Source of the DNA: Clostridiales bacterium DTU032
GTDB lineage: Bacteria > Bacillota > Clostridia > Saccharofermentanales > DTU023
Direction: 5' to 3'
Length of the DNA: 51,535 bases
Assembly (NCBI GenBank): GCA_001512745.1
Contig: LFSM01000034.1
Location: forward strand, 1-51,535
This document shows, in pieces, positions 1-51,535 of this stretch. Numbering within the stretch: the first letter of the stretch is position 1; the number at the start of each line of letters is the position of its first letter. A program made the translations under genes and the position numbers. The notes below the pieces were generated by a model. It had not been told where the DNA came from. It was given only the letters and a program-made list of their open reading frames with translations, and searched no databases.

Positions 1-1
1 C

Positions 2-241
2 GCAGCCCATGCTCACGTGGAAGTAACCACTCTGATTGTGCCCGGTTTATCTGACAACCCTGACGAGATTGAAGCCGAAGCTAAATTCCTCGCCGGGATT
101 GACCGGGGACTGCCTCTGCATCTGTCCAGATATTTCCCCAACTACCGTTCCAGTGAAGCTGCTACAGATATCAAACTACTGCGTATGATGCGTGACATAG
201 CTGCACAGCATTTGGACCACGTCATCCTGGGCAATGTTTAA
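2..241 (+). CDS. amrS: AmmeMemoRadiSam-type radical SAM protein, C-terminal fragment (5' truncated by window edge)
   Basis: Open frame from base 2; ...VTTLIVPGLSDNPDEIEAEAKFLAGID.GLPLHLSRYFPNY... is typical of the C-terminus of AmmeMemoRadiSam radical SAM proteins. Confidence 0.75.
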   Translation, partial: AAHAHVEVTTLIVPGLSDNPDEIEAEAKFLAGIDRGLPLHLSRYFPNYRSSEAATDIKLLRMMRDIAAQHLDHVILGNV

Positions 242-258
242 TAACTGCTGTCAAGGCT

Positions 259-1716
259 TTATCCTAATATAATTGTTTCTTCTATTTGCATCAGAGTCCC
301 GTCTTCCAGCTGATGTGAAACTAGAATAAAGGGACGGCCATGTAGATGTCTCTCAATAAAAGAGCCGGTACGTACTTTTGTTTCGCTGTCGAGTGAACCA
401 AAAGGTTCGTCCATTAACAAAAAATAGCGATCTGACAAAAGAAGCCGGGCAATGGCTACCCGATCTTTCATGCCACCGCTAAGTGTTGCCACCGGCTTGT
501 CAAGATCGCCGGTAAGCCCTAATTGGATAAAAGCCTCCTGAATTTCTGCCTGTTTAAGATTTGGAGCTACAAAAAGAATATTCTCCCTGGCCGTCAGATG
601 AGGTAAGAGGCGGGGTTCCTGGAAAACTGCACCGGCCTTTGCTGTGTTCCTGCCCAGCACTTCTCCGGAACTTGGCTCTTCCAGCCCAAGCAGCAGGCGG
701 AGCAATGTCGTCTTGCCACAACCTGAGGGTCCCAGCACAAAACTGCGAGAGTGGTCGGAGAAAGAGTGGTTAAAATTCTCCAGTACGACCAGCTCACCGT
801 AGGCCTTCGTTATGTTCACAGTTTGCAGACAAACTTCTTCATTATTTTTTATTTCATCTGATACCTGCGTGCTTGCTCTCTTATCTGATAACTTAGTCTG
901 ATAATAGGAGGAGCCGGCTACTTGGTGTTTATTTAGTTTGTCTTCAGTCATGTCCTGACTTGTCTTGCCCTGAATTCCGAATTCATATTTCCTAGTCATT
1001 TTGCGCAATTGAGCTTGCAGTATTTTCGAAAAAAGCCAGCTGAGAATAATAATAAGAGCAGTATAGGCAAATAAGTCCGCTGTTTCCAGATAAATCTTAG
1101 CTTCATAGAATCGTTCTCCCAGTGAACCCTGGACAATTCCAAAAACTTCTGTTGCTATTCCTGCTTTCCAGGCAAAACCTATTGCCGAAGACGCACTGGC
1201 AGAGAAATACGATATCGCACTTGGCAGATACAGCTTGCTCAGCCGCCTTGTGAATGGTACCGCAAAAACCTCTGCCATTTCATTCAGATCAGGATCACTC
1301 ATCCTCATGCCTTGAAGCAGGCTCTCATAGAGGCCGGGCAAAGTTACTATGCAAACAACGATCCAGCTGCTTGAATCAGCTCCAAAATAGATTAAGATTA
1401 TCAGGATAAAGGAAACCACCGGGACCGCTTTAAAAACCGCTATTAGTGGAGCAAAGAAATCTTCCCACGTGCTTGAACGCATAGCAGCAATAGCTAGTAA
1501 ACCAGCTAATGCGGTTGCCAGAACAAAGCCAAAAAGAATCCGCCAGCTTGTAGCTAATACTGCCAGCAAAAAATCAGTCTGGGTAATTAATCTAGCAAGA
1601 CTTCTAACAATATCCAGAGGACCCACAAAAATCAGTGTTTCCTTGAATATGATTGACAAAAGCTGCATGACCAGCAGCCAAAAAATTACAGCTAATGCCC
1701 GGCGGAACCTCCTCAT
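259..1716 (-). CDS. ABC transporter permease (SsuC-like) fused to ATP-binding domain (SsuB-like)
   Basis: N-terminal multi-TM permease with EAA-like loop, then Walker A GPSGCGKTT, signature LSGGMKDRVAIARLL and Walker B LLMDEPFGSLD in one uninterrupted 485-aa ORF. Confidence 0.88.
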   Translation of the reverse strand: MRRFRRALAVIFWLLVMQLLSIIFKETLIFVGPLDIVRSLARLITQTDFLLAVLATSWRILFGFVLATALAGLLAIAAMRSSTWEDFFAPLIAVFKAVPVVSFILIILIYFGADSSSWIVVCIVTLPGLYESLLQGMRMSDPDLNEMAEVFAVPFTRRLSKLYLPSAISYFSASASSAIGFAWKAGIATEVFGIVQGSLGERFYEAKIYLETADLFAYTALIIILSWLFSKILQAQLRKMTRKYEFGIQGKTSQDMTEDKLNKHQVAGSSYYQTKLSDKRASTQVSDEIKNNEEVCLQTVNITKAYGELVVLENFNHSFSDHSRSFVLGPSGCGKTTLLRLLLGLEEPSSGEVLGRNTAKAGAVFQEPRLLPHLTARENILFVAPNLKQAEIQEAFIQLGLTGDLDKPVATLSGGMKDRVAIARLLLSDRYFLLMDEPFGSLDSETKVRTGSFIERHLHGRPFILVSHQLEDGTLMQIEETIILG

Positions 1717-2690
1717 GGTTTGAAATAAAAATCGTCAGACGGTATTTTGTTACCTACAACTTGGGGATTAACACTAAACAAGGCTTCCAGATAGGCTGAA
1801 AGCTGAAGCTTCATATCCTCACCGTCGATATATACAATATTGCATTCGGGCAAAGCTTTCTTTGCCGGAATCTCTTCGAAAATACCCAAGTCAGATATCA
1901 TCTTGGCAGCTGCATCTATATTTTCTACAGCAAAATTAGCAGAATAGCCATAGCGCTCGCAGAATACTTTAACGTCCTTCTTATTTTCCTCCAGAAAATC
2001 TTTTCTGCCCACCAGTACACCTGTAATAAGCGGGCTGGATTCACCATAAATATCTGTCCATGCAGAATTCAAATCAATTGCTCTGCGAATCGACGGATTT
2101 TTGCCGGAGGCCACAGTCAGGTAAGGCTCAGGTAAGTGCCCCACGCTGCCCTCTTCAGCTAACATACGTGCTACAACTTCTGTATGCTCAGATACAAAAA
2201 CAAGGTTGACATCCTTGTCCGGGTCGATGCCGTTATTTTCCAAAACCATTCTCAAAACAATCTCCGGAGTGGCTCCCTTACCTGCTGAGTAAATAGTTTT
2301 GGACCGCAGATCTGTCACATCTTTGATGCTGTCGCCATTTTCCGCCAGATATAAAACTCCTAAAGTATTGATGGCAATAACCTGAATTTTACCTTCACTC
2401 TTGTTATAAAGTGTAGCCGCCAGATTAGCCGGTAATGCTGCCAGATCACACTCACCTTGAAGCAGCTTGGGACCGACAAGCTCCGGCTGGCTTTCGAGAG
2501 AGAAAGCATACTCAGCATCTTCATCCCCGCCATATTCAGTTAGTAATTGTGCCAAACCCATCGCAGTAGGTCCTTTTAAAGCAACAATATTAATCGCTTC
2601 TGAGGCTTTCTGCGTGCAGGACACAGAAAAAAAGGCAGCAAGTACAATTAAAACCACACATACAGTTTTGTTTATTGCTTGGTGTTTCAT
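1713..2690 (-). CDS. ABC transporter substrate-binding lipoprotein (NMT1/THI5-like)
   Basis: Signal peptide with lipobox-like SVSC; ALKGPTAMGLAQLL...LPANLAATLYNK typical of NMT1-like SBPs; ATGA overlaps with both neighbours. Confidence 0.82.
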   Translation of the reverse strand: MKHQAINKTVCVVLIVLAAFFSVSCTQKASEAINIVALKGPTAMGLAQLLTEYGGDEDAEYAFSLESQPELVGPKLLQGECDLAALPANLAATLYNKSEGKIQVIAINTLGVLYLAENGDSIKDVTDLRSKTIYSAGKGATPEIVLRMVLENNGIDPDKDVNLVFVSEHTEVVARMLAEEGSVGHLPEPYLTVASGKNPSIRRAIDLNSAWTDIYGESSPLITGVLVGRKDFLEENKKDVKVFCERYGYSANFAVENIDAAAKMISDLGIFEEIPAKKALPECNIVYIDGEDMKLQLSAYLEALFSVNPQVVGNKIPSDDFYFKP

Positions 2691-4591
2691 AAACTAGAAT
2701 CATCTTCTTTCAGCGGATAAGCTTCGCGTTGCCCATAATGGGTATGCAGGTATTTGTGAGCACGTTCACTGTTGGGCTCACCAAAGAATCTTTTGTATAG
2801 TTCTTGAACATCGGAATTCTTATATGACTTGCGTTCATTTTGAGCAAGATCTTCATCATAGAGAGCTTTCGCTCTGGCCGGGCGTGGGTCAAGAAATATC
2901 CTTTCTCTGGCCGGAACATATGGTTGTCCGCCACCGTGAATACATCCACCGGGACAAGCCATAACTTCTATAAAATGATATTTCTTTTCGCCAGATTTAA
3001 CAGCATCCAATACTTTAGCTGCATTAGCAGCTGAGCTGGCTACCGCAACTTTTAATTCTATCTCTTGCCCATCAATGGGAAGAAGGATAGTAGCTTCTTT
3101 AATTCCTTCCATACCGCGTACTTCACTATACTCAAAGTCTTCCAGATCATCTCCTGTGAGAACATCTGCTGCCGTACGCAAAGCAGCTTCCATAACTCCG
3201 CCTGATGTCCCGAATATAACACCGGCACCCGTATAGTCACCCAGGATTGAATCTGCTTCCTCATCTGCCAACTCCTGAAATTGGAGACCGCTTTGACGAA
3301 TCATACGAGAAAGCTCACGTGTAGTCAGTGAATAGTCAACATCACGCAAACCATCGACCTCCATCTCCGGTCGATTTGCCTCTGTCTTTTTCGAGGTACA
3401 AGGCATAATGGATACGGAGACGATGCTATTAGGATCAACGCCCACTCTCTCAGCATAATATGACTTAATCACTGCCCCCATCATTTGCTGCGGCGATTTA
3501 CAGCTGCTGATATTCTCTAAAAACTCCGGATAATAGAGTTCACAATAACGCACCCAGCCAGGTGAACAGGAGGTCAGCAGTGGCAGTCGTTCATTATTCT
3601 TCAGACGGCTGATTAGCTCTGTTGCCTCTTCCATAATTGTCAGATCTGCTGCAAAGTTTGTATCATAAACGCGGTCAAAGCCCAGTCTTCTGAGAGCAGC
3701 AACCATTTTTCCGGTAACGGCTGTTCCTATCGGATAGCCAAACTCTTCACCTAAAGCCGCACGCACAGCAGGTGCTGTCTGAACAATCACAAATTTATCC
3801 GGATTCTCTATTTCTTTTAAGACATCTTCTATCTGGTCTTTCTCGTGCAGGGCACCGACCGGACATGCCTCAATACACTGTCCGCAATAGAGGCAATTGA
3901 CATCTTTCATACTGTATCCGAAGGCCGGTCCTACGGTTGTTTCAAAACCGCGCTTAGAGAATTCGAGCACGCCGATTCCCTGGACTGCTTTACAGGTATT
4001 AACACATCGTCCGCAAAGAATACACTTGCTGGGATCCCGCACAATGGACCAGGATAAATCATCTATCTCTGCTTCGCGAACTGCTCCGGTAAAACGTGAG
4101 GTCTGGACACCATACATGGCGCAAAGGCGCTGAAATTCGCAATTGTCATTCCTAATACAGGAAAGGCAGTCACTATTGTGGTTAGCTTTAATCAATTCTA
4201 AATTAAGCCTTACCGTTTTTCTCACGCGTGTACTATTCGTTATAACGACCATGCCCTCAGCCGCCTTTGTTGAGCAAGCCGTAACCATACGGAAAGCTTC
4301 GCCTTTTTTACGCGCAACTTCAACAAGGCAGACTCGGCAAGAAGAGTTTTCGTTAATTTCTCGTAGATAGCAGAGTGAAGGAATTTCATAGCCTGCTTTA
4401 CGCGCAGCCATAATTAAATTCCAACTCTCCGGGCAAGTCACTTCCTGTCCGTTAATTGTCAAATTTACCAGCGGTACCTTTTCCTCCAGTTCCAGCTTCA
4501 GCTCTCCTTTCATAGCTTCAGTTCCGGAAGAAAATGGAACAGAGTGTATCTTGTTTCTTGTTTTTGTTTGACGCATAATCTTTATCCTCAA
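2687..4591 (-). CDS. hydA: [FeFe]-hydrogenase catalytic subunit HydA (NADH-dependent/bifurcating group A type)
   Basis: 2Fe-2S N-terminus, His-ligated cluster HNSDCLSC, two 4Fe-4S motifs (CILCGRCVNTC, CLYCGQCIEACP), H-cluster motifs TSCSPGW, MPCTSKK, ACPGGCIHGGGQP. Confidence 0.95.
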   Translation of the reverse strand: MRIKIMRQTKTRNKIHSVPFSSGTEAMKGELKLELEEKVPLVNLTINGQEVTCPESWNLIMAARKAGYEIPSLCYLREINENSSCRVCLVEVARKKGEAFRMVTACSTKAAEGMVVITNSTRVRKTVRLNLELIKANHNSDCLSCIRNDNCEFQRLCAMYGVQTSRFTGAVREAEIDDLSWSIVRDPSKCILCGRCVNTCKAVQGIGVLEFSKRGFETTVGPAFGYSMKDVNCLYCGQCIEACPVGALHEKDQIEDVLKEIENPDKFVIVQTAPAVRAALGEEFGYPIGTAVTGKMVAALRRLGFDRVYDTNFAADLTIMEEATELISRLKNNERLPLLTSCSPGWVRYCELYYPEFLENISSCKSPQQMMGAVIKSYYAERVGVDPNSIVSVSIMPCTSKKTEANRPEMEVDGLRDVDYSLTTRELSRMIRQSGLQFQELADEEADSILGDYTGAGVIFGTSGGVMEAALRTAADVLTGDDLEDFEYSEVRGMEGIKEATILLPIDGQEIELKVAVASSAANAAKVLDAVKSGEKKYHFIEVMACPGGCIHGGGQPYVPARERIFLDPRPARAKALYDEDLAQNERKSYKNSDVQELYKRFFGEPNSERAHKYLHTHYGQREAYPLKEDDSSL

Positions 4592-4598
4592 CTAAGCT

Positions 4599-6602
4599 CT
4601 ATCTACGCTCAATTGCGTTGAAAGCACAATTTTCAATGCAAAGTCCACAGCGGATACAAACATCCAAATCTATTTCATGAATCTCTCGCGGTTTGCCGCT
4701 GATCGCATGCACAGGGCAGATACGGGCACACTTGGTGCAGCCCTTGCAATTAGCAGTAATAATATATCCGAGCAGATTTTTACAGACATGTGAGGGACAT
4801 TGTTTATCTCTGATGTGAGTCTCGTATTCATCACGGAATTGTCTTAAAGTTGACAGAACCGGGTTAGCAGCAGTTTGGCCTAAGGCGCAAAGTGAACTCA
4901 CTTGCAAGTGCTCACCTAGTTCTTCAAGAAGATCCAGGTCGTCCATTTCGGCATGTCCTCCGGTTATGCGCTCAAGTATCTCTAACATGCGCTTAGTTCC
5001 TTCCCGGCAGGGAACACATTGTCCGCAGGATTCATCCACGGTAAACTCAGTATAGAAACGTGCAATATCTACCATGCAATTATCTTCATCCATCACAATA
5101 AGGCCACCAGACCCCATCATCGATCCGGCCGCCTTAAGAGTATCAAAATCTACTTCCAGATCCAGCTTATTTTCTGTAATACATCCTCCAGAAGGACCTC
5201 CCGTTTGCACAGCTTTGAATTTTTTATTGTCAGGACAGCCACCACCTATGTCAAAAATGACCTCTCTCAGCGTTATTCCCATAGGAACTTCAAGCAGACC
5301 TGTATGTTCTACCTTTCCTCCCAGAGCAAAAACTTTGGTTCCCGGTGAGCTTTCGGTGCCAATTGTCCGGAACCACTGTGATCCATTCAAAATAATAGCT
5401 GGAATATTCGCCAATGTTTCCACATTATTAATAATTGTCGGTTTACCAAATAGTCCATGGGCAGCGGGAAAGGGAGGTTTGTTTCGTGGCATGCCACGCC
5501 CACCCTCAATAGAGGCAATTAAAGCAGTTTCTTCTCCACAAACAAAGGCACCGGCACCTAAACGCAATTCAATATCGAAAGAAAAATCACTTGCCATGAT
5601 ATGGTCGCCCAATAACCCTAGTTCACGGGCTTGTTCTATCGCAATATTTAATCGCTTAACCGCTGTTGGATATTCCGCGCGGACATATATATATCCTTTG
5701 CTGGCGCCAATTGCATAGCCACCAATTATCATTGCTTCTAAAACAGCATGAGGGTCGCCTTCCAAAATACTGCGATCCATGAATGCCCCCGGGTCACCTT
5801 CATCAGCGTTACAGATGAAATATTTCTCTTCTGCTTTTTCACGAGCAGCGAAGCTCCATTTTATTCCGGTTGGAAAACCCGCTCCGCCACGACCGCGCAA
5901 ACCGGAGTCCGAAATACAATCAATAACAGCTTGAGCTGACATTTCAGTCAAGACCCGTTTGAGTGCAGCATATGCGCCTACGGCAATAGCTTCATCTATA
6001 CGTTCAGGATTGATATAGCCACAATTTCTCAGGACCTGGCGTTTTTGCTTTTTATAAAAAGGTAAATCTATAAAATGCTCCGGCAAACCGGCAAGGTCAG
6101 ACTCTTCGCTCTCATCTTCTATTACCAGATCTTTAGATCTGCTATCAAGCTCTGTAGTGGTAACAGGCTCTAACTTATGGCTGAGATAACTATGTGCTTC
6201 AGCTTCTCTTTGTTTTTTTTCATGCTGTTCACGTAAAAAGCCCCTTAATGTAAACTCTTCCACCGGCTCACCGCCGATCAGGTGCTGTCTTACTATCGCA
6301 ATGGCCTTGACAGGATCAACCTTCACATATGAGACTTTTTCCTTGCCTTTTTCGTATATTTCTACAATGGGCTCGAATGAACAAAGGCCAATACAGCCGG
6401 TGATTTCAAGAGAAATATCTTGCAAATCGTTTCTTTCAGCTTCCTGTCGTATGGCTTCGAAAGTTAAGTCCGCACCTGCAGAAATTCCGCAAGTAGCCAT
6501 ACCAACTGTTACCCGGAAGTGCTCAGGCTGTTCCAGTTCAGTTAATGTGCGCCGGCGCAAATTAGAAATATTTTCCCAGGATGTTCTGGTTCGTGTAATC
6601 AT
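4599..6602 (-). CDS. hydB: Bifurcating hydrogenase subunit HydB (NuoF-like, NADH/FMN binding, C-terminal 2x4Fe-4S)
   Basis: GLRGRGGAGFPTGIKW, FICNADEGDPGAFMDRS, GAGAFVCGEETALIASIEG, ESCGQCVPCREGT; C-terminal CKGCTKCARICPVHAI / CIRCGLCIENC. Confidence 0.95.
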   Translation of the reverse strand: MITRTRTSWENISNLRRRTLTELEQPEHFRVTVGMATCGISAGADLTFEAIRQEAERNDLQDISLEITGCIGLCSFEPIVEIYEKGKEKVSYVKVDPVKAIAIVRQHLIGGEPVEEFTLRGFLREQHEKKQREAEAHSYLSHKLEPVTTTELDSRSKDLVIEDESEESDLAGLPEHFIDLPFYKKQKRQVLRNCGYINPERIDEAIAVGAYAALKRVLTEMSAQAVIDCISDSGLRGRGGAGFPTGIKWSFAAREKAEEKYFICNADEGDPGAFMDRSILEGDPHAVLEAMIIGGYAIGASKGYIYVRAEYPTAVKRLNIAIEQARELGLLGDHIMASDFSFDIELRLGAGAFVCGEETALIASIEGGRGMPRNKPPFPAAHGLFGKPTIINNVETLANIPAIILNGSQWFRTIGTESSPGTKVFALGGKVEHTGLLEVPMGITLREVIFDIGGGCPDNKKFKAVQTGGPSGGCITENKLDLEVDFDTLKAAGSMMGSGGLIVMDEDNCMVDIARFYTEFTVDESCGQCVPCREGTKRMLEILERITGGHAEMDDLDLLEELGEHLQVSSLCALGQTAANPVLSTLRQFRDEYETHIRDKQCPSHVCKNLLGYIITANCKGCTKCARICPVHAISGKPREIHEIDLDVCIRCGLCIENCAFNAIERR

Positions 6603-7162
6603 GCCAGATCCTCCGCTTCACCTTTATTGTCAGCTGAGGCAACTGAGACTGTTACCGCAGCTGCTTCTTTCGAACGATAGCTATCAAGTATTTGCTCCAA
6701 CTCGTTCAAATCCACAATATTAGCGTAAACTTCCTCATCGATCATAATTACCGGAGCCAGACCGCAACAACCAATACATCTTGCAGCTGTTATGCTAAAC
6801 AAACCATCCGATGAAACTTCTCCAACCTTGATATTGAGCAGTTCGCAGAGTTTATCCAAAACCTTCTGAGAACCCTTAACATAGCATGCTGTGCCCATGC
6901 ATACTGAAATACGGTGTTTCCCTTCCGCTTCCAGTAAAAACTGGCTATAAAATGAAGATACACCGTATAGTTCTGCAACAGAAATACCTGTAAAGGCAGA
7001 AATATGTTTATGTACCTCCAAAGGCAAATAGCCAAATAACTGCTGAGCTTTTTGCAAGGCAATCATAGCTATACCTTTTTCTCCCTGTAGTTTCTTTAAG
7101 AATGTGTCAAGTTCTAAAAATCTGGGATCGTCAACTGCGATTTGCTTTGGCTGGCACATCAA
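6599..7162 (-). CDS. hydC: Bifurcating hydrogenase subunit HydC (NuoE-like 2Fe-2S thioredoxin fold)
   Basis: CMGTACYVKGSQKV...ARCIGCCGLAPVIMID; ATGA overlap with hydB. Confidence 0.93.
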   Translation of the reverse strand: MMCQPKQIAVDDPRFLELDTFLKKLQGEKGIAMIALQKAQQLFGYLPLEVHKHISAFTGISVAELYGVSSFYSQFLLEAEGKHRISVCMGTACYVKGSQKVLDKLCELLNIKVGEVSSDGLFSITAARCIGCCGLAPVIMIDEEVYANIVDLNELEQILDSYRSKEAAAVTVSVASADNKGEAEDLA

Positions 7163-7350
7163 AAACCCTCCTGATCATGTTTCTTTAAAGCTATTCTATC
7201 CTTTGCCATCTTTTCACAGCTCATTAGTTATATAGTCTTGTCACAATAAAAGATACACCTACAAGCCCAAACACAATGACACAATTTATTTAAAATCTTT
7301 GTGCATATTCACAATAACCTGCATATTCGATAGCTCCTTTATTTCGCAGC

Positions 7351-7394
7351 AAAAAAGGGTCCTCTCCATGCATTCAGCGGTTTGAGGACCCTTT
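7351..7394 (-). terminator. Rho-independent terminator downstream of pntB
   Basis: AAAGGGTCCTC (7354-7364) pairs with GAGGACCCTTT (7384-7394); A-tract on + strand gives a T-tract on the minus transcript. Confidence 0.88.
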
Positions 7395-7420
7395 AAAGTA
7401 GCTTTATTTGCTTATCCGTT

Positions 7421-9508
7421 TTAGCCGCAGTACTCTCTCAGTTCTTGCAGTAGATTCTTTAAAGAAGCAGTTGCGTCACCCAGGAGCAGGGCGATCTTAT
7501 CTCCCCGGCCTTCTTCATAAAGGGGGTTGTCAACACCGGCATATCCCGGCTGTTTATCATAGTTCATGATGATGACATGTTTGGCATCTTCTACTTCCAG
7601 AATAGGCATACCATAAATCGGTGTGCCTTCCGCTGTATTTGCTGCAGGGTTGACCACATCATTGGCACCGATGACGATGACCACATCAGTTTCTGCAAAC
7701 TGGGGATTGATCTCTTCCATCTCATGAAGCTTCTCATAGGGTACATCGACTTCCGCCAGAAGTACGTTCATATGACCAGGCATACGACCCGCTACCGGGT
7801 GAATAGCAAACTCCACATTCTTGCCGGCCTCTTCCAGCTCATCCATAAGATTTTTAACCAGCGGCTGAGCCTGAGACAGAGCCATGCCGTAGCCAGGCAC
7901 GATGATTATCTTCTCTGCGTCTTTGAGCCAGCGGCTATAAGCAGGAACTGTATCTTCAGTCACAGCTACTGTCACTGCCTGCGAGGTCGCTGACCGGTAT
8001 TCTTTAACCAGGTCCTTCAGAGATTCCTTGGCGTCACCCAGGAGCAGGGCGATCTTATCTCCCCGGCCATCTTCATAAAGCGGGTTGTCAACACCGGCAT
8101 ATCCCGGCTGTTTATCATAGTTCATGATGATGACGTGCTTGGCATCTGCTACTTCCAGGATCGGCATACCATAAATCGGTGTACCTTCCGCTGTATTTGC
8201 TGCAGGGTTGACCACGTCATTGGCACCGATAACGATGACCACATCAGTTTCTGCAAACTGAGGATTGATCTCTTCCATCTCATGAAGCTTCTCATAGGGC
8301 ACGTCGACTTCTGCCAGAAGTACGTTCATATGACCGGGCATACGACCCGCTACCGGGTGAATGGCAAACTCCACATTCTTGCCGGCATCTTCCAGCTCGT
8401 CCATAAGGTTTTTAACCAGCGGCTGAGCCTGAGACAGGGCCATGCCGTAACCGGGTACGATGATTATCTTCTCTGCGTCATTGAGCCAGGCAGCATAGGC
8501 GGGGCCGGTCTGTACTGCATCAGCTACAAGTTCCTCTGCTCCAGCTACCTTCACTTCAGTTTTACCAGCACCGGCTGTTACTGAGGCTGCAGCACTTTGT
8601 ATGGCCTTCACTTGTGGAGTGGAAGTTTTGCCAAGGAGGATATCTATCAGTTTGCGGTTCATTGAACGGCACATAATTTGTGTCAAAAGCAATCCGGAGG
8701 CTCCGACTATTGCACCGACTGAAACAAGCAGAGGATCTGCTATTGCCAAACCTGCGATAGCACCGGCGACACCGGAGAAAGAGTTTAGCAGTGAAATCGT
8801 AATCGGCATGTCCGCCCCACCGACACGAATAGCAAAGATGATACCGAAGAGGCCGGATATTATTGCCGAGAAAATGATTATTATTGTTTTTGCCACAGTA
8901 GCAGCCAATACAGCAGGGATACTCAAGAGCACCACAGTCAGCAGAGATAAAACTAAGGTCAAAGCGGTCCAAAGTGCGTGGCGTTTGAATTCGATCGGCT
9001 TTTGAGTAATAACACCATGTAGTTTCCCCGCAGCCACCATACTGCCGGTAAAGGTAAAGGCACCGACAAAGATTGCCAGACCGGAAGTAGCAAGTGAAAA
9101 TATATCCGCAGAAGCTCCGTCACCGGCTGCTATCAGGGTCAGAATGCCCGCTAGCATTGAAGCCGCACCACCGAAACCATTAAGCATGCCGACCATTTGC
9201 GGCATTTGAATCATATTAACTTTGACAGAAAGCCAGAGACCAATAACGGCTCCAAGCAATATGGATATATACAGCTCGACAAAAGAAAATATATTCCAGT
9301 ACCACAGGGTCAGAACAATCATGAGGAGCATGGAAACTGAGCCAAGCAAGTTGCCTTTGACTGCAGTTTTGACCTTGCTCATCATGGAAATTCCAATCAA
9401 AACAGTAATAGCCAGGATTGCTGCCAGTACATAATATATGGTGGCGGCCGTACCCGTATGGTGTGTCACAGCCAAAAAGACGGGAGAAAACGGTAAATTC
9501 ATTAACAT
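7421..9508 (-). CDS. pntB: NAD(P) transhydrogenase beta subunit with tandemly duplicated dIII domain
   Basis: Multi-TM dII (MIQMPQMVGMLNGFGG, GGADMPITISLLNSFSG) followed by two near-identical dIII domains, each with IIIVPGYGMALSQAQPLVKNLMDELE..GKNVEFAIHPVAGRMPGHMNVLLAEVDVPYEKLHEMEEINPQFAETDVVIVIGANDVVNPAAN. Confidence 0.95.
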   Translation of the reverse strand: MLMNLPFSPVFLAVTHHTGTAATIYYVLAAILAITVLIGISMMSKVKTAVKGNLLGSVSMLLMIVLTLWYWNIFSFVELYISILLGAVIGLWLSVKVNMIQMPQMVGMLNGFGGAASMLAGILTLIAAGDGASADIFSLATSGLAIFVGAFTFTGSMVAAGKLHGVITQKPIEFKRHALWTALTLVLSLLTVVLLSIPAVLAATVAKTIIIIFSAIISGLFGIIFAIRVGGADMPITISLLNSFSGVAGAIAGLAIADPLLVSVGAIVGASGLLLTQIMCRSMNRKLIDILLGKTSTPQVKAIQSAAASVTAGAGKTEVKVAGAEELVADAVQTGPAYAAWLNDAEKIIIVPGYGMALSQAQPLVKNLMDELEDAGKNVEFAIHPVAGRMPGHMNVLLAEVDVPYEKLHEMEEINPQFAETDVVIVIGANDVVNPAANTAEGTPIYGMPILEVADAKHVIIMNYDKQPGYAGVDNPLYEDGRGDKIALLLGDAKESLKDLVKEYRSATSQAVTVAVTEDTVPAYSRWLKDAEKIIIVPGYGMALSQAQPLVKNLMDELEEAGKNVEFAIHPVAGRMPGHMNVLLAEVDVPYEKLHEMEEINPQFAETDVVIVIGANDVVNPAANTAEGTPIYGMPILEVEDAKHVIIMNYDKQPGYAGVDNPLYEEGRGDKIALLLGDATASLKNLLQELREYCG
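7473..7932 (-). repeat. dIII-encoding direct repeat, C-terminal copy
   Basis: Aligns to 8031-8490 at a constant 558-nt offset (186 codons). Confidence 0.93.
8031..8490 (-). repeat. dIII-encoding direct repeat, membrane-proximal copy
   Basis: Aligns to 7473-7932 at a constant 558-nt offset; near-identical protein with mostly silent nucleotide differences. Confidence 0.93.
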
Positions 9509-9820
9509 TTATTTACCCCCCTTGTCATTACCCTCAGAGTGGAACATCCGCAGCATACGGTCTGTCACTGCAAATCCTCCGACAACATTGATCATAGCGA
9601 GGACAATAGCAATAAAGCCCAGGATCCTGCTAACAGTGTTACTCATGTCAGCGGCTACTGCAGTAGCCGTCAGACAACCCAGCACCGTAACACCTGAATA
9701 AGCATTCATGCCCGACATCAGTGGTGTATGCAGCAAGCTGGGCACGCGGTCAATAATTTTATAACCGACCAGCATAGACACCACAAAAACAACTATCAAG
9801 ATTAAATGTTCTAATCCCAT
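9509..9820 (-). CDS. pntAB: NAD(P) transhydrogenase alpha-2 subunit (membrane dII part)
   Basis: 103 aa with VPSLLHTPLMSGMNAYSGVTVLG, typical of small PntA membrane subunits. Confidence 0.92.
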   Translation of the reverse strand: MGLEHLILIVVFVVSMLVGYKIIDRVPSLLHTPLMSGMNAYSGVTVLGCLTATAVAADMSNTVSRILGFIAIVLAMINVVGGFAVTDRMLRMFHSEGNDKGGK

Positions 9821-9981
9821 TCCCTTGTCTCCTTGTTTAACAAATCGTTCTTATTAATCTATCTTTTACATGAAGCGGCCACCGTCCAATAACGGTGGTC
9901 CCTTCATAAAGCTCTTCATTTTTGCTGGAAGCCCGTTAATATATCGGAAAAACTTTAGCAAAACGACAAAGTGGCAAAACA

Positions 9982-10010
9982 TAATGCTGCACACAAATTG
10001 TGTGCAGCAT
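9982..10010 (-). terminator. Perfect hairpin immediately after pntAA stop, possible intra-operon attenuator
   Basis: AATGCTGCACACAA-A-TTGTGTGCAGCATT, 14-bp perfect inverted repeat starting about 8 nt after the pntAA stop; only a weak T run follows on the minus strand. Confidence 0.6.
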
Positions 10011-10017
10011 TAGCGAT

Positions 10018-11184
10018 TTAGTGTCCCAGGGCCTTAAAGGCTTCCAGGGTTCCTTTATGGACCACTTTCCCCCCATAAGTTGTCAGAGAACTCTGAATAA
10101 TCTCATCATTGAGGTCGATCACAATCTCTCCGTCTTTAATCAGGTAAGAAAGCAGATTGTAGACGTTTTGAGCAAACATCCAGGTGGAGCTGGTCGGCAG
10201 CAATCCCGGTATATTTTTAATACCGACGAGCGTTACCTTATGCTTCACCTCAGTTGTCCCCGCTGGTGTAATGGCACAGTTTCCACCCTGGTCGATGGAA
10301 ATATCGACTATGACAGAACCCGGTTTCATACTCTTGACCATTTCTTCTGTGATCAGAGTCGGAGCAACTTTACCCGGTACCAGAGCGGACAGGAATACAA
10401 TATCCATGTCTGGGAGATGCTGAGCAAGAATCTTACGTTCAGCTTCCAGTCTTTCCTCACTAAGTGCCTGGGCGTAACCGCCCTCACCGATAGCTTCTTC
10501 TGCCGGGACTTCAAGGTCGATCACCTTAGCGCCAAGTGACAGTGCCTGCTCTGCTGCAGCCGGACGAATATCCGCAGCATATACCTGAGAACCCAGCCGT
10601 TTGGCTGTAGCCAGAGCCTGCAGACCACCTACACCCACACCTACAACCAAGGTATTGATCGGTTTAATCATTCCCACAGCTGTGAAAATTTGCGGAATAA
10701 ATTTTGGCAGGGCATTCGCTGCCAAAAGTATGCCTTTATAACCAGCACAAGTGCTCATAGAAGTCAGGGCATCCATGCTCTGGGCACGGGTTATACGAGG
10801 AATACCATCCAAAGTAATGCTGGTAATTCCGTGTTCTGCCATGTGTTTTACCATTTGATGATTAACTGGTGAGGCGGGGTGGATGAAGGTAATTAACAGC
10901 TGCCCCTCATGCATAAGATCAACTTCATGCTTGTTCTGTTCCTCATTCATCAGAGGTTCTTTAACCTTCAAAATAACCTCTGCCCGCTGATAGAGATCCA
11001 CTACATTTTCAATAATCTCCGCTCCGGCCGCTGTGTAATCAGCATCATGGTAAAAAGCACCCTCCCCTGCATTCTTCTCTACTAAAACTTCGAGACCGTC
11101 TTTAACCATTTTTGCTACTGTTTCCGGCGATGCTGCAACACGTCGCTCACCCGGCATAATTTCCTTAGGAACTCCAATAATCAT
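10018..11184 (-). CDS. pntAA: NAD(P) transhydrogenase alpha-1 subunit (dI, NAD binding)
   Basis: MIIGVPKEIMPGERRVAASPETV, PRITRAQSMDALTSMSTCAGYKG, VVGVGVGGLQALATAKRLG. Confidence 0.93.
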   Translation of the reverse strand: MIIGVPKEIMPGERRVAASPETVAKMVKDGLEVLVEKNAGEGAFYHDADYTAAGAEIIENVVDLYQRAEVILKVKEPLMNEEQNKHEVDLMHEGQLLITFIHPASPVNHQMVKHMAEHGITSITLDGIPRITRAQSMDALTSMSTCAGYKGILLAANALPKFIPQIFTAVGMIKPINTLVVGVGVGGLQALATAKRLGSQVYAADIRPAAAEQALSLGAKVIDLEVPAEEAIGEGGYAQALSEERLEAERKILAQHLPDMDIVFLSALVPGKVAPTLITEEMVKSMKPGSVIVDISIDQGGNCAITPAGTTEVKHKVTLVGIKNIPGLLPTSSTWMFAQNVYNLLSYLIKDGEIVIDLNDEIIQSSLTTYGGKVVHKGTLEAFKALGH

Positions 11185-11257
11185 GTTACTACCTCCCAGT
11201 ACATGTAATTCATTGATTGTATATTAACAGCTAAAATCATCTATTACAACAAGCTTC

Positions 11258-11286
11258 TTTGTACATATCGCAAGTAATTTGGTCAA
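11258..11286 (-). promoter_or_regulatory. Candidate sigma-70 promoter of the pnt operon
   Basis: Minus strand TTGACC (11281-11286) - 17 nt - TACAAA (11258-11263), upstream of the pntAA ATG. Confidence 0.5.
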
Positions 11287-11326
11287 TTTAACAGCTTGCA
11301 TTTGTAAAATTTCGATATGTCTTATT

Positions 11327-11348
11327 AATAATTTATGCATAAATTATT
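11327..11348. promoter_or_regulatory. 22-bp perfect palindrome, candidate operator in the pnt/TetR divergent intergenic region
   Basis: AATAATTTATGCATAAATTATT. Confidence 0.4.
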
Positions 11349-11594
11349 GAGCAAATATATTTTCATGACTGCCGGATACCTGCAAATATTGATATTACTC
11401 TACATGTCGAGGAATTCCTGAATTTTCAGTATTAACCTAACGAATAGCAATACAGAAATGTTAGGATTTATGCATCCCGCCAGCAAAACCGACTCTTGCT
11501 TATGGCTGCAGCAGGCACCATAGTATGTGAAATTAAAAAAGTTTTCTATAAATATGTGATAATAGATCTAGCAAGTAAAAGAGGAGTATGTTTC

Positions 11595-12266
11595 TTGGAA
11601 CGAAAAATATATCATAAATCTACTTTTGAGAAGACCTCACGAGATCGGCAAATCAAAGTCTATTGGGCTGCTATCTCTGTTTTTTCTCAAAAAGGATATG
11701 AAGCTGCCAGTGTTCAGGATATTGCGCAAAAGGCCGGCATCAGTGTTGGTTCCCTTTACAGCTATTTTTCTTCGAAAGAGGATCTTTTTAAAGCTATTGC
11801 GGAAATGGGTTATGCGATTTTTGAACAGATTGTCACGGAATGGAACCCACAGAAGGAAGATAGCTTCCGTTCTGCTATGACGACATTGTTCCGGATGACT
11901 TTGGAATACAGCCGAAAATATCCGGAGCTGTCAAAGCTGTATCTTTTGTTGACCACGGATTCACTAAGCCCCTTTTCCGATAAATTGTCGAAACAGATGG
12001 AAAGCAGCTTTCGGTCTGCCTACGCTCAGTTATTGAAGAATGCACAGGAAAAGGGCGAACTGCGCCCCGATATAGATCTTGAAATGGCTGGTTACTTTTT
12101 AGATAATACTGCTGTTATGCTGCAGTTTGCTCAAACAACAAAGTATTATCAGGGACGTTTACGCCAATATCTGGCTCTGTCAGATGACGAAGAAATGCCG
12201 GACGATAGAATCGTGGATGCATTAGTAAATTATGTTTGCACTGGATTAACACATGATAAAAAATGA
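11595..12266 (+). CDS. TetR/AcrR family transcriptional regulator
   Basis: HTH: FSQKGYEAASVQDIAQKAGISVGSLYSYFSSKEDLF. In-frame TTG at 11595 preceded by GAGGAG preferred over the upstream ATG at 11496. Confidence 0.85.
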   Translation: MERKIYHKSTFEKTSRDRQIKVYWAAISVFSQKGYEAASVQDIAQKAGISVGSLYSYFSSKEDLFKAIAEMGYAIFEQIVTEWNPQKEDSFRSAMTTLFRMTLEYSRKYPELSKLYLLLTTDSLSPFSDKLSKQMESSFRSAYAQLLKNAQEKGELRPDIDLEMAGYFLDNTAVMLQFAQTTKYYQGRLRQYLALSDDEEMPDDRIVDALVNYVCTGLTHDKK

Positions 12267-13383
12267 AAGCAGAAAAATAATCCTTGTCGGCTTAGGCAGT
12301 GCCGGCAGGCGTCATCTGCGCGCTATAGATTTTTATGAAAAACGAGGTCTGCTGCAACTGGCAGGTGTGGTAGAACCCAGCCAGCAGGTGTTGTCAAGTT
12401 TTATTACTTCCCGCAAGATGAGTCTGCCCCTTCCGCCCACAGCGGCCAGCCTTGAAGAGATCTATGAAAAGCTGGATATTCATACAGGTCCCCCGGCTGA
12501 TTTAGTCGCTATAGCAACACCTCCTGGTTTGCATACCGATCTGGCTCTCTTGGCCATGAAAAATGGTGCGGACGTCATTGTGGAAAAGCCGATGACACTG
12601 ACTGTAAGGGAAGGTGAAATTTTACAGGAGATGTCGCTGGCGAGCGGCCGCAACATCATACCCTGCCTTACTTATCGTTTTTATCCCGCTGTCAGAGAGC
12701 TGAAGGAGTTTTTAACTTCAGGCTCCTTTGGGCGGCCGCTGTCTGCAAATATGATCGTGCGCTGGGGACATGATCAGGCCTATTACGATCGATCATCATG
12801 GCTCGGCAGCTGGGAGCATGAAGGCGGAGCGCTCATGAACCAAACCATACATGCACTCGACCTTGTCTTCTACCTTTTGGGTGAGCTGCCACAGGAGGCC
12901 ACGTGCAAGCTGGCGCCTCCCTATCACGACATCGAGGCTGCCGATCTCGCTATGGGAGTTTTCAGCCTGGAATCAGGAGCTCTGGTCGCAGTTGAAGGCA
13001 GCACCCTGACGGATCCTCAGCAACAGGAGGCTGAAATTTTCCTTCGTTATGAGAAAGGTACATTTGCTGCCGGCATCAAGAGTGGCAAAATCAATTTTTC
13101 ACTTTCATATGACGACAAAAAAAACAAGACACCTGCCATAGTGAGACCGGCTCTTAAACACCTGTTAAAGCGCGATGGCTTAGGCATTATCAAACATATC
13201 GGCAAGGCTCACACCCTCATGTACGGTGCGGTTTTGGAATCAGACCTGGCTTCTGATCTGCCTGCTGCCGCTGACGGACTCAGTTCACTCAGACTCGTGC
13301 TCACGCTTTTAGAAGCAGCAAAAAAGGGACAGGCTGTTTCCTACCCCAGTGAAAATTTCGAGCTGAAAGATATGAAAGACTGA
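12253..13383 (+). CDS. Gfo/Idh/MocA family oxidoreductase
   Basis: ILVGLGSAGRRHLRAI nucleotide-binding motif, IVEKPMTLTVREGE, GGALMNQTIHALD. Confidence 0.88.
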   Translation: MIKNESRKIILVGLGSAGRRHLRAIDFYEKRGLLQLAGVVEPSQQVLSSFITSRKMSLPLPPTAASLEEIYEKLDIHTGPPADLVAIATPPGLHTDLALLAMKNGADVIVEKPMTLTVREGEILQEMSLASGRNIIPCLTYRFYPAVRELKEFLTSGSFGRPLSANMIVRWGHDQAYYDRSSWLGSWEHEGGALMNQTIHALDLVFYLLGELPQEATCKLAPPYHDIEAADLAMGVFSLESGALVAVEGSTLTDPQQQEAEIFLRYEKGTFAAGIKSGKINFSLSYDDKKNKTPAIVRPALKHLLKRDGLGIIKHIGKAHTLMYGAVLESDLASDLPAAADGLSSLRLVLTLLEAAKKGQAVSYPSENFELKDMKD

Positions 13384-13387
13384 AAAT

Positions 13388-13678
13388 ATGTTTATTCTTG
13401 CCGTGCGTTTTGTGATCAAACTTTCCTGGGTAAAGTCTCTCAAAGAAAAGCGCAGAGTTAAACGTTCTCTCGTTGATTCTATGAGAAGACGCTATAATGT
13501 TTCTATTAAGGAAGTTGAGGCTCAGGATGTGCATCAGACCCTTGTTCTCGGTCTTAGCTATACAGCACTGAGCCAAGGCGAGGCTGAACAGATGGCCGGG
13601 ACTTTGACTGATTATATCTACGAAAATGCTGAGGGTGAAATCAGTCTCGTAGAACAGGACATTTTTAGTTTCTATTAG
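13388..13678 (+). CDS. DUF503 family (YlxP-like) protein
   Basis: Small protein with WVKSLKEKRRVKRSLVDSMRRRYNVSIKEVEAQD, diagnostic of DUF503. Confidence 0.85.
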   Translation: MFILAVRFVIKLSWVKSLKEKRRVKRSLVDSMRRRYNVSIKEVEAQDVHQTLVLGLSYTALSQGEAEQMAGTLTDYIYENAEGEISLVEQDIFSFY

Positions 13679-13708
13679 CTACAGATATCTCCGGAAAGAG
13701 GTTATGCA

Positions 13709-14257
13709 ATGGACGGCAAGGATATTACCAGAGAAAAGCTGCACCTTTTATACATCCTGCGGGAAGCACCCGGCTTACAACGCAGCGATTTGATAGAAAC
13801 TGCTCTGGGGACTTTAACGGCAGACTATTTCATGCTGGCTGAAGCATTAAACTGGCTGGAATCGTCTGAACTGATTGTCCTGATGGATACCGATCTGATC
13901 ACAGATTCGGTTGATGCCAGAAGTGGAGCGGAATGCTATCTCACAGCCCAGGGTGAAAAAATATTGCTGGCCCTGGAAGGACAGATAGCTGAAAGTGTGC
14001 GCCTCTGGGTGAGCGAACATCTGGCAGAAACCAGTATTGAACGCAGAAAACGTAAGGCAATCGAGGCTGATTACAAGCTTACAGATAAGGGATCATATCT
14101 GCTTCGGGTTCAGCACTTGAGTGATCAGGGTGACTCTTTTAGTGTTGACCTGGAGCTGCCAAGCGAAGAATTAGCACGCAAAGCAGCCTTTTCCTTCAGG
14201 CGCCATCCGGAAAAATTCTACTCTATTATGATAAAAACCCTGCTTGAAGAAGCTTAA
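13709..14257 (+). CDS. DUF4364-like protein
   Basis: KLHLLYIL...ADYFMLAEALNWLESSELI...YLTAQGEKIL, winged-helix-like clostridial family. Confidence 0.65.
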   Translation: MDGKDITREKLHLLYILREAPGLQRSDLIETALGTLTADYFMLAEALNWLESSELIVLMDTDLITDSVDARSGAECYLTAQGEKILLALEGQIAESVRLWVSEHLAETSIERRKRKAIEADYKLTDKGSYLLRVQHLSDQGDSFSVDLELPSEELARKAAFSFRRHPEKFYSIMIKTLLEEA

Positions 14258-14283
14258 GCTGTTGCTACAAGGCTTTAAATAAG

Positions 14284-15486
14284 CTATTCCTTTTCCGGGG
14301 ATATCAGTTTTTCTTTCAGCATCCGGGCATATTCGTCCAGGAGCTTATAATCCTCCTCTGTTGGCAGACCTTTGACTAAAAGAGTATCCAGCCTTTCCGC
14401 CTTTACTTGTGGCAGGAGATCATAAAAACGTTTCTCTATCTGGCTGCCCCAGCCAAATGAACCGATCAAAGCTATATATTTAAGCGGGGGTTTAAAAGCA
14501 TTGAGCATTAGAGCCAGAGCACCGGCTGAAGGATGAGGTCCGGTCAATACCGTCGGCGCTGCCATGATCAGGCAGGATGCATCCACAGTATCTTCGACCA
14601 CCTTGCCCATAGAAACCCTTAAGTCCTGATTGGGATCATCCAGGTGATGAATATTTACAGGAATCCCGAATCCCTCAAGTTTTTCCGCCAGATAGTAGGC
14701 CATTGTTTTTGTGCTGTCATGCATGGAAACTACCGGCATGACAACACGTTTATCCACTTTCCCAGAGATATAGCTCTCATAAAGCGACAAGACCTTATCC
14801 GGCTCGTACCAGATCGGTCCATGAGCTGGACAGATTATAAGCGGATCCAGATCTCTGCTTTTTGCCAGATGACGTCCCAGCAGTTTGCTGGTCGGCATCA
14901 TAATTTCAGCATAATATGAGCGCGTCGTCTCCAGGTGAATTTTTTCATCCGCTGCCTTATAAGGCGGAACTGCATAATGGCTGCCATAGAGATCTGAACT
15001 GAAAAGAATCCTCTCCTCCTCCAGCCAGTACATGGTGTTGTCAGGCCAGTGAGCAAAAGGTATGGGGATACAGGTCAGCCCTAATCCACCCAGATCAAGT
15101 GTCTCGTTTTCTGCTATCACTTGCACCTGGCTGGCAGGAATATTGAGGTGTATCTCGAGAAATTCTGCTACTTTGCCGGTTCCGACCAGCCTTGCTTCCG
15201 GGAAGCGCTGCAAGAGCAGCTCTGTTCCTCCGGAGTGATCCTGCTCAGTATGTAAACTCAGGATATAGTCGATATGACTAACTCCCGCCAGAGCAAGATT
15301 GGACAACAATTGATGGATGGAATCGCTTTGCACCGGGTCAAGCAGGGCGACTTTATCTTCTCCGCGCACAATATAACTGTTATAGCTAGTCCCATAAGGT
15401 GTTGGCATTAGCTTGTCGAAGTATTGCAAACCAGGGTCAGATGCACCCAGCGAAAGGACATGATCGCTGATTTTCTGGACCTTCAT
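14284..15486 (-). CDS. FprA-type flavodiiron protein
   Basis: Di-iron ligand motif HTEQDHSGG, HWPDN, SSDLYGSHYA, PAHGPIW plus C-terminal flavodoxin-like domain. Confidence 0.92.
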   Translation of the reverse strand: MKVQKISDHVLSLGASDPGLQYFDKLMPTPYGTSYNSYIVRGEDKVALLDPVQSDSIHQLLSNLALAGVSHIDYILSLHTEQDHSGGTELLLQRFPEARLVGTGKVAEFLEIHLNIPASQVQVIAENETLDLGGLGLTCIPIPFAHWPDNTMYWLEEERILFSSDLYGSHYAVPPYKAADEKIHLETTRSYYAEIMMPTSKLLGRHLAKSRDLDPLIICPAHGPIWYEPDKVLSLYESYISGKVDKRVVMPVVSMHDSTKTMAYYLAEKLEGFGIPVNIHHLDDPNQDLRVSMGKVVEDTVDASCLIMAAPTVLTGPHPSAGALALMLNAFKPPLKYIALIGSFGWGSQIEKRFYDLLPQVKAERLDTLLVKGLPTEEDYKLLDEYARMLKEKLISPEKE

Positions 15487-15548
15487 ATTTTATCCTTTCA
15501 AAAAGAAAGCCGATCAGATATCGGCTTCCTTCATTTCCATTTGTGTAA

Positions 15549-15713
15549 CTATTCTTCTATGAGTGAGAAATCCTCTTTGGGTGCTCCACAGAGCGGGCAA
15601 AGCCATTCCTCAGGAAGATCTGCAAAAGATACACCCGGCTCAATATCACCGTCGGGATCGCCTATCTCAGGATCATAAACATAGCCACAGACATCACATA
15701 CATATTTATCCAT
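15549..15713 (-). CDS. Rubredoxin
   Basis: [49 protein letters not shown]; two CxxC motifs; start chosen at ATG 15713 after GGAGG. Confidence 0.96.
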
Positions 15714-15830
15714 TCGTTTTCCTCCACTTTCATGCAGTTTTGTTTGCATAGTACTTTAGTATTATATACTAAGTTTTATCATTAGTTGAAACCATTCTAT
15801 CAAAGCTGAAACATTAGCTACAGCTCTTAG

Positions 15831-16316
15831 CTATTTCAAAGCTGAGCTCAAACCTGCAACCATACGGATGACATGATCAGCTTCTGCGGCCGCCCATTGC
15901 AGCCAGCGGCCATGCTGCTCCCGAAAGAGGCGTGCTTGTCGCTCGGCCGGTATCATTCCGCAGCCCAGTTCATCAACACAGAAAAGCAATGTCATCCTCA
16001 GCTCTGAAGCTGACAAAAGCCCCAGCATCCAGTCCCAGAATGGAGGATGGAGCAAGTCAAACTTCAGCAATGTATCTTGGAACCATCTAGTTGAATCAAA
16101 GAAAAGGATGCAATCGGAGGGCATTTCCTCTAAGAGTTTAAACAGGCTAATTTCCCCAACATCCACTCCTCCATCAAGATAATGCTTGTGCAGGTCTTGC
16201 AGCATAGCAAGATCCACAGTAAGACTGTCCATCTGATCCAGATAATTCTTTCTTATAAATTCATGCTTACCCTGATATAATCCGCCAAAGACAACTATCT
16301 TTTTTTCGATCATCTT
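15831..16316 (-). CDS. CobU-like protein, divergent (P-loop plus CobU-type C-terminus)
   Basis: IVVFGGLYQGKHEFIRKNY resembles a CobU P-loop; DELGCGMIPAERQARLFREQHGRWLQWAAAEADHVIRMVAGL matches the CobU C-terminus. Start chosen at internal ATG 16316. Confidence 0.65.
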   Translation of the reverse strand, partial: KMIEKKIVVFGGLYQGKHEFIRKNYLDQMDSLTVDLAMLQDLHKHYLDGGVDVGEISLFKLLEEMPSDCILFFDSTRWFQDTLLKFDLLHPPFWDWMLGLLSASELRMTLLFCVDELGCGMIPAERQARLFREQHGRWLQWAAAEADHVIRMVAGLSSALK

Positions 16317-16329
16317 CAACTCCCCCGAC

Positions 16330-17112
16330 TTAAAACCAGGCCGGTAAACTATGAGACAGAGCCAGGACCAGCAAGGCTGTCGTTTCCAGCAGAACCAGGA
16401 GGAAGCCGGCAAGATCACCGGTCGCTCCCTCAAATTTTTGCAAAGAGTAGCGAGCAAAAAAATAGCTTATCAAGATAGCGAGAATAACTGTCATCACCCC
16501 TGAATAATGGGCAGATAAAATGATTCCGGCACTTGAAAGCAGGAGAAACACAATCAGAATACTAAGGACTGTTCCGGAACTTTTTTGTCTGTAATCATAG
16601 TGCATGCCATCGGACCTGGCACTGGGCAAACTTATTGAGTAAAGTCCCGACAGGGAGCGAGAGAAAACCGGCAGAATGAAGACTGCTGTCATCAGTCTTT
16701 CTTCTGTTACCGCAAGCAGACTCTGCAGTGCTGCAAATTGCAGGAGCAAAACTAATAGCAGAGAGATAACGGCGAAAGCGCCCACATGGACATCATGCAT
16801 TATCTCCAGCATTTTTTTTGCATCACGCCTGGAAAATAAGGCGTCAGATGCGTCTGCGAAGCCGTCAAGATGAATACCGCCTGAGCCTGCAATCAAGGCA
16901 AATAAAATCAGGGCTGCACGCAAAAGACTGGAGATCTCCAGCAAAGCAGTGAGATAATAGACCGCAGCCCCAAGCAAAGCAATATATAGGCCGGCCAGAG
17001 GAAAAAAGGCCATCATATATGAAAGAGACGAACTATCATATTCACGTCGCGGCAGCGGACATGTTGTAAACATGCTCATGGCCAAAATCAGGCTGTCCAT
17101 GATCTTCTTCAT
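16330..17112 (-). CDS. cobS: Adenosylcobinamide-GDP ribazoletransferase
   Basis: GGIHLDGFADASDALFSRRDAKKMLEIMHDVHVGAFAVI is diagnostic. Confidence 0.93.
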   Translation of the reverse strand: MKKIMDSLILAMSMFTTCPLPRREYDSSSLSYMMAFFPLAGLYIALLGAAVYYLTALLEISSLLRAALILFALIAGSGGIHLDGFADASDALFSRRDAKKMLEIMHDVHVGAFAVISLLLVLLLQFAALQSLLAVTEERLMTAVFILPVFSRSLSGLYSISLPSARSDGMHYDYRQKSSGTVLSILIVFLLLSSAGIILSAHYSGVMTVILAILISYFFARYSLQKFEGATGDLAGFLLVLLETTALLVLALSHSLPAWF

Positions 17113-17705
17113 TTAGATCTCTCCAGAAAATTCACCAGTGCCTCTTCCTCACAAATGAGCGCAGAGGGCAAAGCCGCTTTTACTTCAATAAAATCAGCAT
17201 GCAAAACTCTGTGCAGGTAGCTGTTAATATTTGCTAATAACTGCAAATAGCGCAGGCTGGACTCCTCCAGTTCATAAGGCGTTACTGAAAATACATCCGG
17301 GCTTACTATTATGAGATGTCGTGAGATATTATTCAAATTGAAAATATAGTCAACTATATCTTTCTGCACAATGTCGTTAGCTTTTTCTCTGTATTCATTT
17401 TCTTCGGCCAGATAAATATACTTACTGTTAGCAACCATGACTCCCAAGCAATCCAGCAGAACCGTCTTATCGCGACACTGCTCCAGCTGACTCATTCCAT
17501 CCTCCGGTGTGGCTGCCAGCAGGGTTTCATAAGGCAAGCCTGATCTCCTGCTCTGATGTTTTCTGATCCTTGCCTCGTTCTCCTTATCTTCTTCCTCATA
17601 TAAAGTAGCCAGATAGATAATAGGATAGTTTTCCAGAAACAAAGCGAAGTCTTCAGCAAGATCAGACTTTCCACTAGAAGCAGCACCAAAAAACAAGCTA
17701 ATCAT
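17109..17705 (-). CDS. cobU: Adenosylcobinamide kinase/guanylyltransferase-like (CobU)
   Basis: FFGAASSGKSDLAE P-loop, RIRKHQSRRSG (guanylylation-His region), VLLDCLGVMVAN; C-terminus divergent. Confidence 0.82.
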   Translation of the reverse strand: MISLFFGAASSGKSDLAEDFALFLENYPIIYLATLYEEEDKENEARIRKHQSRRSGLPYETLLAATPEDGMSQLEQCRDKTVLLDCLGVMVANSKYIYLAEENEYREKANDIVQKDIVDYIFNLNNISRHLIIVSPDVFSVTPYELEESSLRYLQLLANINSYLHRVLHADFIEVKAALPSALICEEEALVNFLERSK

Positions 17706-18817
17706 GAGGGATCATAGAGCTCATAAGCTTCAACACCACCCGCTGCAAAAGTCACTGACCCGCGATAAATACTGATGGCGCTGTCAAAGAGCGGCAAGGT
17801 CAAAACTGCTCCGCTGCCTTCACCCTGATGCAGATCCAGATCAAGGATACTGGTCAGACCGAGCGAACGCAGAGCTAATTCACAGCCCGGCTCAGATGTT
17901 TTATGGGCGGCAAAGATATAATGGCTGATATTAGCTTGCAGGCGTTGCAAAACGACTGCTGCTACCTGAGTAATCAAGCCATCCAGAATAACAGGCACTC
18001 CGTTCAGAGCAGCAGCGGCATAAAAGCCAAGAATTGCGGCAATATCAAAACCTCCGACACTACGCAAGGCTGTCAGCGGATCATCGGGAGACAAATTATG
18101 CATCTGCAAAGCTGCTGAAATAATTTCCTGCTTATGTAAAAACTGTTCATTGGAAAGGCCGGCACCACGACCACAGATAGAAGCAGCACTAGTCTCTTCC
18201 AGAGCGGCAAGCAAGGCGGTAGAAGTCGAAGTATTACCAATCCCCATTTCTCCTGCGATCAAAAGCTTATAGCCATTATTGATTGCTTCCGATGCTAATT
18301 CATACCCCACTTGTATGGCCAGCATCATCTCCCTTTCACTCATAGCCTCGCTTTTTGCAAAGTTCTCAGTGCCGGCTGGCCTTATCGGCACATGAATTAT
18401 ACCCTCTTCATCACTGAGATCGCGGACACCAAGGTTAACCGGAATAACAGTAGTAGCTGTTTCGCGGGCAATAATGTTAATACTGGATTTTTTTTCTGCT
18501 ATATTGCGCATAACCTGAGCTGTTACTTCCGGACCACACTGGCTGACGTTTTCTGCCACAATGCCGTTATCTGCAGCAAAAACAAAAAGCGCCCGCGGTG
18601 CAATCTCCGGATCGCATCTACCTTCGATTGCTGCAAGTCGCTGATGCAAAAGCTCAAGTTGGCCGTAAGAGCCTATCGGCTTGCATAAGTTATTCCACCT
18701 TGCTCTTGTCCTGGCAGCTATTCCCTGATCAGGAATTTCCAAAGCGTCAACAAGTGAAATAAACTGTTCACGTGTCATCAGTTTCTCATTATTTTTGTCC
18801 TTATTATTAACCGTCAT
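17702..18817 (-). CDS. cobT: Nicotinate-nucleotide--dimethylbenzimidazole phosphoribosyltransferase
   Basis: ALFVFAADNGIVAENVSQCGPEVTAQVMRN, GEMGIGNTSTSTAL, GGFDIAAILGFYAAAALNGVPVILDG. Confidence 0.95.
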   Translation of the reverse strand: MTVNNKDKNNEKLMTREQFISLVDALEIPDQGIAARTRARWNNLCKPIGSYGQLELLHQRLAAIEGRCDPEIAPRALFVFAADNGIVAENVSQCGPEVTAQVMRNIAEKKSSINIIARETATTVIPVNLGVRDLSDEEGIIHVPIRPAGTENFAKSEAMSEREMMLAIQVGYELASEAINNGYKLLIAGEMGIGNTSTSTALLAALEETSAASICGRGAGLSNEQFLHKQEIISAALQMHNLSPDDPLTALRSVGGFDIAAILGFYAAAALNGVPVILDGLITQVAAVVLQRLQANISHYIFAAHKTSEPGCELALRSLGLTSILDLDLHQGEGSGAVLTLPLFDSAISIYRGSVTFAAGGVEAYELYDPS

Positions 18818-18858
18818 TTCTCACCTCTGTCATTGCCAGTGCAGAATTCTTCCTTTCT

Positions 18859-19767
18859 CTAGATCAGGCCTGCAAAAGCCACCGCAAGAACAAACACTCC
18901 CAGAGCTATACGATACCAGGCAAAAGGCTTGAAATTATTGTTTCTGATGAATTTGAGCAAGCCACGGATGACTAAGATGGAAACCAGGAATGCCGTCAGC
19001 ATGCCTACGAATAAAACCACTAGCTGTGTGCTGTTAACACCTGCATCGTATTTGAAAAGCTTGAGCACATTTGCTCCGATCATTACCGGAACAGCCAGAT
19101 AGAAGGTAAATTTTGCTGCCAGAGGCCGTGACAATCCAAACAACAATCCGCCAATAATAGTTATACCGGAACGGGATGTACCGGGGAAAATCGCTGCGAT
19201 TACCTGAAATAGACCGATAATTAATGCAATGCGCCAGCTAATCTGATCCATCTCGGTGATTTTGCTTGCTTTGCCTGCAATGTAATTTTCCATAAGTATG
19301 AAAATAATGCCCACCACGATCAAAGCTATCGCTACTAAAAATGGATTATAAAAGAGTTCTTCGAAAAAATCGTCGAATAATAATCCCACTATTCCTGCCG
19401 GAATAACAGCAATCACAATGTTTATCCACATACGTAATTGTGAGCGGCTCAAGAAAAGGGAGTCAGAGAATAAGGATATGTATGCAGATTTATCGTAAGG
19501 AAGGCCCGATGCAGCCAAAGTTTTCTGCCGTCTGAAAGGCCAGAGCTCGGGCCAGAAATTAACTATTACTGCCATGATCGAGCCCAGATGCAAAACCACC
19601 ATGAACAGGGAGAAAAACGCCGACGACTGCTCCGGAGATGCTCCCCCGCCAAGCGGCAACCAATTCTCCAGCAGGATTAAGTGTCCGGTGCTGCTTATCG
19701 GCAACCACTCAGTGACACCCTGTACGATACCGTAAAGAATAGACTTTAATAACTCAAACCACTCCAT
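18859..19767 (-). CDS. uppP: Undecaprenyl-diphosphatase
   Basis: GIVQGVTEWLPISSTGHLIL and FPGTSRSGITIIGGLLFGLSR. Confidence 0.96.
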   Translation of the reverse strand: MEWFELLKSILYGIVQGVTEWLPISSTGHLILLENWLPLGGGASPEQSSAFFSLFMVVLHLGSIMAVIVNFWPELWPFRRQKTLAASGLPYDKSAYISLFSDSLFLSRSQLRMWINIVIAVIPAGIVGLLFDDFFEELFYNPFLVAIALIVVGIIFILMENYIAGKASKITEMDQISWRIALIIGLFQVIAAIFPGTSRSGITIIGGLLFGLSRPLAAKFTFYLAVPVMIGANVLKLFKYDAGVNSTQLVVLFVGMLTAFLVSILVIRGLLKFIRNNNFKPFAWYRIALGVFVLAVAFAGLI

Positions 19768-19825
19768 GTCTCACCTGTTTTTTCAATTCTTTCTTGTCTT
19801 CCATCTGCTTTAACCAGCAGTGTCT

Positions 19826-22800
19826 TCACTCACTAATTTCTATTTTAAGTACTACAAGGCCGCCCGGCATGACAGAAAAGGATGAATTGCTGCGCTTTTT
19901 CATATTTTCTCCGATAAGCCTTCCCTGGCTGTCAAAACTACTACTGGCAATGGCCTCTATTTGTGGCAGATTGCGCAGGGTAAACTGCCCTGCATTTTCT
20001 CCCAGATTTACAGCGACCAATAAGTAGCTCTCATTCTGTTTAAAAGAAAAGAGTCGCAAACTGTGATTTTCAGTTTCTGACAAATCACTCACTCCCTGCT
20101 TATTTCCCGTCAGTGGGTCTTTAGATTCTTGCTCATCATGAGACAGTTCCTGCCTGGCTCTGTCAAGAACGCTGGCATTTCTAAGTGAATCTGCCAACTT
20201 AAGAAGTGCTATCCGCGGATTGTCTCTCGCATAGTAGGACGGATCCAGCATATCTACGTCCAGCAGGACCAACTCTGTTTCACTCTCCAGTCCAGACAAA
20301 CTCAATGCTGCCAAATCAGCCAGTCGAACATCTGTGCCAATAACGCTTTCACTTCTAAGTGAGGAAATCAACTCCGGACGGAAAGAACTTCCCATTATTG
20401 TGCGACGGGGCAGCGACTGCTGCCAGTCCTTTATAAAGATATCCAGATCCTGACTCCCACTCAGAGTCTGATTGCTATACAGAATACTGGCATGGTAATC
20501 CACATTGGTCCTGAGGCCTCCTTCTTCGTAATCCATACCATCAATGAAAACAAGTTTATTAGAAATCTCCTGATACAGAGTTGAGTTTTGACATTGTTCC
20601 ACCACCCAGTCCACGCGTTGTGCTTTTAAACGATCCGAAGGAAGTGTGTCTGCACTGTCAACCAGCTCTATATAGACGAGGTCAAAGGCATCAGTCCAGC
20701 GTCCGATAACTCCATCGTTTGCTCTGGCCTTACCATAGCCGGACAAAGGGGAGCCGGCCAGATATTCAAGCAGATTTTGTATTTCTTCCTCCCCTGCCCG
20801 GGCATCAATTACCAACCACGGTGAAGCATTTACGGCCTCAGACAGTTGCAAAACCGCTCCCAGATTGTGGCGCTCGCTATTCTTGCTCTGGGGAGCCAGA
20901 TAGCCGGTCTCGCCTTCGGGCAATGCCCAGGAATAAGACTTGTAACCGGCTTTGCCAATAGGAACACAATCCAGTCTCAGCACAGGTATATCCGGGGCTT
21001 CAGATGCGATATTCCTCGCTAAAACAGACATATCCTTTGCTGATTCATCAGCACGTCCCAGAAAGATATTATCAAGATAGATCACAGCATCTCCGGCAAA
21101 GCCGATATTGAGATATACCTGATCACCGGCTTTCAAAGGCCGTGGAAGCAGGAGTAATGTATTTATGTGTTGCCAGCCCTGATTTAATTCAATTTCTTCA
21201 GCAACCTCGAAATCCGGACCCGAAAGCCAGACTTCCAGAGGACCCTGAATTGGACCTTCAAGACAAATATCAAATTTTAATGGAAAAACAGATGGTTTAA
21301 CTGCTGTAATCAGATTGTCCGAATCAATTTTTTGTACCAGGCGCTGATCCAAATATGGTCGCATTGGATTCTGAAACTGCTCACTAATCAGGACTTTGCG
21401 CTGCAGGGAAAACAACTTTTGCGGATCCAGTCGCGCGTCCTTTTCCTGATAAGCAAGGTCCGTTTCGTTTTTGGCGCCTTCAAGACGAAGAACGCTTCCC
21501 CTGGGTCCGTTGACCGGCAAAACTTCATCCGTATCTTCAACATAGCCGCTGCTGGATAGAGGCAGGATAGCAGCGGCTGTATTTCCCGAAATAAGCCATT
21601 CACCCTCCTTCACTTCCGCTTCAGGATAAAGTTCAGGCAGCTGTGCAGTATTTAGTGCAATAGTTGCCGACAGATCTACTGTCACATAATCGCCTGCCAG
21701 GACAGCAGACGAAGAAAAAGCAGGTGCAAATGTGAATACAGAAGAAAAGCTTGCCCAGTCAATGCTGCCGTCCTGCTTTGCAATAAAAACGCGGCCTGAC
21801 GGCAAACGCTCCATCTTAGTTATAGCTGCCGACGAACTGCCTGTACTGTCAACACGTTGCCAATCTCTGGCCTGATTAAGTGACTGGTATGCATTTCCGA
21901 ATTCGCTGATAATAACAATATGTTCAGAAGAAAACAAACTTACTTCATGAAAACTGGGCCAGATAATATCCCTGCTATCCTCAAGCGATAAATTAAAGTC
22001 TTGGCCAATTCCTAATACCGCTGCCAGGAGTGTCGGCTTTAGAATTTCAAAGTCTTCGTCTCCCCTCTTAACCGCCATGAGCCCGTTGCTGCCTGCCAAA
22101 AACATCACATCATCAGCAGCATCACCACTCAGCCAGTCATTGGCTACAGCCAGACTCTCATCCTGCAGCCAGTCAATACCATTATGTGAGTACAAGGCAG
22201 AACCATTATCACCCAGTGCGTACATAATGCCTTCTTCCGGTACAACTAAAGCATTAAGATTTTCGCTGAGCCCCAGTTTGAGTTGTTCAAATTCTCTGCC
22301 CCGTCCCAAATACAGTTGACCTGATTCACCGGCTACTAAATAAAATCCTGAATCACCTCCCGGATCCGAGCGGTAGGCAACATCGTGCAAAGACCCCCTG
22401 CCGTGAAAATTTAATTCAATAAATTCAAGACCATCATCCGACACATAAAATCTGCCACCACTATCTACAGCCAGGAAACCGTCATTGCCAAAAGCCACAG
22501 ATGTAAAGTCGTCATCATGCCCTGACTTGATTATTTTCACCTCACCCGGTTTCCCCAGCGAGAGCAAAGTACCGGCAGAGCCCGCAACCACAACTCTCTC
22601 CACAATAGTATCTGACTCTGCAAAATCAAACCAATGAATGTCAGTCAGGCTGCCGGGCAAGTCCAGACTAGTCTGATTAAGCAAGCGGCCAACTTCATAG
22701 CCAGTAATCTTAGCCGAGTGAAGCTTTTTCATTCCATCATTAGAGGAACGAAAAATATTGATATCTGCGCCTTTGAAATAATCATCGGTCAGGGGAAGAT

Positions 22801-23131
22801 TGCCGATGGACTCCGAAGTAGTAACAGAAAACTTATTTTCGCTGCCTCCATTTACAATAAATTGTGTTTGCACCAAGGGCTGTTCGAATGCACCGTTATG
22901 GATTAAGTTTGCTGAAGGCAAACGAAGCAGGTTTACACCCAGTCCTGAGACATAACGTCCGCTATTGTCCGCTGCTATGCTGAAAGCAGTCGAATTTTCA
23001 GGAGCTATATAGCTTCTGGCTGCCAGCAGCACCGCAGAGGCCAGAATAGAAACAGACAAAATAACACTGAATAATACGACCAAAGTGCGTTTATGCAGGC
23101 GCTCGGGCAAATGTCCGGATAAAAATCTCAT
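19826..23131 (-). CDS. Large membrane-anchored extracytoplasmic protein (propeller-like N-half, possible glycosidase-like C-half), function unknown
   Basis: 1101 aa, single N-terminal TM (TLVVLFSVILSVSILASAVLLAA), repeated propeller-like strands in the N-half; no diagnostic family motif recognised. Confidence 0.7.
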   Translation of the reverse strand: MRFLSGHLPERLHKRTLVVLFSVILSVSILASAVLLAARSYIAPENSTAFSIAADNSGRYVSGLGVNLLRLPSANLIHNGAFEQPLVQTQFIVNGGSENKFSVTTSESIGNLPLTDDYFKGADINIFRSSNDGMKKLHSAKITGYEVGRLLNQTSLDLPGSLTDIHWFDFAESDTIVERVVVAGSAGTLLSLGKPGEVKIIKSGHDDDFTSVAFGNDGFLAVDSGGRFYVSDDGLEFIELNFHGRGSLHDVAYRSDPGGDSGFYLVAGESGQLYLGRGREFEQLKLGLSENLNALVVPEEGIMYALGDNGSALYSHNGIDWLQDESLAVANDWLSGDAADDVMFLAGSNGLMAVKRGDEDFEILKPTLLAAVLGIGQDFNLSLEDSRDIIWPSFHEVSLFSSEHIVIISEFGNAYQSLNQARDWQRVDSTGSSSAAITKMERLPSGRVFIAKQDGSIDWASFSSVFTFAPAFSSSAVLAGDYVTVDLSATIALNTAQLPELYPEAEVKEGEWLISGNTAAAILPLSSSGYVEDTDEVLPVNGPRGSVLRLEGAKNETDLAYQEKDARLDPQKLFSLQRKVLISEQFQNPMRPYLDQRLVQKIDSDNLITAVKPSVFPLKFDICLEGPIQGPLEVWLSGPDFEVAEEIELNQGWQHINTLLLLPRPLKAGDQVYLNIGFAGDAVIYLDNIFLGRADESAKDMSVLARNIASEAPDIPVLRLDCVPIGKAGYKSYSWALPEGETGYLAPQSKNSERHNLGAVLQLSEAVNASPWLVIDARAGEEEIQNLLEYLAGSPLSGYGKARANDGVIGRWTDAFDLVYIELVDSADTLPSDRLKAQRVDWVVEQCQNSTLYQEISNKLVFIDGMDYEEGGLRTNVDYHASILYSNQTLSGSQDLDIFIKDWQQSLPRRTIMGSSFRPELISSLRSESVIGTDVRLADLAALSLSGLESETELVLLDVDMLDPSYYARDNPRIALLKLADSLRNASVLDRARQELSHDEQESKDPLTGNKQGVSDLSETENHSLRLFSFKQNESYLLVAVNLGENAGQFTLRNLPQIEAIASSSFDSQGRLIGENMKKRSNSSFSVMPGGLVVLKIEISE

Positions 23132-24117
23132 TTCTTACCCCTAAGGTCATTATTAAAGCTGTAAACTCCGTCTTGTCGTTTTGCTCTGTCACGGCGAAAC
23201 CAGATAAGTAAAACAGCCAGAGCCAAAGGAATGAACACAAACAGAATAATAAGCAGGATACTGCTGCCCTCTTCGTCCAGATTCAAAAGCCGCTGCAAGA
23301 TTCCGCCTCCAATAAAATTGAAGATAATATGCATGTATATCGGGACAAGCAGATTCCCCGTAAGCTCATAAGCCAGACTAAGAACAAGGCCGGCGAAAAA
23401 AACATAGCTAGCCTGAATAAGATCAAAGTGGAAAACGGCGAAAACTAGTGAGCTGACAATAACTCTTGTCTTGCGGGAATAACGCAGCGAGAGTTCACCC
23501 TGAAAAACACCGCGGAATAAAAGTTCTTCCGCAATCGGCACTAAAATAACCAAAGCTACAATTTGCAGCCAGAGATTGCCTTCAGCCGAAGTCACTTGTT
23601 CCGCTTGTATGAGGTAATCCCGCAAAGCCCGTCCGAAGAAGTTATCCGCTTCCTCAAACAAAAGCAAAAATGACATCCAGGCCTGTGTTAGTCCCAGTGT
23701 TCCTACAATCAGCACCGTGCTGTCAAGATAAGTTGAAATAGTTTGCCTTTGCAAACGTAAGATAAGGGGATCCCTGCGCCGGCGCCGGAAGAGATACAGC
23801 AGATACAAAGGTATCAGTATAATCATGGCCCAGATGGAAGCATAATTTTGAGCCTCCGATGCAAGCAAATATTCAGAAAAAATAACCGGACGTGTAAAGA
23901 CCTTCATCAGCTCATCACCGGCAAGACCTGAGTTTCGTGCATAGAGAAATATCCGCAAATACGCCATAGAATTAAGAATAATCTGATGTAAAAAAAGAAA
24001 AAATATCGGTATCAGAACAGAATAAAGCGGAAATTTCCGCTGAAAAAGTTGCTCTTGTCTGCTGCCGTTACTATCAGGCATAGATTCTATACGCTGCGAC
24101 ATATCTTCCCCTTCCAT
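23128..24117 (-). CDS. CPBP family intramembrane metalloprotease
   Basis: EELLFRGVFQGELS, FAVFHFD, HIIFNFIGG motifs in a multi-TM protein. Start may be 24102. Confidence 0.88.
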   Translation of the reverse strand: MEGEDMSQRIESMPDSNGSRQEQLFQRKFPLYSVLIPIFFLFLHQIILNSMAYLRIFLYARNSGLAGDELMKVFTRPVIFSEYLLASEAQNYASIWAMIILIPLYLLYLFRRRRRDPLILRLQRQTISTYLDSTVLIVGTLGLTQAWMSFLLLFEEADNFFGRALRDYLIQAEQVTSAEGNLWLQIVALVILVPIAEELLFRGVFQGELSLRYSRKTRVIVSSLVFAVFHFDLIQASYVFFAGLVLSLAYELTGNLLVPIYMHIIFNFIGGGILQRLLNLDEEGSSILLIILFVFIPLALAVLLIWFRRDRAKRQDGVYSFNNDLRGKK

Positions 24118-24183
24118 TCATAGTCGAATTGAGCTCGCTCTCTTCGCCGGATAGCTCAGGGATCAAAGCTCTGTCTGCCGGAC

Positions 24184-24540
24184 TTATGAATCTGAAGTAA
24201 TCGACTCTGCGTATCGACTAAAAAACACTTCAAAAACTGCATCTAATTCCTTGCGGTCTCTGACCGAAGAAAACAACTGCTCTCCGTTAGCATCACGCCA
24301 GGAACGCATAATAACAATTTCCGGATCGCGACGATAACCATCATCAGGTTCGTAATTATACATAACCGAATAAGAACGGCCTTTGTACGGAAAACTGTCG
24401 AGCATAGAGACGTAGTATTCACGTCCCGAACGCTCATCGATTAAAACTGCCAGAACATCATCTTCTATGCTGCGTTTTCTGCCAATTTGATGATGTTCTG
24501 GTTTCTTATCTGAGTTTGAAGAAGTATTAGTCCTCTTCAT
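24184..24540 (-). CDS. DUF1292-like protein
   Basis: Acidic beta-rich DUF1292-like pattern (VLAVLIDERSGREYYVSMLDSFPYKGRSYSVMYNY). Internal ATG 24540 overlaps the end of the upstream DUF1292 gene. Confidence 0.55.
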   Translation of the reverse strand: MKRTNTSSNSDKKPEHHQIGRKRSIEDDVLAVLIDERSGREYYVSMLDSFPYKGRSYSVMYNYEPDDGYRRDPEIVIMRSWRDANGEQLFSSVRDRKELDAVFEVFFSRYAESITSDS

Positions 24541-24898
24541 TCTCCTCATCCTCGTCCATTTCATCGAGCATGGCTTCGTATACAGCATAAATGCGGTCTT
24601 CATCTTCCTCATCTAAGCTGATCAGGGCCTCTTCGCCATCTTCATCACAACTATACTGCATAATCAGCCAGGAAAAGGACTCTTCATCTTCTTCATCTTC
24701 TCTGGTAGCCAGAACGCAGTATTCCTCATCCTCGAAAATAAAATTGTCATAGAAGATAAAAGAAAATTCTTCATTAGTTTCGGGATCTATGAGAATAATC
24801 TCGGAATCCTCGAAATCGCCATCAAAATCATCATGGTCACCATCACAACATGAGCATCCGTCCTGATGAGAGCTGTAGTAGAGTTTTAAGAAATCCAT
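24527..24898 (-). CDS. DUF1292 domain protein, very acidic
   Basis: ILIDPETNEEFSFIFYDNFIFEDEEYCVLATRE is DUF1292-like; good RBS GAGGAGG. Confidence 0.78.
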   Translation of the reverse strand: MDFLKLYYSSHQDGCSCCDGDHDDFDGDFEDSEIILIDPETNEEFSFIFYDNFIFEDEEYCVLATREDEEDEESFSWLIMQYSCDEDGEEALISLDEEDEDRIYAVYEAMLDEMDEDEENEED

Positions 24899-25035
24899 CT
24901 ATATTTCCTCCTCGTAATTCAAATTTATGCTCAGACAATCTGACGGCAGCCACTGCCAAAGTACTAACTGTCGTTAAAATATGCGTTTTCTGAGCTTAGG
25001 GCAGATTATAACAGATGCAGGTTAAGGCGTGTAGC

Positions 25036-25461
25036 CTAAAGAGCACAATCTCGTTCACTTTCCAAATAGTCCTGTAGAATTATTTCTGCGGCAATTCGGT
25101 CAAGGAGGCCTTTGTCACGCCCTTGATGTCTTTTTGTTTCTTGAAGAATCTGGCCGGCCAGAAGCGAGGTGTATCTCTCATCAACCAGAACGACTTCCCT
25201 GCCACTTTCCCGGAGCCGGTCGGCAAAACTTACGGTCATATCGGTCATGGGACTTTTGTCGCCATCAGTGCGCAGCGGATACCCAACAACAATGGTATTT
25301 ACCTGATTTTCTTCGCAGAGATTAAAAATACGCTCTATCAGCGCATCCACATCCTTACCGTTCCAATTCAGCGTTGAGTGTCTTGAAGCTACAATCCGCA
25401 AAGGATCGCTCAAAGCAATGCCGACACGGCGCAAACCGAAATCAATCCCCAAAGCCCTCAT
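25036..25461 (-). CDS. ruvX: Holliday junction resolvase RuvX/YqgF
   Basis: ALGIDFGLRRVGIALSD, VVGYPLRTDG, VDERYTSLLA. Confidence 0.95.
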   Translation of the reverse strand: MRALGIDFGLRRVGIALSDPLRIVASRHSTLNWNGKDVDALIERIFNLCEENQVNTIVVGYPLRTDGDKSPMTDMTVSFADRLRESGREVVLVDERYTSLLAGQILQETKRHQGRDKGLLDRIAAEIILQDYLESERDCAL

Positions 25462-25464
25462 ATA

Positions 25465-25734
25465 CTAATCAAGCCGCTCGACATAATCCTTGATAATCAC
25501 TGCCAGCAAATCATCACGCTCCATGCGTCTGATCACTCCACGCGCACCTTTATGATTAGTGATATAAGTAGGGTCACCGGAGAGGAAATATCCGACAAGC
25601 TGATTGATCGGGTTATAGCCTTTTTCCTCCAGCGAAATCATAACTTCCGCCATAATATCATGCGCCTGTTGTTTGCGGTCGGTAATAATTTCGAAGCGGG
25701 CTGTATCACCTTGATCCATTAGAAATCCCTCCAT
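25465..25734 (-). CDS. IreB family regulatory phosphoprotein
   Basis: QGDTARFEI...VMISLEEKGYNPINQLVGYFLSGDPTYITNHKGARGVIRRMERDDLL is diagnostic of IreB/DUF965. Confidence 0.95.
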   Translation of the reverse strand: MEGFLMDQGDTARFEIITDRKQQAHDIMAEVMISLEEKGYNPINQLVGYFLSGDPTYITNHKGARGVIRRMERDDLLAVIIKDYVERLD

Positions 25735-25758
25735 TTTTATACTTTATATAGTCTAACA

Positions 25759-27141
25759 TCAATCAGAGACCCTAGCTATTACAAAAGAATCACAGCCTTC
25801 ACACAATCTGACCTTAAGCAGATCTCCCCTGGAGATGACCCTACTTGTGTCAGGTAAAACAACAGCCGGAAGATAGTCTTCCGTATAACCATGCCATCTG
25901 CCCGACTCATCATCTCTTTCAGCCAGGACCTTCCTGGTCTCCCCCAGGCTTCTGTCGATTGCCCGCCGGGCCAGTTTTTCGGCAAGTGTGTGCATTTTTT
26001 CGGCCCGTTCACGTTTAACATCACCATGCACCTGATCGGGCATGTCATAAGCCGGAGTGTCTTCGCGCCGGGAAAAGCGGAAAACATGAATACGCATGAA
26101 ATCCATTTCCTCACAAAAATCCATCGTATCCCGGAAATCTTCTTCTGTCTCTCCGGGAAAACCAACAATTATGTCAGTGCTGATACCAGCCGCAGGTAAA
26201 TATTTTCGTATAGTCTCTACAGCTCCGCGAAAGCTTTCCCGTGTATCGCGTCGTCGCATAGCGCGCAGAATCCTGTCACTGCCACTTTGCAGGGAGAGAT
26301 GGAAATGCGGGCAGGCGCGTTCGATTCTGGCATAACGCTCCATGAATTCGTCTGAAATAATTCCTGCTGCATCAATAGAGCTAAGCCTCAGGCGGATCAG
26401 GCCCGGAATCCGGCTCAAGTCTTCCAGGAGCTCGATCAGCCCGGGAGCTTCCGGATCAATCCGCTGCCAATCGCAGGCATAAGAATTGAGGTTTGTTCCG
26501 GTCAGCACCAGTTCACCGTATTTAGCAGCCACCAATTCCCCGGCTTCGCGCAGAATCGCCTCCGGCTGCCTGCTGCGCGCAGGACCACGTGCCAGCGTTG
26601 TGGCACAGTAAGAACAGCGGTTATCACAGCCATCCTGTATCTTCAAATAAGCACGTGTCTCTTCGGCATATGCCGTACCGGGCAGTTCTTCATACTGCTT
26701 CCATAAGGGATTTCCACTTTCCACCAGAAATCGCTCCTGTTGCAGCGATGCACGGTCCGGGCTTTCAGCTTCTGTCAGTTTACTAATAATCGCAGCCAGC
26801 AGTTTTGACCGGCCCACTGTTCCGATAGAAAGATCGCAAAGCGGCCCCAGATCATAAAGCTCAGAATGACAGCCACTGCAGACAATGAGTGCCTCCGGAT
26901 TTTGCTTGCGAAAACGCCGCAGCATCTGCCGGCATTTGCGTCCTGCTTCAGCCGTTACCGTACAGGAATTCAGGACATAAACATCCGCCGCATCATCAGC
27001 AGGCACTAACTGAAAGCCTGCCGCTGCTGCTTCGTTGTTGAGAGCGTCCATCTCATATTGATTGGTCTTGCAACCCAAAGCCAGCGAGGCAAATTTTATC
27101 TGATCTTTATTATTCATTAAAAAACTTTCTAAATTGCACAA
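25759..27141 (-). CDS. mtaB: tRNA t6A37 methylthiotransferase MtaB
   Basis: LGCKTNQYEMD, KIQDGCDNRCSYCATTLARGPARSR radical SAM motif, LSLQSGSDRILRAMRRRD. Start may be 27117. Confidence 0.93.
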   Translation of the reverse strand: MCNLESFLMNNKDQIKFASLALGCKTNQYEMDALNNEAAAAGFQLVPADDAADVYVLNSCTVTAEAGRKCRQMLRRFRKQNPEALIVCSGCHSELYDLGPLCDLSIGTVGRSKLLAAIISKLTEAESPDRASLQQERFLVESGNPLWKQYEELPGTAYAEETRAYLKIQDGCDNRCSYCATTLARGPARSRQPEAILREAGELVAAKYGELVLTGTNLNSYACDWQRIDPEAPGLIELLEDLSRIPGLIRLRLSSIDAAGIISDEFMERYARIERACPHFHLSLQSGSDRILRAMRRRDTRESFRGAVETIRKYLPAAGISTDIIVGFPGETEEDFRDTMDFCEEMDFMRIHVFRFSRREDTPAYDMPDQVHGDVKRERAEKMHTLAEKLARRAIDRSLGETRKVLAERDDESGRWHGYTEDYLPAVVLPDTSRVISRGDLLKVRLCEGCDSFVIARVSD

Positions 27142-27253
27142 TTATCATAATATACTTAGTAAGTCTCAGCAGCTGTTAATGATACAAAATACTGTTATCC
27201 TAGTATATTATTCCGCTTTAATATAAACTGAAACAGGTAGTTTCGGAGGTCAT

Positions 27254-27502
27254 ATGCAACGTTGTCAAATTTTGCTTTCATCAATAGAACGCGTCAAAGA
27301 TTTTGTTCGGCTCGTCAATCAGTACCCCGGTCAGATAAGTATTGTCTCGGGACCATATGTAGTCGACGCCAAATCAATTATGGGTATTTTCAGTTTAAAT
27401 CTGAATGAACCGGTTATTGTTGAAATGAGAGATGATGTGCCGGCTGAACTAATGGAGCGTCTGGCTCCATTTTCTATATGTCAGAACACTCCCGGCAGCT
27501 GA
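27254..27502 (+). CDS. HPr-like protein lacking the active-site histidine
   Basis: VDAKSIMGIFSLNL matches the HPr Ser46 region, but no GLHARPA/His15 motif is present. Confidence 0.7.
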   Translation: MQRCQILLSSIERVKDFVRLVNQYPGQISIVSGPYVVDAKSIMGIFSLNLNEPVIVEMRDDVPAELMERLAPFSICQNTPGS

Positions 27503-27532
27503 ACTTGAAAGCAGACTTAATCAGTTAAAACA

Positions 27533-27556
27533 AAAAAGAGCCATGCGGCTCTTTTT
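27533..27556. terminator. Bidirectional Rho-independent terminator
   Basis: AAAAAGAGCC-ATGC-GGCTCTTTTT between converging genes. Confidence 0.93.
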
Positions 27557-27585
27557 ATCTTTTTTTAGGAAACTCCGGAACTGTT

Positions 27586-27837
27586 CTAGATTCCACGACC
27601 GGTCAAGAGGTAAAGTACCATTGACAGCACAGCGAATGATACAGCGAATATAACGGTCAAACGTGACAGGATTGCTTCACGACTGTTTTTCTTTGTTTTT
27701 CCATAAAAAGTGTCTGTTTTATCGCCTGAAATCGTACCCAAACCTTGGGAAACGGATTCTTGAAACATAACGGTAATAATAAGTCCTATGCAGACGATGA
27801 CATAAATGACACCGAGGACAATTTGTAAGGTATTCAT
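27586..27837 (-). CDS. secG: Preprotein translocase subunit SecG
   Basis: Two TM segments flanking QESVSQGLGTISGDKTDTFYGK. Confidence 0.93.
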   Translation of the reverse strand: MNTLQIVLGVIYVIVCIGLIITVMFQESVSQGLGTISGDKTDTFYGKTKKNSREAILSRLTVIFAVSFAVLSMVLYLLTGRGI

Positions 27838-28076
27838 TGCTAACCTCCATAAGCTACTGTACGCCGAATGATGATATCACAGAGACGGGTAAAAAGGCAA
27901 ATCATTTGTTAAATTTCCTGACCCCTGCCCCCAGCTGTAATTCAATAAATATAGTATCACCGGACATCTGTAACTTTTACCAAGATCAAGCATTATGCTT
28001 TTGCTTTATTTGTTATTATTAGGTGATAAGAATTCAGGAACATCTAATAAGCACAATTTATGTAAGGAGATTTTCG

Positions 28077-29267
28077 ATGCGCAAGAATATTAAAAACAAT
28101 GTCAGCTGGATCGGCTTTATTGACTGGGAACTACAAGAATTTCACGGCAGTGATTATAGTATTTTCAATGGTTCCAGTCAGAATGCCTATCTGATTGAAG
28201 AAGAAAAAACCGTTCTGGTGGACACAATCTGGAAGCCTCACGGTGAGTATTTTCTGGATAATTTGAAGCAGGAAATTGATCTTAAGGACATTGACTATAT
28301 CGTTGTAAACCACGGTGAAGTCGATCACTCAGGAGCGCTTCCGGCTTTAATGCGGGAGATTCCTGATACGCCTATCTATTGTACAGCCAACGCTGTTAAA
28401 AGCTTAAAAGGTCAGTATCACAAAGACTGGAACTTCAATGTCGTCAAAACCGGGGACACTCTTGATGTGGGCAACGGCAAGTCTCTGGTCTTTGTTGAAA
28501 TGCGCATGCTGCACTGGCCTGACAGTATGGCCAGCTATCTGACAGGCGACAATATCCTCTTTTCCAATGATGCCTTCGGTCAGCACTTTGCAGTTGAAGA
28601 GCTTTTTAATGACCTGGCTGATCCCTGCCTTCTGGACAAGGAAGCTATGAAGTACTACGCCAATATCCTTAACCCCTTCTCTGCTCTGGTCAGCCGCAAG
28701 CTGGAAGAAATCGCAGGATTTAATCTGGATATTGACATCATTGCTCCCAGCCACGGTGTAATCTGGCGTGATAATCCCACGCAAATAGTTGAAAAATATG
28801 CTGCCTGGGCTGATGCCTATCAGGAAGATCAGATCACAATTGCTTATGAGACTATGTGGGAAGGCACTGCAGCGCTTGCTAACGCCATCGCCGGGCACAT
28901 CAATGATCTTTCTCCCGAAACGAAAGTTAAAGTTTTTAACATTGCAAAGACCGACAAAAATGAGATCATGACAGAAGTATTCAAGTCCAGAGCCATCGCA
29001 GTGGGCTCACCGACAGCAGGAAATGATGTTTTGTCCACTATGAGTGGTTGGCTGTCTTTCTTGAAATCTTTAAAGTTTAAGAATAAAAAAGCTGCCGCCT
29101 TCGGTTGCTACGGCTGGTCCGGTGAATCCGTTAAAATATTGCAGGAACGCCTGACGGAAGCCGGATTCGATCTGGTAGATGCCTCACTGCGGGTCAACTG
29201 GAATCCCACTCAGGAAGACCTGGATCAGGCTAGAACTATTGCAGAAGCTTTATTGGCACAGGGCTGA
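28077..29267 (+). CDS. FprA-type flavodiiron protein
   Basis: VVNHGEVDHSG, HWPDSMASYL, FSNDAFGQHFA, SHGVIWRD; C-terminal flavodoxin domain. Start at ATG 28077 after AAGGAGA. Confidence 0.93.
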   Translation: MRKNIKNNVSWIGFIDWELQEFHGSDYSIFNGSSQNAYLIEEEKTVLVDTIWKPHGEYFLDNLKQEIDLKDIDYIVVNHGEVDHSGALPALMREIPDTPIYCTANAVKSLKGQYHKDWNFNVVKTGDTLDVGNGKSLVFVEMRMLHWPDSMASYLTGDNILFSNDAFGQHFAVEELFNDLADPCLLDKEAMKYYANILNPFSALVSRKLEEIAGFNLDIDIIAPSHGVIWRDNPTQIVEKYAAWADAYQEDQITIAYETMWEGTAALANAIAGHINDLSPETKVKVFNIAKTDKNEIMTEVFKSRAIAVGSPTAGNDVLSTMSGWLSFLKSLKFKNKKAAAFGCYGWSGESVKILQERLTEAGFDLVDASLRVNWNPTQEDLDQARTIAEALLAQG

Positions 29268-29290
29268 TATTGTTTGCAATCAACAACTTA

Positions 29291-29338
29291 AAAACGACCG
29301 GCCACATTGCTATTTAAAAAGCTGTGGCCGGTCGTTTT
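29291..29338. terminator. Bidirectional Rho-independent terminator
   Basis: AAAACGACCGGCCACA / TGTGGCCGGTCGTTTT perfect 16-bp stem between converging genes. Confidence 0.94.
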
Positions 29339-29380
29339 CTTTTTATCTCAAGTTTTCAGTAGTGTTTCTGCTAGATATTT

Positions 29381-30109
29381 CTATTGAAAATTAAAAATCA
29401 GTGGCAAAATTGCGGCAAAAATTACTGAAGGCAAAAAATTTGCAATACGAATGCGCTTTTCAAAAAGCATGTTTACGCCGATCAGGAAAACCAGTACCGA
29501 ACCGATAAAAGAAATATTGAACAACATCAGGTCACTCAGGATCGGTTTGATCCAGGCTGCCAGCAGGGTCAGGCTGCCCTGGTAGACCAGCAGAACTATG
29601 GCGGAAAAAAGCACGCCCACTCCGTAGGTGGAAGCTAAAATTGCTGCAACGACACCGTCCAGCGCCGACTTAGCATAAAGCATGGAAGGATCACCCAGCA
29701 AAGCATCCTGAAAAGAGCCTACGATAGCCATCGCTCCCGTGCAAATAATGATGGTCGTCGTGACAAAGCCTTCCGCGAAAGTATTTTCTTGATCTTTGAC
29801 CCTGACTTTGCTTTTGAGGAAATTTCCCAGGCGTTGCATCAGGAGATCAATATTGATCCATTCTCCAAGCAATGCGCCCAGCACAAGGCAGAGAATCATC
29901 AGCAAGGTATTTCTGGTATCAAGCAAGGATCCATCCACAATAAAGATGCCGCGCAAAGCACCCGAGACGCCGATAAAGATGGTCGACACGCCCAGGGCCT
30001 GTATAAGAATTTCCTTGAAGCGGTCCCTGATGCCACTCCTGAGCAAAAGTCCCGCTCCGCCCCCGGCCACTACGGCCAGAGTATTAACTATTGTCCCTAT
30101 TCCCGTCAT
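29381..30109 (-). CDS. DUF554 family membrane protein
   Basis: GTIVNTLAVVAGGGAGLLLRSGI, ILCLVLGALLGEWINID, GSFQDALLGDPSMLYAKSALDG. Confidence 0.9.
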   Translation of the reverse strand: MTGIGTIVNTLAVVAGGGAGLLLRSGIRDRFKEILIQALGVSTIFIGVSGALRGIFIVDGSLLDTRNTLLMILCLVLGALLGEWINIDLLMQRLGNFLKSKVRVKDQENTFAEGFVTTTIIICTGAMAIVGSFQDALLGDPSMLYAKSALDGVVAAILASTYGVGVLFSAIVLLVYQGSLTLLAAWIKPILSDLMLFNISFIGSVLVFLIGVNMLFEKRIRIANFLPSVIFAAILPLIFNFQ

Positions 30110-30720
30110 ATATTCTGAGCGACCTCGGACTCAATCTCTGCTTCTGCTTCCTTCATTGCTGTCAGTGTTTTCTCTAAAAGTTCATCTAAGGTCCAGCCGA
30201 GCCGTTCTGCACCCGCTGCTATGGTCTCGCGCGAACAGCCGGCAGCAAAGCGCTTATCCTTGAACTTTTTCTTCACACTGGAGACCTTCATATCCTGAAA
30301 ACTCTTAGAGGGTCGCATCAGAACCGCTGCTCCCATCAGCCCGGTCAGTTCATCCACCGCAAAGAGAATCTCTTCCATTTTCTCCTGAGGTTCAACATCC
30401 GAGCAGATACCGAAAGCGTGGCTGACGATGGATCGAATCATGTCCTCCCCCACTCCGCCTGCCCGCAACAATTCCGGTGCTTTGGAACAATGTTCATCCG
30501 GCCACTGCTCAAAATCAATGTCATGCAGCAAGCCGACCATGCCCCAGTATTCCCGCTCATCCGGCGCATACTCCTCCGCGAAATAGCGCATCACAGCCTC
30601 AACTGTCAGCGCATGACGAATGTGGAAGTCTTGCTTGTTATATTTTTTCAAAAGCTGAAGTGCTTCAGCTCTGCTTAAATTGCTTTGTCTCACTGTCCTT
30701 CTCCTGATAGAAAAAATCAT
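30106..30720 (-). CDS. HD domain-containing protein
   Basis: HALTVEAVMRYFAEEY...GLLHDIDFEQWPDEH...VSHAF HD-type ligands; ATGA overlap with the DUF554 gene. Confidence 0.88.
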   Translation of the reverse strand: MIFSIRRRTVRQSNLSRAEALQLLKKYNKQDFHIRHALTVEAVMRYFAEEYAPDEREYWGMVGLLHDIDFEQWPDEHCSKAPELLRAGGVGEDMIRSIVSHAFGICSDVEPQEKMEEILFAVDELTGLMGAAVLMRPSKSFQDMKVSSVKKKFKDKRFAAGCSRETIAAGAERLGWTLDELLEKTLTAMKEAEAEIESEVAQNI

Positions 30721-30796
30721 AGTTCAAATACTAACAGATATAATAGTAGCCATGTCGGCTGACATGGCTACCGGAAGAATATAGTGCTTACCGATA

Positions 30797-31723
30797 CTAG
30801 TTTAGCTTTGCCAGTTCGACTGCCAGATCTGCCGCTGCAGAGGAGTTGTTATAAACCAGTTCAATATTGGCATCCAGGCTTTTGCCTTCAGTAATTTCCA
30901 AAACTTTGCCCAATAAGAAGGGAGTTGTTTCTTTGCCCTTTATGCCCTCCGCTTCCGCTTTGCTGACAGCGTCATCGATAGCCTTATTAATCCTCACGGA
31001 ATCTAATTCATACTCAGGAGGAATGGGGTTGCCGATAATGACGCCACCTGCAAGGCCCAGTTCCCATTTGGTTTTAATGGCGCAAGCCAGCTCAGCTGCA
31101 GAATCAACTCTGTAGTCAACACCGTAGCCGGATTTGCGGGTATAAAAGGCCGGAAAATCATCTGTCTTAAAACCTACTACCGGAACACCTAAAGTCTCTA
31201 AATATTCCAGAGTCAGACCGATATCCAGAATGGACTTGGCTCCGGCACAGACAACTGCAACATTAGTCTTGGCCAGTTCCTGCAGGTCAGCGGAGATATC
31301 AAAAGTATCCTGCGCCCCTCTGTGGACACCGCCAATTCCGCCGGTAGCAAAGACTTTAATACCTGCCAAAGCCGCGATGATCATGGTGGCTGCTACTGTG
31401 GTAGCACCATCAGCTTTACCGGCTACAATGAAGGGCAGATCGCGTCGGGAAGCTTTGATGATTCCCTGCTCTTTTCCCATGTACTCGACTTCTTCCTCAG
31501 TCAGACCTACTTTAATCCGGCCTTTTATGATGCCTATCGTCGCAGGAACTGCTCCCCGGTCTGAAATAATCTTCTCACACTTAAGGGCTGTTTCTACGTT
31601 ACGCGGATAAGGCATACCATGGGAGATAATTGTGGATTCAAGGGCCACAACAGCTTCTCCTTTTTCAATAGCAGCCAGTACATCTGCCCTGATATCCAAG
31701 TACTTACTTAACATTCTGAACAT
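30797..31723 (-). CDS. psuG: Pseudouridine-5'-phosphate glycosidase
   Basis: VVALESTIISHGMPYPRN, FATGGIGGVHRGAQDTFDISADL, GVPVVGFKTDDFPAFYTRKSG. Confidence 0.96.
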   Translation of the reverse strand: MFRMLSKYLDIRADVLAAIEKGEAVVALESTIISHGMPYPRNVETALKCEKIISDRGAVPATIGIIKGRIKVGLTEEEVEYMGKEQGIIKASRRDLPFIVAGKADGATTVAATMIIAALAGIKVFATGGIGGVHRGAQDTFDISADLQELAKTNVAVVCAGAKSILDIGLTLEYLETLGVPVVGFKTDDFPAFYTRKSGYGVDYRVDSAAELACAIKTKWELGLAGGVIIGNPIPPEYELDSVRINKAIDDAVSKAEAEGIKGKETTPFLLGKVLEITEGKSLDANIELVYNNSSAAADLAVELAKLN

Positions 31724-32801
31724 CCTCCATATATAATCTTAGATTTTCTACCGACATATTCGGATTGATGGTATTCTCGTGGCTAATGGCCAGCATGGAA
31801 GCAGCAATACCCATTCTGGCACTTTCTTCTATGCTCAGATTATTGATGTGAGCATAGGCCAAAGCAGCAACAAAGGCATCACCGCCACCGGTTGCATTAA
31901 TAACTTCTATCGTAGCAGCCTGAGCAAATCCTCTGCTGCTCCCATTATTATAAAATACTCCATCTTTGCCCAAACTGATATAAACATTTTTAACGCCCTG
32001 TTCCAGAAAATATTCACTGGCAGCGATCAAGTCCTCTCTGTCATTTATTTCTCTGCCAAAGAGGATTTCCGCTTCAAGCCTGTTGGGTTTAATCGTATGG
32101 AAATATCCGATCAGATGCTTTACTTTTCTGGCCTTGGTCGTGGATACGGTGTCAAGGAAGTAATCAGTATTTTTATATGTGGTTAAGAGGAGCTCAATCA
32201 CTTCCTGAGGAATGTTGGTATCAATCACAACAAGCTGTGATTTTTGAAATATCCGGTTTTTCGACTTAATAAACTCTGGTGAAATGCGGTCAAAGATATC
32301 CATATGCGCTATCGCCAGCACCATATCTCCCTTTTCATTCAAGATTGACAGATAAGTCGAAGTAGACCCTCCTTCGAGGTAGAGCGAATCAGAGAGATCA
32401 ACGCCGTTTGCCTTGCATTCATCCATGATTCTTTTGCCATAGATATCCTCTCCGATTGCACTGATCAGTTTTACACTGATTCCCAGGCGGGCCATGTTCT
32501 CAGCAATATTCCTGCCCACACCGCCCAGAGAAATCTTGACTCTTCCGGGATTTGAATCCTCCGGAATCAGTTTCTGATAGGGAAATCCCTGAATATCCAC
32601 ATTTACGCCGCCAACAACAGTCGCATAAGACTTACTGTTCGTAATATAGCCCTTGCCGGCAATTAGTCCTTTTTTCATCAAATTGCTTATGTGAACTGCA
32701 ACTGAGGATCTGGTAATGCCGAGAATCTCAGCAATTTGTCTCTGGCTCAGCAAAGGATCTTTTTCAATCAGTTTTAAGATTTCAGTTTCTCTCTGTGTCA
32801 T
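31704..32801 (-). CDS. PfkB family kinase with N-terminal winged-HTH domain (likely pseudouridine kinase)
   Basis: HTH LSQRQIAEILGITRSSVAVHISNLMKKG; PfkB NATGGGDAFVAALAYA; overlaps psuG. Start chosen at 32801. Confidence 0.88.
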   Translation of the reverse strand: MTQRETEILKLIEKDPLLSQRQIAEILGITRSSVAVHISNLMKKGLIAGKGYITNSKSYATVVGGVNVDIQGFPYQKLIPEDSNPGRVKISLGGVGRNIAENMARLGISVKLISAIGEDIYGKRIMDECKANGVDLSDSLYLEGGSTSTYLSILNEKGDMVLAIAHMDIFDRISPEFIKSKNRIFQKSQLVVIDTNIPQEVIELLLTTYKNTDYFLDTVSTTKARKVKHLIGYFHTIKPNRLEAEILFGREINDREDLIAASEYFLEQGVKNVYISLGKDGVFYNNGSSRGFAQAATIEVINATGGGDAFVAALAYAHINNLSIEESARMGIAASMLAISHENTINPNMSVENLRLYMEDVQNVK

Positions 32802-33160
32802 CTCACCACCATCTCTCTCATAATTTTCCTGGCTAATACATAATTTTTTCAGTTCTTTTAAGATGAGGACAGATTTTGTCACTTTCCATGCAATACGCAC
32901 ATATTATTAAAGGAAACATACACTTTTCACGATAATAACACATAGCAGTTTATCAACCAATATATCTGATGCTTCCGGTACAAGACTATCGAGAAAAAGC
33001 GCTGTTCCGCTTTTTCAGTACAGGGCTCAGGGCTAAGCCGGGGGGCCTTTTTGTTGGAATTCCCGAATCCTTCAGGTATTATCGCGTTTTCAGCTATTAA
33101 CCGTTATAATAGTTACGGAAATTCTCAGAAGCATCTGAATGAAAATAAAAGGAGTATTGA

Positions 33161-34399
33161 ATGCTAAAAGGAAATCTTGTCTTCGGACAATCAGGAGGAC
33201 CAACTGCTGTCATAAATTCGAGTGCTGCAGGCTTGCTGACTACAGCTCTGGCCAGCCCCTTTATTGAAGAAGTGTACGCAGCTGAACACGGAATAGTCGG
33301 AATACTGAAAGACAGACTTTTCGACATCGGCCAGGAAGAACTGAAAGAGCTAAATTTACTCACACAGACACCTTCCTCTGCTTTTGGATCCTGTCGTCAT
33401 AAATTAGCTGATCCTGCCATAGACGAAAGTGAATATAAGCGTATTCTTGAAGTTTTTGAAAAACACAATATACGCTACTTTTTTTATAACGGTGGTAACG
33501 ACACCATGGACACCTGTCATAAAATCAGTGTGTATCTGGACAAAGCAGGATATGAGTGCCGGGTAGTCGGTATTCCCAAGACTATAGACAACGACCTCTG
33601 CGGCACTGATCATTGCCCGGGCTTCGCTTCGGCTGCCAAATACGTAGCGAGCAGTTTCATGGAGATTAAATTAGACTCCCATGTCTACGATTACCCGCAG
33701 ATTATCATTGTTGAAGTCATGGGCCGTCACGCCGGCTGGCTGGCTGCATCTTCCGTATTGGCCTCGCATAAAGGAGCCGGTCCGGATCTGATCTATCTTC
33801 CGGAAAGAGACTTCTCCCTGGAACAGTTTGAGCGGGATGTCCGTGCCGTGCACGAAAAAAAGGGTGATGTCATGGTTTGTATTTCCGAAGGCTGTCAGGA
33901 TAAATACGGAAACTTTATACCTGAAATGTTCGCTGACAAAGACTTGAGAACTGATGCCTTCGGACACAAGCAACTCGGTGGAGCTGCTGATACCCTGGCA
34001 TCTTTTGTCAAAGAAAAGTTTGACGTTAAGGTTCGGGCCATAGAATTCTCTCTCCTCCAGCGCTGTGCTGCGCACATAGCATCACCGATCGATGTCAACG
34101 AAGCTTTTCAGGCAGGCAAGGCTGCATTGAATTTTGCTCTCGAGGGTTATAGTGACTTCATGCTCGGTTTTGATCGCAGTTCAAATAACCCATATAAGAT
34201 TGAAATGATCAGAGTTCCACTTGTTGAATGCGCCAATCTTGAAAAAACCGTACCGGATGAGTGGATTAATGAAGCCGGCAACTTTGTACTCCAGCCATTT
34301 ATTGACTATACACTCCCATTGATACAGGGAGAAACTGAGCGTATTGAAAAAGACGGTTTGCCGCTCTTTGCTAATTTGAAGAGAGTGCTTGTAAAGTAA
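33161..34399 (+). CDS. Phosphofructokinase, probably PPi-dependent
   Basis: FGQSGGPTAVINSS; GGNDTMDT and PKTIDND signatures typical of PPi-PFK rather than ATP-PFK (GGDGS/PGTIDND). Confidence 0.9.
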   Translation: MLKGNLVFGQSGGPTAVINSSAAGLLTTALASPFIEEVYAAEHGIVGILKDRLFDIGQEELKELNLLTQTPSSAFGSCRHKLADPAIDESEYKRILEVFEKHNIRYFFYNGGNDTMDTCHKISVYLDKAGYECRVVGIPKTIDNDLCGTDHCPGFASAAKYVASSFMEIKLDSHVYDYPQIIIVEVMGRHAGWLAASSVLASHKGAGPDLIYLPERDFSLEQFERDVRAVHEKKGDVMVCISEGCQDKYGNFIPEMFADKDLRTDAFGHKQLGGAADTLASFVKEKFDVKVRAIEFSLLQRCAAHIASPIDVNEAFQAGKAALNFALEGYSDFMLGFDRSSNNPYKIEMIRVPLVECANLEKTVPDEWINEAGNFVLQPFIDYTLPLIQGETERIEKDGLPLFANLKRVLVK

Positions 34400-34450
34400 T
34401 AATACAGGCTTACAAAGCCTTGACCATACAAAGAAGGGAACGAATCGCAA

Positions 34451-34954
34451 ATGGAAGCAAGTCAAGAAACCGTAGGTATTGATCAGCTGGATCTTAGCCT
34501 CCTGGATCCGGTTCTGAAAGCAAACAGTGGCCAAAAAGGCAGTGCTATAGCCATATTGCAGGAGGCTCAGGGAATATATGGTTATCTGCCTATAGAAGTG
34601 CTGGAAAAAATATCTGAAGTAACACAGGAGCCTTTAGCCAAACTCTATGGCGTAGCCACCTTCTACACCCAATTTCGGATGAAGCCGGTCGGCAAGCATC
34701 TGATTATGCTCTGTCAGGGAACCGCCTGTCATGTTATGGGTGCGGATCGTGTGCAGCAGGCAATAGAAGACGAGTTGCAGATCGAGAACGGCGAAACAAC
34801 GGAAGATGGCGTCTTCACTTTAATGACGGTAGCCTGTCTGGGTTGCTGTTCACTTGCTCCCGTAATGATGATTGATGGAGAAACATACGCAAGTCTGACA
34901 CCTGATTCAGTCCGTAAAATTTTACGTAAGATGCGAAAGGAAGCAGATGCATAA
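34451..34954 (+). CDS. NuoE/HydC-like 2Fe-2S subunit
   Basis: IAILQEAQGIYGYLPIEVL, CQGTACHVMGAD, VACLGCCSLAPVMMIDGE. Confidence 0.93.
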   Translation: MEASQETVGIDQLDLSLLDPVLKANSGQKGSAIAILQEAQGIYGYLPIEVLEKISEVTQEPLAKLYGVATFYTQFRMKPVGKHLIMLCQGTACHVMGADRVQQAIEDELQIENGETTEDGVFTLMTVACLGCCSLAPVMMIDGETYASLTPDSVRKILRKMRKEADA

Positions 34955-35032
34955 TCTTGTTCTTTCTTCAATAAAAATATTAATCCCCTCTGATCCCTGG
35001 AGATCATTGACACAGAATATAAGGAGTAATCA

Positions 35033-36793
35033 ATGAGAGTAGTTGTTGGTGCTGGCAGCTGCGGGCTTGCTGCCGGAGCGGATAGCCTGGTTCAAGAGCT
35101 GAAAACCAGAGACCTTGGTCCTGATACCGTGCTGGAAATCACCGGCTGTGTCGGCATGTGTTATCTGGAACCGATTGTTGATATATATGATGATTGCGGT
35201 CAACTGCATCGTTTTACACATGTCAAAGTAAAAGATCTGGATACTATTCTGGAAAAATTTGATGAAGATAGCTGCAATCAGTTTAGAATATCTGAAGATG
35301 ACGAACGAATTTTAGGCAAACAAGTGCGTATCGTTTTGCGCAACTGCGGCGTCATCAATCCTGAAAGTATTGACGATTACATCGCCAGCGGAGGCTATAC
35401 AGCCCTGGAGCGCTGCCTTAAAGAAATGTCACCGGAAGATGTCATCGAAGTAATTAAGGAATCCGGACTGCGCGGACGCGGCGGTGCCGGCTTCCCGACC
35501 TGGTTCAAATGGAATGCAGCCAGAAATGCTAAAGGAAAAGACAAATATATGATCTGCAACGCTGACGAGGGTGACCCCGGAGCGTTTATGGACCGCAGCA
35601 TTCTTGAAGGTGACCCACATTCATTGCTGGAAGGCATGCTGATCGGGGCTTATGCGATTGGTGCAGAGACCTGCATGATCTACGTACGTGCGGAATATCC
35701 GCTCGCCATCAAACGTCTTAAGATAGCGATTGAACAGGCCAGACAGCGTGGGTATTTAGGCAAAAATGTTATGGGCGTCAAAGGTCTCAACTTCGAAATG
35801 ATCATCCGCGCCGGAGCAGGCGCTTTCGTCTGTGGTGAAGAAACAGCCCTGATTGCGTCGCTCGAAGGAGAGCGCGGCATGCCCAGACTCAAGCCTCCCT
35901 TCCCTGCAGAACGCGGATATTTCCAGAAACCTACTAATATTAATAATGTTGAAACACTAGCCAATGTTCCCTATATCATTGCCAAAGGCCCTCAGGCCTT
36001 TACCAAATACGGTACTGAAAAAAGTCCTGGCACTAAGGTGTTCGCACTGACCGGCAAAATCAAGAAGGGCGGACTTGTGGAAATCCCCATGGGAACACCC
36101 CTGCGCGATATTATCTACGATATCGGCGGAGGTATTATTGATGACCGTGAGTTCAAAGCAGTCCAGATGGGCGGTCCCTCCGGTGGCTGTATCCCCGCTT
36201 CACTGATGGATACACCGGTCGACTACGAAAATATTACCAAGACCGGAGCCATCGTCGGTTCAGGTGGAATGGTCGTTATGGACGACAGCACCTGTATGGT
36301 TGAAATGGCACGTTTTTTCCTTGATTTCACCTGTGAAGAATCCTGTGGAAAGTGCACTTACTGCAGGTTGGGAACCAAGCGTATTCTGGAAATTTTAGAA
36401 CGCATCACTGCCGGCGAAAGTCATGCCGATGACATCAAACTGCTGGAAGAGATCTGTCCCAAAGTAATGGACGGTTCTCTCTGCGGACTCGGTCAGACGG
36501 CCCCTAACCCTGTACTGACTACCATTAAGTATTTCCGCGATGAATACGAAGCGCATCTGGACGGAAGATGCCCGGCAAAGGTTTGTCAGCCGCTGATTCA
36601 TTATCATATCAATGAAAACTGTACCGGCTGCACCATCTGTGCGCGCAACTGCCCTGTCGGCGCTATTGAGGGAGCATTAAAAGAAGATCATATTATCGAT
36701 CAGGATATGTGTACGAAATGTGGTATCTGCTTCCAAAAATGTAAATTCAACGCAATTGATCTCTTGGAAGGAGCCTATGTATGGGAAAAATAA
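35033..36793 (+). CDS. NuoF/HydB-like NADH-binding flavoprotein subunit
   Basis: GLRGRGGAGFPTWFKW, CNADEGDPGAFMDRS, GAGAFVCGEETALIAS, ESCGKCTYCRLGT; C-terminal 2x4Fe-4S. Confidence 0.94.
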   Translation: MRVVVGAGSCGLAAGADSLVQELKTRDLGPDTVLEITGCVGMCYLEPIVDIYDDCGQLHRFTHVKVKDLDTILEKFDEDSCNQFRISEDDERILGKQVRIVLRNCGVINPESIDDYIASGGYTALERCLKEMSPEDVIEVIKESGLRGRGGAGFPTWFKWNAARNAKGKDKYMICNADEGDPGAFMDRSILEGDPHSLLEGMLIGAYAIGAETCMIYVRAEYPLAIKRLKIAIEQARQRGYLGKNVMGVKGLNFEMIIRAGAGAFVCGEETALIASLEGERGMPRLKPPFPAERGYFQKPTNINNVETLANVPYIIAKGPQAFTKYGTEKSPGTKVFALTGKIKKGGLVEIPMGTPLRDIIYDIGGGIIDDREFKAVQMGGPSGGCIPASLMDTPVDYENITKTGAIVGSGGMVVMDDSTCMVEMARFFLDFTCEESCGKCTYCRLGTKRILEILERITAGESHADDIKLLEEICPKVMDGSLCGLGQTAPNPVLTTIKYFRDEYEAHLDGRCPAKVCQPLIHYHINENCTGCTICARNCPVGAIEGALKEDHIIDQDMCTKCGICFQKCKFNAIDLLEGAYVWEK

Positions 36794-39700
36794 GTATTAC
36801 AATAAATGGCCGGACCATTGAGGCAGAGCAGGGTCAGACAATTTTTCAAATAGCTCGCGATCATGACATCTACATTCCCAGTCTCTGTCAGGATGATAAA
36901 CTGGATAGCTACGGTTCCTGCGGCATGTGTGTCGTAGAGGTTGAGGGAAACCGTAAACTCGTGCGCTCCTGTTCAACACCGGCTACAGACAAGATGGTAA
37001 TAAACACAAGGTCAGAGCGCGTTAATGAATCCCGCACTACAGCTTTGGAGCTTTTTATCAGCAACCATACCGGCGACTGTAAAGCTCCCTGCTCGCTCAC
37101 CTGCCCCGATAATCTGGACATTCAGGGCTACGTCGGCTTATGCGGCAACGAAGAATATGATGCGGCTTTGCGTCTGATAAAAAAAGATCTGCCTTTGCCC
37201 GCATCCATAGGTCGCATATGTCCACACCCCTGCCAGACAGCCTGCCGCCGTGCTTTAATTGATGATGATATTGAAATAAACTATCTCAAACGCTTTGTCG
37301 CCGACCGTGACCTCAATTCAGGCGATCCCTACCGTCCTCTGCAAAAAGACTGGACTGGCAAACATGTGGCAATCGTCGGCGGCGGTCCCTCCGGACTTAC
37401 AGCTGCCTACTTCCTCCTGCTAGAGGGCCATGACGTCACTGTCTATGATGAAAATCCGGAATTCGGCGGCATGTTGCGTTACGGAATTCCTATGTATCGC
37501 TTGCCTAACGACATTATTTATCAGGAAGCTCAGCTGATCGCAGACATGGGAGCGACATTTGTAGCCAACACCAAAATTGGCCGCGACCTTTCTCTCGACT
37601 ATCTGCGCGAAAATTTCGATGCGGTTTATGTCGCTGTCGGCATGTGGCAAAGTATCCCGCTCGGCATTGAAGGCGAAAATCTTGCCGGTGTTTATGGCGG
37701 TATCGATTTTCTTTATGACTTCTGTGTCGGACGTCCCCAGCGCCTGGGCAACAAAGTAGCTGTCATCGGCGGCGGCAATACTGCAATGGACGCAGCCCGC
37801 ACGGCTGTTCGCCTGGGAGCAGAAGAAGTTACAGTACTCTATCGCCGGACCAAAAAAGACATGCCGGCGGAGGAAATCGAAATAATCGAAGCTGAAGAAG
37901 AGGGTATCAATTTTAAATTTCTGGTCGCTCCTGATTCATTGACAGGGAAAGATGGCCATCTTAAGAGTATCAAACTGCAGAATATGAAAGCTATCCCTCC
38001 GGAAAAACCCGGTGAACGCAGCAAGATAGAAGCGATTGAAGGAGCCTTCACAGAGTTGGAGCTGGACAGTTTAATTGTAGCTACCGGACAAAGAAGCAAT
38101 CTGAGTGGTCTGGAAGATCTGGCCACAGATAAGCGGGGCCTGATTGATGTCACAGCCGGAACCTATCAAACATCTCTTCCCGGTGTTTTCGCGGGCGGGG
38201 ATGTGATTAACAACGGCAACAAGATCGCTATTCAGGCGATTGCCGATGCCAAACATGCTTCTTATGTGATCTCAAACTACCTTAACGGCAAAGAGGTAAG
38301 CTATGTTCCCGACTACCATGTCGTGCGCAAGGACGTCACCAGGAAAGAACTCCTCAAAACCCATACTCTTGCTGACAGCGCAAAAATGGATCACCTGACT
38401 CCTGGCGAGCGACGCGATAACTTCCACGAAATCGCTGCCGGTTATACGGAAGAGCAGGCTCAGTACGAAGGTGATCGCTGCCTCGAATGCGGCTGTATGG
38501 ATTACTTTGAGTGCGACCTCTTCGATCAGTTCAACCAGTATGATGTTGTTCCTGAACGTTTTGCCGGCAAAATGAGTGCCTTTGATCATGACAACAATCA
38601 TCCCTATATTCTGATTGATCCAAACAAGTGCGTGCTTTGCGGCATGTGCGTCCGTGTCTGTGACGAAGTAATGGGTGTTTACGCCTTAGGTCTGGCAGAC
38701 CGCGGTTTTGAGTCACGCATGATGCCGGCAGCTGAGCGCAGACTGCAGGATACTGCCTGTATCTCCTGTGGTCAGTGTGTAGAGCTTTGCCCTGTCGGAG
38801 CCTTGCAGGAACGCCGCCCCGTACATAAGCAAGTCCCTCTGGACAGCGAGTATACTCTGACTACCTGCGCCGGCTGCTCACTTGGCTGCTCCCAGATACT
38901 GGAAAGTACCGGCAATATGTTGCTGAGGGCCCTGCCGGTAGAAAACTGTGAGGTCTCTGGTGGTCTCCTCTGCGTCAAGGGCCGCTTTGAGCTGGATAGA
39001 TTCCTGCTGGCAAAAGAAGATCGTCTTGAACGTCCTCTGGTACGCCGTGACGGAGAATTTGAGGAAACAAGCTATGATGAAGCCATCCTCTCATTCACCC
39101 GGGGAGCCCAGTCCTTGCTGGCAGTAGAAGGCGCTGACAAACTGGCTGTCTCGGTCTCAGATGAATACACTCTGGAAGAAATCGCTCTGATTCGCTCTTT
39201 TGCTGAATCATTACTTGAAAACACAAAACTCTATAGTTTGAACTATAAGAAGAGTGCCCTGGAAGAAGTTCTCGGATCAGACAGTTCACCTAACACCTTT
39301 AATGAAATCTTTTTAACTGACCTCGTCATAGTCGTGGGAGGAGATCTCCTTAATACTCACCCCATGCTGGCGACAAAGATTCGCCGCGCCAATAAGGAAG
39401 GTGTCCGTCTCGGTATCATCAACACACACGATACCCTGATGGATAAATGGACCCCGGACAAGGTCAAAGGAGATAAGTTGGCTGATCTCCTGCAAAGCTT
39501 CAGTGAGTCCGATTCAGATTTAGCTCAGCGCTACCGTGAGTCCAGACGTGCTATCCTCGTCTATGATAAGGATGCACTCAGCTATGAGGAAGAAATCAAG
39601 CTGATCGAACTTGCACAAAAGAGCGGGCATTTCGGTTCGCCGGGCAATGGAGTAATCCAGGTCAAGGCCAATGCCAACTCGCAGGGTCTCTACGACCTGG

Positions 39701-40146
39701 GTGTAAGAGGAAGCCGTGAAGAGCTGCTTAAGAGCATCGATACAGGGCAGGTTAAAGGCCTGCTCGTCTTTGGCGACAGTGACCTGCCTGAAGAGTATGC
39801 CGCTAAGCTTTCCTTCCTGGCTGTCCAGGCTACGAAATATACTCCGGCCTTTACACACGCTGATGTCATCTTGCCGGGCTCATGCCTGGCTGAAAAAGAA
39901 GGCCTGATAACCAGCAGTGAAGGCAGAGTCCAGGCTCTTGAGCCGGTAATTGCTACTGATGCAGGCAGCTTTGATCAGTTGCGTTATTTCTGGCATCATT
40001 TTGATCGTTCTGATGATGATATAGACTTACAGACAGCGCGTGAAGCTGTAGTTTTCTACAATCAGGCCTATCAGGCGATTCTGGATCCGGAAAATATGGA
40101 TATCTGGGTTCGTCCGCTGGAAGCTAAAATAAAACTGGAAGACTGA
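36781..40146 (+). CDS. Fused oxidoreductase: 2Fe-2S ferredoxin + GltD/NfnB-like FAD/NAD(P)H module + 2x4Fe-4S + NuoG/Fdh-like domain lacking catalytic Cys/Sec
   Basis: CGMCVVEVEGNRKLVRSC; CPHPCQTACRR; VAIVGGGPSGLTAAYFLLLEGHDVTVYDENPEFGGMLRYGIP; VIGGGNTAMDAARTAVRLG; CVLCGMCVRVC; CISCGQCVELCPVGAL; TCAGCSLGCSQ...LLCVKGRF. Confidence 0.92.
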   Translation: MGKISITINGRTIEAEQGQTIFQIARDHDIYIPSLCQDDKLDSYGSCGMCVVEVEGNRKLVRSCSTPATDKMVINTRSERVNESRTTALELFISNHTGDCKAPCSLTCPDNLDIQGYVGLCGNEEYDAALRLIKKDLPLPASIGRICPHPCQTACRRALIDDDIEINYLKRFVADRDLNSGDPYRPLQKDWTGKHVAIVGGGPSGLTAAYFLLLEGHDVTVYDENPEFGGMLRYGIPMYRLPNDIIYQEAQLIADMGATFVANTKIGRDLSLDYLRENFDAVYVAVGMWQSIPLGIEGENLAGVYGGIDFLYDFCVGRPQRLGNKVAVIGGGNTAMDAARTAVRLGAEEVTVLYRRTKKDMPAEEIEIIEAEEEGINFKFLVAPDSLTGKDGHLKSIKLQNMKAIPPEKPGERSKIEAIEGAFTELELDSLIVATGQRSNLSGLEDLATDKRGLIDVTAGTYQTSLPGVFAGGDVINNGNKIAIQAIADAKHASYVISNYLNGKEVSYVPDYHVVRKDVTRKELLKTHTLADSAKMDHLTPGERRDNFHEIAAGYTEEQAQYEGDRCLECGCMDYFECDLFDQFNQYDVVPERFAGKMSAFDHDNNHPYILIDPNKCVLCGMCVRVCDEVMGVYALGLADRGFESRMMPAAERRLQDTACISCGQCVELCPVGALQERRPVHKQVPLDSEYTLTTCAGCSLGCSQILESTGNMLLRALPVENCEVSGGLLCVKGRFELDRFLLAKEDRLERPLVRRDGEFEETSYDEAILSFTRGAQSLLAVEGADKLAVSVSDEYTLEEIALIRSFAESLLENTKLYSLNYKKSALEEVLGSDSSPNTFNEIFLTDLVIVVGGDLLNTHPMLATKIRRANKEGVRLGIINTHDTLMDKWTPDKVKGDKLADLLQSFSESDSDLAQRYRESRRAILVYDKDALSYEEEIKLIELAQKSGHFGSPGNGVIQVKANANSQGLYDLGVRGSREELLKSIDTGQVKGLLVFGDSDLPEEYAAKLSFLAVQATKYTPAFTHADVILPGSCLAEKEGLITSSEGRVQALEPVIATDAGSFDQLRYFWHHFDRSDDDIDLQTAREAVVFYNQAYQAILDPENMDIWVRPLEAKIKLED

Positions 40147-40172
40147 TCCCTGTTTCGGGATTTATAAAAGCA

Positions 40173-40224
40173 AAAGGAACCCCCTGCAGCCGGACATTGT
40201 CTGATCGGCCTGCAGGGGGTCCCT
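40173..40224. terminator. Bidirectional Rho-independent terminator
   Basis: AAGGAACCCCCTGCA ... TGCAGGGGGTCCCTT between converging genes. Confidence 0.85.
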
Positions 40225-40243
40225 TCATCTTTACTTCAAGAAA

Positions 40244-40957
40244 TCATCGTCTGAAAAAACTACGCAATTTTCCAAAGAAGCCTTTGTTTTTCTTAGCGGG
40301 GCCGATCGTCGGAGGCAGAGGCTTTCCGTATTCATCCAAAGCCAGTGTCAGCCTTGCATCCGGATAATACTTCAGGAAATCTGACTCAGCATGATCTTCC
40401 GGAAGTCCTACCAGGGCATTGCATCTTCTATGCATGCCTTGCATCATGACCGATTCAATAGTCTGAGCCGCCTGTTCTTCCAACTCTTCCACCAGCTGTT
40501 CATGGCTGATAACACCCAGCACATAAGCCTTAAAATAATATATAGATGCCCGGAAGGCGGCATCGGCATCCTGAACAGCCAGCCAGATATCGATCCACAA
40601 TTTCCCGTACATTAAAGCAGCCGAACCCGCTAGTTTCTTTTGATCGCTCATCAGCAAAGCATCGAGAAAGTGAAAATATTCCTTCAGCTTATCCTTGCCC
40701 AGAAGCTGGGCCTGGGCATGCAATTCTTCCAGAGCGAGCGTAAACCTTTCCACAGTCTCATCTGTAAAATCTTCCTCTAGAATCCACTGCATTTTCGCTT
40801 TTAAGTTATCATAAGCATCAGTGATCTCGTCAAGGCCAAGCTGCCTGGAGTAAAAACCGGCACTACGTATAATGCTCTCCAGATGTTCCTTACGTATTTC
40901 TATATCATTAGGTCTGGCCCGATCAGGATATTTTTTCTGACTTTTATTATTACTCAT
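40244..40957 (-). CDS. Hypothetical helical protein with basic amphipathic C-terminus
   Basis: Complete 237-aa ORF between terminator and promoter regions; C-term KKNKGFFGKLRSFFRR; no family recognised. Confidence 0.65.
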   Translation of the reverse strand: MSNNKSQKKYPDRARPNDIEIRKEHLESIIRSAGFYSRQLGLDEITDAYDNLKAKMQWILEEDFTDETVERFTLALEELHAQAQLLGKDKLKEYFHFLDALLMSDQKKLAGSAALMYGKLWIDIWLAVQDADAAFRASIYYFKAYVLGVISHEQLVEELEEQAAQTIESVMMQGMHRRCNALVGLPEDHAESDFLKYYPDARLTLALDEYGKPLPPTIGPAKKNKGFFGKLRSFFRR

Positions 40958-41182
40958 AACTCACCCTTCTCCGTTTCAAATCCTTTTTCTTGTTCCAACA
41001 GGCAAGGCCAATTAAGAACATCATCGGATAATCATAGATTATTTGCCTGCAGTTATTATACTTAAAAACTGAAACATAAGGCCAGTTAATACAATTACTG
41101 CCTTTTGCTTATCTGATCCAGTAAAAATCTGGTTTTTTTCTGTATAATAATGGTCACATATCGCTCTGCTAAGGATTGTATT

Positions 41183-42817
41183 ATGACGAAAAAACCTTTA
41201 ATTTATATCTTCGGTCACAAAAATCCGGATACGGATTCAGTTTGTTCCGCCATAGCCTATGCGGAGCTTAAAAAACTGCTCGGCCATCAGGCCAAAGCCT
41301 TCAGATTGGGCAAAATCAATAAAGAGACAGAGTTTGTGCTTAATTACTTTGATTTGCCAGTTCCTGATTATCTACCCACGATAAGAACGCAGATTTCCGA
41401 CCTGGACATCGACCGGGTTGAACATCTCAGTCCGCAATTATCTCTGCGGACCGCCTGGGATAGAATCAAGAGTACTAATATCAAGGTTGCTGCAGTAGTT
41501 GACGAAAATGCGAAACTACAGGGCATTGTGACTTTATCCGATATTACAAGCCGTTTTATGGACATTCTCAGCAATACTGAAGCACTCAAAGTTACACCGC
41601 TGAAAAATATATTGAAAACTCTGAGCGCCCAGCTCCTGGCAGGTACAGAAGAACAGTTCAAGCCCAGCGGAAGAGCCATTATTGCGGCCATGACTCCGGA
41701 CGGCATGGCTCCCTTTGTAGAGCCGGGCGATATTGTCCTGGTCGGGAACCGCAAAGACAGCCAGTTAAAGTCTATCGAGGAAGGTGCCAACTGCCTGATC
41801 ATTACCTGTGGCGGTCAGCTTGACCAGGATGTACTCCGGCAGGCAGAAAACAGCAATTGCGTAATTATAAGGACTACCCACGATACCTATACAGTTGCCC
41901 TCCTGCTGAACCAAAGTATACCTGTTGAAATTGTCATGGCTAAAGACAATCTGGCCGTTTTCCATATTAATGATTATATTGATGAGATCAAAGATGAAAT
42001 GCTTGATTCCAGGCACAGAGCCTATCCTGTCGTTGACAACAATAATGAAATTCAGGGCTTCATCACCCGCTACCACCTGATAACAAAAAAAGATAAGCAA
42101 GTTATTTTGATTGACCATAATGAAGCTTCCCAATCAATCGATGGCCTGGAACAAGCCCAAATTCTGGAGATCATCGATCACCACCGTATTGGCGGCATTA
42201 TTACGGGCTCTCCCATTTATTTCAAGAATGAAGCAGTCGGCAGCACTGCAACTATCATCTCCGGCTTATATCTTGATCTCAAAATCAGACCTGCAGCCAA
42301 TATTGCCGGTATCCTATGCGCTGCAATTATCTCAGATACCATGCACTTTAAATCCCCCACCAGCACCGGCAAGGATAAATATATGGCTGAAAAAATGGCG
42401 CAAATTGCGGAACTAGATCTGGATAAATTTTCCAGAAAAATGCTGGATAACTCATCCGCTATCAATAGTATGAGTCCTGAAGAAATACTCTATTACGACT
42501 TTAAGGAATTTTTTCTCAATAAACATAAGGTAGGCATTGGCCAAATCACTTCAAGCAATGCTGAAGAACTCGATGTCATCAGAGAAAGTCTCATCCATTA
42601 CCTGCATGAGATTTTAGGAAAAGGAGATTATCATGTTTTGATGATGATAATCTCCGATCCGAGACGGGGAGGATCAGAAATACTTTTCGCAGAAAAGGAA
42701 AAAGGTATTGTAAGTAAAGCTTTCAATACTGATTCTGCTGACAATAGCATGTTCCTTGAGGGAGTCGTCTCCAGAAAGAAGCAGATTGTTCCCTTCCTGA
42801 ACACTGTCCTGCAGTAA
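41183..42817 (+). CDS. Manganese-dependent inorganic pyrophosphatase with CBS/DRTGG regulatory insert
   Basis: IFGHKNPDTDSVCSAIAYA, two CBS-like segments flanking a DRTGG-like region, DHNEASQS, DHHRIGG; start at 41183. Confidence 0.93.
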   Translation: MTKKPLIYIFGHKNPDTDSVCSAIAYAELKKLLGHQAKAFRLGKINKETEFVLNYFDLPVPDYLPTIRTQISDLDIDRVEHLSPQLSLRTAWDRIKSTNIKVAAVVDENAKLQGIVTLSDITSRFMDILSNTEALKVTPLKNILKTLSAQLLAGTEEQFKPSGRAIIAAMTPDGMAPFVEPGDIVLVGNRKDSQLKSIEEGANCLIITCGGQLDQDVLRQAENSNCVIIRTTHDTYTVALLLNQSIPVEIVMAKDNLAVFHINDYIDEIKDEMLDSRHRAYPVVDNNNEIQGFITRYHLITKKDKQVILIDHNEASQSIDGLEQAQILEIIDHHRIGGIITGSPIYFKNEAVGSTATIISGLYLDLKIRPAANIAGILCAAIISDTMHFKSPTSTGKDKYMAEKMAQIAELDLDKFSRKMLDNSSAINSMSPEEILYYDFKEFFLNKHKVGIGQITSSNAEELDVIRESLIHYLHEILGKGDYHVLMMIISDPRRGGSEILFAEKEKGIVSKAFNTDSADNSMFLEGVVSRKKQIVPFLNTVLQ

Positions 42818-42834
42818 GCAAGTACAAACAAAGG

Positions 42835-42872
42835 CAAAGGGCGAAACTATTTCAAAACAGTCTCGCCCTTTG
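42835..42872 (+). terminator. Rho-independent terminator of the pyrophosphatase gene
   Basis: CAAAGGGCGA / TCGCCCTTTG. Confidence 0.72.
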
Positions 42873-42873
42873 T

Positions 42874-42947
42874 TGGCTGCCGATCCAGGATTTGAACCCG
42901 GACATACTGAGTCAGAGTCAGGTGTGCTACCGTTACACTAATCGGCA
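42874..42947 (-). tRNA. tRNA-Gln (CTG anticodon), CCA encoded
   Basis: Minus strand TGCCGAT...ATCGGCA 7-bp acceptor stem, GCCA 3' end, GGTTCAAAT T-loop; anticodon loop CTCTGAC. Confidence 0.9.
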
Positions 42948-43007
42948 ATAATAAACTTACCTTGAGAATGTTAGCACATAGCTCATTTTACTGCAAGCAA
43001 AACAAGC

Positions 43008-44297
43008 TTATTTAAGAGCGGCAAGTGCATTTATCCCTGCTACATAAGCAGATGAAAAGGCCCAGCGCAGATTGTAGCCGCCGGTATCGCCGTTTACGTC
43101 CAGCAACTCTCCTGTCAGATAAAGGCCAGGGCAGATTTTCGATTCCAGGGTCTCCGGATAAAGCTCATCAGTATTGATTCCGCCTGCCGTCAGCTGAGCG
43201 AATTTAAAACCGCGTGTGGCCTTGACCGGTCTGCTGAATTTTTTCATGGCCCGGGCAAGGCTGCGGCAGCCGCCGGCAGTCCTCCTGATTTCCCCGGCCC
43301 TGAGCTCCCGCAGCAGGACACGAAGAATATCCTGGGCTAAAAGCCCGATTAACAATCTCTCCCAGTCATAGGAAGGATGCAGGTCCAGCTGCATCATAAT
43401 AAAACCGGTCAGTTCCTCCACAGACATATCCGGAACAAGGTCAAAAACCAAGTCACCTTTAGCTGAGTCCGGATCCCTTTCCACAGCCTCAGCCAGTTCC
43501 ATGGCCGCAATACCGGAAACACCATAGTCGGTAAAAAGAAACTCGCCCTCAGCGGGAGCAGAGCTCTTACCTCTATGGCTATGGTAATAAGCGGCAGCGC
43601 GGACACGCTGGCCTGAACTACGCCTCCATTTGCCGGCATCTGCCAGTTCAATCGGTACCAGAGCCGGAAAAAGTTCCGTGCAGCTGTGACCTAAACGCTC
43701 TGCCAGAGTGTAGCCGGAATCATGACCACTGAGCTGGGGCTGGCTTTTACCGCCGGCAGCGATAATTACGCTTCTTGCTTTGACCTGATCCTCTATAATC
43801 CGCTTACCGGATAACTGATCCTTTGTGCTGCTTCTGAAACTTACTAAAAACCTGTCTTGGCCGGATCCTGGCCTGAACTTGATGTCATAAACCTCCAGAC
43901 CGTAATCTACTCTGACATTTCCAGCTGCCAAAGCATTAAGCAAAGCACTGTGTACAGTATCTGAACGCAGGGTGCGCGGATATAGGCGTCCCGCCTCATC
44001 TTCGAGCAAAGCTACTCCCAGTTCCAGAAAAATCTCCCTATATTTACTCTCATCCACTATTCTAAAGACAGGAAGAATGAAGTCAGGATCAAGTCCCCGG
44101 TAATGGCCCTCCAGGGGGCCGCTGTTGCCCAGATTGCAGCGTCCGTTGCCTGATGCCAGGATCTTGCGCCCTGCCTTTTCCTGACGTTCCAGAAGGCGCA
44201 CAGACAGTCCTTCAGCCCTGCCGGATCCGGCAATGCTGCAGGCAGCCATCAAACCGGCAGCTCCCGCACCTACAATTAAAATATCGACTTCATTCAT
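43008..44297 (-). CDS. BaiN/HI0933-like NAD(P)/FAD-dependent oxidoreductase
   Basis: DILIVGAGAAGLMAA, RKILASGNGRCNLGN, GLYLTGELLDVNGDTGGYNLRWAFSSAYVAG. Confidence 0.94.
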   Translation of the reverse strand: MNEVDILIVGAGAAGLMAACSIAGSGRAEGLSVRLLERQEKAGRKILASGNGRCNLGNSGPLEGHYRGLDPDFILPVFRIVDESKYREIFLELGVALLEDEAGRLYPRTLRSDTVHSALLNALAAGNVRVDYGLEVYDIKFRPGSGQDRFLVSFRSSTKDQLSGKRIIEDQVKARSVIIAAGGKSQPQLSGHDSGYTLAERLGHSCTELFPALVPIELADAGKWRRSSGQRVRAAAYYHSHRGKSSAPAEGEFLFTDYGVSGIAAMELAEAVERDPDSAKGDLVFDLVPDMSVEELTGFIMMQLDLHPSYDWERLLIGLLAQDILRVLLRELRAGEIRRTAGGCRSLARAMKKFSRPVKATRGFKFAQLTAGGINTDELYPETLESKICPGLYLTGELLDVNGDTGGYNLRWAFSSAYVAGINALAALK

Positions 44298-44308
44298 AAG
44301 TTCACCTT

Positions 44309-45481
44309 TTAATCAAGAGAAAAGAGATAACCGTTCTTGTCTGTCAGAACGATCAGGGTATTGTTGTCCTGAGCTATCAAATTAACTACCCTTTCTGACA
44401 ACTTGCCTTCAGCCAAAAATCTGCCGCTGTCAAAATCATATACACGAATTATATCGCCTTGAGCCAGAAAAATACTTTCGCGGGAATTTACCATGCGCAG
44501 GTCACCATCAAGCTTGCTGAAGCTATCCAGATGCTCAAAACTGAAAGAAGCCTCTGATTTACGTAAAATATACAGACCTAGCTGATCACCCTCATCCAGC
44601 AGCAGGGCCATATGATTTGCTGCCAGAGCCAGATCCTCAATTTTCTCAAAAGTCTCCTCATAAAGGATTTCACTTTGATTTAAATTGGCCAGCACTATTG
44701 TCTCATTGTTGAAGAAAACAGTGCAATCATCGTTAAGAAGATAGATAGCAGGCAAGACTTCTGTCCCGGGCAGAATCATCTCAGCAATTTTCTCTCCCCT
44801 TTCACTATATCTGTGAGCAATCATCCCGGTCTCAGCATGATTCAGATTCAAGAGGACAAGGTCGAAGCCCTTGCCATCTTCATGAAAAGCCATATCCAGC
44901 GGATAACCTGATTCAAAAAAACTTAGCGTCAACAGGGCTTGTGACTGAACTTTGTCATATACTTTAATTTCTCCCAGACTGTCTGTCGATTTTTGTAAAA
45001 GCAAAAATCTTTCTTCTGAGCCTTTAATATTCTCTACTGATGAATCTGCCTCAATGACGACGGATTCACCCTGCGGCCGAAACATTATCAAGTTTGATGA
45101 GAGATCTGATCTGATGAAAAGACTGCCGCCTGAACTGGAGATCTCCGCCTCACGGAAAGGGATTTCATAGGTCTGCTGTACCCGGCCCAGCACATCCATG
45201 AAGATAACACTCCCTTCCTCCAGCCGTGCCAGATAAGTCCCCATGCCCAGGTATGACAGCGGATCAGTATTTTTCAAATCAAAGCTGCTCCTCTGACTCA
45301 GTCCCCGCTGACTTTGTATTTCGGAATTTGCATCCTGCGTTGGAAGACGCATTATAAAGGCCAGGGCCAGTAACAGCATGATGCAGGCTGCTGCAAACCA
45401 GGCTAAAAAAGGTTTACGCTCGGGTTTTTGCTCACTTTTCACCTCTGCTACTTCAGGCATCTTTACCCTCTTCTTCCTCAT
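44309..45481 (-). CDS. Membrane-anchored propeller-like protein of unknown function
   Basis: One N-terminal TM (FLAWFAAACIMLLLALAFIM) followed by repeated beta-strand segments; start may be 45460. Confidence 0.65.
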   Translation of the reverse strand: MRKKRVKMPEVAEVKSEQKPERKPFLAWFAAACIMLLLALAFIMRLPTQDANSEIQSQRGLSQRSSFDLKNTDPLSYLGMGTYLARLEEGSVIFMDVLGRVQQTYEIPFREAEISSSGGSLFIRSDLSSNLIMFRPQGESVVIEADSSVENIKGSEERFLLLQKSTDSLGEIKVYDKVQSQALLTLSFFESGYPLDMAFHEDGKGFDLVLLNLNHAETGMIAHRYSERGEKIAEMILPGTEVLPAIYLLNDDCTVFFNNETIVLANLNQSEILYEETFEKIEDLALAANHMALLLDEGDQLGLYILRKSEASFSFEHLDSFSKLDGDLRMVNSRESIFLAQGDIIRVYDFDSGRFLAEGKLSERVVNLIAQDNNTLIVLTDKNGYLFSLD

Positions 45482-46025
45482 GCGGAGTCAGAGGCAGGAC
45501 GCTATTTACCAGTAATGCGATTACTACACCGACCAGGGTATCAAGGAAACGTGTAACCGCAGCCTGCAGTGGTGTCATGTCCAGAATCGGACCTATGGCG
45601 ATAACCAGGAGAACAACGGAGCCCAGGACTGCCCCGTCTGATCTAAGGAAAGAGACACTGATCCAAATCAGTGACAGCACGAATATTGATAAAAGCAGAT
45701 TATAAGGCAGGGTATTGTATTCCAGATTAGTCACTTCCTTTAACTCCAGAATTATCAGTCCGAAAACGGCTCCGATAAAAGTGGATTGGAGACGAATAAA
45801 AGCCGCCACATAACTATCCTTGATACTGCCTCTCATAGCTATGATGGCTGCAATGGCTGCCGTAGTTGCATTTGAAGTTTCCGGAAGAATCAGATACAGC
45901 ATCAGAACAAGAAAAACAGCCAGTGAGGTTTTTATAATCCGCAGTCCAGGAAAACGTATCGGTTCCTGCCGGTGATCTGACCAGGCTGATCTGAATTTTT
46001 TGAAAAATCTGTTAATAGCAATCAC
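45453..46025 (-). CDS. FUSC/aromatic acid exporter-like membrane protein (single module)
   Basis: IIKTSLAVFLVLMLYLILPE...ATTAAIAAIIAMRGSIKDSYVAAFIRLQSTFIGAVFGLI resembles ArAE/FUSC N-terminal domain. Confidence 0.78.
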   Translation of the reverse strand: MIAINRFFKKFRSAWSDHRQEPIRFPGLRIIKTSLAVFLVLMLYLILPETSNATTAAIAAIIAMRGSIKDSYVAAFIRLQSTFIGAVFGLIILELKEVTNLEYNTLPYNLLLSIFVLSLIWISVSFLRSDGAVLGSVVLLVIAIGPILDMTPLQAAVTRFLDTLVGVVIALLVNSVLPLTPHEEEEGKDA

Positions 46026-46086
46026 TCCTAAACTTTCTTATCCACATTCTAGCAAAAAGGACTGGCTAAAACAGTATAAATGAAAA

Positions 46087-46120
46087 CTCCCCTGCGAGCT
46101 TAGGAGAACTCACAGGGGAG
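46087..46120 (-). terminator. Rho-independent terminator after groEL
   Basis: CTCCCCTGcGAG ... CTCaCAGGGGAG, T-run on minus strand. Confidence 0.88.
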
Positions 46121-46156
46121 CTGATTTAAATGCGGTAAAACGCTATTTTCTCTTAC

Positions 46157-47785
<1,629 letters not shown>

Positions 47786-47817
47786 TTATAAATTATCTAC
47801 TTAGTATGAAACGCTTA

Positions 47818-48117
<300 letters not shown>

Positions 48118-48157
48118 TTAAATTTTGCTATATAAGTCTATAACTCTTTGCGTAAAT

Positions 48158-48184
48158 TTAGCACTCCAAGCGTCAGAGTGCTAA
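48158..48184. promoter_or_regulatory. CIRCE element (HrcA operator)
   Basis: TTAGCACTC-N9-GAGTGCTAA, exact consensus upstream of groES. Confidence 0.98.
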
Positions 48185-48194
48185 TTCATTATTC

Positions 48195-48222
48195 AATATA
48201 ACATGCGAATGTAGTTTGTCAA
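48195..48222 (-). promoter_or_regulatory. Sigma-70 promoter of groESL
   Basis: Minus strand TTGACA (48217-48222) - 16 nt - TATATT (48195-48200), followed by CIRCE. Confidence 0.85.
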
Positions 48223-48233
48223 GTGAATTAATG

Positions 48234-50172
<1,939 letters not shown>

Positions 50173-50205
50173 TCAATTAAGTATTAAATTTTACTTAATT
50201 TAAGC

Positions 50206-50490
50206 TTATTGTTCGACAGGATAAACGCTCGCCTTGGTCTTATCACGTCCCAGGCGTTCAAAACGCACTATACCATCAACTAAAGCATACAAAGTATCAT
50301 CTTTTCCTATGCCCACATTATGTCCGGGATGGATTTTAGTACCGCGCTGACGATAAATAATATTTCCCGCCAGACAGGTCTGACCATCACTCAGCTTAGC
50401 TCCTAAGCGTTTAGCTTTAGAATCGCGGCCGTTACGTGTGCTTCCCATTCCCTTTTTATGGGCTAGAAGTTGTATATCTACTCGAATCAT
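50206..50490 (-). CDS. rpmA: Ribosomal protein bL27 with Prp-type N-terminal extension
   Basis: [37 protein letters not shown]; start chosen at 50490. Confidence 0.96.
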
Positions 50491-50557
50491 TCTGACTTCC
50501 TCCGTAATATCTTTCACAGTCTGATTACTGAATATTTTTCAATTCTTTAATAGTCTC

Positions 50558-50893
50558 TCAGTACTCATCAAGGCAAGTAATGTAATGAGAACCGTAACTT
50601 TCTTCAAGCTGCATGCATCCTATGCGAACACTAGCCATCAGGCTTGCTATTTGGATTAATTGATCTCTGTCCTCTCTATCATATGAAACCTGACAGCAAA
50701 TGAGACCATCTTCAGCTTGATAATCCGGTTCAATACGCGCTATGTCCTGCAAACTGCCGATCGCGGTTTGAGCGATAGCGGAAGCTGCGGCACAAATAAT
50801 GTTCTCCCCTTTGACCGCAGTGCCTGCGTGTCCATCCAAATGAAAAGAAACAACGCGATCTTCCCGGTCCAGTTTGAAGCGCGCGGTCAGCAA
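50558..50893 (-). CDS. Ribosomal-processing cysteine protease Prp
   Basis: DGHAGTAVKGENIICAAASAIAQTAIGSL with catalytic His/Cys context, between rplU and rpmA. Confidence 0.93.
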   Translation of the reverse strand: MLTARFKLDREDRVVSFHLDGHAGTAVKGENIICAAASAIAQTAIGSLQDIARIEPDYQAEDGLICCQVSYDREDRDQLIQIASLMASVRIGCMQLEESYGSHYITCLDEY

Positions 50894-50895
50894 GC

Positions 50896-51210
50896 TTAGC
50901 TCACAATCTCGCTGATGCGGACTTTGGTATAGGGCTGACGGTGACCTTGCTTCCTGCGATAGCCTTTTTTGGACTTGTATTTTATGACGTAGATCTTCTT
51001 GCCACGGCCATGCTTGACCAGTTCGGCTTTAACTGAAGCACCCTCGACAAGGGGATTACCTACGGTCAGTTTGTCTCCGTTATGGACTGCAAGAACCTGG
51101 TCAAAGACAATTTCTTCCTCAGCTGCCACATCCAGTTTCTCAACAAAAACTTCGTCACCTACCGTGACACGGTATTGTTTACCGCCTGTAAAAATAATAG
51201 CGTAACTCAT
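50896..51210 (-). CDS. rplU: Ribosomal protein bL21
   Basis: [26 protein letters not shown]...[29 protein letters not shown]; start at 51210. Confidence 0.97.
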
Positions 51211-51290
51211 TGCGTTCCTCCTAAAAAGTCTCGCCCGACTCAGGTTGCTGATAAGCAGCATTAAAACCCCGCCAGAGCGGTCGCCGAATA

Positions 51291-51319
51291 ATGATACGAC
51301 ACGGGGCTCAAACTGTCAA
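51291..51319 (-). promoter_or_regulatory. Sigma-70 promoter of rplU-prp-rpmA
   Basis: Minus strand TTGACA (51314-51319) - 17 nt - TATCAT (51291-51296). Confidence 0.75.
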
Positions 51320-51457
51320 ATTGATTTCCTGACGGGAGCCAGCAACTTACGGAAACATTTTGCTCTTCTTTAAAGCAGCCATATTGTACTATAATCTACT
51401 TAGACGCGGAGTCTTTTTTATCAAAAGACAGCGAAAAAGTTAACGATGGAGCACAAG

Positions 51458-51535
51458 ATGAAAGTGTTAGAAAATATACCTGAAGCAGATAAGGAAGAGG
51501 AGAAATTCTATCAGCTGACCGGGCTGAATAAACCC
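51458..51535 (+). CDS. Start of a CDS truncated by the window edge, product unknown
   Basis: ATG after GGAG, 26 open codons MKVLENIPEADKEEEKFYQLTGLNKP to the window end. Confidence 0.4.
   Translation, partial: MKVLENIPEADKEEEKFYQLTGLNKP

What the first reader, a model, noticed from the sequence alone, without database searches (positions are those of the whole stretch)
7421..9508. Transhydrogenase beta subunit with two tandem dIII (nucleotide-binding) domains
Seen directly: the ORF continues uninterrupted through two copies of the whole dIII domain (7473-7932 and 8031-8490, constant 558-nt/186-codon offset). The proteins are almost identical over about 150 aa. By hand I see around twenty nucleotide differences in a ~370-nt comparison, mostly silent. 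Known biology: PntB normally has one dIII, and the dimeric enzyme is thought to alternate its dIII domains between dI (hydride transfer) and dII (proton transfer). Two dIII per protomer would let one dock on dI while its twin docks on dII. I am not aware of a described PntB of this kind. The near-perfect protein conservation despite silent divergence suggests selection and/or gene conversion on both copies.
Basis: partly seen in the sequence, partly recalled or inferred. Interest (0 to 1): 0.82.

Follow-up and report, generated by a model that had tools for sequence, protein, structure and literature searches.

The report
Transhydrogenase with repeated nucleotide-binding domains
A membrane enzyme resembling the NADPH-making transhydrogenase carries its nucleotide-binding domain twice in one protein (relatives carry one to four), and this whole branch of the family has lost the NADP-gripping residues while keeping the active site of an alanine dehydrogenase, so it is probably a different, unrecognised energy-coupling enzyme.

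Summary
The ORF at 7421-9508(-) is PntB with two intact dIII domains (92.3% nt, 152/161 aa identical; dS 0.29, dN 0.027).

It is not a quirk of one MAG. Of 62 related PntBs, 34 have 2, 3 or 4 dIIIs in one frame, among them complete single-contig genomes (Petrimonas sp. IBARAKI, 2; two Bacillota, 2 and 4).

Every one of 110 aligned dIIIs in this branch, single or tandem, has N-[F/Y/L/M]-D where known transhydrogenases have K-R-[S/G], the NADP-binding motif. The partner dI (PntAA) carries the alanine-dehydrogenase residues R15, K75, H96, S134, D270 and N300 (11/11 AlaDH; 82/82 branch members where covered). None of 19 canonical PntAs has K75, H96 or D270. The transhydrogenase RQD loop and the NAD Asp of dI are also kept. 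Tandem dIII occurs only in this branch (34/62 against 0/19).

Best reading: an all-NAD(H), membrane-coupled dehydrogenase of alanine/pyruvate type, whose repeated dIIIs work as extra swinging nucleotide carriers. Domains, motifs and copy number are shown; coenzyme, substrate and coupling are inferred. No description was found in the open-access papers searched.

The parts
10018..11184 (-). PntAA-like dI subunit (388 aa): RQD loop (R133, Q135, D138) plus AlaDH-type residues R15, K75, H102 (=H96), M143-S144 (=M133-S134), D298 (=D270), N324 (=N300); NAD Asp D205
   Evidence: AlphaFold pLDDT 90.8, best PDB matches transhydrogenase dI
9509..9820 (-). PntAB-like subunit (103 aa, part of dII)
   Evidence: PF12769 4e-31; aligned to T. 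thermophilus alpha2
7421..9508 (-). PntB-like subunit, dII + two dIII (695 aa)
8621..9442 (-). dII transmembrane part, aa 23-296 (D233 and R285, equivalents of E. coli D213/R265, invariant)
8486..8620 (-). dII-dIII linker, aa 297-341, low-confidence/flexible in the model
8003..8485 (-). dIII copy 1, aa 342-502
8114..8122 (-). N-Y-D (aa 463-465) in place of K-R-S, copy 1
7928..8002 (-). 25-aa linker between the dIII copies, EYRSATSQAVTVAVTEDTVPAYSRW
7448..7927 (-). dIII copy 2, aa 528-687
7556..7564 (-). N-Y-D (aa 649-651) in place of K-R-S, copy 2

Best explanation
The operon encodes a member of a large unrecognised branch ('N-type') of the transhydrogenase superfamily. SHOWN: one PntB-like chain with dII and two complete dIIIs (1-4 in relatives); in every dIII the NADP motif K-R-[S/G] is replaced by N-[F/Y/L/M]-D; dI keeps the hydride-transfer (RQD) loop and the NAD-type Asp and also has the complete active-site set of alanine dehydrogenase. 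INFERRED (about 0.75): dIII binds NAD(H), not NADP(H), because two positive residues are lost and an invariant acid is gained where the 2'-phosphate sits. INFERRED (about 0.5): dI performs 2-oxoacid/amino-acid chemistry, most likely pyruvate + NH4+ to alanine or the reverse. INFERRED (about 0.3): the parts form an energy-converting dehydrogenase in which NADH on dIII passes hydride to NAD+ on dI, dI reduces the imine of a small 2-oxoacid, and dIII docking and release gate ion movement through dII as in transhydrogenase; reductive amination of pyruvate by NADH is exergonic enough (roughly -37 kJ/mol, own knowledge) to pay for an ion. Tandem dIIIs act as several tethered swinging carriers, like repeated lipoyl or acyl-carrier domains, so a loaded dIII is always near dI while others exchange nucleotide or sit on dII.
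For: Motif: N-x-D in 110/110 branch dIIIs against K-R in 10/10 canonical, confirmed in 9 further canonical loci; same spacing to GYAG, no gap. The KRS motif (PntB 424-426) is part of the NADPH site (PMC9529548). dI: R15-K75-H96-S134-D270-N300 in all 82 branch dIs where covered and in 11/11 AlaDH; 0/19 canonical have K75, H96 or D270. These residues are essential in AlaDH (PMC10401832, PMC4691113). Two sites on different subunits change together. Tandem dIII is confined to the branch (34/62 vs 0/19, Fisher 6e-6). Stand-alone AlaDH over cut-off is rarer in N-type Bacillota (5/23 vs 107/221, p = 0.016) and absent from 6/6 named N-type genomes. Some operons start behind an Lrp/AsnC regulator or lie near class-III aminotransferases. 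Sequence clusters: N and K each one side of a branch, AlaDH outside (the fuller quick tree leaves the deepest N forks open).
Against: No biochemistry. The two motif changes lie on one deep split, so they are perfectly associated but not independent events. With AlaDH as outgroup the AlaDH residues may simply be ancestral. R. rubrum dI, a real transhydrogenase, keeps a His near H96 and the N300 equivalent, so single residues are not diagnostic. dI fold and sequence are closer to PntA than to AlaDH (365 vs 173 bits). Gene context is not conserved. Five of 23 N-type genomes also have an AlaDH. A dIII nicotinamide and an oxoacid cannot occupy the same place on dI at once, so the proposed relay needs alternation. 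The channel His (E. coli beta-H91 or Thermus alpha2-H42) is missing, though canonical clostridial enzymes lack it too.
Confidence: 0.45

Rival explanations
1. Ordinary proton-translocating NAD/NADP transhydrogenase with an unusual NADP site; the second dIII lets one dIII work on dI while its twin works on dII.
For: Complete dI/dII/dIII set in one operon; RQD loop, D213/R265 pair and dIII residues R350, D392, Y431 conserved. Canonical dI2 binds one dIII tightly and a second weakly (PMC5742237).
Against: K-R replaced by N-[F/Y/L/M]-D in 110/110 dIIIs; complete AlaDH active site in dI; copy number 1-4, not fixed at 2.
Confidence: 0.2
2. dIII binds NAD(H), but the AlaDH-like pocket of dI is only an ancestral leftover. 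The enzyme exchanges hydride between NADH and NAD+, working as a gated proton channel, a redox sensor or an A/B-side scrambler.
For: NAD-type signatures on both dI and dIII; AlaDH is the outgroup, so the pocket may be old.
Against: Six pocket residues invariant in 82 divergent sequences while canonical enzymes lost most of them argues for present use; an isoenergetic exchange has no evident benefit.
Confidence: 0.15
3. The tandem copies are a neutral by-product: unequal crossing-over expands and shrinks a dIII array and gene conversion keeps copies alike, with no gain from copy number.
For: Copy number varies 1-4 among close relatives; 79/104 copies nearest to one in their own gene; a decayed third dIII lies 26 bp behind a two-copy PntB (L175 7294-7764).
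Against: Arrays persist in many lineages and at least three phyla, all copies keep the active-site residues, median dN/dS about 0.08, and never in 19 canonical genes. Compatible with the best explanation for the dI and dIII sites; it disputes only the benefit of the repeats.
Confidence: 0.2

Closest known systems
Proton-translocating nicotinamide nucleotide transhydrogenase (PntAA/PntAB/PntB; PF05222+PF01262, PF12769, PF02233)
   Same: Gene order, domain set, dI fold (TM about 0.9 to R. rubrum dI), RQD loop, dII fold, dIII fold and loop residues other than the K-R-[S/G] motif.
   Different: 1-4 tandem dIIIs instead of one; N-x-D instead of K-R-[S/G]; AlaDH residues K75/H96/D270 in dI; scores under the NCBIfam cut-offs for PntA and PntB.
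Alanine dehydrogenase (TIGR00518)
   Same: R15, K75, H96, M133, S134, D198, D270 and N300 equivalents, all invariant in the branch.
   Different: Carries the RQD loop, sits in an operon with membrane dII and dIII, and scores 165-200 bits against a cut-off of 392.
Tandem swinging-carrier domains (repeated lipoyl domains of dehydrogenase complexes, tandem acyl-carrier proteins); from own knowledge, analogy only
   Same: Near-identical cofactor-carrying domains repeated on flexible linkers, copy number varying between relatives.
   Different: Unrelated folds; dIII binds a nucleotide non-covalently.

Membership tests
Proton-translocating NAD(P) transhydrogenase | dI, dII and dIII encoded together | tested here: met
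Proton-translocating NAD(P) transhydrogenase | RQD loop of dI for hydride transfer to dIII | tested here: met
   Q and D 100%, R 68/71 in the branch
Proton-translocating NAD(P) transhydrogenase | NADP site of dIII: K-R-[S/G] loop E motif | tested here: not met
   N-[F/Y/L/M]-D in 110/110 dIIIs
Proton-translocating NAD(P) transhydrogenase | Single dIII per PntB | tested here: not met
   two in the window; 34/62 in the branch have 2-4, 0/19 canonical
Proton-translocating NAD(P) transhydrogenase | Channel histidine (beta-H91 or alpha2-H42) | tested here: inconclusive
   absent, but also absent from canonical clostridial enzymes
Proton-translocating NAD(P) transhydrogenase | Curated NCBIfam cut-offs | tested here: not met
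   PntAA 365 of 383, PntB 529 of 689 bits; a K-type clostridial PntB also misses (426), so weak
Proton-translocating NAD(P) transhydrogenase | NADPH-NAD+ hydride transfer coupled to protons | not testable with these tools
Alanine dehydrogenase | R15, K75, H96, D270 catalytic set | tested here: met
   window R15, K75, H102, D298
Alanine dehydrogenase | TIGR00518 equivalog cut-off (391.85) | tested here: not met
   173 bits; an N-type relative 199.7
Alanine dehydrogenase | Alanine/pyruvate turnover | not testable with these tools

The most novel reading that the evidence does not exclude
N-type 'PntAB' complexes are energy-converting amino-acid dehydrogenases: NADH held on one of several tandem swinging dIIIs is oxidised by dI, which reductively aminates a small 2-oxoacid (pyruvate to alanine), and the free-energy drop moves ions through dII. 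This would be an energy-conserving site in fermenting bacteria not known to me, and a living link between alanine dehydrogenase and transhydrogenase.
Probability: 0.28. Interest if true: 0.93.

Novelty: new variant of a known kind. Interest (0 to 1): 0.8.

Why it matters
Most transhydrogenase-type complexes in the sampled Bacillota are of this branch (about 23 of 29 genomes with PNTB_4TM were typed N; 2 typed K) and would be annotated as NADPH-producing PntAB. If dIII binds NAD(H), many metabolic reconstructions of fermenters credit them with an NADPH source they do not have. The AlaDH pocket suggests an unrecognised coupling site. Natural one- to four-dIII versions of one enzyme also make the open question of how dIII shuttles between dI and dII directly testable.

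Tried and rejected
Assembly artefact as a general explanation: rejected, tandem dIII in complete genomes. Loss of channel His as a branch hallmark: rejected, canonical clostridial PntB/PntAB lack it too. Sirtuin-like NAD motif from NCBIfam hits: dropped, hits weak and erratic. Coenzyme swap (dI taking NADP): rejected, the dI beta2 Asp is invariant. Functional linkage to the neighbouring HydABC: not supported beyond the genus. Conserved neighbours naming the substrate: not found. Viral spread: none. In one search the column labelled K75 was K73; corrected with a stronger contrast.

Full report
OBSERVATION. The window holds, on the minus strand, an operon PntAA (10018-11184), PntAB (9509-9820), PntB (7421-9508). 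PntB is one open frame of 695 aa with dII (aa 23-296) and two dIIIs (aa 342-502 and 528-687). The DNA repeat has a 558-nt period. The copies share 92.3% of bases and 152 of 161 residues; 27 synonymous and 10 non-synonymous differences give dS 0.29 and dN 0.027. That is far beyond chance and shows purifying selection on both. An AlphaFold model gives both dIIIs as folded domains (blocks mostly 65-90 pLDDT) joined by a flexible linker to dII; its best PDB matches are transhydrogenase beta subunits and dIIIs.

IS IT AN ARTEFACT? The window's genome is a 125-contig MAG with one PntB. Relatives in the same family and other phyla have two, three or four dIIIs in single frames. They include a complete genome (Petrimonas sp. 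IBARAKI, two copies 95% identical) and single-contig Bacillota genomes with two (L168) and four (L171). In the genus, two species have three copies, and several contigs end or hold N runs inside the array, so the window's own count of two may be low. Non-redundant counts of complete genes: branch 28 single, 9 double, 20 triple, 5 quadruple; canonical 19 single, none tandem. The raw output (70 and 20) contains nine loci fetched twice, removed. The sample was gathered by similarity to the window, so 34/62 is not a population frequency; in the even phylum sample roughly half of the typed N-type genes were tandem.

CONCERTED EVOLUTION. For 79 of 104 dIIIs in tandem genes the nearest dIII is in the same gene, and median dN/dS between copies is about 0.08. 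Arrays are therefore expanded, contracted and homogenised within lineages, while every copy keeps the active-site residues. One genome shows a decayed third dIII just behind a two-copy gene (L175).

In loop E, canonical PntB has K-R-[S/G]-x-x-x-G-[Y/F]-x-G; the KRS motif (E. coli 424-426) belongs to the NADPH site (PMC9529548); that it holds the 2'-phosphate is my own knowledge of the crystal structures. All 110 dIIIs of the window's branch have N-[F/Y/L/M]-D-x-x-P-G-Y-A-G at exactly the same spacing, against K-R in 10/10 canonical sequences, and later canonical loci from Planctomycetota, Actinomycetota, Pseudomonadota, a haloarchaeon and Bacillota were again all K-R. Among columns that separate the groups this is the only radical change in dIII. 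Loss of two cations and gain of an invariant acid at the 2'-phosphate position points to NAD(H).

Aligned with alanine dehydrogenases, dI of the branch has R15, K75, H96, M133, S134, D270 and N300 wherever covered (71 classified and 11 unclassified sequences), identical to 11/11 AlaDH; none of 19 canonical dIs has K75, H96 or D270. Arg15, Lys75, His96 and Asp270 are the pyruvate-binding and catalytic residues of AlaDH (PMC10401832, PMC4691113). dI also keeps the RQD loop and the Asp that fixes NAD. R. rubrum dI keeps a His near position 96 and the Asn but has Gln for K75 and Glu for D270, so the set decays within canonical enzymes. In a tree with AlaDH outside, the N-type and K-type dIs fall on separate sides (K 98, N 87 SH-aLRT); the fuller quick tree leaves the deepest N-type forks open. 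Retention of an ancestral pocket therefore cannot be excluded, but invariance over so much divergence argues for use.

DISTRIBUTION. In an even sample of 250 Bacillota genomes, 29 have PNTB_4TM; about 23 of these could be typed N and 2 typed K. AlaDH over the curated cut-off is present in 5 of 23 N-type genomes against 107 of 221 genomes without PNTB_4TM (p = 0.016) and in 0 of 6 named N-type genomes. Genomes are not independent, so this is a hint. Neighbours are not conserved; an Lrp/AsnC gene directly in front of PntAA in a rumen/gut group, class-III aminotransferases and M20 peptidases recur a few times.

MECHANISM. Shown: domain order, copy number, motif states and their association. Inferred: (a) dIII carries NAD(H); (b) dI binds a small 2-oxoacid/amino acid; (c) hydride runs NADH(dIII) to NAD+(dI) to the imine (or back), and dIII docking on dII gates an ion, as dIII does in transhydrogenase (PMC5742237, PMC8551311). 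Step (c) is the only scheme I found in which two NAD sites on one transhydrogenase frame do useful work. Extra dIIIs then serve as additional tethered carriers; only one dIII binds the canonical dI dimer tightly, so carriers would compete and alternate.

MEMBERSHIP. Homologous to PntAB by every domain test, but I do not file it as an NADP transhydrogenase because the NADP motif fails. It has the AlaDH catalytic set but is not an AlaDH by the curated model. It works like a transhydrogenase frame carrying a dehydrogenase active site.

NOVELTY. Searches of the open-access library found no tandem-dIII PntB and no PntAB of this motif type; subscription journals are mostly missing, so this is weak evidence of absence.

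Noticed in passing
window 2687-7162 (-): HydABC-like [FeFe] hydrogenase genes (hydC, hydB, hydA) directly downstream of pntB on the same strand; shared with one congener (L071) but not with L031/L032.
   Followed up: partly
window 33161-40146 (+): Phosphofructokinase followed by hydC-like, hydB-like (Complex1_51K) and a 1121-aa ORF fusing a GltD/Nfn-type flavoprotein region with a molybdopterin oxidoreductase region: a possible pyridine-nucleotide-linked formate dehydrogenase.
   Followed up: partly
L106 (G016:C9) and L014: One genome of the window's family carries both an N-type three-dIII complex and a canonical KRG transhydrogenase.
   Followed up: no
L175 7294-7764 (-): Decayed third dIII (lost GYG and GYAG residues) 26 bp behind a two-dIII PntB.
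   Followed up: partly
L040, L044, L054, L063: In rumen Clostridia the last dIII of the array differs from the others (GASD for GAND), a hint of specialisation among copies.
   Followed up: no
L163 8888-16155: In a complete genome pntB is separated from pntAA-pntAB by about 4 kb including a sigma-54 activator on the other strand.
   Followed up: no
L062 4966-6984: Single 673-aa ORF with dI, a shortened dII and one dIII; fusion by deletion or an assembly error.
   Followed up: no
L176 8817-10906: N-type operon broken into several short frames in a 1.6-Mb two-contig genome; pseudogene or another genetic code.
   Followed up: no
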